Source of the DNA: Pseudoalteromonas shioyasakiensis
GTDB taxonomy: Bacteria; Pseudomonadota; Gammaproteobacteria; Enterobacterales; Alteromonadaceae
Reading direction: 5' to 3'
DNA length: 64,000 nucleotides
Assembly (NCBI GenBank): GCA_013391845.1
Contig: CP058414.1
Coordinates: forward strand, 1,784,501-1,848,500
Position numbers and translations under genes: made by a program. The notes under the pieces were generated by a model. That model worked only from the letters and a program-made list of their open reading frames with translations, searched no databases and was not told the origin of the DNA. Of this stretch, positions 1 to 64,000 are shown in pieces. Numbering within the stretch: position 1 is the first letter of the stretch; every line of letters starts with the position of its first letter.

Positions 1-140
1 AATTCAAGCAAGTAGCTTTCGGCGCGGTCGCTTTCTAACATATCTGAGCTATCCCATAGCGCAATGACAGCAACGATGCCAACAATGGCAATCGTGACCA
101 TTAGTTCCAATAATGTAAAACCCCGTTGTAATGATTTCAT
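1..140 (-). CDS. Type IV pilin-like / FimT-GspH family protein, N-terminal part only
   Basis: Reading the minus strand from the ATG at 140 gives a class III prepilin N-terminus: a short basic leader ending in Gly, then FTLLELMVTIAIVGIVAV. The Gly-Phe cleavage site, the Glu at +5 and the hydrophobic helix are those cut and methylated by the prepilin peptidase PilD. The frame is open to the window edge, so only about 46 residues are visible. The family (FimT, GspH, minor pilins) acts in type IV pilus or type II secretion pseudopilus assembly at the inner membrane. Which subtype this is cannot be decided from the N-terminus, because that part is shared by all of them. Confidence 0.85.
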   Translation of the reverse strand, partial: MKSLQRGFTLLELMVTIAIVGIVAVIALWDSSDMLESDRAESYLLE

Positions 141-267
141 TGTTATCTCTATTCTGAATCACTTTGTTTAATAATATCATGATTGCTGATTTAATCACCG
201 TAATTCATAGCTTTGTTTGCCATCAGCAATTGGATTGTCTAAAATCGAGTCAATCGAGAAATAATAA

Positions 268-618
<351 letters not shown>

Positions 619-645
619 TAAAATATTAGATTAATCGCAAACATT

Positions 646-671
646 AAAAAGGCGCCCTAGGCGCCTTTTTT
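646..671. terminator. Bidirectional rho-independent terminator between glnB and bamD
   Basis: The stem GGCGCC-CTA-GGCGCC (651-665) is flanked by an A run before and a T run after, so it can stop glnB on the plus strand and bamD on the minus strand. The two genes converge here. Confidence 0.9.
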
Positions 672-686
672 GCTTTTTAAATTATT

Positions 687-1445
687 TTAACGCTTGTTTG
701 CTTCTCGCGTTGCTTTAGCGTGTTCACTTAGCTCAGATAAGCCAAGTTTATTGTAGCTTTTTTCCATGATCTCAAGCGCTTGATCAAGGTAACTACTTTG
801 TGAGTAGTGCTCAACTACATATTTGCCACGGTTAGCAGCAGCAAGGTATGCTTCACGCTCATAGTAGTACTCAGCAACTTTTAACTCGTAGCGTGCCATT
901 TTATTGAGTAACCACACAACACGTCTTTTTGCCTCTGGTGCATAAACACTATTAGGAAAACGTTTTAATAGTGTTGATAAATCAGTAAATGCAACACGAG
1001 TACGGTTTGCATCTCTGTCTGCACGGTCTACACCAAAATATTCTTGGAAGGCGTTTTCATCCGCTTTGATATTCACTAAGCCACGCATGTAGTACATATA
1101 GTCTAAATCTTTGTGGTTTGGATTTAAGCGAATAAAACGGTCGATAGTTGCCAGTGCTTGCTCAGTATTACCTGCTTGATAATGTGCATACACTAAGTCC
1201 ATTTGTACTTGTTTTGATAGAGGACCAAAAGGGTAGCGAGAATCAATAGCGCTTAATAGCTCAATTGCACGAGCATATAAGCCAGAATCTAATGTTTGTT
1301 TGGCATCTTCATATAAAGCTTGCGCAGATTTATTAGGAACGCGTTGGATATCTTCTTGGTCGGGTGCTGATGAACAGGCACCTAAGCCAAGTACAGATAC
1401 TGAAAAAACTATGGCGAACGCACGTTTCCCTATTTTATTTATCAT
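687..1445 (-). CDS. bamD: Outer membrane assembly lipoprotein BamD
   Basis: 252 residues with a lipoprotein signal: a hydrophobic stretch ending LGLGAC, with lipidated Cys at about 24. A TPR-rich body follows (ALYEDAKQTLDSGLYARAIELL, then further helical repeats with YMRGL and PFGPL segments), typical of BamD/ComL/YfiO. BamD is the essential lipoprotein of the BAM complex, which inserts beta-barrel proteins into the outer membrane. It is divergent from rluD, as in E. coli. BamC, another subunit, is encoded at 13904 in this window. Confidence 0.95.
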   Translation of the reverse strand: MINKIGKRAFAIVFSVSVLGLGACSSAPDQEDIQRVPNKSAQALYEDAKQTLDSGLYARAIELLSAIDSRYPFGPLSKQVQMDLVYAHYQAGNTEQALATIDRFIRLNPNHKDLDYMYYMRGLVNIKADENAFQEYFGVDRADRDANRTRVAFTDLSTLLKRFPNSVYAPEAKRRVVWLLNKMARYELKVAEYYYEREAYLAAANRGKYVVEHYSQSSYLDQALEIMEKSYNKLGLSELSEHAKATREANKR

Positions 1446-1574
1446 TTTATTTCTTACCTTCGATGTCTTCGGCTAGGCCAAGTGAGGAAAACCGAGTAAA
1501 CTATACGTATTATATTAAAGCGATTCTAACCCAGTCGAGCACAGCTTGCACTGGTAAATTGGGTAAAGTTACTA

Positions 1575-2552
1575 ATGTCAGAGCAAATTTCTCTCCAAGC
1601 CGAGGTTCCAATTGACCTTGGCGGTAAACGTCTAGACCAAGTATTAGCGCAATTGTTCCCTGATTATTCTCGTTCACGTATAAAAACGTGGATTTTGGAT
1701 GATAAAATCACTGTGAACGGCGAAATTTTAAACACACCACGTGAAAAACTACTCGGTGGCGAAACGGTGAGTGTTGAAACAACCATCGAAGCCCCTCGTG
1801 AATATGAAGCACAAAATATCAAATTAAACATCGTTTATGAAGACGATGATATTTTGGTAATTAATAAACCTATGGGGTTAGTGGTACATCCTGGTGCAGG
1901 TAACCCAGATGGCACAGTATTAAATGCTTTATTACACCATTACCCAGAGATCATCAATGTACCCCGTGCAGGTATTGTCCATCGTCTAGATAAAGACACC
2001 ACAGGATTAATGGTGGTGGCTAAAACTATTCCGGCACAAACACATTTAGTATCTGCACTGCAAAAGCGTGAAAACTTCACCCGTGAATATGAAGCAATTT
2101 GTAATGGCACAATGACTGCTGGTGGTATGGTTGAAAAACCAATTGGTCGACATGCAACAAAACGTACTCACATGGCCGTGCATGAAATGGGCAAACCAGC
2201 GATAACACATTACCGTGTAGCAGAAAAATTCCGTGCTCATACACGCTTACGTTTACGATTAGAAACTGGTCGTACTCACCAAATTCGTGTACACATGGCT
2301 TACTTGAACCATCCATTGGTTGGTGATCAACTATATGGAGGTCGCCCGCGTCCGCCAAAAGGGGCTACACCTGAGCTGTTTCAAATGCTACGTGATTTTA
2401 AACGTCAAGCCTTACATGCCGTTAAGCTCTCTATTGCGCATCCAATTACGGGTGAGTTGATGACATGGCAAGCTCCAATTCCAGATGATATGGCTGCCAT
2501 GACAGAAGCATTACGCGCAGATACCAAAGCAAACCCAAATATCGAGCTTTAA
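1575..2552 (+). CDS. rluD: 23S rRNA pseudouridine synthase RluD
   Basis: 325 residues with an N-terminal S4 RNA-binding domain (GKRLDQVLAQLFPDYSRSRI, about 15-80). The RluA-type catalytic domain contains the signature HRLDKDTTGL with the catalytic Asp, and RTHQIRVH further on. RluD makes the pseudouridines of helix 69 (positions 1911, 1915 and 1917) in 23S rRNA. The length and the neighbours, bamD divergent and pgeF two bases downstream, match the E. coli locus, which supports RluD rather than RluA or RluC. Confidence 0.95.
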   Translation: MSEQISLQAEVPIDLGGKRLDQVLAQLFPDYSRSRIKTWILDDKITVNGEILNTPREKLLGGETVSVETTIEAPREYEAQNIKLNIVYEDDDILVINKPMGLVVHPGAGNPDGTVLNALLHHYPEIINVPRAGIVHRLDKDTTGLMVVAKTIPAQTHLVSALQKRENFTREYEAICNGTMTAGGMVEKPIGRHATKRTHMAVHEMGKPAITHYRVAEKFRAHTRLRLRLETGRTHQIRVHMAYLNHPLVGDQLYGGRPRPPKGATPELFQMLRDFKRQALHAVKLSIAHPITGELMTWQAPIPDDMAAMTEALRADTKANPNIEL

Positions 2553-2554
2553 TT

Positions 2555-3280
2555 GTGATGATCACACCAGCATGGACTGCACCCAAAACTGTTAGCGCAA
2601 TCAGTACCACTCGAAAGGGGGGGGGGTCATTCGCACCGTTTGATAGTTTCAATTTGGGTTTACATGTTGGTGATGATGAACAAGCTGTACTTGCAAATCG
2701 TGCGCTACTAGCAAGTCACTTACCAAATCCCGCGGTTTGGTTAAACCAAGTTCATAGCAGTGATGTGGTTGTGGTTGATGAAAGGTGTGATTTAAGCCTA
2801 GTTCATTCTGCTGATGCGCTGTATACCAATAAAGTAAAACAGCCGCTTGCGATAATGACAGCTGATTGTTTGCCTGTGTTACTTTGCTCGAATTCTGGCA
2901 ATGAAATTGCAGCAGTGCATGGTGGCTGGCGTGGCTTATCACAAGGTATATTGGCAAAAACCATTTCGCATTTCAAAGTGCCTACAAGCGATATTATTGC
3001 TTGGTTAGGCCCTGCTATTGGTCCCTTACAATTTGAAGTTGGGCAAGAGGTTAAAGATTGCTTTTGTTCGCAAAACCCGCTTCACGAACTGGCATTTACA
3101 GCCAAACATGAAAAATACATGGCTGATATCTACTTATTAGCACGTCAGCAATTAGCGCAATTAGGCGTGGCCAATATTTCAGGTGGTGAATACTGTACAG
3201 TCAGTGATAAGTCACAATTTTTCTCTTATCGCCGCGACGGACAAACTGGTCGCATGGCTAGCTTGATCTGGCGCAATTAA
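2555..3280 (+). CDS. pgeF: Peptidoglycan editing factor PgeF / YfiH multicopper polyphenol oxidase family
   Basis: About 241 residues of the YfiH/DUF152 (Cu-oxidase_4) family. The conserved active-site segments are visible: NLGLHVGDD, WLNQVHSSDVV, ADALYTN, ADCLPVLL and AAVHGGWRGL, with the metal-ligand His and Cys residues. E. coli PgeF removes L-Ser-containing errors from cell-wall precursors; family members also show purine nucleoside phosphorylase activity. It begins right after the rluD stop. Either the GTG at 2555 or the ATG at 2558 could be the start. Codons 21-23 sit in an uninterrupted run of ten G that encodes the family's TRxGG loop, a potential slippage site. Confidence 0.92.
   Translation: MMITPAWTAPKTVSAISTTRKGGGSFAPFDSFNLGLHVGDDEQAVLANRALLASHLPNPAVWLNQVHSSDVVVVDERCDLSLVHSADALYTNKVKQPLAIMTADCLPVLLCSNSGNEIAAVHGGWRGLSQGILAKTISHFKVPTSDIIAWLGPAIGPLQFEVGQEVKDCFCSQNPLHELAFTAKHEKYMADIYLLARQQLAQLGVANISGGEYCTVSDKSQFFSYRRDGQTGRMASLIWRN
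2617..2626 (+). repeat. Homopolymer of ten G inside pgeF
   Basis: Ten consecutive G lie within the pgeF coding sequence and encode three Gly codons after Lys. The frame is intact as given. A gain or loss of one G would truncate the protein early. Confidence 0.95.
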
Positions 3281-3314
3281 TACGCCTTTTTTGTGATTAA
3301 ATTTTCTTCTCTTA

Positions 3315-3344
3315 CTTGAACAAATCACTAACCATACCCATTAA
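3315..3344 (+). promoter_or_regulatory. Sigma-32 (RpoH) heat-shock promoter of clpB
   Basis: CTTGAA at 3315-3320 is followed 16 bases later by CCCATTAA at 3337-3344. This matches the RpoH consensus (CTTGAA, 13-17 bases, CCCATNT). It lies 35 bases before the clpB start, and clpB is a classic heat-shock gene. Confidence 0.8.
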
Positions 3345-3378
3345 TTAAGCAATTAGATTTTTTAATAGGTAAACCCTT

Positions 3379-5955
3379 ATGCGTTTAGATAGATTTACAA
3401 GTAAATTTCAATCTGCGCTTTCAGATGCGCAGTCATTAGCACTTGGGCGAGATCATCAATTTATTGAGCCTGTGCATTTAATGTATTCATTGCTTCAACA
3501 AAATGGCTCGAGTGTGCGTGCGCTACTTGCACAAGCCGGTGTGAGTGCTGATGAGTTAAACACCAAGTTATCTCAAGAAATCGAAAAACTGTTTAAAGTT
3601 GAAGGCATTGGTGGCGATGTTCAGCTGTCAAACAACCTGATTTCGTTAATTAACTTGTGTGATAAATATGCTCAAAAGCGAAAAGATAAATTCATTTCGA
3701 GTGAGTTATTTGTTCTTGCCGCGTGTGACGATAAAGGCCCATTAGGCGACATTTTTAAAGCGCTAAATATTACTTCTAGCAAAATTGAAGCAGCAATCGA
3801 AGCTATTCGTGGTGGTCAAAAGGTTGATGATCCGAATGCTGAAGAAACCCGTCAGGCATTAAAAAAATTCACAATCGATTTAACTGAGCGAGCAGAGCAA
3901 GGCAAGCTAGACCCTGTAATTGGCCGGGATGACGAAATTCGTCGTACTATTCAAGTATTACAACGCCGTACTAAAAATAATCCGGTATTAATTGGTGAGC
4001 CGGGCGTGGGTAAAACGGCGATTGCCGAAGGTTTAGCACAGCGGATCATCAATGGAGAGGTACCTGAAGGCTTAAAGAATAAGCGAGTATTATCGCTTGA
4101 TTTAGGTGCTTTAGTTGCTGGTGCTAAATACCGTGGTGAATTCGAAGAGCGTTTAAAGTCAGTGTTGAATGAACTAGCCAAAGAAGAAGGGCAAGTCATC
4201 CTCTTTATTGATGAAATCCATACTATGGTAGGCGCAGGTAAGACAGACGGCGCAATGGATGCAGGTAATATGCTAAAACCAGCACTTGCCCGTGGTGAGT
4301 TACATTGTGTGGGTGCCACAACTCTTGATGAGTATCGTCAATATATTGAAAAAGATGCCGCTTTAGAGCGTCGTTTCCAAAAAGTATTTGTTGATGAACC
4401 ATCGGTTGAAGACACCATTGCGATTTTACGTGGTTTAAAAGAGCGTTATGAGCTTCATCACTCAGTTGATATTACCGATCCGGCCATTGTTGCTGCGGCG
4501 CAGCTGTCGCACCGTTACATTAGTGATCGCCAATTGCCAGATAAAGCGATTGATTTAATTGACGAAGCGGGCTCTTCAATTCGTTTGCAAATTGACTCAA
4601 AACCGGAATCTTTAGATAAGCTAGAGCGTCGTATTATTCAGTTAAAACTGGAAGATAACGCCCTTGCAAAAGAGAAAGACGAAGCGAGCCAAAAACGTCG
4701 TACTGAGATGCAAGAGTTGATCACTGAGCTTGAAGCCCAATACCGCGAACTAGACGAAGTTTGGAATGCTGAGAAGGCTTCATTACAGGGCACACAAGTC
4801 ATTAAAGCTGAGCTTGAGCAAGCGCGTCTTGATTTAGATGTTGCGCGTCGTGCAAGTGATTTACAGCGCATGTCTGAACTCCAGTATGGTCGTATTCCTG
4901 AACTTGAGCGTAAACTTGACCTTGCTTCACAGGCCGAAATGCAAGAAATGAGCTTGCTTAAAAACCAAGTTGGTGAAGACGAAATCGCAGAGATTTTATC
5001 GCGTTGGACAGGTATTCCTGTATCCAAAATGTTGCAAGGGGAGCGCGAAAAGCTACTTAAGATGGAAGATGAACTGCATCATAAAGTGATTGGTCAAGAT
5101 GAAGCCGTTGTCGCGGTTGCGAATGCAATTCGTCGCTCTCGAGCAGGGCTTGCTGATCCAAATCGCCCAATCGGTTCATTCTTATTCTTAGGCCCGACAG
5201 GGGTAGGTAAAACTGAGCTGACCAAAGCACTAGCCAGCTTCATGTTTGACACTGAAGATGCCATGGTGCGCATTGATATGTCGGAGTTTATGGAGAAACA
5301 CTCGGTGGCACGTTTAGTGGGTGCACCTCCGGGTTATGTTGGCTATGAAGAGGGGGGCTATTTAACTGAAGCAGTTCGCCGTCGTCCGTATTCAGTCATT
5401 TTATTGGATGAGGTCGAAAAAGCGCACCCTGATGTATTTAACATCTTACTGCAAGTACTTGATGATGGCCGCTTAACGGATGGTCAGGGCCGTACCGTTG
5501 ATTTCAAAAATACGGTTATCATTATGACTTCTAACTTAGGCTCTGACATTATCCAAGAGCAAGCTGGTTCAAATGATTATGCAGGCTTAAAAGAAAAAGT
5601 GATGGGCGTATTGGTTAGTCAGTTCCGTCCTGAGTTTATTAACCGAATCGACGAAACCGTGGTATTCCATCCACTTGCTAATGAACACATTAAAGAAATT
5701 GCTGACATTCAGTTAAGTAAGCTACGTGAGCGATTAACTGAAAAAGGCTACATTCTTGAAGTAACGGATGCAGCCCTAGACCGCATCGCTGAAAGTGGTT
5801 TTGATCCAGTGTATGGGGCAAGGCCTTTAAAACGTGCTATACAACATACCATTGAAAATCCATTAGCACAGCGATTATTAGGTGGGGATTATCAGCCGGG
5901 TGCCATCATCCATATTGATGCTGATGAGAATGGACTTGTTTTCTCGAGTCGTTAA
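3379..5955 (+). CDS. clpB: ATP-dependent disaggregase ClpB
   Basis: 858 residues, full length. The order is a ClpN domain (1-145), a first AAA+ module with Walker [10 protein letters not shown] and Walker B LFIDEIH, a long coiled-coil middle domain rich in Glu/Lys/Arg (about 410-525), and a second AAA+ module with Walker [10 protein letters not shown] and Walker [15 protein letters not shown]. The middle domain separates ClpB from ClpA and ClpX, and no IGF/IGL loop for ClpP is needed. With DnaK/DnaJ/GrpE it pulls polypeptides out of cytosolic aggregates after heat stress. The upstream sigma-32 promoter fits. A hairpin terminator follows. Confidence 0.98.
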
Positions 5956-5969
5956 TTAGCCCTAAAAAC

Positions 5970-6001
5970 AAAAGCCGCATCATTTTGAAGCGGCTTTTTT
6001 G
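5970..6001. terminator. Bidirectional terminator between clpB and the chemoreceptor gene
   Basis: Stem AAAGCCGC (5971-5978) pairs with GCGGCTTT (5990-5997) around an 11-base loop, with a T run after it and A residues before it. The flanking genes converge. Confidence 0.88.
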
Positions 6002-6013
6002 TATCAGTTAAGT

Positions 6014-7561
6014 TTAAACTTTAAAGGTTAACAGCATATCGTTAACTTTGCGCGAGCCTTCAACAAGCCCCGCTGCATCTTTAGCTACGTTGTAGCTAAG
6101 CTTTAAGTTCTCTTCGCTGTGTCCTTTTATGCTTTCTACATTTTCGCGTATATCGGTGCTAACAACTTGTTGTTCCTCTGCAGCCGTCGAAATCTCAGTC
6201 GCAAGGCCTGATATTTCATCAATTTGTGCGAAGATGCTCGCTAGCTCAGTTTGAGTGTGAGCAGTAGTATCAACACAATTATCTGCTTGCGCTTTAGTTG
6301 ATTGCATCACTTTAGACCAGCTAAATAACGTATCTTGGATCTCTTTAATTGAGCTGTGAATTTGTGCTGTCGCATTTTGAGTACGTGAAGAAAGTGCGCG
6401 TACTTCATCTGCTACAACCGCAAAACCACGGCCATGCTCACCTGCACGTGCTGCTTCAATTGCAGCATTCAGCGCTAATAAGTTTGTTTGTTCAGCAATG
6501 CCTTCAATCTCACTCATTACTTGGCCTATTTTGTCAGCTTCACTAGCAAGAGAGTTAGCGGTAGTGGCTGCTTGCTCTACTTGGTTAGCTAGATCAGACA
6601 CCATGCTGCTATTATCTTCAATATGCAGTTTGATATCGTTACAGCTTTGGTAAGTTGTTTTAACCTTGTCTGCAGTGTGATGAGTATTTGCTGAAATCTC
6701 GCCAATAGTTGCACTCATTTGTGTCATTGCCGTAGCAATATCACTTAAACGTTGACCTTGTGCAGCAATACCTTGCTCGGTTAGTGACGATTGTTTATCT
6801 AAGTTGGTAGCAATGTCTTTGAATGAGTAAGTAGAGTCTTTAACACGACCTAATACAGTTCTAAGCTTAGCGAACAGCATTTGCTGATTATAGGCAGCAA
6901 TACTAAAAGGATGTGAACCTGAATACACATAGCGTGATACTGAATCAAACTCTGCACGTTGCTGCTTTAAATGGCTTGGGGTTACAACGAGCTCGTCATA
7001 ATTTAATGCAAAAAGGAGTGCTACAACGGCACAGCTCGCTAAGGCAACCATCCATGAAGTAGTAAACGCTAAGCCGACAATGCCTGCAAATAAAATAACC
7101 GCAGACAAAATTTGTCTCAGCGAAATATTTTCACGAAATGACGCGACTGATTTTCCATTATTAATCTTAGTGTACAGTGCCGTTGCACGGTCTTTTAATT
7201 GTTCAGATGGCTTAGTTCGAACTGACTGATAGCCAACCAACTGACCATGTTCATAAATGGGTGTAACAAATGCATCAACCCAATAGTAACGACCATCTTT
7301 ACAGAGATTTTTAACCATGCCACGCCAAGAATGGCCTTGCTTTAGTTTTTCCCACATTTCTTTAAATGCCGCTTTTGGCATGTCAGGGTGGCGAACAATA
7401 TTATGATTTTTTCCGAGTAGCTCTTCCTCGGTGTAACCTGCAATCGTACAAAATTCCTTATTTACGTATGTGATGACACCGCGTAAATCTGTAGTAGAGA
7501 CAAGCTCTTGATTATCAGAGTATGTCACTTCTTGATTAATGATTTCTTGCCCACGACGCAT
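6014..7561 (-). CDS. PAS domain-containing methyl-accepting chemotaxis protein (Aer-like)
   Basis: 515 residues. An N-terminal PAS domain (about 15-125) has the Aer-like sequence [15 protein letters not shown]...[21 protein letters not shown]. Two close hydrophobic segments (about 150-190) form a membrane hairpin. The C-terminal half is the MCP signalling coiled coil with the highly conserved tip [19 protein letters not shown]. There is no periplasmic ligand domain, so it should sense an internal cue such as redox or oxygen state, as FAD-bound Aer does. The PAS cofactor is inferred, not seen. There is no C-terminal CheR pentapeptide. It is monocistronic. Confidence 0.93.
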
Positions 7562-7953
7562 ATGAGTCCTCGAAATATACTTTTTTATGGTGTGCGGATT
7601 ATAGTCTCAGAAAAATGTAAGGGAAGGGGGTGCATATAGATAACTATGAAAGTTTTAAAAATTTCATCTTCCCTTTGATCTAAAACAATATCTTGCTTGA
7701 ATTATTATGTTTAGCCTCAGTCTTTTATATTAGTTAAAAGGCTCAGTATCCTCAAGAAATAAGTCTAAATAGTATTTTAAATGTTTTTAGCAACAATGAA
7801 GTGCCGCCAAAGCAATTGTATATTGTCCCTCACAATGGCAAGATTGAGCATCAAGTGAACGGGTACTAAATGAAACTGATTTTTCTGACTTGAGTAATTA
7901 CTTTTTGCCCCCATACACTTAGGATTACAGCCACGTGGCTCGAGGAAGCATTT
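7562..7953. other. Intergenic region between chemoreceptor gene and gshA
   Basis: 392 AT-rich bases between divergent genes. The only open frames are very short (about 20 codons) and lack a ribosome site. It must hold the promoters of both genes, but no strong -35/-10 pair stands out. Confidence 0.5.
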
Positions 7954-9528
7954 TTGATAAAACATGATTTAAATAAAACGCTAGAGGCGTTAACAGTACA
8001 ATTTCCTAACGCAATTAATGGGATTAAACGTGGTATCGAGCGAGAAGCATTAAGGATCAAACCAAATGGTGTTATCTCACAGCAAGGTCATCCAAAAGGC
8101 GTTGGTAGCGCTTTAACTAATGATCATGTCACCACTGATTTTTCGGAATCGCTATTAGAATTTATTACACCGGTAAGTACGTCTGCAGAGCAAACCTTAG
8201 CTCAGCTAAAAGATCTGCAAAAGTTCACCTTGTCTCAGATGGATGATGAGCTCTTATGGCCTATCAGCATGCCGTGTTTTATTGAGCATCAAGACGACAT
8301 CGTACTGGCACAGTTTGGTGACTCAAATATTGGCCGCATGAAAACACTTTATCGTGAAGGTTTAAAGAATCGCTATGGCAGTATGATGCAAGCAATTGCT
8401 GGTGTGCATTTTAATATTTCTTTTCCTGAGAGCTTATGGCAAAGCTTGTATAGTTTAAACGGCAGCCAAGGCACACTCGCTGATTCTATTTCGAATGGGT
8501 ATTTGGGACTTATTCGTAACTTTAAACGTGAGCTTTGGTTGATCAGCTTTTTATTTGGTGCATCGCCAGCATTGTGTAGTTCATTTTTGCAAGGGCGCGA
8601 AACAGACTTACCATTTAAAAAACTAGGTAAAGGTACTCTTTACTTAGAAGTTGGCACTGCGCTGCGTTTGGGGAACCTTGGTTATACCAACAGTGCGCAA
8701 TCGTCTTTGCGTGTTATGTACAACTCATTAGAAGAATATGTAGCAGGTTTAAAAGAAGCGATTCATACGCCATCTGATATTTATGACCATATTGATGATT
8801 ACACAAGTGCTGAACCAAAGCAGTTAAACAAAAATATTCTGCAAATCGAAAATGAGTTTTATTCACCAATTCGTCCTAAGCGCAACGCAGCATCAGGCGA
8901 AACTCCTACAGATGCATTACTTCGTGGTGGTATAGAATACATTGAGGTAAGGGCATTAGATGTTAACCCATTTAGTGAAACGGGTATCGACTTACAGCAA
9001 ATACGCTTTTTAGACGTATTCCTAACTTACTGCTTATTAAATGACTCTCCAGAGATGGATTGGCAAGAACAAAAGTTGAGCACTACCAACCTCGATGCGG
9101 TTGTTAATGAAGGCCGAGATCCAGAATTAACACTTAACAAGCAAGGCGAAATAGTTCGCCTGACAGATTGGGCTAAAACAATTTTTAGTAATTTAACTGC
9201 CGTTGCATGTTATATGGATAATGCATACGGGGTAAGTTATTACAGTGAAACTATTGCTGAGCTTGCAACCTGGGTACAAGATCCTAGAAAAACATACTCT
9301 GGCAAATACGTAGCAACACTTGCAAAAGAGAACCTAGATAATGGTAATTTTGCATTAGCACTTGCACAGCAGTACAAGCAAAGCCATCTTGCGTCACAGT
9401 ATCAATTTTATGATCATGCATTTTTAGCGAAACAAGCTGCTGACTCTGTGCTTAAAGAGCGTGAAGTTAAAGCTGCCGATAGCGAAACGTTTACTGCTTT
9501 TTTAGATGACTATTTTGCTAAAGCTTAG
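7954..9528 (+). CDS. gshA: Glutamate-cysteine ligase GshA
   Basis: 524 residues, a proteobacterial type I glutamate-cysteine ligase, the first and rate-limiting step of glutathione synthesis. Family segments are plain: IKRGIEREALRI, TDFSESLLEFITP, WPISMPCFI, TLYREGLKNRYG, SSFLQGR, YIEVRALDVNPFSETGI. The start is TTG at 7954, preceded by GAGGA seven bases upstream; no better ATG precedes the conserved N-terminus, and E. coli gshA also uses TTG. The luxS gene that follows gshA in E. coli is not here; a lipoprotein gene follows instead. Confidence 0.96.
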   Translation: MIKHDLNKTLEALTVQFPNAINGIKRGIEREALRIKPNGVISQQGHPKGVGSALTNDHVTTDFSESLLEFITPVSTSAEQTLAQLKDLQKFTLSQMDDELLWPISMPCFIEHQDDIVLAQFGDSNIGRMKTLYREGLKNRYGSMMQAIAGVHFNISFPESLWQSLYSLNGSQGTLADSISNGYLGLIRNFKRELWLISFLFGASPALCSSFLQGRETDLPFKKLGKGTLYLEVGTALRLGNLGYTNSAQSSLRVMYNSLEEYVAGLKEAIHTPSDIYDHIDDYTSAEPKQLNKNILQIENEFYSPIRPKRNAASGETPTDALLRGGIEYIEVRALDVNPFSETGIDLQQIRFLDVFLTYCLLNDSPEMDWQEQKLSTTNLDAVVNEGRDPELTLNKQGEIVRLTDWAKTIFSNLTAVACYMDNAYGVSYYSETIAELATWVQDPRKTYSGKYVATLAKENLDNGNFALALAQQYKQSHLASQYQFYDHAFLAKQAADSVLKEREVKAADSETFTAFLDDYFAKA

Positions 9529-9548
9529 TAAGGTGAAGACATAAAAAA

Positions 9549-9570
9549 ACGCAGCCTATGGTGGCTGCGT
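9549..9570 (+). terminator. Hairpin after gshA without U tract
   Basis: ACGCAGCC (9549-9556) pairs with GGCTGCGT (9563-9570). An A run precedes it but no T run follows, so it may be a weak or reverse-acting terminator or only an RNA-stabilising structure. Confidence 0.4.
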
Positions 9571-9664
9571 CAAAGATTCTTCAGGGATGAAACAATGCTA
9601 TACTGCTGCATTCATAAGTTCAGACTGACCTGATAAGAAAAAGTTCAGCGAGATCCAAAAAAAA

Positions 9665-10273
9665 ATGAAAAAAAGTATAATTATTTTATCGCTGGCCGCA
9701 TCATTGGCTGGATGTGCAACCGCTCCTCCAGAGCAACCCCATGATATCTGTAAGATTTTTGAAGAAAAGCCTGATTGGTACTACGATGCCCGCGATGCTC
9801 AAGAAAAATGGGGATCGCCTAAACATGTGCTAATGAGCATGATGTATCAAGAAAGCTCATTTCGTCATGATGCTGCTCCGCCAATGGAATACTTCTTATG
9901 GGTTATTCCAATAGGTCGTGCCAGTTCTGCCTATGGCTATTCACAAGCGAAAACACCTACTTGGTCAGATTACATCCGAGAAACAGGCAACAGCGGTGCA
10001 GACAGGGATGATTTTGATGATGCTATCGACTTTATGGCGTGGTTTGTTTACAAAACTCATAAAGTAAATGGTGTATCGAAATGGGACGCGTACGCACAAT
10101 ACCTAAATTACCATGAAGGATGGGGCGGCTATAAGCGTGGTACTTATAAAAGTAAAAAGTGGTTAATGAGTGTTGCAAATAAAGTTAAACATCGAGCTAG
10201 CCGTTATGGCGCGCAACTTAAAAAGTGTGAAGCAGATCTAGATAAAAACTGGTTTGAGCGTTTATTTAGTTAA
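9665..10273 (+). CDS. Lipoprotein with lysozyme-like (SLT/transglycosylase) fold
   Basis: 202 residues. A lipoprotein signal ends LAGC with the lipidated Cys at 17. The segment MMYQESSFRHDA (Glu63) matches the catalytic Glu-Ser-Ser/Phe motif of lytic transglycosylases, and SAYGYSQAKTPTW resembles their GxxGLMQ helix. The later YLNYHEGWGGYKRGTY looks like the conserved tyrosine/His substrate helix. It probably cleaves or binds peptidoglycan from the inner leaflet of the outer membrane. It is not obviously MltA-MltF, and the exact family is unassigned. Activity is inferred from the motif only. Confidence 0.72.
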   Translation: MKKSIIILSLAASLAGCATAPPEQPHDICKIFEEKPDWYYDARDAQEKWGSPKHVLMSMMYQESSFRHDAAPPMEYFLWVIPIGRASSAYGYSQAKTPTWSDYIRETGNSGADRDDFDDAIDFMAWFVYKTHKVNGVSKWDAYAQYLNYHEGWGGYKRGTYKSKKWLMSVANKVKHRASRYGAQLKKCEADLDKNWFERLFS

Positions 10274-10325
10274 TAGAGCATTGACGCAACCGTTTGGACT
10301 TTAAATTTTTACCAAATGTGTCTTT

Positions 10326-10358
10326 AAAAAGGCTATCAAATCTTTGATAGCCTTTTTT
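10326..10358. terminator. Bidirectional terminator between SLT lipoprotein gene and queC
   Basis: GGCTATCAAA (10331-10340) pairs with TTTGATAGCC (10343-10352), with an A5 run before and a T6 run after. The genes converge. Confidence 0.9.
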
Positions 10359-10360
10359 GT

Positions 10361-11017
10361 TTATTCGTATTCGATAGGATCGGTAACGTTATTAAGTGCA
10401 AAGGCTTCCAAGCGCTCTTGACAAGCACCACATTTGCCACAGGCTTTGTCACGGCCGTTGTAGCATGTCCAAGTTTGGCTGTAATCAAGACCCATTTTTA
10501 AGCCGTCTGTTAAAATATCGATTTTAGTATTGTTTAAATATGGACTGAAAATCTCAACAGCGTCGTAGTTGGCAATACGGCAAACATCATCCATTTTTTG
10601 AACGAATTCAGGGCGACAGTCAGGATAAATTGCATGATCACCAGAATGTGCGCCATAGTAAACTTTGCTGGCTTTTAAAGACACCGCATAACCCACTGCA
10701 AGTGATAGTAAGATCATGTTGCGGTTTGGCACTATTGTGCTCTTCATGCTTTCTTCTTCGTAGTGACCCTCTGGCACATCGATATCATCGGTCAGTGATG
10801 AGCCCCCAATCAATTGATTGATAGCTGAAATATCAACAATCTTGTGAGAAACACCTAATTTTTCACACACTTGAGCAGCTACTTTAAGCTCTTTAACATG
10901 ACGCTGGCCGTAGTCGAACGACAGGGCATATACTTCGTGGCCTTGTTGCAGGGCTTTATTTAATACGGTAAAAGAGTCCATACCGCCGGAATAAATCACA
11001 ACTACTTTTTGCGTCAT
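10361..11017 (-). CDS. queC: 7-cyano-7-deazaguanine synthase QueC
   Basis: 218 residues. The N-terminal PP-loop ATPase motif SGGMDSFT and the downstream SFDYGQRH are present. The C-terminal zinc site [10 protein letters not shown], with the preceding Cys of [11 protein letters not shown], matches QueC. The enzyme converts 7-carboxy-7-deazaguanine to preQ0 using ATP and ammonia, the step between QueE (next gene, divergent) and QueF (40525 in this window) in queuosine synthesis. The length equals the family norm. Confidence 0.97.
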
Positions 11018-11150
11018 ATCTGTTTTGCTCTTACTTTTGATAGAGGTTTACTTCAGGGCGCGATATACTACACGGCTCGGGCCTAAATAACAATTTTTGC
11101 GCGTGTTTTTGGTTTTTTGATGGTATGCATTATATATCGTTGCGTCGTAA

Positions 11151-11828
11151 GTGAGATCTCTTTTGTACAAAATTAACGAAGTGTTTGAAACAATTCAAGG
11201 TGAAGCAAGTTTTACTGGTACACCTTCAATCTTTTTACGTTTACAAGGCTGCCCTGTAGGCTGTGCTTGGTGTGATACAAAACAAACATGGGACGTTGAT
11301 AATGTATATAAAGTGTCACTTGATGACACGGTTGAGAAAAAAGCAGACTCAGATCATTGGGCAGAAGCAACTGCGGAGCAAGTGTTAGCGCTATTTAAAG
11401 AACGTGGCTACAACGCAAAACATGTGGTGATCACAGGTGGTGAGCCTTGCATGTACGACCTAAATCCAGTGTGTGAGTTATTACACGCAAATGGTTATTC
11501 GACTCAAATTGAAACCAGCGGCACATTTGAGATTTTAGTCCCTGAACAAACATGGGTGACCGTATCACCGAAGATTAATATGCGTGGCGGTTACAAAGTA
11601 TTACGCAGCGCTATGCAGCGCGCTGATGAAATTAAACACCCAGTGGCAATGCAAAAGCATGTTGAAGAGCTAGAAGATTTATTCTTAAAAACAGGTGTTA
11701 ATCCGCGTCTAGTGTACCTTCAACCAATTAGCCAAAAGACCTCAGCAACTAAACTTGCCATTGAAACCTGTATTGCAAAGAACTGGCGTTTATCAGTTCA
11801 AGTACATAAATATTTAGGAATTAGCTAG
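11151..11828 (+). CDS. queE: 7-carboxy-7-deazaguanine synthase QueE (radical SAM)
   Basis: About 225 residues with the QueE radical-SAM cluster motif CPVGCAWC (CX3CX2C binding the 4Fe-4S), the substrate segment NEVFETIQGEASFTGTPSIFLRLQG, and GGEP. It rearranges 6-carboxy-tetrahydropterin to 7-carboxy-7-deazaguanine. It is divergent from queC. The start is uncertain: GTG at 11151 has little ribosome-site support, while TTG at 11163 would give MYKINEVFE, closer to the E. coli N-terminus. queD is not in this window. Confidence 0.95.
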   Translation: MRSLLYKINEVFETIQGEASFTGTPSIFLRLQGCPVGCAWCDTKQTWDVDNVYKVSLDDTVEKKADSDHWAEATAEQVLALFKERGYNAKHVVITGGEPCMYDLNPVCELLHANGYSTQIETSGTFEILVPEQTWVTVSPKINMRGGYKVLRSAMQRADEIKHPVAMQKHVEELEDLFLKTGVNPRLVYLQPISQKTSATKLAIETCIAKNWRLSVQVHKYLGIS

Positions 11829-11844
11829 TTTATCTGGCTAGTTC

Positions 11845-12336
11845 CTAGTATCCACTTTTTACCTTTAACACTCTAATTGCGCGGGCGATGAAAGTGCCCG
11901 ATAAAATGCCGTAAAAAGCGGCAAGAGATAACACTAGAGCGGTATTAGTAAAAAGCTCTGGTTGAATACTTGTTAAGACACCCACCGCATATTTGGTGAA
12001 GAAGATAGCCATGATGAATATCATCGGCCACCAACTACCAGGCACTTTAAATGAGGCGCTTTGGACTTGATAACTTGCTGATGAAGCTGAAAACAGGAAT
12101 AAACCAATAAGCGTACTGATTAAAACGCCAACTAGCCAGAGCAGCATAATAGTTAAGCTATAACCAAAGCTTGAAGTCGCACCAAAATATGATAAAGCAA
12201 GCATGCCCATCGGCAGTATCAATAACGTGGGTTGCTTTACAAAGCGGTCATGAGTTTGTTGCCAACCAACGAAAATAAGGCCAACAAACAGACCATAAAC
12301 CCAAAGTGGTGTGTGAGTTAAAATTTCAAAAATCAT
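11845..12336 (-). CDS. Small multi-pass membrane protein, probably DUF6622 family
   Basis: 163 residues with about five hydrophobic segments (near 8-25, 38-55, 60-85, 105-125 and 132-155) and a short basic C-terminus, so an inner-membrane protein. The pattern LWVYGLFVGLIFVGWQQTHDR at the N-terminus recalls the DUF6622 group, which has no known function. It lies convergent to queE and is not in an operon. Family assignment is from memory of the pattern and is tentative. Confidence 0.6.
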   Translation of the reverse strand: MIFEILTHTPLWVYGLFVGLIFVGWQQTHDRFVKQPTLLILPMGMLALSYFGATSSFGYSLTIMLLWLVGVLISTLIGLFLFSASSASYQVQSASFKVPGSWWPMIFIMAIFFTKYAVGVLTSIQPELFTNTALVLSLAAFYGILSGTFIARAIRVLKVKSGY

Positions 12337-12460
12337 CTTACATCCCTGTTTTTATTATTTTTAGGAAGTTATTTAATCGTTCATTTAAAATGCAGCAATT
12401 GTTCCTATTTTATCTGCTATTTATGAAAGTTTGTCAATTGAGTCATTATCCTTCAAAAAC

Positions 12461-12493
12461 AAAAAAAGCGTTGCACCATGGCAACGCTTTTTA
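12461..12493 (-). terminator. Terminator downstream of bcp
   Basis: AAAAGCGTTGC (12464-12474) pairs with GCAACGCTTTT (12481-12491). Read on the minus strand, the stem is followed by seven T. It ends the gcvR-bcp transcript. Confidence 0.85.
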
Positions 12494-12511
12494 CTTTTTA
12501 GCTTATCGCTA

Positions 12512-12991
12512 CTAATTCTGCGCTAAATAATCCAACACAACCTGATGATGGTCTTTGGTTTTGAATTTATCAAACACATGCTTGATTTTACCGTCTTGGC
12601 CTACAAGAAAGCTTATACGATGAATACCTTCGTACTCCTTACCCATAAACTTCTTATAACCCCAAATACCAAACGCATCTGCAATAGCGTGATCTTCGTC
12701 AGCTAATAAGTCAAAATTAAGCTCTTTTTTGGTTTCAAAATTCTTTAAACGCTTTATTGGGTCTGGGCTGATACCCACGACACGTGTGTTTAATTTCGCA
12801 AGCTCGGCTTTTTCATTACGTAAGTTTTCTGCTTGCACAGTACAACCTGGTGTCGATGCCTTAGGGTAGAAATAAACCAGTACTTGCTGGTCTTTCAAAA
12901 GATCAGTTAATACAACGGTTTCATCATTTTGATTTTGTAAACTAAAAGCAGGGGCTGTATCACCGGCCTGTAATGGATTAATTGTTTTCAT
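12512..12991 (-). CDS. bcp: Thioredoxin-family peroxiredoxin Bcp (single-cysteine form)
   Basis: 159 residues of the AhpC/TSA Bcp/PrxQ subfamily, with the active-site segment FYPKASTPGCTVQ (peroxidatic Cys50) and GIHRISFLV near the C-terminus. It reduces hydroperoxides. E. coli Bcp has a resolving Cys five residues after the peroxidatic one; here that position is Glu and the protein contains no other Cys at all. It must therefore work as a 1-Cys enzyme, with the reductant attacking the sulfenic acid directly. It lies 10 bases downstream of gcvR in the same operon, with a good AAGGAG ribosome site. Confidence 0.93.
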   Translation of the reverse strand: MKTINPLQAGDTAPAFSLQNQNDETVVLTDLLKDQQVLVYFYPKASTPGCTVQAENLRNEKAELAKLNTRVVGISPDPIKRLKNFETKKELNFDLLADEDHAIADAFGIWGYKKFMGKEYEGIHRISFLVGQDGKIKHVFDKFKTKDHHQVVLDYLAQN

Positions 12992-13001
12992 GCTTTGCTC
13001 C

Positions 13002-13535
13002 TTAGCGAATGCGTCTGAAAATATAATCTACGTTCAAACTGCGAGAAAGATCTTCAAAGCTCACTTTAAAGTTATCAATATCGACTTCAACGGGAATATT
13101 AAACTCTAGCTCACAACGCATTTTTAGCTCATCACCTTCGTCGTACGTATCAGATTTAAGTGAACAAATGCTGATGTTATTGTCAGCAAAAAAGCGCGTA
13201 ACTTTACTTAATGTTCCAGGTGTATCAATACCTGTGTATTCGAGGGTGTAACCGGCGCAAAATTCACATGCAACATGACTTGCTGTGCGTTTCATCATGG
13301 TTAAAAGGCCAAGTTCCATGCCTTTAGTTGGCAATGTATGCTCAATGCGGCTAATGGCCGACATATCACCTGCTAACAGCATGATAAAGGTAAACTCGTT
13401 GCCCAAAATAGCAATGCGACTGTCAATTATATTGCAATGGCAATCACTCACTAACTGAGTTAATTCGCTAACGATACCGGGTCTATCTTCGCCAATCGCA
13501 GTGAGCACTATCTGATGATTTGTAAAAGCAGTCAT
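13002..13535 (-). CDS. gcvR: Glycine cleavage system transcriptional repressor GcvR
   Basis: 177 residues forming two ACT domains: the first from LTAIGEDRPGIVSELTQLVSDCHCNI, the second from LEYTGIDTPGTLSKVTRFFADNNISI. The protein has no DNA-binding domain. In E. coli GcvR binds GcvA and, in the absence of glycine, turns it into a repressor of gcvTHP. The gcvR-bcp order is the same as in E. coli, and bamC lies divergently beyond it. Confidence 0.92.
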   Translation of the reverse strand: MTAFTNHQIVLTAIGEDRPGIVSELTQLVSDCHCNIIDSRIAILGNEFTFIMLLAGDMSAISRIEHTLPTKGMELGLLTMMKRTASHVACEFCAGYTLEYTGIDTPGTLSKVTRFFADNNISICSLKSDTYDEGDELKMRCELEFNIPVEVDIDNFKVSFEDLSRSLNVDYIFRRIR

Positions 13536-13903
13536 GGAATTTTAAATACCTAGTAATTAACAATACCAATGGATATAAGCTTGAGTAAGCTTTGATTTCA
13601 CGTGAGTTTAATACCGCACGGCGGCGAAGTTTAACATAATTTGCATCGTTAACGATAGCGACGATTAATTAAGCCGTGAATAAAGTGCGCTCTTTCTTGT
13701 TTTTAGGGGCATCTGAAAGTACCATAGTTAAAATTTTGCAAGGCGACAAGCAAACAAATACGTTACGCTAGCCGAATCTATTCGGGTTTTTTGCATAAAA
13801 ACTATAAATGTAAAGTTAAAAGTGATTTTACAGTGAACCAAATCGGCATTACCCACTCATATATTTGTTAAAAAAATTAAGGGTTTGCTAAGGAGAAATA
13901 TCT
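13536..13903. other. Intergenic region between gcvR and bamC; no dapA
   Basis: 368 bases between divergent genes. In E. coli dapA sits directly upstream of bamC, but there is no reading frame here that could be dapA. The segment starts with ATACCAAT, like the terminal repeat of the element at 35908, but the interior does not match it convincingly. Near 13769-13790 there is CCGA-ATCTAT-TCGG followed by GTTTTTT, a small plus-strand terminator-like hairpin with no gene before it. It could end a short untranslated transcript. Confidence 0.4.
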
Positions 13904-14965
13904 GTGCAGTATTGGATCTCAAAGGCGCTTGCTGTAAGCGTAATGGTAAGTTTAACAGGGTGTGGTGTATTTACCGACGAAGCACATCAAAAACGTAATT
14001 ATCGAGCAAATGAACCGGTCAAAGCACCAGCAGGTTTAGCGCAACCAGCTCTAGATCCAACATATAAAATGGATGTTGCGCAATATGACAATAATCCTGA
14101 AGCTAAAAACTATCGTCCGCCAGCGCAAGTTATTACCATTGCTCAAGGTACTTGGGTTGAAGAAGGTGACACTGAAGCGCGGGTCTATTTTGATAAAAAC
14201 GATGGTATAGAAGATTTAGATGTATTTATCTGGAACTCTATAAAAGCCGTTCTAGCTGAAAAAAATACCGCAGCTTTGAAAGAAGATAAAGCATCAAATT
14301 CAATTGAAACAGGTTGGTATGCGATTATTAAACCTGAAGAAGGTTGGTTTTGGGAAAGCGAAACCGAAGTATCACAACAACGTTTTATATTTACTATTGA
14401 AGAAAAGTCGCATCAGCGTACAGCTTCTTTAACAGCTAAACTTGCTGATTATAAAAGCGACTCAGTACCGTTAACACCATTACTACAGCAACAACTTGAA
14501 GTACGTGCTTTAAACCAAGTGATTGCTGAGTTTGATTACCGTTACCGTCAACTAGAAGTTGAAATGCGTAAACAACAAGGCATTATTTCATTAGAAATGG
14601 GCTTTGATAACAAAGGTAATGGGGCACTGGTTACTGAGCAAGATTACAACATGGTGTTTGATCGTTTCTCTGGTTTCTTAGAGCGATTATCTTTCACTAT
14701 CGTAGAGATTGACCAAGAACGTGGTTTGATTACGGCTGATTACAAAAAGCCTGAGTCAAGCGTATGGGATTCAATTTGGGGTGAAGAACTAGCTGAGCTA
14801 CCAATTGAAGAAGGCCAATATCAAATTCTTGTTAGCCGTACCAATGATGGCGGTACAAGTTTAACTTGGATGGACTCTGAAGGTTCGACATTAGAGCCTG
14901 GTACAATGAATGACCTCCAGCAAGCATTAGAAAATGCACTGCGTCAACGCGGTATCAATATTTAA
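13904..14965 (+). CDS. bamC: Outer membrane assembly lipoprotein BamC
   Basis: 353 residues. GTG start at 13904 with AAGGAG nine bases upstream. The lipoprotein signal ends SLTGC with Cys at 20, then a long unstructured segment (about 25-90, the part that binds BamD in E. coli), then two helix-grip domains containing NGALVTEQDYNMVFDRF and DRFSGFLERLSFTIVEIDQERG. It is an accessory subunit of the BAM complex. The usual upstream partner dapA is absent, so the gene has its own promoter in the preceding 368 bases. Confidence 0.92.
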   Translation: MQYWISKALAVSVMVSLTGCGVFTDEAHQKRNYRANEPVKAPAGLAQPALDPTYKMDVAQYDNNPEAKNYRPPAQVITIAQGTWVEEGDTEARVYFDKNDGIEDLDVFIWNSIKAVLAEKNTAALKEDKASNSIETGWYAIIKPEEGWFWESETEVSQQRFIFTIEEKSHQRTASLTAKLADYKSDSVPLTPLLQQQLEVRALNQVIAEFDYRYRQLEVEMRKQQGIISLEMGFDNKGNGALVTEQDYNMVFDRFSGFLERLSFTIVEIDQERGLITADYKKPESSVWDSIWGEELAELPIEEGQYQILVSRTNDGGTSLTWMDSEGSTLEPGTMNDLQQALENALRQRGINI

Positions 14966-14980
14966 TAATTAAAAAAGTTA

Positions 14981-15023
14981 AAACCACCACAAAAAGAGCT
15001 TCGCCGCTCTTTTTGTGGTTTTT
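14981..15023 (+). terminator. Long-stem terminator after bamC
   Basis: ACCACAAAAAGAGC pairs with GCTCTTTTTGTGGT across a six-base TTCGCC loop, and TTTT follows. The next gene starts only 14 bases later. Confidence 0.9.
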
Positions 15024-15036
15024 ACAGGTTGAAAAT

Positions 15037-16404
15037 ATGTCTAACTTAAACACAGCAAATCGCAGTGACTTGCGAACCTTGTTTACCTTTTTCGTTCCTT
15101 CACTTATAGGTGTCTTTTTGTTTATGACGCCGGTACCCATAGGTGAAGCAATGACTATTCCGATTGCTGTTATGGCAAAAGCAGTGCAAGAGTGGATTGC
15201 CCCATTTGCATTGGGTTTAATCACCAGTATCGTTTGTATCACCGGTGTTTTATCTTTGATAATAAAGCTGTTTAAACCACAGCCATTACTTAAGTTTTTT
15301 ATCATTAAACACTTATTTGATGTTAGTTGGCTGTGGCTGAGTGTTCGGTTACTGGGCATGATATTTATTATTCTGACTTACACGAAGCAAGGTCCTGAAA
15401 TGATTATTTCAGGGAATACTGGTGCGTTAGTATTAAACGACTTGCTGCCCGTATTGTTTTCTGTGTTTGTTTTAGCGGGGTTATTATTACCGTTATTATT
15501 AAATTTCGGTCTCCTAGAGCTAGTGGGTACGTTATTAACTAAGGTTATGCGCCCACTTTTTGGTGTTCCTGGTCGAAGTGCAGTTAACTGTGTGGCATCT
15601 TGGTTAGGTGATGGTAGTGTAGGTATTTTGATGACCGCTCGTCAGTATGAAGATAAACATTATACACAACGTGAAGCAGCCATTATTGGTACCACTTTCT
15701 CAGCTGTATCAATTACCTTTTGTTTAGTTGTTATTGGTCAAGTAAAGCTTGAACACCTATTTGCACCGTTTTATTTAACGGTGTGTTTAGCGGGTTTAGC
15801 AGCTGCGCTAATTGTGCCTCGCTTACCACCGCTACGCTTTAAAAAAGATCTCTATGTAGATGGAACTGAGCCTGATAAAGACGCAGAATCAGTACCTGAA
15901 GGTAAAACATTGGTTTCTCACTCACTTGACGTGGCACTTGCTAAAGCACGCACTGCACCGGGTTTTGCTGGTACAGTGAAAGAAGGCTTACATAACGCAT
16001 TTGATATGGTATTTGCTGTATTACCTGTGGTTATGGCTGTGGGCACATTTGCTTTGATTATTGCTGAATATACGCCAATTTTTGAATATATGGGCAAACC
16101 TTTTGTTCCATTCTTAGAGCTATTACAAGTACCAGAAGCTGAAGCTGCTGCACAAACAATTATGGTTGGCTTTGCTGATATGTTTATTCCGTCGATTCTT
16201 GCGGCTGGTAGTATCGAAAGTGATGTAACACGCTTTATCATTGCTGCAATGAGTGTGACGCAATTGATTTATATGTCGGAAGTAGGTGCACTGCTTTTAG
16301 GTAGCAAAATCCCGGTTAATATTATCGAATTGTTCTTCATATTTATTTTAAGAACCTTAGTAACATTACCGGTGATTGTCTTAATGGCACATTGGTTAGT
16401 GTAA
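15037..16404 (+). CDS. YjiH-like nucleoside-recognition (Gate) domain membrane protein
   Basis: 455 residues from the ATG at 15037 (MSNLNTANRS), chosen over an upstream in-frame TTG that lies inside the bamC terminator; AGG stands about eight bases before it. It has about ten transmembrane segments and two Gate/nucleoside-recognition motifs, around FGVPGRSAVNCVASWLGDGSVG and around FADMFIPSILAAGS. This is the YjiH family of putative transporters with no proven substrate. The gene is monocistronic and ends in a bidirectional terminator. Confidence 0.85.
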   Translation: MSNLNTANRSDLRTLFTFFVPSLIGVFLFMTPVPIGEAMTIPIAVMAKAVQEWIAPFALGLITSIVCITGVLSLIIKLFKPQPLLKFFIIKHLFDVSWLWLSVRLLGMIFIILTYTKQGPEMIISGNTGALVLNDLLPVLFSVFVLAGLLLPLLLNFGLLELVGTLLTKVMRPLFGVPGRSAVNCVASWLGDGSVGILMTARQYEDKHYTQREAAIIGTTFSAVSITFCLVVIGQVKLEHLFAPFYLTVCLAGLAAALIVPRLPPLRFKKDLYVDGTEPDKDAESVPEGKTLVSHSLDVALAKARTAPGFAGTVKEGLHNAFDMVFAVLPVVMAVGTFALIIAEYTPIFEYMGKPFVPFLELLQVPEAEAAAQTIMVGFADMFIPSILAAGSIESDVTRFIIAAMSVTQLIYMSEVGALLLGSKIPVNIIELFFIFILRTLVTLPVIVLMAHWLV

Positions 16405-16426
16405 ACAAAGCTAAAAGTTTAAATAG

Positions 16427-16458
16427 AAAAGCCCTGATTATTCATCAGGGCTTTTTTT
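16427..16458. terminator. Bidirectional terminator overlapping the end of the DUF2897 gene
   Basis: GCCCTGA (16431-16437) pairs with TCAGGGC (16445-16451), with A4 before and T7 after. The stop codon of the minus-strand DUF2897 gene lies in the loop and stem. Confidence 0.88.
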
Positions 16459-16584
16459 ATCTTCATTATCATCGCTTTTAGGCACTTTGAAGTCCATTTT
16501 TGCTGCATGTTTTAGCAACATAAGGTTACCAACTACCACACCAAATACGGCAACAACAATGGCTATAATTTGCCAAGTTTCCAT
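16438..16584 (-). CDS. DUF2897 family small membrane protein
   Basis: 48 residues from METWQIIAIVVAVFGVVVGN. One transmembrane helix at about 4-24 is followed by a short Lys/Asp-rich cytoplasmic tail, the layout of DUF2897. The start at 16584 has AGGA six bases upstream on the minus strand; longer in-frame starts lack a ribosome site. Function is unknown. It lies downstream of the PagL-like gene in the same direction, about 39 bases away. Confidence 0.8.
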   Translation of the reverse strand: METWQIIAIVVAVFGVVVGNLMLLKHAAKMDFKVPKSDDNEDKKSPDE

Positions 16585-16623
16585 CTTTAAATCCTGCCGA
16601 TATACACAGCGATATAGTAGCAC

Positions 16624-17160
16624 TTAAAATCGTCTTGCATAAGACAGTGAAATAAAATCAAGGCCAGGGTTAGGGTTTTTGAAGCCCGCATTTGAGTAAT
16701 GTAAATATCTAACTGCTAATGTTGAGTCATCATCTAAGTCTGCAACTAAGCCCAATCTATCTTCAAACTGATAGTGAGTACTAACGTTTTTGCCTGCAAA
16801 ATGGGTGTCATCTAACAGTGAAACACCAATCCCAAACTCCACATAAACAGGCATGTTTTTCAGATTAAATACAGGGTATTGGATCACCGGAGACATAGCT
16901 AACACGATATTAGTTTGATGTTTGTTGTCTTTGCCATACTGCCAAATATTAAAACTAGACTCGAAGTACAAACGGGCGTGTTGAAAAGGCAGCTTTTCAT
17001 TGGGTATATGGTACTGGTAGGCCAGCTTTAAGCCTTTCACATCACCTTCACCTTGGATGTAATCAACGGCATAGCCATGGTTTGAAGCGGCATAAGTCGG
17101 TGTTGCTAGTAGGGCGGCTACACTTAACATAAGTGCTTTTAGTGGGTGCTTTAGTTTCAT
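16624..17160 (-). CDS. PagL-like lipid A 3-O-deacylase / acyloxyacyl hydrolase family outer membrane protein
   Basis: 178 residues from MKLKHPLKAL. A cleavable signal peptide ends TPTYA, followed by an amphipathic eight-strand beta-barrel pattern with a C-terminal aromatic residue (YARRF). Near the end is HYSNAGFKNPNPGLD, which matches the His-x-Ser catalytic motif of PagL. The PagL acid is Glu fourteen residues after the His; here that residue is Asp. PagL removes the 3-O acyl chain of lipid A in the outer membrane. Activity on lipid A is inferred. An upstream in-frame ATG (17175) is an alternative start; neither has a strong ribosome site. Confidence 0.78.
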   Translation of the reverse strand: MKLKHPLKALMLSVAALLATPTYAASNHGYAVDYIQGEGDVKGLKLAYQYHIPNEKLPFQHARLYFESSFNIWQYGKDNKHQTNIVLAMSPVIQYPVFNLKNMPVYVEFGIGVSLLDDTHFAGKNVSTHYQFEDRLGLVADLDDDSTLAVRYLHYSNAGFKNPNPGLDFISLSYARRF

Positions 17161-17395
17161 CTCGGTACTTCTCATTATGACTGTGAGCAAGTAGATAAGG
17201 GTGAGGGTAGGGGCTTTTCAATGTGCGTAAAAACACAGAAGCTGTGCACATTCTCATATTTTTTAGCAATTGACTGAAAACTATGGGAAAAATCGATTGG
17301 TGCTTAATTGGCATTAAAACGGTGTCGGATTGTTTCTTTTTTTATGGATTTAATATCGGTATATTAGCGAAAATTTTCGTTGAGAGGTGAATACG

Positions 17396-17989
17396 ATGAC
17401 CAAACTAGTTAACTCATTTTTGCTTATAGCTGCGCTTTTTACTGCAACTGCTTTTGCCAGTGAAGACCGCTCGCCTAAGCAACTATTAGAATCAGTCACA
17501 GCAGATTTATTTGTTGATATCGCAAATGTAAATGCGAAGGGTGATGCAAGTTCAGAAGCAATGGCAAGCATTGTAGAAAAACGCTTATTGCCGCACATGG
17601 ATATTAAGTTTGTATCGTATAAGCTTTTAGGTAAGCACATTAAAGGCCTACGCCGTGACCAAGCCGTTGATTTTATTGCTGCGGTTGAGCATTACTTAAC
17701 AGTAACTTATGCCGGCGCACTAATGAAATACACAGGCCAAAAAGTTATTTTTGATCAATCACAACTCATCGACGGTGGTTATGCAACAGTTAAAACGCAA
17801 ATTGTTGATGACAATGCGCCAGCCATCGATTTGCACTTTAAATTACGCCAAGGCAAAGATAAGCAGTGGAAAGTATACGATATCGTTGCTGAAGGCATTT
17901 CACTGTTAAGCGCGAAGCAAAAAGAAGTATTGCAACGCATCAGTCAAGTGGGTATCGACGAAGTCACAAGCGAATTAGCAAGTAAGTAA
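17396..17989 (+). CDS. MlaC/Ttg2D-like periplasmic phospholipid-binding protein
   Basis: 197 residues from the ATG at 17396, with GAGAGG eight bases upstream. The signal peptide ends TAFA. The body matches MlaC: a LLPHMDIKFVSYKLLG segment, an AAVEHYLTVTYAGALMKYTGQ helix and VYDIVAEGISLLSAKQ near the end. MlaC shuttles phospholipid between the outer-membrane MlaA-porin complex and the inner-membrane MlaFEDB transporter. No mlaFEDB genes are near, so it is an orphan paralogue or belongs to a dispersed set. Confidence 0.87.
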   Translation: MTKLVNSFLLIAALFTATAFASEDRSPKQLLESVTADLFVDIANVNAKGDASSEAMASIVEKRLLPHMDIKFVSYKLLGKHIKGLRRDQAVDFIAAVEHYLTVTYAGALMKYTGQKVIFDQSQLIDGGYATVKTQIVDDNAPAIDLHFKLRQGKDKQWKVYDIVAEGISLLSAKQKEVLQRISQVGIDEVTSELASK

Positions 17990-18000
17990 GTTAGCTTAAA

Positions 18001-18031
18001 GCTCGATTACCTTCACCTCATCGAGCATTTT
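18001..18031 (+). terminator. Probable terminator after the MlaC-like gene
   Basis: GCTCGAT (18001-18007) pairs with ATCGAGC (18020-18026), followed by ATTTTA. The U tract is short, so the call is weak. The rest of the roughly 260-base gap to the next gene shows nothing recognisable. Confidence 0.5.
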
Positions 18032-18289
18032 AGCTACTTTCAGTCTCCAACCAAGCAGTGAGCACCGTCCATGTGCCGCTGCTTTTCTATTTTCTTTAAA
18101 AATCACCTACTTTGCGCTAGCACCTGTAACCCTCTGTGGTAGAATCATGCTACTTTTCTTGTTTACCAAAGTATCTGTTCAGATACTATGTTATTGGTTG
18201 CAATATTAAGCAAACTGTCAGTTAAATTTTGCTATAACTGAGTGCTTAATAAGACATCTAATAATGTGCAGCGGAGTTGTGTTTTTTTA

Positions 18290-19627
18290 ATGGAAAATGT
18301 ACTGATTTGGCCAAAGGAATACCCGTTACTGATCAAAGGATTAGCTGAGCAAAACGGGGCCTATATTTTAGATGCTTTAGAAGCTTGGCCGGCATGTCGT
18401 TCTACTAATGAAGATGACGGTGTGTGTGCGACGGTTCTTCCGCCTATTTACTACCTCACTTGGTTGACTCCTCTTGAACCGTTTGAAGAGTGTTATTTCC
18501 AACACATTTCTGAGTTTGATGAAGCTGCGTTGCATTATGTTAATGCTATGAAATCGCACTTTTTAGAAAACGACTACACCCCTGAGAGTCTTGTGTTAAT
18601 GCTGTGCCAGCGCTTAGAGAAATACGCCAGCGCATTTGCACAGTCGGCAGTTAAAACACCTATTACACTCATTCACCAGTTATTTAATCGTCGCTATTTC
18701 ACGGTGATAGAGCATGTACTTAATCAAGGTGCGAAAATGTCTGCGGACGATGTGCTGGAGCTCTGGACTGAAGTTGACTTTAGAGAACGCTTTAGTGGTT
18801 TTATTCCAGAGTCTGTTGCAGATCTTGAACCTTTAACTGTGCTAGCAGCAGAAAAGGTAGCCCATGGCGAAGATTATTTCACGTTGCTTAAGCTCGTGTC
18901 ACCAGACGTTGATTCTGCATCGTTACTTGAACAAGCTTTACTTGCTCACTTAAGCCATGAAAATGCTAAACAAACAATGGCAAAGCGGTTTATTGAGCAA
19001 GGTGCAACCGGTGCATTAGCTGACGCAAACGGTAAAACAGCCTTTATGTGGGCTACCGAAAAAGGCTATGTGAATGTTGTTGAGACTTTGCTTGAGTATC
19101 AAGATAAAAAATCCCAAGACAACAAAGGCAATACGGCATTACATTATGCAGTTTTAGCCGAGAATGGACCGTTACTTGTGCTGCTTCTAAAAGCAGGTTA
19201 TGACTTTAGAGTTCGTAACAATGATGGTTTAAGTTGCTACCGATTAGCAGTAAGTATCAAAGCGGATAGCTTAGTGAAGTGCCTTGAGCATGACTTTGGC
19301 ATCAAAGAGCTTTCACCTGAAGGGCAGTTTGATCGCATTAAAAAGGTACATTTATTACATGCGATTGTAACTTTGTTACTTCCTGTGCAGCTGTTCTTCT
19401 TTTTTGATGACAGTATTTCGATTAAAAGTGAGCTAACACTTAGCTTTACGCTAATTTCAATTTTATGTTTTTTCTTTGCGACAAGCTTGAAACGATGTGC
19501 GCTTTACCCACATATACGCCATCCTTGGGGACTTTTTATTTTAAGATTGTTTTCGTTGTTTAGCTTAATTGGCCAAGTGGGTCTAGCAAGTATTGTCGCG
19601 CTAGCCACCTTAGCTGAGTTGGTGTGA
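18290..19627 (+). CDS. Ankyrin-repeat protein with C-terminal membrane segments
   Basis: 445 residues from MENVLIWPKEYPL. The N-terminal half (about 1-240) matches nothing I recognise. Ankyrin repeats follow at about 240-345 (DANGKTAFMWATEKGYVNVVETLLEYQ, then NKGNTALHYAVLAENGPLLVLLLKAG). The last 90 residues contain three hydrophobic segments, so the protein is anchored in the membrane with the repeats probably in the cytoplasm, since no signal peptide is seen. The start is uncertain: an in-frame GTG at 18242 also exists and neither has a good ribosome site. Function is unknown; ankyrin repeats suggest a protein partner. Confidence 0.75.
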   Translation: MENVLIWPKEYPLLIKGLAEQNGAYILDALEAWPACRSTNEDDGVCATVLPPIYYLTWLTPLEPFEECYFQHISEFDEAALHYVNAMKSHFLENDYTPESLVLMLCQRLEKYASAFAQSAVKTPITLIHQLFNRRYFTVIEHVLNQGAKMSADDVLELWTEVDFRERFSGFIPESVADLEPLTVLAAEKVAHGEDYFTLLKLVSPDVDSASLLEQALLAHLSHENAKQTMAKRFIEQGATGALADANGKTAFMWATEKGYVNVVETLLEYQDKKSQDNKGNTALHYAVLAENGPLLVLLLKAGYDFRVRNNDGLSCYRLAVSIKADSLVKCLEHDFGIKELSPEGQFDRIKKVHLLHAIVTLLLPVQLFFFFDDSISIKSELTLSFTLISILCFFFATSLKRCALYPHIRHPWGLFILRLFSLFSLIGQVGLASIVALATLAELV

Positions 19628-19654
19628 AGACATAAAAACTATATAAAGTGACAT

Positions 19655-19684
19655 AAAAAACGGCAACCTAGGTTGCCGTTTTTT
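19655..19684. terminator. Bidirectional terminator after the ankyrin gene
   Basis: A perfect palindrome, AAAAAACGGCAACC followed by TAGGTTGCCGTTTTTT, serves both the ankyrin gene and the minus-strand operon ending at 19710. Confidence 0.92.
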
Positions 19685-19709
19685 GTTTCATTTTTCTAAA
19701 TAAAAGTGT

Positions 19710-20165
19710 TTATTTGTCGTGCTCATGTGCCGCTTTTTCTTCAGCCAGCTCTTCTTTTAATTTACGTATCTTAAGGCCAAGTTCTTGTCCGCGATGGCGT
19801 GCATAATAGGTGCAGCCAATGAACATTAGGCTCGCAAAGGTTAATTCAAGTAATACCCAAATCAGCTGTTCTTGCGCGACCCAAAGTAATGTAAAACCAT
19901 GGATGAAATAGAACATGACAATAAAGTTCGCCCATGCATAGGTATAAGGCTTATCTTGAATGATACCTTTTAGCGGTAGCAGCAGAGGCAGGATATATAC
20001 AACAAAGATAAAGGCATTACTATGGCCTTCTCTTGGGGCAATTAAAAACAACCAAACTGGCATTAAAACTAATAAGCCGATATAACCAATCAGTGCGAAA
20101 CGTTGGAATCGTTTTGTAATTGGTTTTTTGGCAACAGGCTGATTTAACTCAGGTTCCAAGCTCAT
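19710..20165 (-). CDS. DUF2069 family membrane protein
   Basis: 151 residues with four transmembrane segments between about 25 and 120 and a C-terminal charged helix (KIRKLKEELAEEKAAHEHDK) that may be a coiled coil. DUF2069 is a small inner-membrane family of unknown function that often follows wrbA in Alteromonadales. Its ATG overlaps the wrbA stop by four bases (ATGA), so translation is probably coupled. It is the last gene of the bepA-yfgD-wrbA operon. Confidence 0.83.
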   Translation of the reverse strand: MSLEPELNQPVAKKPITKRFQRFALIGYIGLLVLMPVWLFLIAPREGHSNAFIFVVYILPLLLPLKGIIQDKPYTYAWANFIVMFYFIHGFTLLWVAQEQLIWVLLELTFASLMFIGCTYYARHRGQELGLKIRKLKEELAEEKAAHEHDK

Positions 20166-20716
20166 TGTAATTTACTCGCAATTAGTGTCAGGCGCTTACC
20201 AACGCTTTGACATATTTTAATTTCGTCTTTACTTAACACATTACTGTTATTGCTACCGGCTACATGAGTCGCACCATATGGCGTACCGCCAGTTTCAGTC
20301 GCTAGTAATTCAGGTACTTCATAAGGCACACCTAGCAACATCATACCGTGATGTAATAGTGGCAGTGATAGATTTAACAAGGTTGCTTCATTACCACCGT
20401 GCATGCTGCTTGATGACGAAAAAACGCAAGCGGGTTTATCTATCAGCTGACCTTTAAGCCATAGATCACTGGTGGTTTCCCAAAAGCTCTTTGCTTGCGA
20501 GGCCATCATGCCAAATCGAGTAGGAGTGCCAAAGGCTAAGCCATCACAATTAATAAGATCATCTTTGCTGATCATAATATCGTGTGACTGACGCTTAACA
20601 AAAGTGCGCAACAAGGCTGTTGCACCTTGTTGCTCAATCGACTCGGCTATCTCATGAGCCATAGCTTCTACAGAGCCATGGCTTGAGTGGTATAGCACAA
20701 CAATGTTTATAGCCAT
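20162..20716 (-). CDS. wrbA: NAD(P)H:quinone oxidoreductase, WrbA family flavoprotein
   Basis: 184 residues with a flavodoxin-like fold. The FMN phosphate loop is VVLYHSSHGSVEAMA; GTPTRFGMM and the later GGTPYGATHV follow the WrbA pattern. WrbA reduces quinones by two electrons using NAD(P)H and avoids semiquinone radicals. It overlaps the arsC-like gene (TAATG) at its start and DUF2069 (ATGA) at its end, so these three are a tightly coupled operon. It is shorter than E. coli WrbA by about 14 residues. Confidence 0.88.
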   Translation of the reverse strand: MAINIVVLYHSSHGSVEAMAHEIAESIEQQGATALLRTFVKRQSHDIMISKDDLINCDGLAFGTPTRFGMMASQAKSFWETTSDLWLKGQLIDKPACVFSSSSSMHGGNEATLLNLSLPLLHHGMMLLGVPYEVPELLATETGGTPYGATHVAGSNNSNVLSKDEIKICQSVGKRLTLIASKLQ

Positions 20717-21063
20717 TAAAGCACGCTTAATACGTTTTCTGGTGGACGACCTAGAGCAGCTTTGCCTTTATTTTCAACAATTGGGCGCTCGATTAGTTTT
20801 GGATTGGCAGCCATCGCAGCAATTAACTTATCTTCATTTTGTTCGTTTTTAAGCTCAAGCTCTTTGTAGATGTCTTCTTTAGTACGCATTAATTCACGCG
20901 CTGAAGTAAAACCTAGCTGACTAATTAAAGTCGCAATTTGTTGTTCATTAAGCGGTGTTTTTAGGTATTCAACAACACTTGGTTGAATATTACTGCTTTC
21001 TAATAGGGCAAGTGTTTCACGCGATTTTGAACAACGTGGATTATGATAAATAGTCACAGACAT
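20716..21063 (-). CDS. yfgD: ArsC/Spx-fold protein, YfgD-like
   Basis: 115 residues with YHNPRCSKSRETLALLE (the Cys of the ArsC active site), SARELMRTKEDIYKELEL, and NPKLIERPIV with GRPPENVLSVL at the end. This matches YfgD of E. coli, which is adjacent to bepA there as here. The family is annotated as glutaredoxin-dependent arsenate reductase, but no ars genes are near and the resistance role of YfgD is unproven. I infer a thiol-redox role without naming a substrate. Confidence 0.88.
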   Translation of the reverse strand: MSVTIYHNPRCSKSRETLALLESSNIQPSVVEYLKTPLNEQQIATLISQLGFTSARELMRTKEDIYKELELKNEQNEDKLIAAMAANPKLIERPIVENKGKAALGRPPENVLSVL

Positions 21064-21117
21064 GGTGTGTTCTCACATTTAATATTTTGGCTTATTTTAG
21101 GGCAAGCGCCGCGAGAC

Positions 21118-22578
21118 TTAAAGTCTCGCAAGCTCTTTTTGTAATTGACGGTATTGTGTAAGTAGGGCTTTTAAACGTTGTTGTTTTACTAATTCTTCAG
21201 GCTCAACAAAGTTTAGTGCTTTTTGAATTTCATCGGCTGCTTTTAAATAAGCGCCATATTGAGCGAGCACATCGGCATGAGCTTCATGGTAGGAAGCCAT
21301 ATTTTCTTGCTTTTTATAGACATCAGCAATGAGCTCTTTGGCTAGATTGTTCTCAGGTTTTGCTAACAAGTAAGATTTTAGAATACGCTCCGCAAGGTCA
21401 AATTGTTTTGCTTCAATAGCGGCATTTGCATAGTTTAAGGCAATCACCTGATTGTTAGGTCTATCGATATCTAACTTAGCTAAAAATTCTACAGCCTCGT
21501 TAGCTTTACCTTGAGCAATTAGTAAGTCTGTATGGGTATCGATATAAAATAAGTTTTTTGGATCTTGCTCAAGCAATGGATTCAATACGTCGGCCGCTTC
21601 ATCAAGCTTTTTCTGATCCAACAGGCTAATACCTAAACCGTATTTGAGAGCTGTGTCGTTGTGAACAGTATTTGCACGCATTAATTTACGAAACAAATCT
21701 TCCGCTGCTTTTGACTTTTGCTGATAACGAGCAATCACTCGGCTTTTAGCCAAATTGAATTCTAGGCTGTCAGCATAGTGTCTTTTTGGGTATTGCTCGG
21801 CACGTAAGCGTACATCAGATACACGACTTTCTGGTAATGGGTGAGTCAGTAAAAATGCTGGCGGCTTATACTTATAACGAATTTGTGCAGCAAGCTTAGT
21901 TAAAAACTCACTTGATTGGCGGGGGTCAAATCCTGCGTTATTAAGGGTTTGCATACCAATACGGTCAGCTTCTTGCTCAGCAGCACGGCTATGCGTTAAT
22001 TGACTAAATGCCGCTTGTGTTTGGTTCGCTGAAATAATTGCAATTCCGGCATCAGGTGCAACAACTGTAGCCAAAATACCAGCAATCATGCCTGCGATGG
22101 TTAATGCGCTGTTGTCTTGTTGCTGTTGAATACGGCGCGCTAAGTGGCGTTGTGTGACGTGAGCTATCTCGTGTCCAAGTACTGAGGCAAATTGGCTTTC
22201 GTTATCGGCTTGTGCGATGAGGCCTGTATGCACACCTACATGGCCGCCATAGAATGCAAATGCATTGATTTCTGAATTGTTTAGCCAGAAAAATGAAAAT
22301 GGAAAACGTACATCGTTAGCGTTTGCGACCAAACGTCTGCCCAGAGTAGTGAGGTATTCATCGAGAACGGGGTCATTCACAACAGGCGATGAACCACGAA
22401 TTTGCATCATCATCACTTCACCGATTGCTTGCTCTTTTTCAATCGGCAACGCTTGCAAAGCCGAGGTCCCTAAATCGGGCAGCTTAAAGTTAGTTTGTGC
22501 CTTCAACGGCTCACTATGAAGTATCGAGAATGTCAGTAATGCACTGCATAGTGTAATAAAGGCTAATTTTAGTCGCAT
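21118..22578 (-). CDS. bepA: Periplasmic M48 metalloprotease/chaperone BepA
   Basis: 486 residues from MRLKLAFITL, chosen because AAGGA lies six bases upstream; a longer in-frame start would overlap the preceding gene. A signal peptide is followed by the M48 zinc-protease motif HEIAH (about 130), the distal Glu of SRAAEQEADRIG, and a C-terminal TPR domain (about 290-480). BepA (YfgC) helps LptD assemble and degrades stalled LptD and BamA. It fits with bamC and bamD elsewhere in the window. Confidence 0.94.
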   Translation of the reverse strand: MRLKLAFITLCSALLTFSILHSEPLKAQTNFKLPDLGTSALQALPIEKEQAIGEVMMMQIRGSSPVVNDPVLDEYLTTLGRRLVANANDVRFPFSFFWLNNSEINAFAFYGGHVGVHTGLIAQADNESQFASVLGHEIAHVTQRHLARRIQQQQDNSALTIAGMIAGILATVVAPDAGIAIISANQTQAAFSQLTHSRAAEQEADRIGMQTLNNAGFDPRQSSEFLTKLAAQIRYKYKPPAFLLTHPLPESRVSDVRLRAEQYPKRHYADSLEFNLAKSRVIARYQQKSKAAEDLFRKLMRANTVHNDTALKYGLGISLLDQKKLDEAADVLNPLLEQDPKNLFYIDTHTDLLIAQGKANEAVEFLAKLDIDRPNNQVIALNYANAAIEAKQFDLAERILKSYLLAKPENNLAKELIADVYKKQENMASYHEAHADVLAQYGAYLKAADEIQKALNFVEPEELVKQQRLKALLTQYRQLQKELARL

Positions 22579-22579
22579 C

Positions 22580-23248
22580 TTATTCCTTGTTGATTTGCTC
22601 ACCTAACATGACTTTTGCTATGTCTATTTCGTCGCTGCATGCTCGGCTGTCTTTTTCGCACAATTGATAGAAATCTTTTATTGTGACTCCATCTAGCTTA
22701 ACAACGTTCAATTCTCGTTGTAAAAAAGTTATGATTTTATGAGCTACTTTATGGGCATGAAGAATTAATGCTTTGTCTGCTTTATCGCCTCTTTCAAAGT
22801 AAAAACCAATGAACTTATGGAGCTGATTAAAGCGAATAAGGTTTTTCATGCTGTGCGGATCCCACACCTTAAACTCCATAAAGCGGTTGTCTTTAATAAA
22901 TTGATCTACAGTAACATCTTTTGCATAAGGGTAAGCCCATAATTCAAAGCCTCGATCTGTAAAGCTTTGATGTAATGCGATTCGTGGTTTTTGCTCGCAA
23001 ACAATTTCGCCCATTTCGGTTACATGGCCTCCTAATAAATCAAGGTTCCAGTTACGTGGGTCAATTAATCGCTTAACAGCATTATCAAAACCGTGGTCTA
23101 AAATCCCTTCTGATTCGCTGACTGATGATGCCACCATATGATAAAAAGGCGGCAGCTCGCCCCAGTTAATTTGTTTTTTATACCAATTTATCTCTTTAAG
23201 AGTTGGATTCGCAGGTAATTGCGCTTTATTATGCGAGCCAGGCATCAT
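22580..23248 (-). CDS. Uncharacterised cytoplasmic protein upstream of bepA
   Basis: 222 residues with no signal peptide or membrane segment and no motif I recognise. The sequence is rich in aromatic and charged residues, with paired segments WNLDLLGGHVTEMGE and MEFKVWDPHSMKNLIRFNQLH. Its stop codon is separated from the bepA ATG by one base (TAAGATG), so the two are translated together. Two adjacent ATG codons open the frame, after an AAGGA ribosome site. The sequence looks real (no rare-codon bias, good ribosome site), but the function is unknown. Confidence 0.7.
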   Translation of the reverse strand: MMPGSHNKAQLPANPTLKEINWYKKQINWGELPPFYHMVASSVSESEGILDHGFDNAVKRLIDPRNWNLDLLGGHVTEMGEIVCEQKPRIALHQSFTDRGFELWAYPYAKDVTVDQFIKDNRFMEFKVWDPHSMKNLIRFNQLHKFIGFYFERGDKADKALILHAHKVAHKIITFLQRELNVVKLDGVTIKDFYQLCEKDSRACSDEIDIAKVMLGEQINKE

Positions 23249-23400
23249 GTTTCCTTTACTACCAGTTATTGATTAAGGATAAACTATTGTTTTGCGTGTT
23301 TTAAGCAAAAAATGAGTTGTTTCTCATTATAAAGACTTATTTCCGCAAGATGCTGACATCTTATACTTATTATTCATATTAATAACGCAGTTGATTCGCT

Positions 23401-23619
23401 ATGTTAACGGTTGATTTAAGGGACTATAAGTGCCCCCAACAATTTATTCAGTTTAAATTAGGGTTGAATAAGGCAATATCAGTTAAACAACCCGTGACTT
23501 TTACATTTAATGCTGCAGAGGCAACGGACGATATGCAGCGATTTTTAGAAAAACATCATTACCATTTTAAAATTGACCTAGAATTAGGTGTGCTAACTGT
23601 GGAGCCCATTCGTGTTTGA
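23401..23619 (+). CDS. TusA/SirA-family sulfurtransferase-like small protein
   Basis: 72 residues. It has VDLRDYKCPQQFIQFKLGL, corresponding to the TusA active-site Cys-Pro at the start of the first helix, and the TDDMQRFLEKHHYHF segment of the family fold. The usual CPxP is CPQQ here. TusA-type proteins carry sulfur as a persulfide on this Cys. It overlaps perM by eight bases, an arrangement I recall from other Alteromonadales. A multidomain cysteine desulfurase lies 1.2 kb downstream, but a functional link is inference. Confidence 0.8.
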   Translation: MLTVDLRDYKCPQQFIQFKLGLNKAISVKQPVTFTFNAAEATDDMQRFLEKHHYHFKIDLELGVLTVEPIRV

Positions 23620-24679
23620 GTATGTAAAAGCCTGGTACGAAAATAAATTTTCAGATCCCCATTCAGTAACCTTGTTGTTACTGCTTATTGCAACCTTTGC
23701 ATTTTTCTACTTTTTTGGCTCGCTAATCGTGCCTGTTTTAGTTGCCTTGGTGATTGCCTATTTACTAGATTGGCCCGTTGCTCATTTAGAAAAGCTGGGT
23801 TTAAAGCGCTTTACTGCAACGATTCTTGTTATGTTGGTATTTAGTGGCTTGATGATCATGATTATTGTTGGCATGGGGCCTGTGCTTTGGCAGCAAACCA
23901 GTAATCTAGTTCAAGAAACCCCATATATGATTGAGAAAGGTAAAGCACTGCTTTTACACCTTCCTGAAGATTACCCAAGTTTGATTACTGAAGATCAGGT
24001 TAAATCAATTGTTACCAGTGTTGAAACTAAAGCCATTGAGTTTGGTCAGTTGGTGTTATCCGTATCGTTAACCTCTATTAAAGATGTAGCAGCTTGGCTG
24101 ATTTATCTGATTTTAGTGCCGCTCTTAGTGTTCTTTATGCTTAAAGATAAATTAGAGCTGACGCAAAGTGCTGAGCGATTATTGCCAAAGCAGCGCCGTT
24201 TGATCATTCAAGTGTGGCAAGAAATGAATCAGCAAATCATGAATTATATCCGCGGGAAGGTATTCGAGATTTTAATTGTGGGCACTGCATCCTTCATCTC
24301 CTTTGCAGTTCTTGATCTTCGTTATGCAGCCTTATTAAGTGTGTTGGTTGGCTTATCAGTTCTGATTCCATTTGTAGGGGCAGCATTGGTGACTATTCCT
24401 GTGGCAGCGGTGGCGTTATTCCAATTTGGCTTAGAAACACAATTTTGGACCATTCTAATTATCTATGGCGTGATCCAAGCACTTGATGGCAACGTTTTAG
24501 TGCCATTGCTGTTCTCTGAAGCTGTCGATTTAAACCCTGTGTTTATCATAGTGGCTGTGCTGTTTTTTGGTGGCTTATGGGGGTTTTGGGGCGTATTTTT
24601 CGCGATACCACTTGCGTCATTGGTTAAAGCACTTATTAATGCATGGTCTTCAAAACAGGTTGAACTAATCGAAAATTAG
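23612..24679 (+). CDS. perM: AI-2E transporter (PerM) family membrane protein
   Basis: 355 residues. GTG start at 23612, with GGAG seven bases upstream inside the TusA-like gene. It has eight or so transmembrane segments: a pair near 20-60, one at 70-95, a soluble coiled region (about 95-150), then a C-terminal bundle with the family motif VGLSVLIPFVGAALVTIPVA. E. coli PerM (YfgO) sits next to bepA, consistent with this region. Some family members export AI-2 or act as Na+/H+ antiporters; the substrate here is unknown. Confidence 0.9.
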   Translation: MFEYVKAWYENKFSDPHSVTLLLLLIATFAFFYFFGSLIVPVLVALVIAYLLDWPVAHLEKLGLKRFTATILVMLVFSGLMIMIIVGMGPVLWQQTSNLVQETPYMIEKGKALLLHLPEDYPSLITEDQVKSIVTSVETKAIEFGQLVLSVSLTSIKDVAAWLIYLILVPLLVFFMLKDKLELTQSAERLLPKQRRLIIQVWQEMNQQIMNYIRGKVFEILIVGTASFISFAVLDLRYAALLSVLVGLSVLIPFVGAALVTIPVAAVALFQFGLETQFWTILIIYGVIQALDGNVLVPLLFSEAVDLNPVFIIVAVLFFGGLWGFWGVFFAIPLASLVKALINAWSSKQVELIEN

Positions 24680-24797
24680 CTTAGTCTTAAAAAGTATAGA
24701 AAACGCACTTTACTGACTAATTGATTATTATAAATTAGCCGTGAAAAATGTAAAATAGGTTATAAGATATATCTTTTAGTAATATGGTGCGTTTTAC

Positions 24798-27053
24798 ATG
24801 GCAAATTTTTACCTTCCTGACGATGCTAATCAGCAAATTTATTTAGATGCGAATGCAACGACTCCTGTACTTCCTGAAATTGCCGATGTGGTTTCGCATA
24901 CGATGCGAGTATGTTTTGGTAACCCATCAAGCTCTCATATTACTGGTATTCAAGCAAAGCACTTATTAGAGCAAACGCGTAACAAAGCGCGTGAAGTAAT
25001 TGGCGCAACCGACGGCGATATTTTATTTACCTCTGGTGCAACCGAAGGTATTCAAACGGCGGTTGTTTCAACGCTTATTGCTGCGAAAAATCACCCAATT
25101 GAGAACCCGGTATTACTTTATGGGGCAACAGAACATAAAGCAGTGCCAAATACCCTAAAACATTGGAACAGCGTGCTTGATATTAATGCACAGGTGTTAG
25201 CTATTCCCGTTGATAAAAACGGTATTTTAGATCACGAATTTATTCGCAAACATGCAGCTAATGCGCTGATGATTTGTACTATGGCGGTCAATAACGAAAC
25301 CGGTGTATTCCAAGACTTAATCGCTATTGAGCAAGTTATTCGTAGTGAAAACACCCATGTTGCTTGGATGGTAGACTGCGTACAAGCCTTAGGCAAAACC
25401 AACTTAGCGCTAAGCCAAACAACCATTGATTACGCCCCATTCTCAGGCCATAAATTGTATGCCCCTAAAGGAATTGGCGTACTTTATATTCGTGAAGGCA
25501 GTGCATATACACCGTTTATTGCTGGTGGCGGCCAAGAAAGCGGTATGCGATCAGGCACCGAAAACTTACCAGGTATTGCCGGTTTAAATAAGCTGTTCTC
25601 GTTATTACTTGATAAACAAAACCAAACATTCAAACCAATTGAGCAGCTAGATGCTTATCGTGAGCAATTATTAGGAGCACTAACAGACACCTTTGGCAGC
25701 ATCACGTTTAACCACAGTTTTGAGCATTCAGTGCCAACAACGTTGAACTTTGCAGTTAATGAATTAACGAGTAAAGAAGTGATGGATTTATTTGATGCTG
25801 CGGGTATCCGTGTGAGTGGCGGTTCTGCATGTAGCTCAGGCGCAAATCGTAGTTTTGTACTTGATGCGATGGGTGCCAGTGATTGGCAAAGTGAAAACGC
25901 GATACGTATGTCGTTTGGCCCTGCTGTAAATCAACAAGAAATTGACTTTGCTTGCGATAAAATTCGTTCTTTAAAACCGATTCTAGAAGCAAACTGCCTT
26001 GTTGTGTCTGATAGTACATCACCTCAACACGAAGTCTGTGCGATTGGCTTAACACAACTTCGCCATCAAGCTGCGTGCTGCTGGCTTTATGTTGATAGCG
26101 ATAAAAACGCAGTGGTGATTGATCCTATCATCGAGCTTATTCCACGTATGGCGAAAATTGTTGCGACACAAGGTCTAACAGTAAAAGCGATTTTAGATAC
26201 CCATAACCACCAAGAGCGTTTATCGGCTCGTTGTTTGTTAACCAAAGAGCTAGCAGAGCGTTATGTTGCTAGCGAGATAGATGAACTTGGTTGGCCTAAA
26301 GAGTCACAGGCTATCGAATTAACTGGTGTACGCTTAACTAAATTAGCGACACCGGGACATAGTAAAGATAGTGCCAGCTACTTATTAACAGATACTCAAA
26401 GTGGTAATGTGAGCTATTGCTTCTGTGGCGATTTAATCTTACCGGGTGGTTTAGGTAATACGGCTATTAGTGGCGGCGATGCTGCGCAAATGGCACAGTC
26501 ATTAAAGCAGCTTGCTATAGCAATACAAGATTCAACGGTGATTTGTTCGGGTCATGATTATCAACAATGTTTTGCTATGGATTGGCATGCGCAAAAAGAG
26601 ACCACGCCGCTATTAGCACAGTTATTGAATGACCAAATATCAGATACGCAGTTTATTGAGTTAAAACATCAAGCTGATGAACAAAAGCATACTGCAAGTC
26701 ATTCTTTATGTGGTTATGTTGAAACCCTTGAAAGCGCACCTATGAAACAGCTCACTGCAGCGGATGCTAAAGCGATGCTTGACTCTCAAGCTACTTATAT
26801 AATTGATACTCGTGAGCCTTATGAACATGGCGCGAATAACCTTTCAGAGTTATTTTCCGTTGCTAATAGTAAAGTGATCAACATTCCATTGAGCCGTATG
26901 GCAAATGCCATCGTCGAAGAGCAATTAGATAAAACGCATACTTATATCTTGGTTTGTCGAAGCGGTAACCGCTCAAAGCAAGCAGCAAATAACCTGTCAC
27001 AACTTGGTTTTGAAAAGGTATATAACTTAGATGGTGGTTTAGCGTTGTTGTAA
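24798..27053 (+). CDS. Three-domain fusion: cysteine desulfurase - ETHE1-like metallo-beta-lactamase - rhodanese
   Basis: 751 residues in one frame. Residues 1-395 are a NifS/IscS-type PLP enzyme, with FSGHK (Lys219 binds PLP) and the mobile-loop Cys345 in GGSACSSG. Residues about 405-620 are a metallo-beta-lactamase domain like persulfide dioxygenase (ETHE1): THNHQER (His469), TPGHSKDS (His521), FCGD (Asp545) and SGHDY (His586). The three ligands of the mononuclear iron of ETHE1 are present, while the usual Asp-His of HxHxDH is Glu-Arg. Residues 650-751 are a rhodanese with Cys720 in VCRSGNRS. It could take sulfur from cysteine, oxidise the persulfide and transfer sulfur, but this is inferred from the domains. 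It stands alone between perM and a LacI gene. Confidence 0.9.
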   Translation: MANFYLPDDANQQIYLDANATTPVLPEIADVVSHTMRVCFGNPSSSHITGIQAKHLLEQTRNKAREVIGATDGDILFTSGATEGIQTAVVSTLIAAKNHPIENPVLLYGATEHKAVPNTLKHWNSVLDINAQVLAIPVDKNGILDHEFIRKHAANALMICTMAVNNETGVFQDLIAIEQVIRSENTHVAWMVDCVQALGKTNLALSQTTIDYAPFSGHKLYAPKGIGVLYIREGSAYTPFIAGGGQESGMRSGTENLPGIAGLNKLFSLLLDKQNQTFKPIEQLDAYREQLLGALTDTFGSITFNHSFEHSVPTTLNFAVNELTSKEVMDLFDAAGIRVSGGSACSSGANRSFVLDAMGASDWQSENAIRMSFGPAVNQQEIDFACDKIRSLKPILEANCLVVSDSTSPQHEVCAIGLTQLRHQAACCWLYVDSDKNAVVIDPIIELIPRMAKIVATQGLTVKAILDTHNHQERLSARCLLTKELAERYVASEIDELGWPKESQAIELTGVRLTKLATPGHSKDSASYLLTDTQSGNVSYCFCGDLILPGGLGNTAISGGDAAQMAQSLKQLAIAIQDSTVICSGHDYQQCFAMDWHAQKETTPLLAQLLNDQISDTQFIELKHQADEQKHTASHSLCGYVETLESAPMKQLTAADAKAMLDSQATYIIDTREPYEHGANNLSELFSVANSKVINIPLSRMANAIVEEQLDKTHTYILVCRSGNRSKQAANNLSQLGFEKVYNLDGGLALL

Positions 27054-27075
27054 AAGGTAATTTAAGTCGTTCATT

Positions 27076-27103
27076 AAAAAAGCCGCTATTGAGCGGCTTT
27101 TTT
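27076..27103. terminator. Bidirectional terminator between the fusion gene and the lacI-type gene
   Basis: AAAAAAGCCGC pairs with GCGGCTTTTTT around TATTGA. Both flanking genes converge on it. Confidence 0.9.
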
Positions 27104-27117
27104 GTAAGCTGTTTAAG

Positions 27118-28149
27118 TTAGGCTGTTATGGGGCCTGAACTTTCACGTACCACTAATGATGGGGTAAAGGTCGTGATAATGTCTTTATCTTGATTCCGTG
27201 CACCACGGGTTTTTCTGAACAACAGGCGTGCTGCATGCTGTGAAATTACATCATTTGCTTGATGGGCTGTGGTAAGCTTTGGCCAAGTTTGACGCGAGAA
27301 TGGAGAATCTTCGAACCCAGTAATTGATAACTGCTGTGGAATTTCAATACCCATTAAGCGTGAGGCGAATAACGCGCCAGCTGCCATTTCATCGTTTCCG
27401 CCAAGTAGGGCAGTGATGCTTTTCGGGTTACTCTCACCAAGCAATGCTTTTGCACCTTCAACACCTGATTCAAAAGAGTACTGGCCTTCGTAGATTAGCT
27501 CATCCTTCAATGAGATGCTGTGATCTTTTAATGCAGCCTGATAACCCGCTAAACGTTCAGTCGTAGATTTATGTTCTTTATCGCCGCATAAAAAACCAAT
27601 GTTTTTATGACCAAGCGAGAGTAAGTGAGAGGTAATTTCGTACGCAGCCGCGTAGTCATTTACATAAATACAGGTGTCTTGGTCTTCCTCTGTAGGGCGA
27701 CCGGAGAGTACACGCACATAATGAATGCCCATTTCATCAAGCATATCGATGATACTGCTTTGTTCTGATAGGGGTGGTGTTAACACTAAACCAGCCAAAC
27801 GAGAGCGCTTTATCATGGTTTTGAAGTCTTCTTCCATGTTGCCATCGAGGTAGTTACAAGGGTGAATGACTAGTTCATAGCCTTCTTCTTTACAACGCGA
27901 CAATACGCCATTTTGCATGTCGATGACATAATAAGCATTCGGGTTGTCATAAACTAAACCAACAGTAAAAGACGATGTGCCTGCTAGGTTACGAGCTGCA
28001 AGGTTTGGTTGATAGTTCAACGTGTTAACAGCGTCCATCACTATGTCGTAAGTTTTTTTTCTGACCGATGGCTCTTTATTGATCACTCGCGAGACTGTTT
28101 TCATTGAAACACCAGCGAGCTTGGCTACATCATTTATGGTTACTTTCAT
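27118..28149 (-). CDS. LacI-family transcriptional regulator, probably of sugar uptake and central sugar metabolism
   Basis: 343 residues. The N-terminal helix-turn-helix MKVTINDVAKLAGVSMKTVS and the hinge helix (PNLAARNLAG) are canonical LacI. The rest is a periplasmic-binding-protein fold for a sugar or sugar-phosphate effector (SLGHKNIGFLCGD, GNDEMAAGAL). It is divergent from pgi. A perfect 14-bp LacI-type operator lies in the shared intergenic region, with identical copies before the TonB-dependent receptor at 33255, so it probably controls pgi and the receptor. The effector is not known. Confidence 0.93.
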   Translation of the reverse strand: MKVTINDVAKLAGVSMKTVSRVINKEPSVRKKTYDIVMDAVNTLNYQPNLAARNLAGTSSFTVGLVYDNPNAYYVIDMQNGVLSRCKEEGYELVIHPCNYLDGNMEEDFKTMIKRSRLAGLVLTPPLSEQSSIIDMLDEMGIHYVRVLSGRPTEEDQDTCIYVNDYAAAYEITSHLLSLGHKNIGFLCGDKEHKSTTERLAGYQAALKDHSISLKDELIYEGQYSFESGVEGAKALLGESNPKSITALLGGNDEMAAGALFASRLMGIEIPQQLSITGFEDSPFSRQTWPKLTTAHQANDVISQHAARLLFRKTRGARNQDKDIITTFTPSLVVRESSGPITA

Positions 28150-28373
28150 ACTGTTACTTTATAGTTAGTTATATTTGTATTATAATAATATTGAAAAGTG
28201 TTCGCTAGAGCGCTTTTTCTTAATAGGTACATTAATATTTAATATAAGTTAGTTAGTGTATCTAATGTTCTACTAAATTAGCAGTAAAATAATTGAGATA
28301 ATTTTTATGATACCGGTGTCAAAAGAGAAAAATTGCGCTATTATCTCGACTATAAAATGTAAAAGTAGAGCAT

Positions 28374-28387
28374 TGACAGCGTTGTCA
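28374..28387. promoter_or_regulatory. LacI-type operator upstream of pgi
   Basis: TGACAGCGTTGTCA, an inverted repeat centred on CG as usual for LacI-family regulators. It lies 110 bases before pgi and overlaps a TTGACA that could be a -35 element, which suggests repression. The same 14-mer recurs at 32756 (reverse) and 33185. Confidence 0.82.
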
Positions 28388-28497
28388 TTTTGACTTAGTG
28401 TTAATTTTCATCTTATTTTTTATTGCTGTCTTTATTCAACATTAATAAAAAGATATTTAAAAATCAGTTTGTTGCAAGTTTTTAGGGGATTATATAT

Positions 28498-30144
28498 ATG
28501 AGCAGCCGTTCGCAATTAGCTAGTTGGCAAGCACTATCTGAAAGTGCCAAAAAGATGAAACAAATTCATCTTAAAGATTTATTTGCCAAAGATAGCACGC
28601 GTTTCGAGCAATTCTCTGCTCAGATCCCAGGTGTATTATTCGATTACTCGAAACAACAAATTAATAAAACTGTTTTTGAACAATTAATTGCTTTAGCGAA
28701 AGAGTGTGACATTAGCGCATGGCGAGACAAAATGTTCAGTGGTGAGAAAATTAACATTACTGAAGACCGTGCTGTACTTCATACTGCTTTACGTAACCGC
28801 GCTAACACTGCTGTAATGGTTGATGGCGAAAATGTAACGGACGCTGTTAACGCAGAGCTTGCTAAAATGAAAGCGTTTGTTAGCAAAGTGCGCAGTGGTG
28901 AGTGGTTAGGCTACACAGGTAAAGCTGTGAAAGATGTTGTTGCAATTGGTGTGGGTGGTTCAAACCTAGGTCCGCAAATGGCAACAGAAGCGCTTGCTGC
29001 TTATGCTGATGACACATTAAATGTTCACTATGTATCTAATGTTGATGGTGTTCAGATTGCATCTGTTTTACAAGGTTTAGACGTTGAAACAACATTATTT
29101 GTTATCTCATCTAAAACGTTTACGACCTCAGAAACTATGACTAACGCTAAATCGGCTGTTGAGTGGTTTCTACAAACAGCCCAAGCTCAAGAGCATATTG
29201 CTAAGCACTTTGTTGCTGTAAGCACCAATTTAGAAAAAACAGCGGCCTTTGGTATCGCTGATGAAAACGTATTCACAATGTGGGATTGGGTAGGCGGTCG
29301 CTTTTCTTTATGGAGTGCGATAGGATTACCAATCGCCTTGTACCTAGGCTTCGACGCGTTCGAAGAGATCCTAGAAGGTGCGTTTGAAATTGATGAGCAT
29401 TTTAAAAATGCTGAATTTGAAAATAACGTACCATTGTTAATGGCGCTTTTAAGTGTATGGAACACTAGCTTTTTAGGTTATACCGCACAAGCAATTTTAC
29501 CGTATGACCAAGCATTACACATGTTACCTGCGTATTTACAGCAAGGTGAAATGGAAAGTAACGGTAAGCATGTTACTTTTGCTGGTGAAACTGTTCCTTA
29601 TACGACGGTTCCTATTATTTGGGGTATGACAGGTATCAATGGCCAACACGCATTTTACCAATGTCTGCACCAAGGTAATGTAATTGTGCCTGCTGACTTT
29701 ATTGCTTCAATTGAGCCGCAAGTAAATGTTGGTAAGCACCATGATATTTTATTATCAAACTTCTTTGCACAAACCGAAGCGATGATGGCCGGTGTTGATG
29801 CAGAGCAAGTCACTGCTGATTTGACCGCAAAAGGTAAATCTGAAGCAGAAATTGCAGAATTATTGAATCACAAGATTCACCAAGGCAATCGCCCAACAAC
29901 GTCAATGTTATTAGATAAAGTTGATGCGAAAACGGTAGGACGTTTAATTGCGCTTTATGAGCACAAAATTTTCTGCCAAGGCATTATTTTAGAAATCTGT
30001 TCATTTGACCAATGGGGTGTAGAGCTAGGTAAAGGACTTGCCTCGAAAATTGAAGCTGAACTATTTGATGGCTCAGTTAGTCATCCACACGATAGCTCAA
30101 CCAACGGACTGATCGCTTACTATAAGACACATCGTAAGCAGTAA
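28498..30144 (+). CDS. pgi: Glucose-6-phosphate isomerase
   Basis: 548 residues, full length. PGI signature 1 appears as FVISSKTFTTSETMTN, then WDWVGGRFSLWSAIG, and the C-terminal catalytic region FDQWGVELGKGLA. It interconverts glucose-6-phosphate and fructose-6-phosphate. AGGGGA precedes the ATG at 28498. It is followed by zwf and pgl on the same strand, so the locus handles glucose-6-phosphate by both glycolytic and oxidative routes. A LacI-type operator upstream suggests sugar-dependent control. Confidence 0.97.
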   Translation: MSSRSQLASWQALSESAKKMKQIHLKDLFAKDSTRFEQFSAQIPGVLFDYSKQQINKTVFEQLIALAKECDISAWRDKMFSGEKINITEDRAVLHTALRNRANTAVMVDGENVTDAVNAELAKMKAFVSKVRSGEWLGYTGKAVKDVVAIGVGGSNLGPQMATEALAAYADDTLNVHYVSNVDGVQIASVLQGLDVETTLFVISSKTFTTSETMTNAKSAVEWFLQTAQAQEHIAKHFVAVSTNLEKTAAFGIADENVFTMWDWVGGRFSLWSAIGLPIALYLGFDAFEEILEGAFEIDEHFKNAEFENNVPLLMALLSVWNTSFLGYTAQAILPYDQALHMLPAYLQQGEMESNGKHVTFAGETVPYTTVPIIWGMTGINGQHAFYQCLHQGNVIVPADFIASIEPQVNVGKHHDILLSNFFAQTEAMMAGVDAEQVTADLTAKGKSEAEIAELLNHKIHQGNRPTTSMLLDKVDAKTVGRLIALYEHKIFCQGIILEICSFDQWGVELGKGLASKIEAELFDGSVSHPHDSSTNGLIAYYKTHRKQ

Positions 30145-30412
30145 CAGATTCGCAGCTGCTGCTGCAAATAGAATACCTTTGAACGGGTAGCGCTGGAGTT
30201 CTTAGGGCCTGTATTTTTGTGAGAGGATTTACAGAGCCCCTAAGACTCATTTACTTCAGCCAACATAAGAATAATGAGTGAGCTACTTACAAACAAATTC
30301 AACAGGCTTTGTTAAAGGGATCATCTAACACAGCCAATCAACCAGATAACAACACGCACTGCCATACTGAATGAGTCGATTAACATGGCATTGCCAATGT
30401 AGAGAGTGATAT

Positions 30413-31885
30413 ATGTTAAATCCATTTGATATCGTAATTTTTGGGGGCGGCGGTGATCTTGCGCTACGCAAATTACTTCCTGCAATGTATCGCGCTTATC
30501 AAGAGGGCAACCTTCCTCAAGGTTCTCGTATCCTGCCTACGGTACGCGAAGAAAGCAAACGTAAAGAATATATCGAAACAGCGCACAAAGCCTTACAGGA
30601 CTTTTTAGGTAAAGGTGAATACAACGCAAAAGATTGGAAAGCTTTTTCTGCTTACCTTGTGCCAGTTGTATCAAATGTGACTGAAGCAGATGATGACTGG
30701 GATAAACTAAGAGATATCCTTAATGAACACGACGCTGATAAGTCTCGTGTTTTTTACCTTTCATTACCGCCTGCAGTATACGGTAGCTGCTGTGAAATCT
30801 TATCTAAGAAAGGCCTGATCACAGAAACATCACGTGTTGTTGTTGAAAAACCAATTGGTTACTGTGGTGAATCAGCTGAAGCCATTAATGCGAAAATTGC
30901 AGAGTACTTTAGTGAAGAACAAATTTTCCGCATTGACCACTATTTAGGTAAAGAAACTGTACAAAACCTAATGGCATTGCGTTTTTCAAACTCACTGTTT
31001 GAAAACCTGTGGGATGCTAAATCAATCGATAACATCCAAATCAGCCTATCGGAAACTGTTGGTTTAGAAAGCCGCGCTGGTTTCTACGATAAAGCGGGTG
31101 CATTACGTGATATGGTACAAAACCACTTGCTACAATTACTTTGCCTAGTAGCGATGGAATCACCAAACAAATTAAATGCTAACAGTATCCGCACGGAAAA
31201 ACTGAAAGTACTTGAGTCGTTACGTCCGTTAGTGGCTGAAGATGTGGATGCGAACATTGTACGTGGTCAGTATGTGCCAGGTAACTTAGACGGTAAAATC
31301 GTCCCTGGTTATTTAGAAGAGCTAAACGAAGGCGCAAGTAAAACAGAAACTTTCGTTGCTATTCGTGCGCATATCGACAACTGGCGTTGGGCTGGCGTGC
31401 CTTTCTACCTACGTACTGGTAAACGTATGAAAAAGCGTTGTGCTGAAATCGTTGTTGAATACAAAAAAGTTTCACACAATGTTTATACAGACAATGTAGG
31501 TAATATTGAGCCAAATCGTCTTGTTATTCGCCTACAACCTGAAGAAACAATTCAATTAACACTGATGTCTAAGCGCCTTGATAATCTTGAGATGCAATTA
31601 GAACCAGTGACGATGAACATTGAGTTATCACAGGCATACAGTAATGGTTTCCATTCTGATGCTTATAAGCGCTTAATGTTAGATGCAGCTGCAAATAATC
31701 CATCACTGTTTATTCACCGTGATGAAGTTCGTCAGGCATGGAAGTGGATCGACCCAATCATTGAACGTTGGCAAGAAAAAGGTGCACCATCTTTATACCG
31801 TGCAGGTACATGGGGCCCAGAAGATGCTGATGAATTGTTAGAAGAAAACAACCATGTATGGTTTAACACAGGCGATAAGGCGTAA
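30413..31885 (+). CDS. zwf: Glucose-6-phosphate 1-dehydrogenase
   Basis: 490 residues. The NADP-binding N-terminus is IVIFGGGGDLALRKLLPA and the active-site motif RIDHYLGKETVQN contains the catalytic His and Lys. It oxidises glucose-6-phosphate to 6-phosphogluconolactone, the entry to the pentose phosphate and Entner-Doudoroff routes. pgl follows after five bases. The gap from pgi is 268 bases and contains an imperfect hairpin around 30198-30248 but no clear HexR site; edd and eda are not in this window. Confidence 0.97.
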   Translation: MLNPFDIVIFGGGGDLALRKLLPAMYRAYQEGNLPQGSRILPTVREESKRKEYIETAHKALQDFLGKGEYNAKDWKAFSAYLVPVVSNVTEADDDWDKLRDILNEHDADKSRVFYLSLPPAVYGSCCEILSKKGLITETSRVVVEKPIGYCGESAEAINAKIAEYFSEEQIFRIDHYLGKETVQNLMALRFSNSLFENLWDAKSIDNIQISLSETVGLESRAGFYDKAGALRDMVQNHLLQLLCLVAMESPNKLNANSIRTEKLKVLESLRPLVAEDVDANIVRGQYVPGNLDGKIVPGYLEELNEGASKTETFVAIRAHIDNWRWAGVPFYLRTGKRMKKRCAEIVVEYKKVSHNVYTDNVGNIEPNRLVIRLQPEETIQLTLMSKRLDNLEMQLEPVTMNIELSQAYSNGFHSDAYKRLMLDAAANNPSLFIHRDEVRQAWKWIDPIIERWQEKGAPSLYRAGTWGPEDADELLEENNHVWFNTGDKA

Positions 31886-31890
31886 TTAAG

Positions 31891-32601
31891 ATGGCAACAA
31901 TTGTTGAAAAATTCTTTGCAAACAAAGACGAATTAACAGCTGAGCTTTCTTCAAGCCTTGAGCAAAGCCTTGTTGCAGGTATTAAAGAAGATGGTCGCGC
32001 GGTACTGATGGTATCGGGTGGCTCATCGCCAGCACCTGCTTATAAACACTTATCAAACCTTGACCTTGACTGGGCAAACATTGATGTTGCTATGGTTGAT
32101 GAGCGTTGGGTTGATGCTGATCATGAAAAAAGTAATGAAGCTTTTATCAAAAGCACGCTATTACAAAACCATGGCGCTGCAGCTAATTTTGTAACAATGA
32201 AAAATGACGCATTAACGGCACAAAACGGTGTAGCTGAATGTGAAGCTGCATACAAAGCATTAAAGCGTCCTTTTGATGTGACAATTTTAGGCATGGGTCC
32301 TGATGGTCATACGGCTTCTCTTTTCCCTCATGCTGAAGGTCTAGAACACGGCCTTGCGACAGATGATTTAGTATGTGCAATTAACGCTATTGAAAGTGAT
32401 GTGACTGGTAAAATCACCGAGCGTATGACGTTAACTTTATCTGCTATCGCAGATTCTAAAGTAGTGAAGCTTTTAATTAGCGGTGAAGAAAAACTGGCTG
32501 TTTATAAGCAAGCGAAAGAGGGAGGGGCAGTTGCTGATATGCCTTTACGTGCAGTATTGAATCATCCACATATCAATATTGAAGTTTATTGGGCCCCTTA
32601 A
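31891..32601 (+). CDS. pgl: 6-phosphogluconolactonase
   Basis: 236 residues of the DevB/SOL type, with LMVSGGSSPAPAYKHL, DERWVDADHEKSNE and LGMGPDGHTASLFPH as the sugar-phosphate site. It hydrolyses 6-phosphogluconolactone made by the adjacent Zwf. The five-base gap to zwf shows co-transcription. A hairpin terminator follows, so edd/eda are not part of this operon. Confidence 0.96.
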   Translation: MATIVEKFFANKDELTAELSSSLEQSLVAGIKEDGRAVLMVSGGSSPAPAYKHLSNLDLDWANIDVAMVDERWVDADHEKSNEAFIKSTLLQNHGAAANFVTMKNDALTAQNGVAECEAAYKALKRPFDVTILGMGPDGHTASLFPHAEGLEHGLATDDLVCAINAIESDVTGKITERMTLTLSAIADSKVVKLLISGEEKLAVYKQAKEGGAVADMPLRAVLNHPHINIEVYWAP

Positions 32602-32622
32602 AAGCAGATTAAACCTAACTTT

Positions 32623-32650
32623 AAAAGCGAGCTGTTATGCTCGCTTTTTT
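32623..32650 (+). terminator. Terminator after pgl
   Basis: AAAAGCGAGC pairs with GCTCGCTTTT around TGTTAT, followed by further T. Confidence 0.9.
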
Positions 32651-32755
32651 GTTTTTAAATAATCACTTTTTGTGATTCATTTGAATCAATACGCTTTCTT
32701 TAAATAACGCTATAAAGTGTTAGACAAGAACAAAAGGGCTCTATATAATTAAAAA

Positions 32756-32769
32756 TGACAACGCTGTCA
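32756..32769. promoter_or_regulatory. LacI-type operator, distal site upstream of the TonB-dependent receptor
   Basis: TGACAACGCTGTCA, the exact reverse complement of the 14-mers at 28374 and 33185. It lies about 500 bases before the receptor start. Confidence 0.8.
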
Positions 32770-33184
32770 TTGTTATTGATTTTTATTCTCATTATTCCTT
32801 TAGCTCATTCTGCCCAGAAAAAGTTAAAAAAATTTGTCCATGACAGCATGCTTTTGGAAACAAGCAAGTTTATTAAGCTAATTTATTGTTAGTTAAAAGG
32901 TTTTATATAACTTTTAGTTATGGTTAATAATTGCTCAGTGGAAACTAAAGCTTACAAAAATAGATGTTATTTTTAGTTATTGTCAAAATCTCACTCCTCA
33001 GGTCTTTTCATCTGCGATAACAGTCATGCTATATTTGCGCCGTTTATTTGTAACAATTCTTAAAAACTCAATATTAAACATTAGTTATATCAATAACTTG
33101 ATTATTTTGTTGTAAATTTTTTGCACAAATCAACCAAAAAGATGTAGCACAAATGTAATTTAGAGTGTATGGTTTGTTACTGGA

Positions 33185-33198
33185 TGACAGCGTTGTCA
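33185..33198. promoter_or_regulatory. LacI-type operator, proximal site upstream of the TonB-dependent receptor
   Basis: TGACAGCGTTGTCA, identical to the pgi site, 57 bases before the GTG start of the receptor, in a position suited to block initiation or elongation. Confidence 0.82.
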
Positions 33199-33254
33199 TC
33201 ATCACTGGGCAGAAGTGATATAAAAAACCAACAAAATGATTCAAGGGGAATCCT

Positions 33255-35849
33255 GTGTTAGCTAAAAATTTTAAGAAAAGCTTATTAGCAGTTAATATCG
33301 GCCTCGTAATGAGTGCTGGGTTCACTGGTGCTGCATACGCAGCAGAAGAAACTAAAGTTCAAGAAGATGTTGAAGTAATTGAAGTCCGCGGTATTCGCCG
33401 TTCACTTGAAGCTTCAATGAATACTAAGCGCTTTGCTGACAGCGTTGTCGATGCTGTTTCTGCTGAAGATATTGGTAAGTTTCCTGATGGCGATGTAGGT
33501 GAAGCACTTGGTCGTATTTCAGGTGTTGCAGTTAATCGTCAATTCGGTCAAGGCCAACAAGTGTCGATTCGTGGTGCTTCAAGCCAATTAACACGCACAC
33601 TTTTAAACGGTCAAACTGTTGCATCAACAGGTTGGTATGACCAACAATCAATCGACCGTAGTTTCAACTACACACTTTTACCACCTGAACTAGTTGGTGA
33701 AATCCAAGTTTATAAATCTTCTCAAGCTGACGTTGTAGAAGGTGGTGTTGGTGGTACGGTTATCGTTAACACTCGTAAGCCGCTTGATCTTGACGCTGGT
33801 ACGACTTTCTTAAGTGTAAAAGGCGATTACGGCACAATCTCTGAAGAAACAGATCCTCAAGTTTCTGGTTTGTTTAGCTGGAAAAATGATGAGGAAACAT
33901 TCGGTTTACTAGGTTCAGTATCTTGGGCAGAAACAAATTATCAACGTAACGGTATTGAGTCACTTATCGGCTGGGGTGATATTGTGCCTACTACGTTCCA
34001 ACAAGAACGTGAGCGTACTGCACTAAATGCAACTTTCCAATATCGTCCTACAGAAAACCTAGAGTTAGGCTTAAACATTATGAGCCTTGAGTTAGATGCA
34101 AACAATGCAAACACCTCAAACTTCGTGATGTTCCCAGACGACAAAGAAGCTGCATGTGAGCAAACAAATGCATCTGGTACATGTACTTTCTACCGTCGTA
34201 CTGGTGAAGGTGCAAACCCGGGTTGGACTCAAACTTGGGCACGTATTGCAAGCATGTCATCTGACACAGCTGATTTCAGCCTTAAATACGAAGGTGAAAA
34301 TTTCACATTAAAAGGTCGTTTCGGTACAACTGAATCAGAAGGTGGTACAGACCTAACTGCAAACTACGGTAACTTCATTGGTGTTCCATCTGATTATGCT
34401 GGTACTTATGATGCAACTGGCGATGTGATAAAAATTGATATTAATAACAAGTACTTTGAACCATCAGACTTTGCAGGTCCATTATCTCCAGCTGGTTGGG
34501 CTCTGAAAAAACAACCTAACACAGATGAAGAAACTTATGCACAGGTTGATCTATCTTTCCCTGTAGACTTTGGTGCTATTACTGCAATCAAAACAGGTTT
34601 CCGTTGGGCAGATCACGAAGTAAAACAAGAAACTTACTCAACTACTTTAGTTGATACATTACCTAGTGGCGATGGTGAGACTTACTACTCAGGTACTATG
34701 TCATCAGGTGCTGGTTTCACTTTACCAGAGCCAGATTTTGACAAGATGGTAGCTGATGCACGTGCTGCAATTTCAAGCTTCGATAATGATTCAGCTGTAT
34801 ATCGTTCAGGTTACGGTACAATCGAAGAAGAAAACTTTGCAGTTTACGCAATGGCTGAATTCTCTGCAGAATCTATCCGCGGTAACTTCGGTTTACGTTA
34901 TATCTCAACAGATGCAGAGTCAGATTACTACGGTTTTGCAAACGGTGAGTACGAGAGTTCACTTAGCACTGATAAAGCAAGCTACAACGACGTATTACCT
35001 AGCATCAATATCGCATTTGATTTAGCTGAAGATGTTATTTTACGTACCTCTGCAGCACAAGTTATTGCACGTCCTAACTACACTGATATGTTCTCTGCAT
35101 CATCTTTTGCAGGTTACGCTGATGGTACAGCAAATAATGAGGTACTAACTAAAGGTAACGTTGGTCTTAACCCATTCAAAGCAACTCAAGCTGATTTAGG
35201 TATTGAGTGGTACTTTGATGGTGATGGTATGGTAAGTGCAACTTACTTCTTCAAAGACATCACATCATTTGTTACCTCAAGCCAAATCTTAAATCAACAA
35301 ATTGGTGTCGTGGACCCTGATACTCAAGGTGATAACTGGACTCTATCTACTAAGCTAAATGCAAGTGGTGGTCAAATCGAAGGTATCGAGCTACAAATTC
35401 AAGATGGCTTTGATAGTGGCTTTGGTTACTCAGCAAACTACACATTTGTTGATGCACCATCAGAAGCTGAAAACTACCCAGATATGATCCCATTATTCTC
35501 AGATTCGTCTAAGCATACTGTGAATCTTGTGGGTTACTATGAAACAGATACTTACTCAGCTCGTTTAGCTTATAACTGGCGTTCAGAGTACATGATCCGT
35601 GAGCTTCCAGGCTTCTACGGTAACCGTGAGCACCAATCATACGGTACACTTGATTTCAGTGCTAACTACAGCGTAACTGATAATATTGACGTAACGTTTG
35701 AAGCTGTTAACTTAACGGAAGAAGATAGCGTACAAATCGGTGTTGCTCCTTCAGATGCAGAAGTTGTTCCAGAGCTTCGTAACGGCTACCCAGCTTGGAG
35801 CTTTGAAGGTGAAGCACGCTACAAGCTAGGTGTATCACTACGTTTCTAA
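33255..35849 (+). CDS. TonB-dependent outer membrane receptor, probably for a sugar or oligosaccharide
   Basis: 864 residues. GTG start at 33255 after AGGGGAA. A signal peptide ends AAYAA. The plug domain follows (VIEVRGIRRSLEASM, then AEDIGKFPDGDVGEALGRI and VSIRGASSQLTRTLLNG), then a 22-strand barrel ending in VSLRF. This plug type is common in Alteromonadales and Caulobacter receptors for carbohydrates. LacI-type operators upstream and the sugar genes before it support a sugar ligand; a siderophore is less likely. The halogenase-like gene, SapC and DUF6445 next to it are usual partners of such receptors. Confidence 0.93.
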   Translation: MLAKNFKKSLLAVNIGLVMSAGFTGAAYAAEETKVQEDVEVIEVRGIRRSLEASMNTKRFADSVVDAVSAEDIGKFPDGDVGEALGRISGVAVNRQFGQGQQVSIRGASSQLTRTLLNGQTVASTGWYDQQSIDRSFNYTLLPPELVGEIQVYKSSQADVVEGGVGGTVIVNTRKPLDLDAGTTFLSVKGDYGTISEETDPQVSGLFSWKNDEETFGLLGSVSWAETNYQRNGIESLIGWGDIVPTTFQQERERTALNATFQYRPTENLELGLNIMSLELDANNANTSNFVMFPDDKEAACEQTNASGTCTFYRRTGEGANPGWTQTWARIASMSSDTADFSLKYEGENFTLKGRFGTTESEGGTDLTANYGNFIGVPSDYAGTYDATGDVIKIDINNKYFEPSDFAGPLSPAGWALKKQPNTDEETYAQVDLSFPVDFGAITAIKTGFRWADHEVKQETYSTTLVDTLPSGDGETYYSGTMSSGAGFTLPEPDFDKMVADARAAISSFDNDSAVYRSGYGTIEEENFAVYAMAEFSAESIRGNFGLRYISTDAESDYYGFANGEYESSLSTDKASYNDVLPSINIAFDLAEDVILRTSAAQVIARPNYTDMFSASSFAGYADGTANNEVLTKGNVGLNPFKATQADLGIEWYFDGDGMVSATYFFKDITSFVTSSQILNQQIGVVDPDTQGDNWTLSTKLNASGGQIEGIELQIQDGFDSGFGYSANYTFVDAPSEAENYPDMIPLFSDSSKHTVNLVGYYETDTYSARLAYNWRSEYMIRELPGFYGNREHQSYGTLDFSANYSVTDNIDVTFEAVNLTEEDSVQIGVAPSDAEVVPELRNGYPAWSFEGEARYKLGVSLRF

Positions 35850-35873
35850 TTTGATTTAGATAACGAAATTAAG

Positions 35874-35900
35874 AAAGCCCAGCTCGTACTGGGCTTTTTT
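35874..35900 (+). terminator. Terminator after the TonB-dependent receptor gene
   Basis: AAAGCCCAG pairs with CTGGGCTTT around CTCGTA, followed by a T run. Confidence 0.9.
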
Positions 35901-35907
35901 GTGAGTA

Positions 35908-36069
35908 ATACCAATCCGCAATAATACTTAGTTATTTTGAGGGATTAAACCTATCGCTACCTGCGTTAAAAATTTCTGATTTAGAACAACTAAATAACGA
36001 AATTTTTGCCTTGTTATCAACGAGGTTTTATTGCCTCAAAATAGACCATTTAATTAAGCGAATTGGTAT
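35908..36069. repeat. MITE-like palindromic repeat element
   Basis: 162 bases bounded by ATACCAATCCGC and its near inverted copy GCGAATTGGTAT. Inner parts are also inversely repeated: TATTTTGAGGGATTAAACC against GGTTTTATTGCCTCAAAATA, and AAAAATTTC against GAAATTTTT, so the whole element can fold into one long imperfect hairpin. It has no coding capacity. It resembles non-autonomous miniature elements scattered in Pseudoalteromonas genomes. Only one full copy is seen in this window. Confidence 0.7.
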
Positions 36070-36088
36070 AAAAAGTGGGCGAGTATAA

Positions 36089-37600
36089 ATGATAAAAAAA
36101 ATCGCAATTGTTGGTGGCGGGACCGCAGGTTGGTTAGCTGCTAACCATTTAGGTCATGCACTGTTACAAAGTGGCATTGAAATTACATTAATCGAGTCAC
36201 CTAATATTGCCAGCATCGGGGTTGGTGAGGGTACAGTTCCTTCGATGCGTAACTCTTTACAAAAGTTTGGTATCAGTGAAAGTGACTTTATCAATGAATG
36301 TGATGTTACTTTTAAGCAGTCAATCAAGTTTGTAAATTGGCTAGATAAACACAAACATGGTGCTAACTTTTACCATCATTTATTTGATCACCCACATATT
36401 TTTGGTGAGCAGTTAACACAGCAGTGGCTTGCTGAAGGTAGCGGTAATGATTACGCTGAGTTTGTTTCTAAGCAGCATGCGTGCTGTGAAAATAATTTAG
36501 CACCAAAAACAATTGCGACTCCACAATATGCCGGTGTCAACGGTTATGCCTATCATTTTGATGCTAAAAAGTTTGCTGCATTCTTAGGAAGTCATGCCAC
36601 GCAACATTTTGCTGTTAAACACCTGTTTGCAGAAATTAAAGATGTCACCTGTGATGAGCATGGCTTCATTACACACCTAATCGACTCAGAAGGTACTGCC
36701 TTGCAATTTGACTTTATTATCGATTGCTCTGGTTTTTCGGCTGCCTTTATAGGACAAAAGCTGGGAGTTGGTTTTGTTGATAAATCAGATAGCTTATTAA
36801 CTGATACTGCAATCACATTGCAAGTGCCTACACAAAGCGATGATGAAATACCGCCCTACACAATTGCAACGGCACATCAAGCAGGGTGGATTTGGGATAT
36901 TGCGCTTACAGAGCGAAGGGGAGTGGGTTTTGTTTATTCATCTAAGTATATGAGCGACGAACAAGCTCATGAAAAGTTACATCGTTACTTAGGTAACAAA
37001 TTTGAGCACTTAACGCCAAGAAAGATCCCGATGAAAGTAGGGCACAGAGAAAAAATGTGGCACAAAAACTGTGTCGCCGTAGGATTGTCGCAAGGGTTTG
37101 TTGAGCCACTTGAAGCCACAGCCATTTTAATTGCAGATTTTTCTGCGGGTTTATTAGCCAAACGCTTTCCTCGTACCCGAGATGATATTAACTTAGTTGC
37201 TGATGATTACAATCAGCATGTTAATTATGTATGGCAACAAACCTTTGATTTTATAAAAATGCATTACTGTATTTCGGATAGAACTGACTCGGCCTTTTGG
37301 CGTGATAACAAAAAAACCGACCAGTTATCAGAAAAACTAAAAAGTAACCTAGCACGCTGGCAGCGCTTTACACCGGTACGAGAAGACTTTGCCAGTAAGT
37401 TCGATTTATTTGACTTAGAAAACTACTTATATGTACTGTTTGGTATGCATTATGTACCGGCAAGGCAGCAAACCAAGCAGAGCGACAATCAACAAGTTGC
37501 TGAATTTAAACAGCAACGCATAAAGCAGTTATTGAATGAGCTACCTGAGCACAGGGAGCTGTTAGATAAAATAAAGAAATTTGGCTTACAGAAGTACTAA
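36089..37600 (+). CDS. Tryptophan halogenase-family FAD-dependent protein associated with TonB receptor
   Basis: 503 residues. An FAD-binding GGGTAGWLAANHL is at the N-terminus, GVGEGTVPSMRN follows, then FKQSIKFVNW with Lys76 at the catalytic Lys of flavin halogenases, and WIWDI near 270 (the WxWxI motif, with Ala in place of the usual Pro). Members next to sugar TonB-dependent receptors in Alteromonadales and Caulobacter are widespread and have no demonstrated tryptophan halogenation, so the true substrate is open. It follows the receptor gene by 240 bases, after a terminator and a repeat element. Confidence 0.88.
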   Translation: MIKKIAIVGGGTAGWLAANHLGHALLQSGIEITLIESPNIASIGVGEGTVPSMRNSLQKFGISESDFINECDVTFKQSIKFVNWLDKHKHGANFYHHLFDHPHIFGEQLTQQWLAEGSGNDYAEFVSKQHACCENNLAPKTIATPQYAGVNGYAYHFDAKKFAAFLGSHATQHFAVKHLFAEIKDVTCDEHGFITHLIDSEGTALQFDFIIDCSGFSAAFIGQKLGVGFVDKSDSLLTDTAITLQVPTQSDDEIPPYTIATAHQAGWIWDIALTERRGVGFVYSSKYMSDEQAHEKLHRYLGNKFEHLTPRKIPMKVGHREKMWHKNCVAVGLSQGFVEPLEATAILIADFSAGLLAKRFPRTRDDINLVADDYNQHVNYVWQQTFDFIKMHYCISDRTDSAFWRDNKKTDQLSEKLKSNLARWQRFTPVREDFASKFDLFDLENYLYVLFGMHYVPARQQTKQSDNQQVAEFKQQRIKQLLNELPEHRELLDKIKKFGLQKY

Positions 37601-37616
37601 ATTTCACTTAGATGAT

Positions 37617-37645
37617 CTGGCTATCAAAGCTAGCCAGTTCATTCT
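37617..37645. terminator. Terminator after the halogenase-like gene
   Basis: CTGGCTA (37617-37623) pairs with TAGCCAG (37631-37637), followed by a T-rich stretch. It lies between convergent genes and overlaps the end of the DUF6445 gene. Confidence 0.65.
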
Positions 37646-38349
37646 ATTCTAAAAAAAGAAGAGACAGATAATCGGCTGTTGTTTATGTCATTACTATACT
37701 TTTTGGTATTAAAAAGAGCTGCGCTATGCAGTAAGTTACTCTTATAAATTACTAGTCTATTCACTTTGGCTTCTATATTAATCACTTTTTCAAAAAGCTC
37801 TGTTGTTTCATTTAAGTAACCTTGATGAGTTGCGCTGTGTTTTTCTGTATCAGCAATCATTTGATGCACACTATTTTGATTATCGGCTGTCACTTTAATA
37901 ATGTTATCGGGTAAGTATTTGTATATCCCTGTGCCACCCCATTCTTTTGGAGACAAATAATGCACAGCTGCAAATGTTTTATCATCGGTTGAATCAATAT
38001 GTGGCATACGCTGCAACGTATTTAATTCATTTGCATTTTGAGTAACTAGTGAAAGTTTGCAGCGATGGAGATATAAATTGTTTTTACCACTTGTAATAGT
38101 TCCATGCTCTAAAAGCTCGCTAATTAACTGCTCAAAAGCACGATAATAGGGGGCTGGCATTTCATCACGCTTGCCTGGGTAGAGTGTTCCATCACTACCA
38201 AGAGGCTGAAAGTACGCAGTATTTGCGGCAAAGTGATAAACTGGCTCTAGGTATTTTAAAAAGTCATCAATAATGATCACTGTTTCATTAATTTCAGTAA
38301 TGAATACACTGCTTACTTTATAGTCTTTATTTAATTGATAGCCTTCCAT
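37639..38349 (-). CDS. DUF6445 family protein, possible Fe(II)/2-oxoglutarate dioxygenase fold
   Basis: About 236 residues. The pattern VIIIDDFLKYLEPVYHFA...YPGKRDEMPAPYY, then MPHIDSTDD and AVHYLSPKEWGGTGIY, follows DUF6445. The HxD of MPHIDS, a late His (LLHSA) and Arg (SRLSVS) could be the iron and 2-oxoglutarate ligands of a prolyl-hydroxylase-like fold; this is inference. Such genes recur beside TonB-dependent receptors and halogenase-like genes. It is convergent with the halogenase gene. I prefer ATG 38349 to the GTG at 38361, since GAG stands seven bases before it. Confidence 0.78.
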   Translation of the reverse strand: MEGYQLNKDYKVSSVFITEINETVIIIDDFLKYLEPVYHFAANTAYFQPLGSDGTLYPGKRDEMPAPYYRAFEQLISELLEHGTITSGKNNLYLHRCKLSLVTQNANELNTLQRMPHIDSTDDKTFAAVHYLSPKEWGGTGIYKYLPDNIIKVTADNQNSVHQMIADTEKHSATHQGYLNETTELFEKVINIEAKVNRLVIYKSNLLHSAALFNTKKYSNDINNSRLSVSSFFRIE

Positions 38350-38591
38350 TGTTTGTCTCACTCATTCCATAATTATTGAATATACTAACAAAAATAGTGG
38401 CTTATGAGTGATAATATTTGCGTGGTTATAGTTTGTTTTTTCGCCGTTTAAGGTTAATTGATAAGGTAGCTAAATTTGTTAATTTATAATGTACAAACTG
38501 CCACAAAATTTTCACTTCCTTTTTGTTGCCAAAACCTATAGGCTTTGGGCACTAACAGCAAAAACATATATAAAATTAATGGAGCAGTATC

Positions 38592-39296
38592 ATGGCGGAG
38601 CAACAAGTACAGCCTTTACATAACGAAAAACATGCCAACATTAAAGTTCAAAATGGCATCAACATTGAGTTCATGAAAACTCAGCACTTAGTACCTGTGG
38701 TTGCACACGAATTTGCACGCATGGCAAATGAATTCCCAATGGCATTTGTTAAAAACAACGAATCAGGCCAATTCCAAGCAGTTGCTTTATTTGGTCTAGA
38801 GCCAGGCGAAAACCTTTTCATTCAAGATGATAAATGGACAGCTGCATTTGCACCTATGTCTATGACTCGTTACCCTCTTGGTCTTGTTAAGCACCCAGAA
38901 GCTGATCAGTTTGGTATTGTAATCGACGAAGCAAGCCCGCTTGTAAGCGAAGAAACGGGTAACGCACTTTTCGAAAACGGTGAAGAAACTGAATACCTTA
39001 AGCGTCGTAAAGAAGCACTTGTTTCTTTCATTGAGTTTTCTCAGGTAACTGAAGCATTCACTAAATACCTTGCAGATAAAGAACTACTTGTTGCACAAAC
39101 GCTAACTGTAGAAATCAAAGGTGAGAAAAAAGACATCAACGGTATTTACCTTGTTGATGAGAAAAAACTTAACTCACTAAGCGATGAAGAGTTCTTAGAT
39201 CTTCGTAAACGTGGCTATTTAGCACCTATCTACTCTTTCTTAACGTCTACTCACCAAGTAGCTCGTTTAGCACGTTTAAAAGCAGCAAAAGCTTAA
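38592..39296 (+). CDS. SapC family protein
   Basis: 234 residues. FPMAFVKNNESGQFQAVALFGLEPGENLFI and WTAAFAPMSMTRYPLGLV are the SapC-family core. SapC was first named for the S-layer region of Campylobacter, but in Alteromonadales it accompanies sugar-type TonB-dependent receptors and halogenase-like proteins. Its role is unknown. GGAG is seven bases before the ATG. It is monocistronic, with a terminator 16 bases after the stop, and divergent from the DUF6445 gene. Confidence 0.86.
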   Translation: MAEQQVQPLHNEKHANIKVQNGINIEFMKTQHLVPVVAHEFARMANEFPMAFVKNNESGQFQAVALFGLEPGENLFIQDDKWTAAFAPMSMTRYPLGLVKHPEADQFGIVIDEASPLVSEETGNALFENGEETEYLKRRKEALVSFIEFSQVTEAFTKYLADKELLVAQTLTVEIKGEKKDINGIYLVDEKKLNSLSDEEFLDLRKRGYLAPIYSFLTSTHQVARLARLKAAKA

Positions 39297-39312
39297 TTTT
39301 AAACTGCTAAAG

Positions 39313-39338
39313 AAAAAGCGCCATTAGGCGCTTTTTTT
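39313..39338 (+). terminator. Terminator after sapC
   Basis: AAAAAGCGCC pairs with GGCGCTTTTT around ATTA, with extra T. Confidence 0.9.
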
Positions 39339-39421
39339 GTTTCTTTCATCGGTTAATGCTTGAAAAGCAGCGCCGAATTATTCACATTGGGCTTACAACT
39401 AAAAGAAATATAAGTGCCCCT

Positions 39422-40456
39422 ATGCTAAAAACATTACTCACCTCAGCCATTGCGCTTAGCGCATTATCATTAAGTACCTTAAGTCACAGTGCCGAGCAGC
39501 CCTTTGCTATTGCCATTCATGGTGGTGCAGGGACGATTGAAAAGAGCCGCTTTACTCCAGAGCAAGAAAAAGCTTATCGCGCAAAATTAAAAGAAGCAGT
39601 AGAAACAGGCTATACCGTGCTTGAAAAAGGCGGCGAGAGCCTAGATGCCATCACCGCGGCAATTAATGTACTTGAGAACTCTCCGTATTTTAACGCCGGT
39701 CGCGGTGCTGTATATACCTATGATGGTGCCCATGAGCTTGACGCATCAATTATGGATGGCCGTACGCGCCAAGCAGGTGCTGTTGCTGGGGTTAAACATA
39801 TTGAAAACCCCATCAATCTTGCTCGCCTAGTGATGGAAAAATCAGTGCATGTCATGCTCAGTGGTCAAGGTGCAGAAGAGTTTGCAAAAACGCAAGGTAT
39901 GCCGCTGGTTGAAAACAACCTATTCGATACAGAAAATCGCTACAAAGCGTTATTAAAAGCGAAAGAAAAACTCGATAAACAAAAAGTAACGAGCAAAGAT
40001 TACCAAGCAGCACACAAAGCGCTACCAGTTAATTATAAAATGGGTACGGTAGGTGCGGTTGCACTTGATAAAAACGGCAATATTGCTGCAGGTACTTCAA
40101 CCGGTGGTATGACGGCAAAACGCTTTGGCAGAGTAGGCGACGCACCAGTAATTGGTGCAGGTACTTTTGCTGAGAACGAATCATGTGCAGTATCTGCAAC
40201 CGGCCATGGTGAGTATTTCATTCGTTACAATGTGGCAGCAGACATTTGTGCTCGCGTAAAATACCAAGGTAAAACTATTGTTGAAGCAGGTAACGAAGTG
40301 ATCCATGATGTTTTAATGCCAGTGGGTGGTACTGGTGGAGTGATCATCATTGATACCAAAGGTAATATTAGTTTGCCGTTTAACACTGCCGGAATGTATC
40401 GTGCGAGTAAATCAAATACATCACCAACTTATGTGGGTATTTTTAAAGGCGAATAA
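39422..40456 (+). CDS. iaaA: Periplasmic isoaspartyl peptidase / L-asparaginase (Ntn hydrolase)
   Basis: 344 residues from MLKTLLTSAI, where a signal peptide ending SHSA begins; an in-frame ATG 22 codons upstream would bury it. IHGGAGTIEK and NAGRGAVYT are substrate-loop segments. The precursor is cut before Thr209 in MGTVGAVALD, making the N-terminal Thr nucleophile. TSTGGMTAK and ATGHGEYFIR complete the type III asparaginase pattern. It hydrolyses beta-aspartyl dipeptides and asparagine. The signal peptide places it in the periplasm, unlike E. coli IaaA. Confidence 0.92.
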   Translation: MLKTLLTSAIALSALSLSTLSHSAEQPFAIAIHGGAGTIEKSRFTPEQEKAYRAKLKEAVETGYTVLEKGGESLDAITAAINVLENSPYFNAGRGAVYTYDGAHELDASIMDGRTRQAGAVAGVKHIENPINLARLVMEKSVHVMLSGQGAEEFAKTQGMPLVENNLFDTENRYKALLKAKEKLDKQKVTSKDYQAAHKALPVNYKMGTVGAVALDKNGNIAAGTSTGGMTAKRFGRVGDAPVIGAGTFAENESCAVSATGHGEYFIRYNVAADICARVKYQGKTIVEAGNEVIHDVLMPVGGTGGVIIIDTKGNISLPFNTAGMYRASKSNTSPTYVGIFKGE

Positions 40457-40480
40457 TGGCATTCAGTAGGTGCCAGACAT

Positions 40481-40510
40481 AAAAAACCGAGTTTGTAACT
40501 CGGTTTTTTA
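40481..40510. terminator. Bidirectional terminator between iaaA and queF
   Basis: AAAAAACCGAGT pairs with ACTCGGTTTTTT around TTGTA. The genes converge. Confidence 0.92.
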
Positions 40511-40524
40511 TTGCTAATAAGGAT

Positions 40525-41370
40525 TTATTGGCGATTAATCTTCACTTTGAATGGTGTTTCGTCTTGATTCGTTGAGCGATAAGGATTGATATCTAAACCG
40601 CCTCGGCGTGTATAGCGGGCATATACTTCAAGCTCTTCGAGATTTAGCTGTTGCATTAAATCACAGTAAATACGCTCTACGCATTGCTCATGAAATTCGT
40701 TATGAGTACGAAACGAAATCAAATATTTTAATAAGGCTTCATGGCAAATAGCTTGGCCTTTATAACGAATAATCACACTAGCCCAATCTGGCTGTGAGGT
40801 GATCAAACAGTTCGATTTTAGTAAATGGCTGTGTAGTGTTTCTGAGACAATGTCATCACCATGGTGGCGAAGTGAGCTTGCATCAATATCATAGCTCGTA
40901 ATTTCGATATCAAGGTCATCGATACATTCTCCCGGTAACGCTGTAAATGGTAAACAGTTGAAATCGTCTGCTTGGTATAAATTAACCGTAACAGGCGCAT
41001 TCACGGCCTCTGACAAGTCTTTACTAAGCGCGTGGTGTACATCTTCAATAGCTGCAAAACGTGTCTGATTAAAACTATTCAGATATAGCTTGAATGATTT
41101 TGACTCAATGATGTGACTGCTTTGGCAAGGAAATACAAATATTGCCACAGCGACCATAGGCTTACCCTTGCTATTTAGCCACGATAATTCATAGCCAGTC
41201 CAAATATCTTGACCTTTAAATGGTAAGTTATCTTCGCTAACCCCTAATGCATCACGGTTTAGTTTGCGGGCAATAGGAAACAATAAGCTTGGTGTATAGG
41301 TATCTACGTACTCTGTGCTTTTACCAAGAACACTGTTTTTCAGTTCGGGTGAGTTGCTGTAATCTGTCAT
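40525..41370 (-). CDS. queF: NADPH-dependent 7-cyano-7-deazaguanine reductase QueF (type II)
   Basis: 281 residues, the long two-domain QueF form. [12 protein letters not shown] contains the catalytic Cys (about 189) that forms the thioimide with preQ0, and [10 protein letters not shown] contains the conserved Glu. It reduces preQ0 to preQ1, the step after QueC (10361). It is divergent from syd, as in E. coli. The start [13 protein letters not shown] fits the family N-terminus. Confidence 0.96.
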
Positions 41371-41429
41371 CTTTACACTTTTGTAGTTACAATGGAGGCA
41401 TTATACCTAAAGCCAATGAGTTTCGCAGT

Positions 41430-41969
41430 ATGTCTGTTTCTACAAAATTAGATAAGTTACATCAAGCATTTAGTGAAAAATGCCTAGAACGCACAGGAAA
41501 GCTTCCTGTTATTGAACATGATACAGCATGGCCAAGTCCATGTGAGCAGGGCGAGGTTGATGAGCAGGGTCTTATTCAGTGGTGTGCAGTCCCACAGCAA
41601 CCTGCCGGAAGTTTAGATGACTTAGCCAAAGCGCTTGAGTTATCTTTTCCTGATGACTTAAACCCATTGTTTGGTCATTTATATGCGGGTAATTTGTTAT
41701 TGAGTGTTGATGATCATCACATTGAACTGCTCCAAGCATGGAATGAAGATGATTTTAGCCGCTTACAGCAAAATATTACCGGTCACGTGCTGATGAAGCG
41801 TAAGTTAAAGCAACCAGAAACGGTGTTTATTGGCCTGACAGAACAAGATGATTTACTTATTACTGTGCTAGTAGAAAGCGGTGAGGTTTGCTTAGAATAC
41901 GTAGGTAAGAAACCACATCATGTGTTAGCAAATAGCATTAGTGAATTTTTAGATAAAGTAACGGTTTAA
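41430..41969 (+). CDS. syd: SecY-interacting protein Syd
   Basis: 179 residues from MSVSTKLDKL; longer in-frame starts would run far into the divergent queF. The segments WPSPCEQGEVDEQGLIQWCAV, FGHLYAGNLLL and VFIGLTEQDDLLITV match Syd. In E. coli Syd binds SecY and can disrupt faulty translocase complexes at the inner membrane. The syd-queF pair and the csrB RNA and yqcC further on reproduce the E. coli neighbourhood, with extra genes inserted between. Confidence 0.9.
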   Translation: MSVSTKLDKLHQAFSEKCLERTGKLPVIEHDTAWPSPCEQGEVDEQGLIQWCAVPQQPAGSLDDLAKALELSFPDDLNPLFGHLYAGNLLLSVDDHHIELLQAWNEDDFSRLQQNITGHVLMKRKLKQPETVFIGLTEQDDLLITVLVESGEVCLEYVGKKPHHVLANSISEFLDKVTV

Positions 41970-41979
41970 CCGTTTGGTT

Positions 41980-42004
41980 AAAAAGGGGCTATCGCCCCTT
42001 TTTT
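41980..42004. terminator. Bidirectional terminator between syd and the DUF2310 gene
   Basis: AAAAGGGGC pairs with GCCCCTTTT around TATC, with a T run. The genes converge. Confidence 0.9.
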
Positions 42005-42019
42005 GTGTTTGAAAGCAAG

Positions 42020-42793
42020 TTATTGAAAATCCCACGAGATATTAGAAACAATACCGCAAGGCTCACAACAAAAATCAAATAAACCAAACCAAGGTTCAGA
42101 TAATTTCCAGTCGCCATCACAGCTTGGGCAGCGACGTTTTAGCTCTGACTCTTTATCCACTCCGCCAACACGATATAAATAATAATAAACCGGCTTCTTT
42201 GTTAAGTAACTAATACGCTTAGTGATATCGCGACCACGGCGATATAAGTCACTGTTGATGCTAGTCAGCTCTTCAAGAGCAGAAAATTCACAACGGGTAG
42301 CACCATTAATCTGAATTTGATCGCATGCTTGCCAGTCTTCTTGCCATTTTATCAGTGTTTTGTAATCGCCATTGGCAATCGCCGGAATACGAAATAACGG
42401 TACAGGTAAAAAGTCATCACCGCAATAAAGAGGGCTGCAGGTGTGAACATAAGTGGTATATAAAATATAGCATGAGGGGTCATTACACATGTCTGCGCCA
42501 TTTGAGTGAATGTCTTGGCCGACCACTTTAACTTTTGGTGCTAGTAATCCTGCAGTGTTTAATTGCTCAATACTGTGCTTTACAAACGGGCTATGATTGA
42601 GTGGATGCATTGCATCTTCGGTTGGGCACATCACTCGGGTAATAAAAAATCCATCCTTTAAAACGGTTGGAAATTCGTCACCAATAATTTGGCCGTTAAA
42701 ACGAAGTGCATTGACCAGGCGATTTATCGCCTGCTCAGCAAGTTCTAAGGTAGTATCTTGGTAGCAATCAAAAGTCAGATCGACAACAAACAT
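42020..42793 (-). CDS. DUF2310 family zinc-ribbon protein
   Basis: 257 residues. Conserved Cys/His clusters lie in the middle (MCNDPSCYILYTTYVHTCSPL) and a C-terminal zinc ribbon is formed by CPSCDGDW and CCEPCG. This matches DUF2310, a soluble protein family of unknown function found in gammaproteobacteria. Its ATG overlaps the stop of the upstream small gene (TAATG), so they are co-translated. Confidence 0.82.
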   Translation of the reverse strand: MFVVDLTFDCYQDTTLELAEQAINRLVNALRFNGQIIGDEFPTVLKDGFFITRVMCPTEDAMHPLNHSPFVKHSIEQLNTAGLLAPKVKVVGQDIHSNGADMCNDPSCYILYTTYVHTCSPLYCGDDFLPVPLFRIPAIANGDYKTLIKWQEDWQACDQIQINGATRCEFSALEELTSINSDLYRRGRDITKRISYLTKKPVYYYLYRVGGVDKESELKRRCPSCDGDWKLSEPWFGLFDFCCEPCGIVSNISWDFQ

Positions 42794-43059
42794 TATTTCT
42801 TCTCAAGCAGTGCTAATAACTTATCCAATTTAGCTTCTATACGATCCAATTGACTTTCTTTTGGTGTAATTAGTTGTTCATTCGACGGGTTATTTATGAA
42901 ATTATTAATTGAATCCGGGTTGTTTTTATATTGGCTAACAGCTGCGATGATCACAGGCATCGGCATTGGTTGAGTTAGCTTACTTTTGGTTAAGGCAACT
43001 GTCGGGGTTTTACCTTCATCAAGAAGGGTTTTAATTGCATCAAATACAACGGCATTCAT
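42793..43059 (-). CDS. Small hypothetical protein with C-terminal coiled coil
   Basis: 88 residues, no signal peptide. The N-terminal 50 residues look helical (FDAIKTLLDEGKTPTVALTKSKL, with a PMPVIIAAVSQY segment that could be a helix-turn-helix). The end, QLDRIEAKLDKLLALLEKK, is a strong leucine-zipper type coiled coil. I do not recognise the family. It overlaps DUF2310 by one base and so is expressed with it. Confidence 0.7.
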   Translation of the reverse strand: MNAVVFDAIKTLLDEGKTPTVALTKSKLTQPMPMPVIIAAVSQYKNNPDSINNFINNPSNEQLITPKESQLDRIEAKLDKLLALLEKK

Positions 43060-43085
43060 TTTTGTGTTAACTCTTTAATAAAGAC

Positions 43086-43117
43086 TAAAAAGCACCGCAG
43101 TATATGGGCTGCAGTGC
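43086..43117 (-). terminator. Terminator downstream of the DUF2789 gene
   Basis: GCACCGCAG (43092-43100) pairs with CTGCAGTGC (43109-43117) with a mismatch. Read on the minus strand it is followed by TTTTT. It separates DUF2789 from the 88-residue gene. Confidence 0.65.
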
Positions 43118-43161
43118 ATGCGTATGGTAGCAATAATAGATGTGGAGTGAAATTACTTTCC

Positions 43162-43202
43162 TTATTTACGAGCTAAAAATTGTAATTCGAGCTCGTAAAT
43201 AA
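43162..43202. other. 13-bp stem inverted repeat downstream of DUF2789
   Basis: TTATTTACGAGCT (43162-43174) and AGCTCGTAAATAA (43190-43202) are perfect inverted repeats around 15 bases. No U tract follows on either strand, so it is an RNA stem or a binding site rather than a standard terminator. Confidence 0.6.
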
Positions 43203-43213
43203 GTTAGCTGGAG

Positions 43214-43444
43214 TTACTGGCGTAACCTTGCATCTAATTCATCAATCACTTCACTCCAAGCACCATCTTCAGCAAGTGATTCTGCTAAAAAGTGTTGCTG
43301 AGCTTCATCCCAAAAAGGTGCCTCCTGCAATAGGGTCGTATCAGACAGTTGATGTGATGCTATAAAAGCATCTATTTCACTTTCTTTGCTTGGCAAACCA
43401 AGTTGTGCAAATAGTGTCGAAATGTCATGTTTTGCCGTATCCAT
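43214..43444 (-). CDS. DUF2789 family protein
   Basis: 76 residues, acidic. It has LFAQLGLPSKESEIDAFIASHQL, then APFWDEAQQHFLAESLAEDGAW, which is the DUF2789 pattern. It is soluble and of unknown function. It is monocistronic, with AGGAG a few bases before the ATG and a terminator about 100 bases after the stop. Confidence 0.85.
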   Translation of the reverse strand: MDTAKHDISTLFAQLGLPSKESEIDAFIASHQLSDTTLLQEAPFWDEAQQHFLAESLAEDGAWSEVIDELDARLRQ

Positions 43445-43591
43445 AGTTCTGCTCCTTGTGTATGGCGATAATTATTACTGCTTGAACTTAATGATGATGA
43501 ACAGCAGTTTAACTTACGCTGAATTTGTCTTTAATCGCAGTAGGGTATATACCTTATAGTCTAGTACTAAAATAATAAAACAAATAAAAGG

Positions 43592-44239
43592 ATGAGTATT
43601 TTGACAGTTGCTGAACCCGAAACCTTAAGTGTGCAATACCTAAGTGCTGAAGATATTAGCACTGCTGCAAGCCTTATTTATCAGGCTTATCATGATGACC
43701 CTGTTCTTCAGAATGTACTAGGTTTTCAAAAAGATAGCCCAAGTAAATATGAAACTAAATTACGTGCTTTGGTGCGTGAAGAGCTGGCAAGTTTTTGGCA
43801 AGAAAAACAGCCATTAATAGGCCTTTACTCGCAAAGTAGATTAAAAGCGATTGCTTGTGTATTTGATTCTGCAAGTGAACTACAAGCTGAACGATATTGG
43901 CATTGGCGCTTAAAGTTGATGCTCAGTGCAGGCTATTTACAGACAAATCAGCTTATAGAAAAAGAGCGCACTATCCGTGAAGCTCTTTCGAGCAAAGGTC
44001 ATTATTTGTTTTTAGCCTTCATTGCCGTTGACCCACACTTTCAGGGGCAAGGCTTAGGGCGCTATTTGCTTCGTGGTCTTAATGATTTAGTTGAATCAAG
44101 CAATCAAGCAAGCGGGTTAGCAGTATTTGTTACCCGCCCTGAGCAACGTGAATTTTTTAGCTCTGAAGGGTTTGACGTATTCAAGGGTCTTAGTTTTAAT
44201 CAAGTCGAAGGAGATTTGATGTTTAAAGCTGCAAATTGA
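43592..44239 (+). CDS. GNAT-family N-acetyltransferase
   Basis: 215 residues. The acetyl-CoA binding motif is FIAVDPHFQGQGLGRYLLRGLND (about 143-165), and the C-terminus has SSEGFDVFKGLSF as in GNAT beta-strand 6-7. The substrate is unknown. The start is doubtful: AAAGG abuts the ATG at 43592, which is too close, while TTG at 43601 has it at eight bases and would give MTVAEPETLSV. It is monocistronic and lies just upstream of the csrB regulatory region. Confidence 0.83.
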   Translation: MSILTVAEPETLSVQYLSAEDISTAASLIYQAYHDDPVLQNVLGFQKDSPSKYETKLRALVREELASFWQEKQPLIGLYSQSRLKAIACVFDSASELQAERYWHWRLKLMLSAGYLQTNQLIEKERTIREALSSKGHYLFLAFIAVDPHFQGQGLGRYLLRGLNDLVESSNQASGLAVFVTRPEQREFFSSEGFDVFKGLSFNQVEGDLMFKAAN

Positions 44240-44260
44240 TGAAAGGACGTTTTGGAAATA

Positions 44261-44286
44261 GCAATGTGAGATAAGTCTTACATTGC
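44261..44286. promoter_or_regulatory. UvrY/GacA (BarA-UvrY) binding site upstream of csrB
   Basis: TGTGAGATAAGTCTTACA (44265-44282) fits the GacA/UvrY consensus TGTAAG-N6-CTTACA. It sits in a ten-base inverted repeat with one mismatch, GCAATGTGAG against CTTACATTGC. The distance of about 180 bases to the start of the RNA matches the far-upstream UvrY site of E. coli csrB, which has nearly the same sequence. Confidence 0.85.
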
Positions 44287-44440
44287 TGTGCGCATTGTCA
44301 GTTTAATGCTGTTATTTTTGTACCTAAAATCGTTCATCTTAGTGATTTTAAAGGGTTTATTGTTTTTGTCTTTTTTGTGACATGGAAAAAATTACTTTTT
44401 ATGCCTATCAAGAATTCCTCGTTTCTCTAAACTTAACAAT

Positions 44441-44845
44441 GTCAGTAAGACACAGGTTCAATGATTGAACTGATGCCAAGGATTAGGATTATGGCAACAA
44501 AGCAAGATGCTTAGCAGGAAGCAAAGGGACAAGAGCTAGGGAAGCAAGGAAGAACGAGGACACTGCCAGGATGCAGTACAATCGCGGAGCGATTGAAAAG
44601 GACTGACCAAAGGATGAATTTAGCAGGAAGCTAAAAGGAGCGTTTGGAAAACGAAGTGGATAGCCATTGACGGCAAGAGGACGGCACTAGGATGTGTTAA
44701 ATGTTACATGAAGTAGCATGGTGGGTGTATCGGATGTATACCCGTTCAGGGGAAAGATAAAAAGGCAGCTTCGGCGTAAGTAAGGATACTTAATCATGGA
44801 AGTAGCAAGATTGGGGCGTGGCTAATAGCTACGCCTTAGTTCTTT
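44441..44845 (+). ncRNA. csrB: CsrB-type small RNA that sequesters CsrA
   Basis: About 400 bases with no reading frame but some 20 GGA motifs (AGGA, AAGGA, CAGGA). Many sit in the loops of perfect small hairpins: CAATCGC-GGA-GCGATTG (44579-44595), TTTAGC-AGGAA-GCTAAA (44619-44635), CGTTT-GGA-AAACG (44641-44653), AAGTA-AGGA-TACTT (44778-44791). This is how CsrB/RsmZ RNAs titrate the translational regulator CsrA. The position between syd and yqcC is the place of csrB in E. coli as I recall it, and a UvrY box lies upstream. The 5' end is approximate; the 3' end is the hairpin at 44813. Confidence 0.92.
44813..44845 (+). terminator. Terminator of csrB
   Basis: GGCGTGGCT (44815-44823) pairs with AGCTACGCC (44827-44835) with one G-U pair, followed by TTAGTTCTTT. 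Confidence 0.8.
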
Positions 44846-44884
44846 ATAGGGTTTGCATTTTTCGCAGTAACAGTTAATTTGTAA

Positions 44885-44965
44885 AACTCGCAACTCGCAA
44901 CTCGCAACTCGCAACTCGCAACTCGCAACTCGCAACTCGCAACTCGCAACTCGCAACTCGCAACT
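44885..44965. repeat. Heptanucleotide tandem repeat, 11 copies of AACTCGC
   Basis: Eleven perfect copies of AACTCGC (44885-44961) plus a partial one. The array ends at the stop codon of the minus-strand DUF3301 gene. It is a variable-number candidate. It is not CRISPR: no spacers. Confidence 0.95.
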
Positions 44966-45264
44966 TAAATCTTATGGGGCGGTATTACTACACTTTTAAG
45001 CAGTTCATTTTCCATGATCAAAACACCTTGATACACGCTTTGTCCATCACTTGAAAACTCAAAAATAAACTCGCTTTTAATGCCTGGTTTACCGCTTTTT
45101 AAAATGCCAATTCTGCGTTTGTTACAAGCAACACTCATCAATTGCACATTCAATTGCTCAATTTGTCTCTGCGCATGAAGGTTAGCAGCTTCGGCTACTT
45201 TTCTGTTTAACCAAAAAAAATAGATGATGCTGCCAATGATGATGAGTGTCCACAAACCTGCCAT
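44965..45264 (-). CDS. DUF3301 family small membrane protein
   Basis: 99 residues. One N-terminal transmembrane helix (LWTLIIIGSIIYFFWLNRKVAEAANLHAQ) is followed by a small soluble domain with LMSVACNKRRIGILKSGKPGIKSEFIFEFSSDG. This is the DUF3301 layout; function unknown. Its ATG directly follows the stop of DUF3549 with no gap, so they form an operon. Its stop abuts the heptamer repeat. Confidence 0.83.
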   Translation of the reverse strand: MAGLWTLIIIGSIIYFFWLNRKVAEAANLHAQRQIEQLNVQLMSVACNKRRIGILKSGKPGIKSEFIFEFSSDGQSVYQGVLIMENELLKSVVIPPHKI

Positions 45265-46293
45265 TTACGAAAATAACCTTCCAATTGCTCGAGCGAGTGT
45301 TTCGCTACGATTTTCTTGTCTTAATAAACCAAGTAAGTGAGGGCGAATACTAGGAATTGCAACTAAATCGGTGAAAATACTCACAAACAGCTGCTCAATC
45401 TCAGTATGGTGCGCACAGCAATCCATAAACACATGTAAGCGGTCAGGGTCTTCTAGCGTGCTAAAACAACGCCCTGCAATCGTTAATAGTACATCAGAGT
45501 GGTTGTTCATATCCGAGCGTAATACAGCATCAACAAGTTGTGCAGTTAAACCTTGCGCCGGTGTTTTTGATAAACTTCTAAGAGCTGCGGCAAGGGCGAT
45601 GTCGTCTTTATGCTCTATGGCATTTAAACCATAGGCTAACAATTGCTCTGCAAACACGGGTTCGATTGCAACATGTTCAAGCATGGCACTAAGCGGCTGT
45701 AATACTTCTACAGGTAATTGCCCCCAAGCTGCTTGTAGGTTCGCTAAGTTGTTGTCGTTATCTAAACGCATTGCAAAATCAGCAATACCTTGTACTGCAA
45801 CACTTTGCCAATTATCAAAACCAAGCTTGCCTGAAAAATAAAGCTGAGCATATTCGTAATACTGTGAGGCACTTTGTTTAAGTAAACATTTAACCTGCGC
45901 ATTAAATGCTGCTAGCTTGTTCGCGTTTGGCGTAAATACATACGGATTGTTATCTAGTTTGCCTTCGGCATTTTCACTGGTAATTTCAGTGCCGAGTGCT
46001 TCAATTACCATATTCGCGAAGTGGTCGCGGCTTGCGCTTACTAGGCGGCTTTGCTCATCTAGTGGGAATTTTAAAAACCATACATAAGGTTCTTTAGACG
46101 CTTTTACATCCCAAAATTGAATAGCAAGCCAAGCATGACCAGCAAGCGGGTATGGGTAAGGGATTTTTGTCTCTTCAATGGCAAGAAATTGTTTTTTGTC
46201 TAATTTAGTGATGTGTCTGCCAATATCGAAGGCACGCCAAGTGGTACCTGCTGCATCCAGAAGTTGCCCTAAAGTGGCGATCTGCTCAGTCAT
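45265..46293 (-). CDS. DUF3549 family protein
   Basis: 342 residues, soluble. The N-terminal part matches DUF3549 (LGQLLDAAGTTWRAFDIGRHITKLDKKQF, WLAIQFWDVKASKEPYVWFLKFPLDEQ). The remainder is alpha-helical and HEAT-like in appearance (LAAALRSLSKTPAQGLTAQLVDAVL). Function is unknown. It is divergent from yqcC across 126 bases and is followed immediately by DUF3301. Confidence 0.83.
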   Translation of the reverse strand: MTEQIATLGQLLDAAGTTWRAFDIGRHITKLDKKQFLAIEETKIPYPYPLAGHAWLAIQFWDVKASKEPYVWFLKFPLDEQSRLVSASRDHFANMVIEALGTEITSENAEGKLDNNPYVFTPNANKLAAFNAQVKCLLKQSASQYYEYAQLYFSGKLGFDNWQSVAVQGIADFAMRLDNDNNLANLQAAWGQLPVEVLQPLSAMLEHVAIEPVFAEQLLAYGLNAIEHKDDIALAAALRSLSKTPAQGLTAQLVDAVLRSDMNNHSDVLLTIAGRCFSTLEDPDRLHVFMDCCAHHTEIEQLFVSIFTDLVAIPSIRPHLLGLLRQENRSETLARAIGRLFS

Positions 46294-46419
46294 AAAATCT
46301 CAATTACCGTTATTAATCTATATCAGTCGTGAATTATACGCCATACCATGGCGCCTTGGAACAGGGTATACTAGGGTCTGTTTACCTTCCCTAAGTAAAA
46401 AGGTATTAAGAGTTTTACA

Positions 46420-46734
46420 ATGCATCAACAGACTTTGGCGCTGCTGCGCGAATTAGAATCCACATTACAACGCCATTCATTTTGGCAAACAACAGCCATT
46501 GACCCAAGTGCGCTCAATTCAAGTGTACCGTTTTGCCACGACACTATGGCCTTTGAGCAATGGCTGCAATTTGTTTTTCTTGAAAAAATGCATACCTTAA
46601 TTGCACATGCTCAGCCTTTACCCCGTAATTTTGCAATTGCACCTATGGCTGAAATGATGCTGGCACAACACAGTGGCGGAAATGATGTGATTACCGTTTT
46701 ACAAAAACTCGATCAACTTTTAAGTGATAACTAA
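46420..46734 (+). CDS. yqcC: YqcC family protein (DUF446)
   Basis: 104 residues, helical. It has LELESTLQRHSFW at the N-terminus, the central FEQWLQFVFLEKMHTLI and the end PRNFAIAPMAEMML, which is the YqcC/DUF446 pattern. Its function is unknown. yqcC-truC-yqcA is the same order as in E. coli, and the truC start follows the yqcC stop by one base. Confidence 0.9.
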   Translation: MHQQTLALLRELESTLQRHSFWQTTAIDPSALNSSVPFCHDTMAFEQWLQFVFLEKMHTLIAHAQPLPRNFAIAPMAEMMLAQHSGGNDVITVLQKLDQLLSDN

Positions 46735-46735
46735 C

Positions 46736-47510
46736 ATGCAAGAGATTGTTAAGCCACAATTTGACGAGTTAACGATTTTGTACCGCGATGAAAATTACAT
46801 TGCGATTGATAAACCGTCAGGTTTATTGGTTCACCGTTCGTTTTTAGATAAACACGAAACCCAATTTGCTATGCAAATGCTGCGTGACCAAGTTGGTCAA
46901 CACGTGTTTCCTGTACATCGTTTAGATAGACCAACGTCCGGCGTATTGCTGTTTGCGTTAAGTTCAGAAGCAGCCCGTGACATGAACCAGTTATTTATTG
47001 ATGGGCAAATTGAAAAACGTTACTTAGCTTTAGTCAGAGGCTTTTTAAACGAATCAATCTTCTTAGATAAACCTTTAAAAGAAGAGCTTGATAAAATTGC
47101 CGATAAGTTTGCTGATCAAGATAAAGCACCGCAAGAAGCACAAACGCAATTTCATTGCCTGCACCAAGCAAGCTTACCTATTCCAATAGGTAAGTACCCA
47201 ACAGTTTCGTTACTCGCTGGTGGAGTGTTTTCCAAAAACTGGTCGCAAGCATCAAATTCGTCGTCATTTAAAGCATTTATCATTGCCAATTATTGGTGAT
47301 GTAAATCATGGTGATAATCAGCATAATCAATTTTTTAGAGAACATTTTCAGCTTCGTCGTTTAATGTTATTTGCCTCTGAATTAAAGTTTGTGCACCCTT
47401 ATAGCAAGCAACCAATAACAATTAAAGCGCCATTAGGCGATGCAATGTTAACGATTTGCCAGCAACTTGGCTGGCCAACAGAAGAAAAGGATTATTATGG
47501 CAACCATTAG
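46736..47510 (+). pseudogene. truC: tRNA pseudouridine synthase C (TruC), interrupted by a one-base frameshift
   Basis: The first frame, from the ATG at 46736, holds the S4-free RluA-type catalytic domain with HRLDRPTSGVLL (catalytic Asp) up to GKYPTV at about 47206. The expected continuation RYSLVECFPKTGRKHQIRRH is in the next frame and runs to a stop at 47510. Removing one T from the TTT at 47205-47207 restores one protein of about 257 residues. TruC makes pseudouridine 65 in tRNA-Ile and tRNA-Asp. As given, the product would lose its C-terminal third. It may be a true frameshift or a sequencing error in a homopolymer. Confidence 0.9.
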
Positions 47511-47943
47511 TATTTTTGTCGGCAGTGTTTACGGCGGTGCCGAGCGCTTAAGCGAACAAGTTATTGAAGTCATTGAAAAGTCAGAGCATCAAGCGCAATT
47601 AGTTGAAAATGGCACGGCCGATGACATGCTGGCTGCGTCACATATTTTAGTGATCACTTCAACGACGGGTCAGGGGGATATTCCTGATAACTTAGTCGCT
47701 TTATACAGCCAACTGAATGATCAATTCCCTATGTTAACAGGCAAGCAATACGGCATTATTGCTATGGGTGACCGTAGCTATGGCGATACGTTTTGTGGCG
47801 CAGGTCGCAGTTTTGATGAGCTGTTTCGTGATTTACAGGCAAAACCTGTTGGTCATCGCTTAGAAATTGATGCCTGTGAAGATTTTGAGCCTTGGCCTGT
47901 TACTGAGCCATGGTTAAATGAATGGCTGACAAAAATTAGCTAG
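47497..47943 (+). CDS. yqcA: Flavodoxin YqcA
   Basis: 148 residues from MATISIFVGSVYGGAERL, with AAGGA five bases before the ATG. The FMN loop GSVYGGAE, TSTTGQGDIPDNL and GDRSYGDTFCGAG are flavodoxin motifs of the YqcA/MioC short type. It is a one-electron carrier; in E. coli no dedicated partner is settled. Its start overlaps the truC end by 14 bases, so translation is probably coupled. Confidence 0.92.
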   Translation: MATISIFVGSVYGGAERLSEQVIEVIEKSEHQAQLVENGTADDMLAASHILVITSTTGQGDIPDNLVALYSQLNDQFPMLTGKQYGIIAMGDRSYGDTFCGAGRSFDELFRDLQAKPVGHRLEIDACEDFEPWPVTEPWLNEWLTKIS

Positions 47944-48054
47944 TGTCTCTTAAAAGTGCTGATTGAATAAGCAATTGGCACTTTCCCCTTGGTTTTTCGA
48001 GTACAGAATCTGTGACCTTGGTGATATACTAGACCATCATTTTATGAGGCTGTT

Positions 48055-48786
48055 ATGATTTCAAAAAACCAACTGAAACTAATTCGTGCATTAGGTCAAA
48101 AGAAATACCGAAAGCAATATAACCAGTACCTTGTTCAAGGCGAAAAAAATGTACTTGAATTACTAAACAGTGGTTTAAGTGTTGCCCATATTTTTGCGAC
48201 CCCTGCATTTATTTCTGCGCACCAATCTGCGCTTGCAGCCCATCAAGTCATTGAAGCAGACGAAGACAGCCTAACTAAAGCCAGTACGCTCGTTAGTAAC
48301 AACGCCGCCATTGCTGTTGTTGATATGCCAAGTCAGCAAGCATTACCAACATCAGGACTTATTTTAGCCCTTGATGGTGTGTCGGATCCGGGGAATTTAG
48401 GAACGATTATTCGTGTTGCTGATTGGTATGGTATTAAGCATATTGTTACCAGCACAGACAGTGCGGATGCTTATAACCCGAAAACTATTAGCGCAACCAT
48501 GGGCTCATTTGCTCGCGTGTGTGTCTCACAAACCGACTTAACCAGTTACTTACCTAGCTTAAATCTTCCTGTGTATGGTGCATTTTTAGAAGGTGAGAAC
48601 ATTCACAAAACTGCTCTTAAGCAAGATGCCGTATTACTTATGGGCAGTGAATCTCATGGTATACGTGCTGATTGCGAAAGCTTAGTTACTGATAAAATAA
48701 CCATTCCGGCTTATGGCCAAGCAGAATCGCTTAATGTAGCCATGGCAACGGGTATTATTTTAGATAATTTTAAACGCCACGCTTAA
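48055..48786 (+). CDS. TrmH/SpoU family RNA 2'-O-methyltransferase
   Basis: 243 residues. An N-terminal substrate-binding domain (about 1-95) is followed by a SPOUT knot domain with the three motifs: LDGVSDPGNLGTIIRVADW, LLMGSESHGIR and IPAYGQAESLNVAMA. It transfers a methyl group from S-adenosylmethionine to a ribose 2'-OH of tRNA or rRNA; which site cannot be told from sequence. GAGG is six bases before the ATG. It stands between yqcA and smc with no other operon partner. Confidence 0.88.
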   Translation: MISKNQLKLIRALGQKKYRKQYNQYLVQGEKNVLELLNSGLSVAHIFATPAFISAHQSALAAHQVIEADEDSLTKASTLVSNNAAIAVVDMPSQQALPTSGLILALDGVSDPGNLGTIIRVADWYGIKHIVTSTDSADAYNPKTISATMGSFARVCVSQTDLTSYLPSLNLPVYGAFLEGENIHKTALKQDAVLLMGSESHGIRADCESLVTDKITIPAYGQAESLNVAMATGIILDNFKRHA

Positions 48787-48846
48787 CCTTTTACCCTAAA
48801 ATGGGTTAAATTGAAGAATAACAATAAAAATCGGTAAAACAATTAG

Positions 48847-51800
48847 ATGCGCTTAAGCACCATAAAATTAGCGGGTTTCAAATCGTTTGTTGAACCCACT
48901 AAGATCCCATTTCCTGATCAGATGACGTGTGTTGTCGGCCCGAACGGCTGTGGCAAATCAAATGTCATCGATGCAGTGCGTTGGGTGCTAGGTGAAAGCT
49001 CAGCTAAAAACTTACGTGGCGATGCCATGACCGATGTTATTTTTAATGGCTCTACTAATCGAAAACCTATTTCGCAAGCCTCTGTTGAATTAGTTTTTGA
49101 TAACACTAGTGGTCACCTTCCAAATACCTTTGCTGATCGAAACCAAGTGGCGATTAAGCGTTTAGTGACGCGAGATGGCCAGTCAATTTATTTCCTAAAT
49201 GGCAGTAAATGCCGTAAGCGTGATATTACCGATATCTTTTTAGGCACTGGTCTTGGCCCGCGCAGCTATGCGATTATTGAGCAGGGCATGATCTCGCGTT
49301 TAATTGAGAGCAAACCGGCTGATTTACGTGTTTTTTTAGAGGAAGCCGCGGGGGTTTCAAAATACAAAGAGCGTCGACGTGAAACGCAAACCCGCATTAA
49401 AAGTACCCGCGAAAACCTTGAACGTTTACTTGATGTAAGACAGGAATTACAAACACAGCTTGATAAGCTTGCGGTGCAATCAGTCGATGCTAAAAAATAC
49501 CGAGAGCTAAAAGCCACTGAGCGCACCTTAAAAGGGCAAATTGCGGTTTTAAAGTGGCAGAAGTTACACCAACAACAAATCGAGAAAGCTGAGCAAATTA
49601 ATAAACTTAAAGAGCAAATCAAGTTCTTTAAAGAAGCGCATTCTGGCCATGATGATGTTTTAGCAAGTCTTGAAAATCAGGTGCAGCTTGAGCAGCAAAA
49701 ACTGCAAGACGCACAGCAGGCTCAGCATCAAACACACACTGATTTGACGCGCAAAGAGCAGCAACAGATCAGCTTAAAGCAGCAACAGCAAACACTTAGC
49801 CAAAACCTTATCAAACAGCAACAACTGCAGTTACAAAATAAAGAGCTGCAAGAAGAGCAACACGCCTCAGCCGCCATTTTACAAGAGCAGCTACAAGAAG
49901 CGATTGAGCAAAGTTTGTTGTGCGCTGAGCAAGTAGCAGAGGTTGAAGAACAAGTTGCTTTGCAACAGCAAAGCACGCAAAGTGCTAATGAGCAATATCA
50001 AAGCGTATTACAGAAAAATCAAGCTCATAGCAGTGATATTACTGTCGCAAAAAGTCAGCTAAGGCATTTTGCACAGACACTTGCACAACTTGAATCTCAG
50101 CAGGCACAACTCGCCGCTGAAATTAGTGAGCTTGAAGCCACCCCAGTTGCAGCACAAATTGCTGAGCAGCAACAGCATATTCAAACATTGACAAAAGAAC
50201 TTGCGCAGCAGCAAAGTGCGCTGAATAAGCTAACTCAGAATCTAGAACAAGCTGATAAAGAGCAACAGCACTTAGAACAGGATTTTAGACGGGTTCAACA
50301 GCACAGTAATGAAAATAGAGCCAGCATTGCTGCGCTTAATTCCTTGCTAGTAGAGCAAACTGACAGCGGGAGTGTCTCTTTATTAGCGCAGTTAAAAGTT
50401 ACTTCTGGCTTTGAGCCTTTAGTTGAGCAAGCTCTGCTAGGTCTAGAGCATCTAAAGGTGAATCAACATAAAGAGGCTAACAGTGTTTGGCCTGCGACTG
50501 ATAGTGCTGCGTTACCAAAAGAGTCATTAGCTAATTATATCGAAACGGGTGTTTACCCTGATTTATTAGCACGGTTTGCTTTTCAACCCCATTTTGATGA
50601 AGCTATTTTAGCGGATCCTTTTTGGTTAGCTGTTATTGATGAAGAAGGCCATATTCATGGGCGTAACTTTCACTCTAATGCCAATAAAGACGCCGATAAT
50701 TCATTGCTTTTAAAGCATGCCCAGCTCAGTGATGCACAGCAGTTAGATGAAGAACTCAACGAGCAATTAGAAACAAAGCAGCAATTGCTAAATGAGCATC
50801 TAGCACATAAGAAAACGCTTATCGCTGACAAAGAGCAATACAGAGAGCGAATTCACCAAGCGGCTCAGCAGATAGCATCGGCCAGCACGCGACGTGACAT
50901 GTTGCTAGAGCAGCAAACGCAGTGGCAAAACCAGCTTGTAAAGTTACAGCAGCGTCAAACTTTATTGGCTGAGCAAAAGCAAAATGCTGATGAGCAGCAA
51001 CAAACTCAGCAGTGTTTACTTGAACAATTGCTAGAGCAGCAATTAGAACTTGAAATTGAGTTAGAGCAAGCAAAACACCAGCAAACTGAGGCAAATAACC
51101 GTTATCGCCAAGTTGCTTCTCAGCTTGAGCAATATAAAACTCAGGCGCATCAAGCAAACTTGGCTGAGCAAAAAGCTCGCAGTGAGTGTCAACTTAGCGA
51201 AACTAAATTGCAACACGCCAATGCAGCGCAAAATGCTGCGAGTGAAGCGGTATTAGAGCTCAACGAGCAGCTAGAAGAATTAGTGATCCCGCTTGAAGAG
51301 GTGACAGAGCAAATTATGCTACTGCTTGAAAAGCATCAACAAAGTGATGTTGAGCTGAAAAACTTGCAAGCGGCCTTGAGTCAAGCTAAAAAGGAGCTTG
51401 CTGATAAGCAAACAGCGCTGAAATCATCGCAATCTGAGCTAGTTACGCTACAAGAGCAGTTGCAAGCATTAGCACTGGATGAGCAAAGTTTAATCGTTAA
51501 AGCTCAAGCGGCTTTAGAGCCACTTGCAGAACTGGAACAAAATTTAAAAACAGTACTTGAAGAATTGCCTGACAATGCCAATTTAAATAGCATGCAAACT
51601 AGGCTGACAAAAACCACACAAGCTTTAAATGAGCTCGGCGCTGTGAATTTAGCGGCAATTGATGAGTTTGAGCAGGCTAAACAACGCAGCGATTATTTAA
51701 ATCAGCAACTTGATGATTTAACGCAAGCGCTAAATACCCTGGAAGGGGCGATTCAAAAAATAGACCGAGAAACAAAAAACCGTTTTAAGGCGACGTTTGA

Positions 51801-52248
51801 ACAAGTAAATACAGACTTTGGGGAATTATTCCCGAAAGTATTTGGTGGTGGCAGTGCTTACCTCGAATTGACCAGTGATGATCTACTTGAAAGTGGGGTG
51901 AGCATCATGGCTAGACCACCTGGAAAGAAAAATTCGACAATTCACCTGCTTAGTGGTGGAGAAAAAGCGCTGACCGCATTATCATTGGTGTTTTCAATAT
52001 TCAGGCTCAATCCAGCTCCATTCTGTATGCTAGATGAAGTGGATGCACCATTGGATGATGCGAACGTGGGTCGTTTTTGCCGTTTGGTAGAAGAGATGTC
52101 ACAATCAGTACAATTTATTTATATTAGTCATAACAAAATTGCTATGGAAATGGCAGGCAGGTTGACTGGTGTAACTATGGCTGAGCCAGGCGTATCTCGT
52201 ATGGTGGCTGTAGATATAGAACAAGCTGTGCAAATGGCACAAGCATAA
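48847..52248 (+). CDS. smc: Chromosome segregation ATPase SMC
   Basis: 1133 residues. The N-terminal Walker A is GPNGCGKSNV and GFKSFVEPTKI precedes it. Long Gln/Glu-rich coiled coils run at about 170-500 and 660-950, with a hinge-like globular part near 510-625. The C-terminal signature LSGGEKALTALSLVFSIFR and the Walker B FCMLDEVDAPLDDANV complete the ABC ATPase. SMC with ScpA/ScpB compacts the chromosome; MukBEF would be the alternative but lacks these motifs. The order smc-zipA-ligA is conserved in Alteromonadales and Pseudomonas. Confidence 0.97.
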   Translation: MRLSTIKLAGFKSFVEPTKIPFPDQMTCVVGPNGCGKSNVIDAVRWVLGESSAKNLRGDAMTDVIFNGSTNRKPISQASVELVFDNTSGHLPNTFADRNQVAIKRLVTRDGQSIYFLNGSKCRKRDITDIFLGTGLGPRSYAIIEQGMISRLIESKPADLRVFLEEAAGVSKYKERRRETQTRIKSTRENLERLLDVRQELQTQLDKLAVQSVDAKKYRELKATERTLKGQIAVLKWQKLHQQQIEKAEQINKLKEQIKFFKEAHSGHDDVLASLENQVQLEQQKLQDAQQAQHQTHTDLTRKEQQQISLKQQQQTLSQNLIKQQQLQLQNKELQEEQHASAAILQEQLQEAIEQSLLCAEQVAEVEEQVALQQQSTQSANEQYQSVLQKNQAHSSDITVAKSQLRHFAQTLAQLESQQAQLAAEISELEATPVAAQIAEQQQHIQTLTKELAQQQSALNKLTQNLEQADKEQQHLEQDFRRVQQHSNENRASIAALNSLLVEQTDSGSVSLLAQLKVTSGFEPLVEQALLGLEHLKVNQHKEANSVWPATDSAALPKESLANYIETGVYPDLLARFAFQPHFDEAILADPFWLAVIDEEGHIHGRNFHSNANKDADNSLLLKHAQLSDAQQLDEELNEQLETKQQLLNEHLAHKKTLIADKEQYRERIHQAAQQIASASTRRDMLLEQQTQWQNQLVKLQQRQTLLAEQKQNADEQQQTQQCLLEQLLEQQLELEIELEQAKHQQTEANNRYRQVASQLEQYKTQAHQANLAEQKARSECQLSETKLQHANAAQNAASEAVLELNEQLEELVIPLEEVTEQIMLLLEKHQQSDVELKNLQAALSQAKKELADKQTALKSSQSELVTLQEQLQALALDEQSLIVKAQAALEPLAELEQNLKTVLEELPDNANLNSMQTRLTKTTQALNELGAVNLAAIDEFEQAKQRSDYLNQQLDDLTQALNTLEGAIQKIDRETKNRFKATFEQVNTDFGELFPKVFGGGSAYLELTSDDLLESGVSIMARPPGKKNSTIHLLSGGEKALTALSLVFSIFRLNPAPFCMLDEVDAPLDDANVGRFCRLVEEMSQSVQFIYISHNKIAMEMAGRLTGVTMAEPGVSRMVAVDIEQAVQMAQA

Positions 52249-52285
52249 AATTTAATTAGGCATATCAAATAATAAAGGTGAGGGG

Positions 52286-53014
52286 ATGGCCGAAGAATTA
52301 AGATGGGCTTTAATCGTAATCAGTGTATTTGTCATTGGTGGTTTATTAATTCACGGCTTATGGTCGGTGCGAAAAAAGGACAGCCCAGATGCGCCTTCAG
52401 TGGAACGGGTTGAACCAACTGAAACAACCAGTGAAGTTCAAGAACCAACGAAAGCAATGTCACAAGAGCGTGATGAACCAGAGTTTGGTGATTTAAGCTT
52501 TTCAGCAGAAAGTCACGATGAACCGGTTGTTTCAGAAGAAGTGGTTGAAGAAACTGAGATTCAGCAAGAAGAAACAGATCAAGAGCAAGCAGATGCTCAA
52601 GGACCAAGTGATTTCATTATTGTGCATTTACAAATGCCAGAAGGCTTAACCATGGCTGGCAGCCAACTATTACCAGCTGTTAATATGTTAGGTTTTAAGT
52701 ACTCTGAAGAAGGTTTCTTTAACCGTCATTTAGACCCAGCAGGCACTGGTCCTGTTTTATTCCGTTTAGTGAATATGTATAACCCTGGCACGTTCGATAT
52801 TGATAATATGGAACAATTTAGCACTGCGGGAATTAGCTTATTTATGACCCTTCCATGTGATGGTGATGGTCTAAGTGCATTTAATATGTTGCACAGTGCA
52901 GCTAAAAAGTTAGCCGATGAATTTGGCGCAACTATTTTAGATAGCAACCGTGAAGAAATGACGGTTGAAAGCGTTCGTGAGTATGTTGAGAAAGTTCGCA
53001 GCTTTTCAGCTTAA
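52286..53014 (+). CDS. zipA: Cell division protein ZipA
   Basis: 242 residues. The N-terminal membrane anchor is EELRWALIVISVFVIGGLLIHGLW. An acidic, Glu/Pro-rich linker (about 35-105) leads to the C-terminal FtsZ-binding domain (about 108-242: FIIVHLQMPEGLTMAGSQLLPAVNMLGFKYSEEGFF and ISLFMTLPCDGDG). ZipA ties the FtsZ ring to the inner membrane. It lies 37 bases after smc and before ligA. The linker is short compared with E. coli. Confidence 0.95.
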   Translation: MAEELRWALIVISVFVIGGLLIHGLWSVRKKDSPDAPSVERVEPTETTSEVQEPTKAMSQERDEPEFGDLSFSAESHDEPVVSEEVVEETEIQQEETDQEQADAQGPSDFIIVHLQMPEGLTMAGSQLLPAVNMLGFKYSEEGFFNRHLDPAGTGPVLFRLVNMYNPGTFDIDNMEQFSTAGISLFMTLPCDGDGLSAFNMLHSAAKKLADEFGATILDSNREEMTVESVREYVEKVRSFSA

Positions 53015-53040
53015 TCGCACGCACAGATGATAAGTATTAG

Positions 53041-53076
53041 GCCACTTGGCGTTAAGTCGTCTAAGTGGCTTTTTTT
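53041..53076 (+). terminator. Terminator between zipA and ligA
   Basis: GCCACTT (53041-53047) pairs with AAGTGGC (53063-53069), with partial inner pairing and T7 after it. LigA starts 22 bases later, so ligA is probably served by a nearby promoter or read-through. Confidence 0.75.
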
Positions 53077-53082
53077 ATGTAG

Positions 53083-55452
<2,370 letters not shown>

Positions 55453-55456
<4 letters not shown>

Positions 55457-55941
55457 ATCGCTATGGCCCAGAATACTGGGATAAACACGGTGCTTATCGT
55501 ACCCCATTAGCGTTTCATTTAACCTTACTAGTGCTTTTGCGAAGTTATTTTATCTGGATAATAGCGGCGCTGAGTCGCCGCCCTGATTTAGATATAATGT
55601 CGCTGTTTTTTAAAGCTAAAAGCGATTTCTTTACAGCAATTGCGATTGCTGCGATTGCCTTATTACCGGCAGTGATCTTTTGCTTACGCAGGCCACAAGA
55701 AAACGCCATAAGTGCAAAACGTTTAGCGTCTATTTGGCGGTTTATGCGCTGGCCATTAATTCTGTGTGCAATTACAGATTTAAGCTGGTTAACCTATCAG
55801 GCAGCACACAGCCATTATCAGTTTTCGTTGTTTTTAGCCAGCCAAATGGTACTGGTGTTATGGGTGCTGTTATATTTATTAAAAAGCAGATATCTATCAG
55901 TTTTTTTTAATGATTGGCCAGATCCAATAGAGAAAAAATAG
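55453..55941 (+). CDS. DUF2919 family membrane protein
   Basis: 162 residues. The N-terminal WDKHGAYRTPLAFHLTLLVLLRSYFIWIIAALSRRPD is the DUF2919 signature (R-P-D after the first helix). Three or four transmembrane segments follow. Function is unknown. ATG overlaps the DUF3392 stop (ATGA). It belongs to the ligA operon. Confidence 0.85.
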
Positions 55942-55950
55942 GGCAGCACA

Positions 55951-56403
55951 ATGCTGGTAATTAATAAGCTTTTAGCAAAAATATCATTCACAATCGCGCT
56001 CGTTTTAATTGCTTTATGGGTATTTACACCACTTTGGCACAGTGCTGCATTCTCGTTGTTTGTGATGTTATGGGGTTTTATAACCCTATCAAGCCTTTAT
56101 CGAGTTACGCCGTTATTTGTAGCACGCAATCCCATTACTGACTTATTAAAACGTGATGTGAATCAGCTAGCACTAATAAGCTTAGCGGGTTTATTCGATT
56201 TCAAACGCAAAGCTGAGTTTGTATTAATTGGCCAAATAAAGCAGATTGAAATTGGTGAAGGTATCATCCATGTAACTGATATCAAAGAGCAGAAATCAAC
56301 CGCAATATTAAGTGTTCGCAGCGATATAATTAAAAGTCATTTAGAGCAACTACTCTCTGAGCGCGAGCGTTCTAAAATAGATATCCGTTTACAATTAAAC
56401 TAA
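55951..56403 (+). CDS. Hypothetical membrane protein of the ligA operon
   Basis: 150 residues. Two hydrophobic segments (about 10-28 and 32-50) precede a cytoplasmic C-terminal domain (about 60-150) that looks like a small beta-rich fold (FVLIGQIKQIEIGEGIIHVTDIKEQKSTAILSV). I do not recognise the family. It starts nine bases after DUF2919, so it is part of the same operon. Confidence 0.7.
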   Translation: MLVINKLLAKISFTIALVLIALWVFTPLWHSAAFSLFVMLWGFITLSSLYRVTPLFVARNPITDLLKRDVNQLALISLAGLFDFKRKAEFVLIGQIKQIEIGEGIIHVTDIKEQKSTAILSVRSDIIKSHLEQLLSERERSKIDIRLQLN

Positions 56404-56471
56404 TGTTGCTTGCCCATTGCAGTGCTTGTGTTGTACTGTGCAACTGTTGTATTCAACCCTGAGGGAACACT

Positions 56472-56915
56472 ATGTTAACTTGGCAAGATATTCTAGAGTT
56501 TGCCCATAATGGTAACCCAACACCTCCACGTCGAGTCGAGAAGTCGCCATCTGAGTGGCAAGCTGAGCTCGAACAAGACACATTTTATGTTACTCGCTTA
56601 AAAGGCACAGAACGCCCGCACAGCTCTGATTCATGTACATTATTTGAACCTGGTCAATATGCGTGTGCCTGTTGTGACAATTTATTGTTTGACGGCGATG
56701 AAAAGTTCGATAGTGGCACCGGCTGGCCTTCGTTTACACAGCCTAGCAGTCTTGAAAGTATTGCTTATGTGGCTGATTCTAGTCATGGTATGCAACGAAT
56801 AGAAGCTATTTGCAATGTTTGCGACGCGCATTTGGGCCATGTCTTCCCTGACGGTCCACCACCAACTGGTTTACGTTATTGTATGAATGCCATAGCGATG
56901 AAAAAACGCGACTAA
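56472..56915 (+). CDS. msrB: Peptide-methionine (R)-S-oxide reductase MsrB
   Basis: 147 residues. The zinc Cys pairs are YACACCDN and CNVCDAHLGHVFPDGP, and the catalytic Cys137 is in GLRYCMNAIAM. GTGWPSF is the family signature. It reduces methionine-R-sulfoxide with thioredoxin and repairs oxidised proteins in the cytosol; no signal peptide is seen. Its end overlaps the end of the convergent histidine kinase gene by four bases with no terminator between. Confidence 0.94.
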   Translation: MLTWQDILEFAHNGNPTPPRRVEKSPSEWQAELEQDTFYVTRLKGTERPHSSDSCTLFEPGQYACACCDNLLFDGDEKFDSGTGWPSFTQPSSLESIAYVADSSHGMQRIEAICNVCDAHLGHVFPDGPPPTGLRYCMNAIAMKKRD

Positions 56916-58860
56916 TCTAAATATTGAGCGATGATAAAAATAAGGTGCTCGCGGTAAATTGGCTTACTAATAATGTAGTCTGTCAAAATATTCGATTGCG
57001 CCTTATCATCTTTTAGCGTTGACGCTGTAACTGCAATGATTGGAATATGTTTAAAGCGATCATCACTACGAATTAATTGACTTGCCTCTAAACCGCCCAT
57101 TACGGGCATTTTTAAATCCATAATGATCAAGTCAGGTTGATGTTGCTCCATTTTATTAAGCGCATCTTCTCCGTTGATAGCTGTATCTATAGTAAAGCTC
57201 CAGCGTGATAAGAAGGACTCTAAATAGTCTCGGTTATAAGGGATATCATCAACAATTAAAATACGTGCAGGATTAAAATGATAGCTTGAAATGGCAGGGT
57301 AATTACGATGCTCAACTTCGGTTTTTGATTCGGCCAATTCAACGTTTGGTAACGATACAATAAATTCACTACCTCGGCCTTTTTCGCTGATCACTGATAA
57401 ATCACCACCCATTAGCTTGATAAAGCGCAAAGAAATAGCTAGACCTAATCCGGTTCCACCAAACTCAGAACTACGTTGGCCTTGTACTTGTTCAAAATCA
57501 TTAAAAATAAGATCTTGTTGATCTTTAGGAATACCTTTACCTGTGTCTTTAACATGAATACATATGTCGATATTACTGTTATCATCGTGAGCTTTAAAGT
57601 CAAAATACACTTTGACACTGCCTTGTGCAGTGAACTTAATGGCATTACTGATTAAGTTGGTTAGTACTTGGCGCACTTTATTGCTATCAAGTAATACAGG
57701 GGTTGTTAACTCGGGATGAGAGCTTATTTGTAAGTCGAGATCTTTTTGTGCACTGAGTTGTAAAAACATCATATTAAGCTCATGGCACATTTTAGGGATT
57801 TCTACACGCTCAATATCGAGTTGCATTTTACCAGCATCGATTTTTGATAAATCTAGAATGTCATTTAGTACATTAAGCAGGGAATTACCCGAGATTGAAA
57901 TTGCTTCTAAGTAACGACGTTTATTTTTATCTGTTTCGCTATCTTGCAGTAACTGGCTGAAGCCTAACACTGCATTAAGCGGAGTTCTAAGTTCATGGGA
58001 CATATTGGCTAAAAAGCGGCTTTTAGCCTGATTTGATTGCTCAGCTTGCTCTTTAGCATCAAGATACTCTTGAGTTCGTTTAGCAACGGTATCTTCGAGT
58101 AAACTATGTTGTTCATGCATGCTGTTAATCTGTTGCCTAACCGCAGCACGCATCATTTTAAAGCCACTGGCAAGGGTGCCAATCTCATCTTGGCTTTTTA
58201 TGTTAATAGGGCAGTTTAGGTCACCAGTGGTCACAGCATGAGAAAACTCAACAAGCTGATCAATTGGCTGCAAGATAATACGGCGAATAATGATGTAGGC
58301 GATGATGAGTGCAGTTAAAAGGTAGATTGCAAATAGTGACACAGCATTACTAATGATAGATTTAGTTTTTAATGCTAAGTCTTTATCTGAAAAGCTCACA
58401 ATAACATAACCGATATTTTCGCCCTGAAAGTTGCTAATTGGTACAGCAACAGCATATTGTTGCTCCATAGCTACAATGGTATTTTGCTTTGGATTAAGCT
58501 GCTTTAATAGCATTTGGTTAGTTTCAAGGGTATCAACTTTACTGTTATCAGGATGGGCAGCAATAAAGTTATTTTGATCGATAAAGTAAATCGTCTGTAA
58601 GTCATCAAAGGTATTATTTTTTAGAATATTTTTTAATGTTAATCCCTGAATTTTAAGTACCCAACTTCCTACCGTATTGTCTTTAGTTAAGCTTTTATTT
58701 CTGACAACATGGGCGAGACAATAGCGTCAGCTTTTTCACTCATGTTCAAAAGTGTTTGCTCTTTTAGCTCCATAACATGCAAAGACGTACTTGCCCCTAA
58801 AATAAGGGTAATGGTAAAGCCGATGATCATTAAAATTTTATGGGCAATACTAATTCTCAT
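56912..58860 (-). pseudogene. Hybrid sensor histidine kinase with an N-terminal frameshift
   Basis: The N-terminus MRISIAHKILMIIGFTITLI (transmembrane) starts at 58860, overlapping the previous stop (ATGA). After about 56 codons it meets TAA, while the rest of the sensor domain (LTKDNTVGSWVLKIQG and onward) continues in another frame. Adding one A to the A4 run opposite 58693-58696 restores EIKSLTKDN and one protein of about 650 residues. Then come a periplasmic sensor, a second membrane segment, HAMP, HisKA (SHELRTPLN), HATPase and a C-terminal receiver with IIMDLKMP. An in-frame ATG at 58513 could still give the kinase part. Confidence 0.88.
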
Positions 58861-60233
58861 TGCTGAATATTGCTCCGTACTTTTAGCGCTTGCATATTAG
58901 TGTTTATTTTTTCGTCAGCAGTTTTAATAGATTGCTTTATATCTGCACCATAGAAAATTTGGCTAAAGGTTTGCGAGATAATTTTGCCAATAACAGGAAA
59001 CTCGACCATACCAGACTGCAGGCGGTCCGGAGTTGCGTGATCAAATACCCATAACATGGTTTTATTAAAGCCAGGCTTGTTTACTAAAGTAAATAGTTTT
59101 TCGTGCCACACCTTTTGCCTTGGTGGTGAACCACCGGTACTCAGTAGTGCGGCTGTTTGTTCACTTGTTGCCCATTGAATAAATAACCATGCAGCATGTT
59201 TTTCATTTGATTTGCTATTTATCGCGAACGCCCATGCCCATGGCGATGTTTCTCGGGCTATTGGGCCAGCAGGCAAGGGGGCGGCCTCCCATTTATTCCA
59301 AATATCAGACTCTTCTGCGGTATCTATTTCATTATAAAAATGAGAGGCCAAAAAGGCCGAGGCAAGTTGGCCTTCTTTAAAAAGGCGACGAATTTCATAA
59401 AAGTGAAGTAAGCGGCTGTTATCAGGGGTGCCGAACCCCGTGACTAGATCACGATACACTTGTAAGCTTTTTGCTGTCTGAGGACTACCGAAAACAGATT
59501 GACCTTGCTTATTGATAACCTCAGCACCATAAGCTCGCATAATAGGTAAGACTGTCCAGGTGTTTAATCCTGCCCCCGGCAGTGTGCGTGAGGCAAATGC
59601 GTGCATACCATTCAAAGAAGGGATGCGGTCAATAGCCTTTTGCAGCTTAATTTTAGTCGCTTGCAGTTGCTCGTAGGTATTGGGTACTTCTAGGTTGAAG
59701 CGCTCGAAAAGATCTTTACGGTAAAAATATATCGGTGCAGAAAAATCAAACGGTAACGAATATAGTGTATTGTCGATCTTACAAAGGGCTAGGCTACGCT
59801 CACTAATATCTTCTAACTGATACCACGCTTTGTCTGTAAGTCTAGGGTTTTCAATGTATGGCTGTAAAGGGTCAACCCAGCCTTGGCTTTGAGCTTCACC
59901 TAAAAATGTGATTCCCATAGGCAGTACATCATAAAGACCTGTGGCTTCGCTTAAATCTTGATGTCGACGAGCACGCATTTGCGATTGTTCTAAGGCATGA
60001 AAACCAACAGAAATTCCTGTTAGCTTTTCAAACAAAGGAATGTAGGGTTTTAAAGCCATAAATGCGGGTTGCTCGTCAGCCAAGATATTTATATGGCTAC
60101 CCGCTTCACTTTGCCAATTTATAGCTGCTTGCTGCCAATGTTGTAACGTTGCGGAGGCAAAGCTACATTGACAAAAAACCAAAAGCGCAACGCTGAGGGG
60201 GAGATTTTTAAGTTTTAACAAACGAAACGCCAT
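58857..60233 (-). CDS. Orphan ABC-type extracellular solute-binding protein (sugar-binding family 1)
   Basis: 458 residues from MAFRLLKLKN (ATG 60233, after the upstream stop; a TTG at 60251 is the alternative). The signal peptide ends FASA. The body follows family 1 sugar-binding proteins: GISVGFHALEQSQ, YDVLPMGITFLGEAQSQGWVDPL, LYSLPFDFSAPIYFYRKDLFERF and AAWLFIQWATSEQTAALL. No permease or ATPase gene is near. It lies between a receiver-TPR gene and a hybrid kinase gene with overlaps, so it probably presents a sugar to the kinase sensor in the periplasm rather than feeding transport; this is inference. Confidence 0.85.
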   Translation of the reverse strand: MAFRLLKLKNLPLSVALLVFCQCSFASATLQHWQQAAINWQSEAGSHINILADEQPAFMALKPYIPLFEKLTGISVGFHALEQSQMRARRHQDLSEATGLYDVLPMGITFLGEAQSQGWVDPLQPYIENPRLTDKAWYQLEDISERSLALCKIDNTLYSLPFDFSAPIYFYRKDLFERFNLEVPNTYEQLQATKIKLQKAIDRIPSLNGMHAFASRTLPGAGLNTWTVLPIMRAYGAEVINKQGQSVFGSPQTAKSLQVYRDLVTGFGTPDNSRLLHFYEIRRLFKEGQLASAFLASHFYNEIDTAEESDIWNKWEAAPLPAGPIARETSPWAWAFAINSKSNEKHAAWLFIQWATSEQTAALLSTGGSPPRQKVWHEKLFTLVNKPGFNKTMLWVFDHATPDRLQSGMVEFPVIGKIISQTFSQIFYGADIKQSIKTADEKINTNMQALKVRSNIQQ

Positions 60234-60240
60234 AAAGAAG

Positions 60241-61875
60241 TTACTCTGCAAGTTTAATTTTTAATTTTGCAGCCTGTGCTTTAATTTTTTCGAAACGGGT
60301 TACTTGTTCATCTTCTAATGTTTGAGCATCTAACAGGGCAAAACATTTTTTCGCGAGTGTTAAATTAAACGATTGGCCTTGGTTATTTGTATCGAATAAA
60401 CACTGCAGTAAATTTAAGGCGATGCTGGCATTTTTTGGCATTATTCTAAATGCCTGTGTGAATGCTTCAAGTGCAGTATTTAGCTGGCCTTTATTAAACT
60501 GCGTCACAGCGTGGTTATTGAGCTCTTTTGGACCTAACTTAATATCACGCCGCTCAGTTTGTTGCTGTTGAATATAACGTAAATATACCGGATCGCTTAT
60601 TGATGGGTGACGTTCACAGTGCGTTATTATTTGGTTAAATAGCATCTGTGCTTTGTGGTGAAAACCAAGCTCATGAAACGCTTTCGCCTTATCGAGCGCA
60701 CCATCTACTGAACGAATTTGAGTGTCACTTTCATCCAGTTGATTGATAAGTGCTTTAGCCTTTTGATGTTCATCCTTTAAATAATGCAAACGCGCATTGA
60801 GAACGTCAATCTGTGTTTGGTTATTACTATTCGGAAACTGCTTTTTTAAATCACTTAAGTATTGGTTTGTCTGTCTTGAAATACGATTAACTTGATCGGT
60901 CTGATCTGTAGTTAAAGCAAAATCAATACCGGCACGAGCCGCATTTAAATACACATCAGGGTTGTCGTGAATAGAGTGCTTTGCGTAACTAGCAATGTCT
61001 TTTTGAGTTAGATAATTCTTTTCGTAGTCGTGATTAAGTAACGATACATGACTCAAGGTTTTTTGACGGTCAATATTACGTGGCGCAATTTCAACAGCTT
61101 GACTAAAAAACTGCTGAGCCTCATCAAACTTATGCAGCTTTATTTCTAATCGACCGAGTAAATCAAGAGCAACGAGTCGAGTTTCACTGCGCTGCAACAT
61201 TGTCTTCAGCATACGATGTGCAAGTGTGTGTTCATTATTGGCAATGAGTGCTTCTACTAAACCTACTTTTGCCCATGTGAATTTTTGAATATCGAGCACT
61301 GATTTAAAGAATGTTTTTGCATCTTCAAAGCGTTTGAGGCGAAGTAGGGCATCACCTTTTAATCTCAATAGAATCGCGCTGTAACTATTACCTTTGTTTT
61401 GCAGCAAGGTATCAATTTGTTTAATTGCTTTGGAGTCATTCCCATCATCAATAAGTTGATAAATTTGATGTAGGTTACTTTTGCGCAATAACACTTTTTC
61501 AATACGATTTTTTAATTCGTTAATTGTAAAGGGTTTAACTAAGAAATCATCTGGTTGTAGCTCGAGTACACTGTGAACTAAAGAGCCACTTGTTTCAGCT
61601 GAAATAAAAATAAAGCCGGTAGAGTTTTTTATAAGGCGCTTCATTTTCAGCTCTTCATAAAGCTGATAACCATCTTGATGTTTACTTAAGTTAAATGAAC
61701 AAACGATGAGGTCAAATTGCTCAATTTGACATTGTTCTTTTGCTGCAATGGCATGCTCTGCAAAACGCAATTGACGAAAGCCCAACCCTTCTAAGGATTG
61801 TTTCATATAGCTTTGAGCAAGAGGCTGCTCTTCAACTATTAAAATTTTGGCTTTCGAAAAAATCTTTGCAGGCAT
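60241..61875 (-). CDS. TPR protein with a degenerate (non-phosphorylatable) receiver domain
   Basis: 544 residues. Residues 8-128 are a CheY-like receiver: ILIVEEQP has Glu15-Glu16 for the usual acidic pair, DLIVCSFNL has Ser60 where the phospho-accepting Asp belongs, while Ser92 and Lys114 (FLVKPF) remain. TPR-like helical repeats run from about 140 to 540. Without the Asp it cannot be phosphorylated in the ordinary way and may act as a constitutive or protein-binding scaffold. It is the first gene of the operon with the solute-binding protein and the hybrid kinase. Confidence 0.87.
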   Translation of the reverse strand: MPAKIFSKAKILIVEEQPLAQSYMKQSLEGLGFRQLRFAEHAIAAKEQCQIEQFDLIVCSFNLSKHQDGYQLYEELKMKRLIKNSTGFIFISAETSGSLVHSVLELQPDDFLVKPFTINELKNRIEKVLLRKSNLHQIYQLIDDGNDSKAIKQIDTLLQNKGNSYSAILLRLKGDALLRLKRFEDAKTFFKSVLDIQKFTWAKVGLVEALIANNEHTLAHRMLKTMLQRSETRLVALDLLGRLEIKLHKFDEAQQFFSQAVEIAPRNIDRQKTLSHVSLLNHDYEKNYLTQKDIASYAKHSIHDNPDVYLNAARAGIDFALTTDQTDQVNRISRQTNQYLSDLKKQFPNSNNQTQIDVLNARLHYLKDEHQKAKALINQLDESDTQIRSVDGALDKAKAFHELGFHHKAQMLFNQIITHCERHPSISDPVYLRYIQQQQTERRDIKLGPKELNNHAVTQFNKGQLNTALEAFTQAFRIMPKNASIALNLLQCLFDTNNQGQSFNLTLAKKCFALLDAQTLEDEQVTRFEKIKAQAAKLKIKLAE

Positions 61876-62060
61876 TGGACTTGCGACTAAGTGACATTAA
61901 CAACGACTATAATAAACAGTCTAGCTGCTGACAAGGCAAATTACAGCTTTTGCAGCGATTTAAAATTTACTTTTAGGCTATATCAATAGTGGTGAGGTTG
62001 GTATTAGAGTTTAAATCTCAAATGTCAGATAAAAGGAACTAGATACTAGAGGTTTATATG

Positions 62061-62724
62061 TGGTGGGTCGTACTGGACTAGAACCATCGAGCCTGTGTTT
62101 TGTTAATGGTGGCGATGCTTTTGAAAGCTAAGGGTAAAATAAGGAAATATATTTAATGAAGTGTCTATATGTGGTGGGTCGTACTGGACTTGAATCATCG
62201 AGCCTGTGTTTTGTTAATGGTGGCGATGCTTTTGAAAGCTAAGGGTAAAATAAGGAAATATATTTAATGAAGTGTCTATATGTGGTGGGTCGTATTGGAC
62301 TAGAACCATCGAGCCTGTGTTTTGTTAATGGTGGCGATGCTTTTGAAAGCTAAGGGTAAATAAGGAAATATATTTAATGAAGTGTTTATATGTGGTGGGT
62401 CGTACTGGACTAGAACCATCGAGCCTGTGTTTTGTTAATTGTGGCGATGCTTTTGAAAGCTAAGGGTAAAATAAAGAAATATATTTAATGAAGAGTCTAT
62501 ATGTGGTGGGTCGTACTGGACTAGAACCATCGAGCCTGTGTTTTGTTAATGGTGGCGATGCTTTTGAAAGCTAAGGGTAAAATAAGGAAATATATTTAAT
62601 GAAGTGTTTATATGTGGTGGGTCGTACTGGACTAGAACCATCGAGCCTGTGTTTTGTTAATGGTGGCGATGCTTTTGAAAGCTAAGGGTAAATAAGGAAA
62701 TATATTTAATGAAGTGTTTATATG
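62061..62724 (-). repeat. Six tandem ~111-bp repeats carrying the tRNA-Val 3' end (rtT-like)
   Basis: Units start at 62061, 62172, 62283, 62393, 62504 and 62615 and are nearly identical. Each begins, on the plus strand, with the same 19 bases as the tRNA-Val gene 3' end (TGGTGGGTCGTACTGGACT; third unit has one change), then a body that keeps tRNA length and parts of the D arm but loses the acceptor and anticodon pairing. A spacer of about 37 bases follows. Read on the minus strand they lie directly behind the tRNA-Val genes, so one transcript would contain both. The layout resembles the E. coli tyrT repeats that carry 19 bp of tRNA-Tyr and yield rtT RNA. Confidence 0.85.
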
Positions 62725-62800
62725 TGGTGGGTCGTACTGGACTTGAACCAGTGACCCTCGCCTTGTAAGGGCGATGCTCTCCCAACTGAGCTAACGACCC
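62725..62800 (-). tRNA. tRNA-Val(UAC), copy 1 (last in transcript)
   Basis: 76 bases with encoded CCA. On the minus strand GGGTCGT pairs with ACGACCC; D arm AGCTCAGTTGGGAGAGC; anticodon loop CTTACAA, giving UAC (Val); T arm CTGGTTCAAGTCCAG. It is followed at once by the six degenerate repeats. Confidence 0.98.
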
Positions 62801-62833
62801 ACATATAAATTGCCTAGTGGCTTAAAGATTAAA

Positions 62834-62909
62834 TGGTGGGTCGTACTGGACTTGAACCAGTGACCCTCGCCTTGTAAGGGCGATGCTCTCCCAACTGAGC
62901 TAACGACCC
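62834..62909 (-). tRNA. tRNA-Val(UAC), copy 2
   Basis: Identical in sequence to copy 1, CCA encoded, anticodon UAC. Confidence 0.98.
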
Positions 62910-62944
62910 ATATAATCTTTTTCTTCGCTTACCATCGGTGAAAA

Positions 62945-63020
62945 TGGTGGGTCGTACTGGACTTGAACCAGTGACCCTCGCCTTGTAAGGGCGATGCTCT
63001 CCCAACTGAGCTAACGACCC
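62945..63020 (-). tRNA. tRNA-Val(UAC), copy 3
   Basis: Identical to copy 1. The 5' flank differs from the other copies. Confidence 0.98.
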
Positions 63021-63063
63021 GCGAAGATTAATCTAAATGAGAACACCACTAAAATGTGTTTAA

Positions 63064-63139
63064 TGGTGGGTCGTACTGGACTTGAACCAGTGACCCTCGC
63101 CTTGTAAGGGCGATGCTCTCCCAACTGAGCTAACGACCC
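63064..63139 (-). tRNA. tRNA-Val(UAC), copy 4
   Basis: Identical to copy 1, CCA encoded. Confidence 0.98.
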
Positions 63140-63178
63140 ATTTAGATTTTTTGTAATATGAACACCATTAGTGAATAA

Positions 63179-63254
63179 TGGTGGGTCGTACTGGACTTGA
63201 ACCAGTGACCCTCGCCTTGTAAGGGCGATGCTCTCCCAACTGAGCTAACGACCC
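63179..63254 (-). tRNA. tRNA-Val(UAC), copy 5
   Basis: Identical to copy 1. Its lower-coordinate spacer shares GAACACCATTAGTGAATAA with that of copy 7, a sign of duplication. Confidence 0.98.
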
Positions 63255-63280
63255 ATATTACATGCAGCCCTATTTCTTAA

Positions 63281-63356
63281 TGGTGGGTCGTACTGGACTT
63301 GAACCAGTGACCCTCGCCTTGTAAGGGCGATGCTCTCCCAACTGAGCTAACGACCC
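63281..63356 (-). tRNA. tRNA-Val(UAC), copy 6
   Basis: Identical to copy 1; separated from copy 5 by 26 bases. Confidence 0.98.
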
Positions 63357-63392
63357 ATTAAGAATTTAGATATGAACACCATTAGTGAATAA

Positions 63393-63468
63393 TGGTGGGT
63401 CGTACTGGACTTGAACCAGTGACCCTCGCCTTGTAAGGGCGATGCTCTCCCAACTGAGCTAACGACCC
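63393..63468 (-). tRNA. tRNA-Val(UAC), copy 7 (first in transcript)
   Basis: Identical to copy 1; closest to the promoter at 63509-63536. Confidence 0.98.
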
Positions 63469-63500
63469 ATATCTAAAACAACTCATTGCTGCGTTGTTGT

Positions 63501-63536
63501 GGGGCGCTATTATAGATAGAGTTGTAAATGTGTCAA
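63501..63536 (-). promoter_or_regulatory. Consensus sigma-70 promoter of the tRNA-Val operon with GC-rich discriminator
   Basis: On the minus strand TTGACA (63536-63531) and TATAAT (63514-63509) are both perfect hexamers, 16 bases apart, followed by AGCGCCCC. A GC-rich discriminator after a strong promoter is the mark of stringently controlled stable-RNA operons. Transcription would start near 63502 and read through all seven tRNAs. Confidence 0.9.
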
Positions 63537-63540
63537 CACT

Positions 63541-64000
63541 TGAATGAGTAAAAATGTGTTAGATGCAGCTTTTATAAACAATGACATGGCATTTAAGCAT
63601 TTTTTGGTGAACAAATATGCAATTTATATTCATAACCTTGTATTTATAAGTTGATCTATAGCTCTATGACCTTAGTAAAATGATCGAAGTGATATGAGAA
63701 CAGTAAAGCTTTATAGCAGTTTCTTCGTATCAATAAGTTTGCATCAGTTAAAAGCGACCTATTTTGTATATTAAAAAACAACATAGGGTACGCTTAGTTT
63801 CTTTATTTAAAGCTTTAGGTAGCGATCTTTGTTTTGCATATAAATGTATACCTTATTTAAATAAGCAAGTTTATAGGCAGGAAGCCTTTAAATGAGAAAC
63901 CAGTACTGTAAGTAGCTCAAAATAGCGAATTTGATAGCACTTTGTTTAAAACACCACCGTAACGGATTGATATTTAGTCAGCTTGTTGAAATTTAAATCA
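63541..64000. other. AT-rich stretch without recognised gene
   Basis: 460 bases upstream of the tRNA promoter. I see no reading frame with a ribosome site, no RNA gene and no repeat. The UP-element region of the tRNA promoter may lie in the first part. Confidence 0.5.

Follow-up and report, generated by a model that had tools for sequence, protein, structure and literature searches.

The tRNA-Val operon of Pseudoalteromonas shioyasakiensis ends in six tandem units which, by alignment, are degenerate copies of tRNA-Val without its 5' acceptor strand. The array bears the hallmark of tRNA-linked repeats (TLRs) and, as far as its sequence indicates, belongs with them, in the class of rtT. We consider it probable that decaying tRNA copies form TLRs and that the set in the trailer constitutes a Rho-dependent terminator; both transcription and Rho dependence are what we infer.

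All coordinates refer to the window, the whole 64,000 nt stretch of DNA that was analysed, and the operon lies on its minus strand. A promoter-like site at 63509–63536 (TTGACA, 16 nt, TATAAT) matches the consensus at 12 of 12 positions; it is this perfect match, and not the promoter scan as a whole (4 sites vs 5.7 in shuffled sequences), that argues for a promoter of the Val operon. Seven tRNA-Val(UAC) genes were called by ARAGORN at 62725–63468, each scoring 71.9 bits with the Rfam tRNA model. Directly 3' of the last one, and on the same strand, the six units of 110–111 nt occupy 62061–62724: unit 1 at 62615–62724 (110 nt, with the tRNA 3' end and CCA at its end), unit 2 at 62504–62614 (111 nt), unit 3 at 62393–62503 (111 nt), unit 4 at 62283–62392 (110 nt, with a single change in the last 19 nt), unit 5 at 62172–62282 (111 nt) and unit 6 at 62061–62171 (111 nt). 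Tandem Repeats Finder called the segment 62055–62750 with a period of 111, 6.3 copies and 96% matches. The six repeats of about 111 bp described in a first-pass annotation of this DNA were thus found as described; the range given there, 62061..62800, contains them but also takes in the last intact tRNA gene (62725–62800). The annotation had given the units 19 bases in common with the tRNA 3' end, CCA included. The last 19 nt of the tRNA are indeed exact in five of the six units, but the shared end is longer: 24 of the last 25 nt are identical in five units and 23 of 25 in the remaining one. In every unit CATATA stands directly 3' of the CCA, as it does behind the last tRNA. The degenerate tRNA body that had been proposed was also recognised in the alignment with tRNA-Val, in which the D-arm remnant is shortened, the GCATCGCC stretch is present, the anticodon arm is changed and the 5' acceptor strand is absent. 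The degree of decay varies from unit to unit, and neither ARAGORN nor the Rfam tRNA model called a tRNA inside the units.

The whole trailer, which separates the last tRNA from the gene that follows, covers 849 nt (61876–62724, minus strand) and is the proposed Rho-dependent terminator region. Unit 6 is separated by 185 nt from the start of the next gene (60241–61875, same strand, 544 aa), which is preceded by a promoter-like site of its own at 61906–61934 (minus strand; TTGTCA, 17 nt, TATAGT; 10 of 12 consensus matches); of 100 genus genomes compared, only 50 showed this promoter pattern, a point against the proposed terminator. From a reading of its sequence, made without a family-library search, the gene product looks response-regulator/TPR-like. 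With a threshold of E <= 1e-60 it was recovered in 107 of the 108 genus genomes; it is 98% identical in genome G055, and its gene was used as the syntenic anchor for locating the Val loci of relatives. Back to back with the Val operon, beyond the window end on the plus strand, one tRNA-Ala and seven tRNA-Glu genes form a divergent operon; an opposite-strand tRNA-Ala was present at the Val locus in all 40 relatives' loci examined. A DNA search found units at no other locus of the genome (all 8 matches were at the Val locus, some of them merely tRNA ends), and among the 31 tRNA groups of the genome this operon alone has an exact 3'-end copy of at least 10 nt within 500 nt. A second valine operon with repeats, that of tRNA-Val(GAC) (minus strand), carries degenerate tRNA-Val(GAC) units in its trailer and in the spacer between its second and third tRNAs. 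These units end in near-copies of the tRNA 3' end, and a hairpin terminator is present further down in that trailer.

The 108 genomes of the genus yielded 101 loci, seven being left out (six mostly as contig ends at the gene, one without the anchor gene), and 90 of these were readable after the removal of one without the anchor gene, seven without a tRNA and three ending in tRNA-Glu. At least one unit was found in the trailer of 50 of the 90 readable Val operons, in one to eight copies, and none in that of the other 40. The expectation that the repeats would track the tRNA-Val locus and vary in copy number among relatives was therefore borne out. Matches were obtained in 71 of the 108 genomes, a figure that should not be read as the number of units, since many of them cover the tRNA end alone. 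A search with a degenerate unit pattern returned seven records, all from Pseudoalteromonas: P. arabiensis, P. shioyasakiensis (two), P. lipolytica, P. gelatinilytica and two other species. The array as such, and the fact that relatives have it again at this locus, exclude a chance origin. In a check independent of the 3' end, 86 of 99 exact AGCATCGCC motifs in trailers were followed, 30–85 nt behind, by the 12-nt end of the genome's own tRNA with at most two mismatches, as against 0 of 99 after shuffling (81 genomes having three or more tRNA-Val genes, with 60 nt trimmed from the end of every trailer).

Across the genus the trailer units are mostly 80 to 200 nt long and their bodies vary widely between clades, falling into 12 sequence groups under lenient linkage, with three large families. 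In another clade hairpins apparently replace the D-arm, as judged by eye. In the window's clade, 24 distinct units from 10 genomes share a largely constant block that runs from AAAAGCATCGCC to the CCA and measures some 62 nt, and the half preceding it varies freely in sequence and length. These units are accordingly not random decayed fragments without conservation, the finding that was to have spoken against the first description. Unit lengths in this clade are 96, 100, 107, 108, 110, 111, 118 and 120 nt. Small reading frames recur in the units; those on the minus strand have 31 codons, with 39 in a single unit, and those on the plus strand 23–32. The 31-codon minus-strand frame recurs over the unit borders (window 62103–62641) and recalls E. 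coli tpr inside rttR. A coding role is probably not to be retained, since the unit lengths of the clade would break the frame, and what stays constant is the tRNA end.

Integrases that target tRNA genes commonly use a segment of the tRNA 3' end. The 19–25 nt kept in the units, CCA included, are this very part, and the units could accordingly be traces or decoys of elements integrating at tRNA 3' ends, the kept segment being the attachment-site core. We regard this as very improbable: the trailer is short and is bounded by the same gene in nearly all species, and the units consist of decayed tRNA rather than cargo.

The end of the upstream tRNA is described as the hallmark of E. coli tRNA-linked repeats in the available sections of PMC8144298, and the Pseudoalteromonas units follow the same rule. 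Three versions of the tRNA acceptor stem are common in the genus and are often mixed in one operon. In such mixed arrays, 70 of 73 3'-end copies carry the version of the immediately upstream tRNA, the three exceptions being CGA-to-CAA in two instances, a difference of a single base, and CAA-to-TCA in one. Over all 90 arrays, 186 of 192 copies match the tRNA just upstream, with 2 ties and 4 others. Genome G011 illustrates this succession: behind a TCA-type tRNA stands one copy of TCA type, behind a later CGA-type tRNA there are two of CGA type, and behind the last tRNA, again TCA-type, three of TCA type. An exception was seen in the Val(GAC) operon of the P. shioyasakiensis genome, where two interior units match the operon's first tRNA and not the adjacent one.

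Local copying would produce the same adjacency rule. This is what is expected if the units are neutral debris, in which case tRNA arrays would gain and lose copies through slippage and unequal exchange, dead copies would be re-amplified, and the 3' ends would be kept by local gene conversion, with no function involved. All grades of decay are found among the units, and the size of the tRNA-Val array is very labile, with 23 genes in G100, 15 in G044 and 14 in G070. The chimeric acceptor stems seen in G004, G019 and G100 point to local exchange of this kind. In the G100 array (contig C1, 2139936–2143203), 17 of the 23 tRNA-Val have the chimeric acceptor stem GGGTCGT/ATCACCC, with one mismatch expected. 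Nevertheless, we consider a purely neutral origin unlikely. It leaves unexplained the constant block of the window's clade beside its variable half, and also the unequal loss of G and C that distinguishes the units of the trailer from those located between the tRNA genes.

The 55 interior units, from 22 genomes, had a mean C-skew of -0.07, with 3 above zero; the 127 trailer units, from 47 genomes, had a mean of 0.29, with 120 above zero (units with N, or shorter than 50 or longer than 230 nt, were excluded here and from the family comparison). These counts ignore relatedness, and the independent events are far fewer than the units, which come from few families. Among the 18 genomes with both kinds, the trailer units were higher in 16, equal in G072 and lower in G066, in which an interior unit of the trailer family is followed by one more tRNA gene. 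In three genomes with both kinds, G072, G093 and G098, the trailer units had a C-skew of -0.03, 0.00 and -0.02, respectively. The contrast was kept within the two families in which both kinds are numerous (interior -0.08 vs trailer 0.21, and -0.09 vs 0.10). When compared with the parent tRNA in pairwise alignments with free left ends, trailer units keep 85% of C and 62% of G, and interior units keep 72% of each. With another filter, G retention was lower than C retention in 44 of 50 genomes, and G-to-A was the commonest change. In these comparisons the identity of the 3' end is inflated by the way in which units were detected (a 12-mer with at most one mismatch), and for the 5' acceptor strand the identity is about 0.5, which free alignment may reach by chance.

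The excess of C over G extends to the whole trailer. The 849 nt of the window trailer contain C at 0.26 and G at 0.11, the C-rich, G-poor composition looked for in a Rho terminator. This C-skew was never reached in the background, the first 62 kb of the window on both strands (0 of 4,948, 0 of 4,936 and 0 of 4,912 overlapping windows at 150, 300 and 600 nt, respectively), and the unbroken run of C over G extends for 734 windows of 70 nt, compared to a maximum of 404 in 612 background windows. In the same 81 genomes of the genus, again with trailers shortened by 60 nt at the end, the mean C-skew was 0.38 in the trailers vs 0.04 in the same-strand spacers between the tRNAs of the same operons. 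The trailer was above its own spacers in 75 of the 81; when split by tRNA type, it was so in 24 of 24, in 28 of 29 and in 23 of 28. Since the spacers share the strand and the operon, a strand-wise mutation bias does not account for the difference. Trailers without units are equally skewed (0.44, n=35, and 0.34, n=46, with units); the composition is therefore a property of the trailer, one that the units follow and for which they are not needed. Elsewhere in the window, a perfect heptamer array, AACTCGC in 11.6 copies (44885–44965), stands at the very end of a minus-strand gene (44965–45264); it is G-rich on the strand of its gene and is thus not of the C>G kind.

No hairpin-and-T-run terminator was detected in the window trailer by two scans; the two sites returned by the terminator scan of the window were both in spacers between tRNAs, and were no more than in shuffled sequences. 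Likewise, 88 of the 90 Val trailers of the genus were without a terminator-like hairpin, the two candidates both being weak. Among the tRNA groups of the P. shioyasakiensis genome, those without a hairpin within 90 nt had a C-skew of 0.29 (n=21, a set that includes rRNA-operon tRNAs and single tRNAs which perhaps need no terminator) vs 0.06 for those with a hairpin (n=10; one-sided p 0.006). The tRNA-Tyr trailer of this genome (minus strand) consists of a different kind of array, 23 copies of a 15-bp sequence nearly free of G. The corresponding trailers of 20 relatives have other sequences, with tandem arrays in 5 of the 20; C-skew exceeded 0.2 in 20 of the 21 tRNA-Tyr loci, and none had a hairpin within 90 nt. 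Short tandem arrays, of TTTCTAA and TATCTCG type, were also seen in the Met-Leu-Gln and Asp trailers of this genome, with no hairpin terminator within 90 nt. Rho is encoded in the genome, and the available sections of PMC9160355 give C-rich, G-poor RNA as the signature of Rho loading and count tRNA genes among those regulated by Rho. They also state that strong terminators are not scaled to the C>G bubble.

We propose the following model for the Val operon. Copies of the tRNA would decay anywhere in the array and give rise to TLRs, of which those in the trailer would be shaped into a Rho-dependent terminator. The units make up most of the 3' trailer of the operon, which is one long C-rich, G-poor stretch; on this stretch Rho would most likely load and stop RNA polymerase ahead of the next gene. 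Each unit may represent one more segment for Rho loading, so that the copy number would be free to change without loss of function. The folding of the first unit was compared with that of shuffled sequences in 50 genomes (mean z of -1.1, range -5.5 to 0.9); some units are predicted to be more stable than shuffles, which is a poor fit to a plain unstructured Rho site. A stronger version of the model, which we put forward with less than even confidence, is that dying tRNA genes are recruited as modular building blocks of Rho terminators: the copies in the trailer would lose G, keep C and the processing end, and multiply in tandem, and their interior sisters would stay balanced, sparing the operon an early stop. 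If true, it would provide a birth route for bacterial TLRs in general and a reason for the repeated tRNA end.

The kept tRNA ends might themselves be 3'-processing sites cutting the trailer RNA into CCA-ended pieces, by analogy with the rRNA-linked repeats of E. coli, whose repeated end Stenum and co-workers suggested as an RNase E target (PMC8144298, available sections); this is a tentative idea, which we think rather more likely to fail than to hold. The same pattern would also arise if the ends were homogenised locally with the neighbouring tRNA gene. Nothing was found in favour of the first-pass suggestion that the acceptor end may bait Val-tRNA enzymes. Another reading is that each unit is set free as a separate small RNA of about 111 nt that acts in regulation, as a sponge for a protein or an RNA, in the manner of RrA/RrB/RrF. 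The rRNA-linked members of E. coli are processed and bind Hfq and CsrA according to the same sections, which add that the 19 TLRs of E. coli tRNA operons score low for CsrA binding. The block of some 62 nt that is conserved among units of the window's clade fits such a role, but the wide divergence of the bodies between clades and the weak consensus fold of the 24 clade units (-6.3 kcal/mol) make it improbable.

This genus offers a separation between the rule by which units are made, the copying of the adjacent tRNA end, and an apparent shaping pressure, C without G only where transcription must stop. With 50 species-level genomes carrying trailer units, mixed tRNA arrays, and units both between and behind the tRNAs, it amounts to a natural experiment in which the old question of TLR function becomes testable.

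TLRs have been on record since 1978; in E. coli K-12, 22 of them at ten loci are listed in the available sections of PMC8144298, which state that they had no known function. The array of P. shioyasakiensis is therefore not new as a kind. A search of the open-licence literature found nothing on a C>G composition of tRNA-linked repeats, or on such repeats in Pseudoalteromonas, and an Rfam search of 61800–63700 gave no RtT match at E <= 1, the presence of RtT in the library copy being unconfirmed. The link to the stringent response that had been suggested is not supported, as the starvation phenotype once tied to rtT has, according to the literature available in part, since been retracted. The likeness in design to the tyrT repeats was correctly recognised: when recomputed from MG1655, the downstream tyrT repeats reproduce 18 nt of the tRNA 3' end exactly. 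Repeats were found in three of the seven tRNA operons computed in MG1655 (tyr, arg and lys), in spacers and trailers alike, for a total of 12, all of which repeat 18 nt of the tRNA end without a mismatch. In both organisms, the unit ends in the CCA-bearing 3' end of the upstream tRNA, and units occur in tandem behind the last tRNA and singly between tRNAs. In the Val operon of the window they lie directly behind the seven tRNAs, and in relatives also between them.

The bodies of the units differ between the two organisms, both by eye and in composition. In Pseudoalteromonas the body is a decayed tRNA, C-rich and G-poor in trailers, whereas by eye those of E. coli look rich in GC, and they have little C-skew: 0.02, 0.05 and -0.05 over the first 150 nt of the MG1655 tyr, arg and lys trailers, respectively, and 0.13 over the tyr trailer as a whole. 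The Pseudoalteromonas units thus share the rule and the place of TLRs, and not their composition; the role of Rho is a claim about mechanism and not about family membership. The tyrT operon of E. coli provides the nearest parallel for termination. Kupper et al. are said to have reported in 1978 that its termination depends on Rho, and the termination site reportedly lies in the repeats. It is likewise a tRNA operon with repeats in the trailer and a reported Rho-dependent end; unlike there, where Rho was shown by experiment, in Pseudoalteromonas we infer its action. RrA/RrB/RrF of E. coli resemble the present units in repeating the 3' end of the upstream stable RNA, a proposed RNase E processing signal in the available sections of PMC8144298, but they belong to rRNA operons, where two hairpin terminators enclose them, and they bind both Hfq and CsrA.
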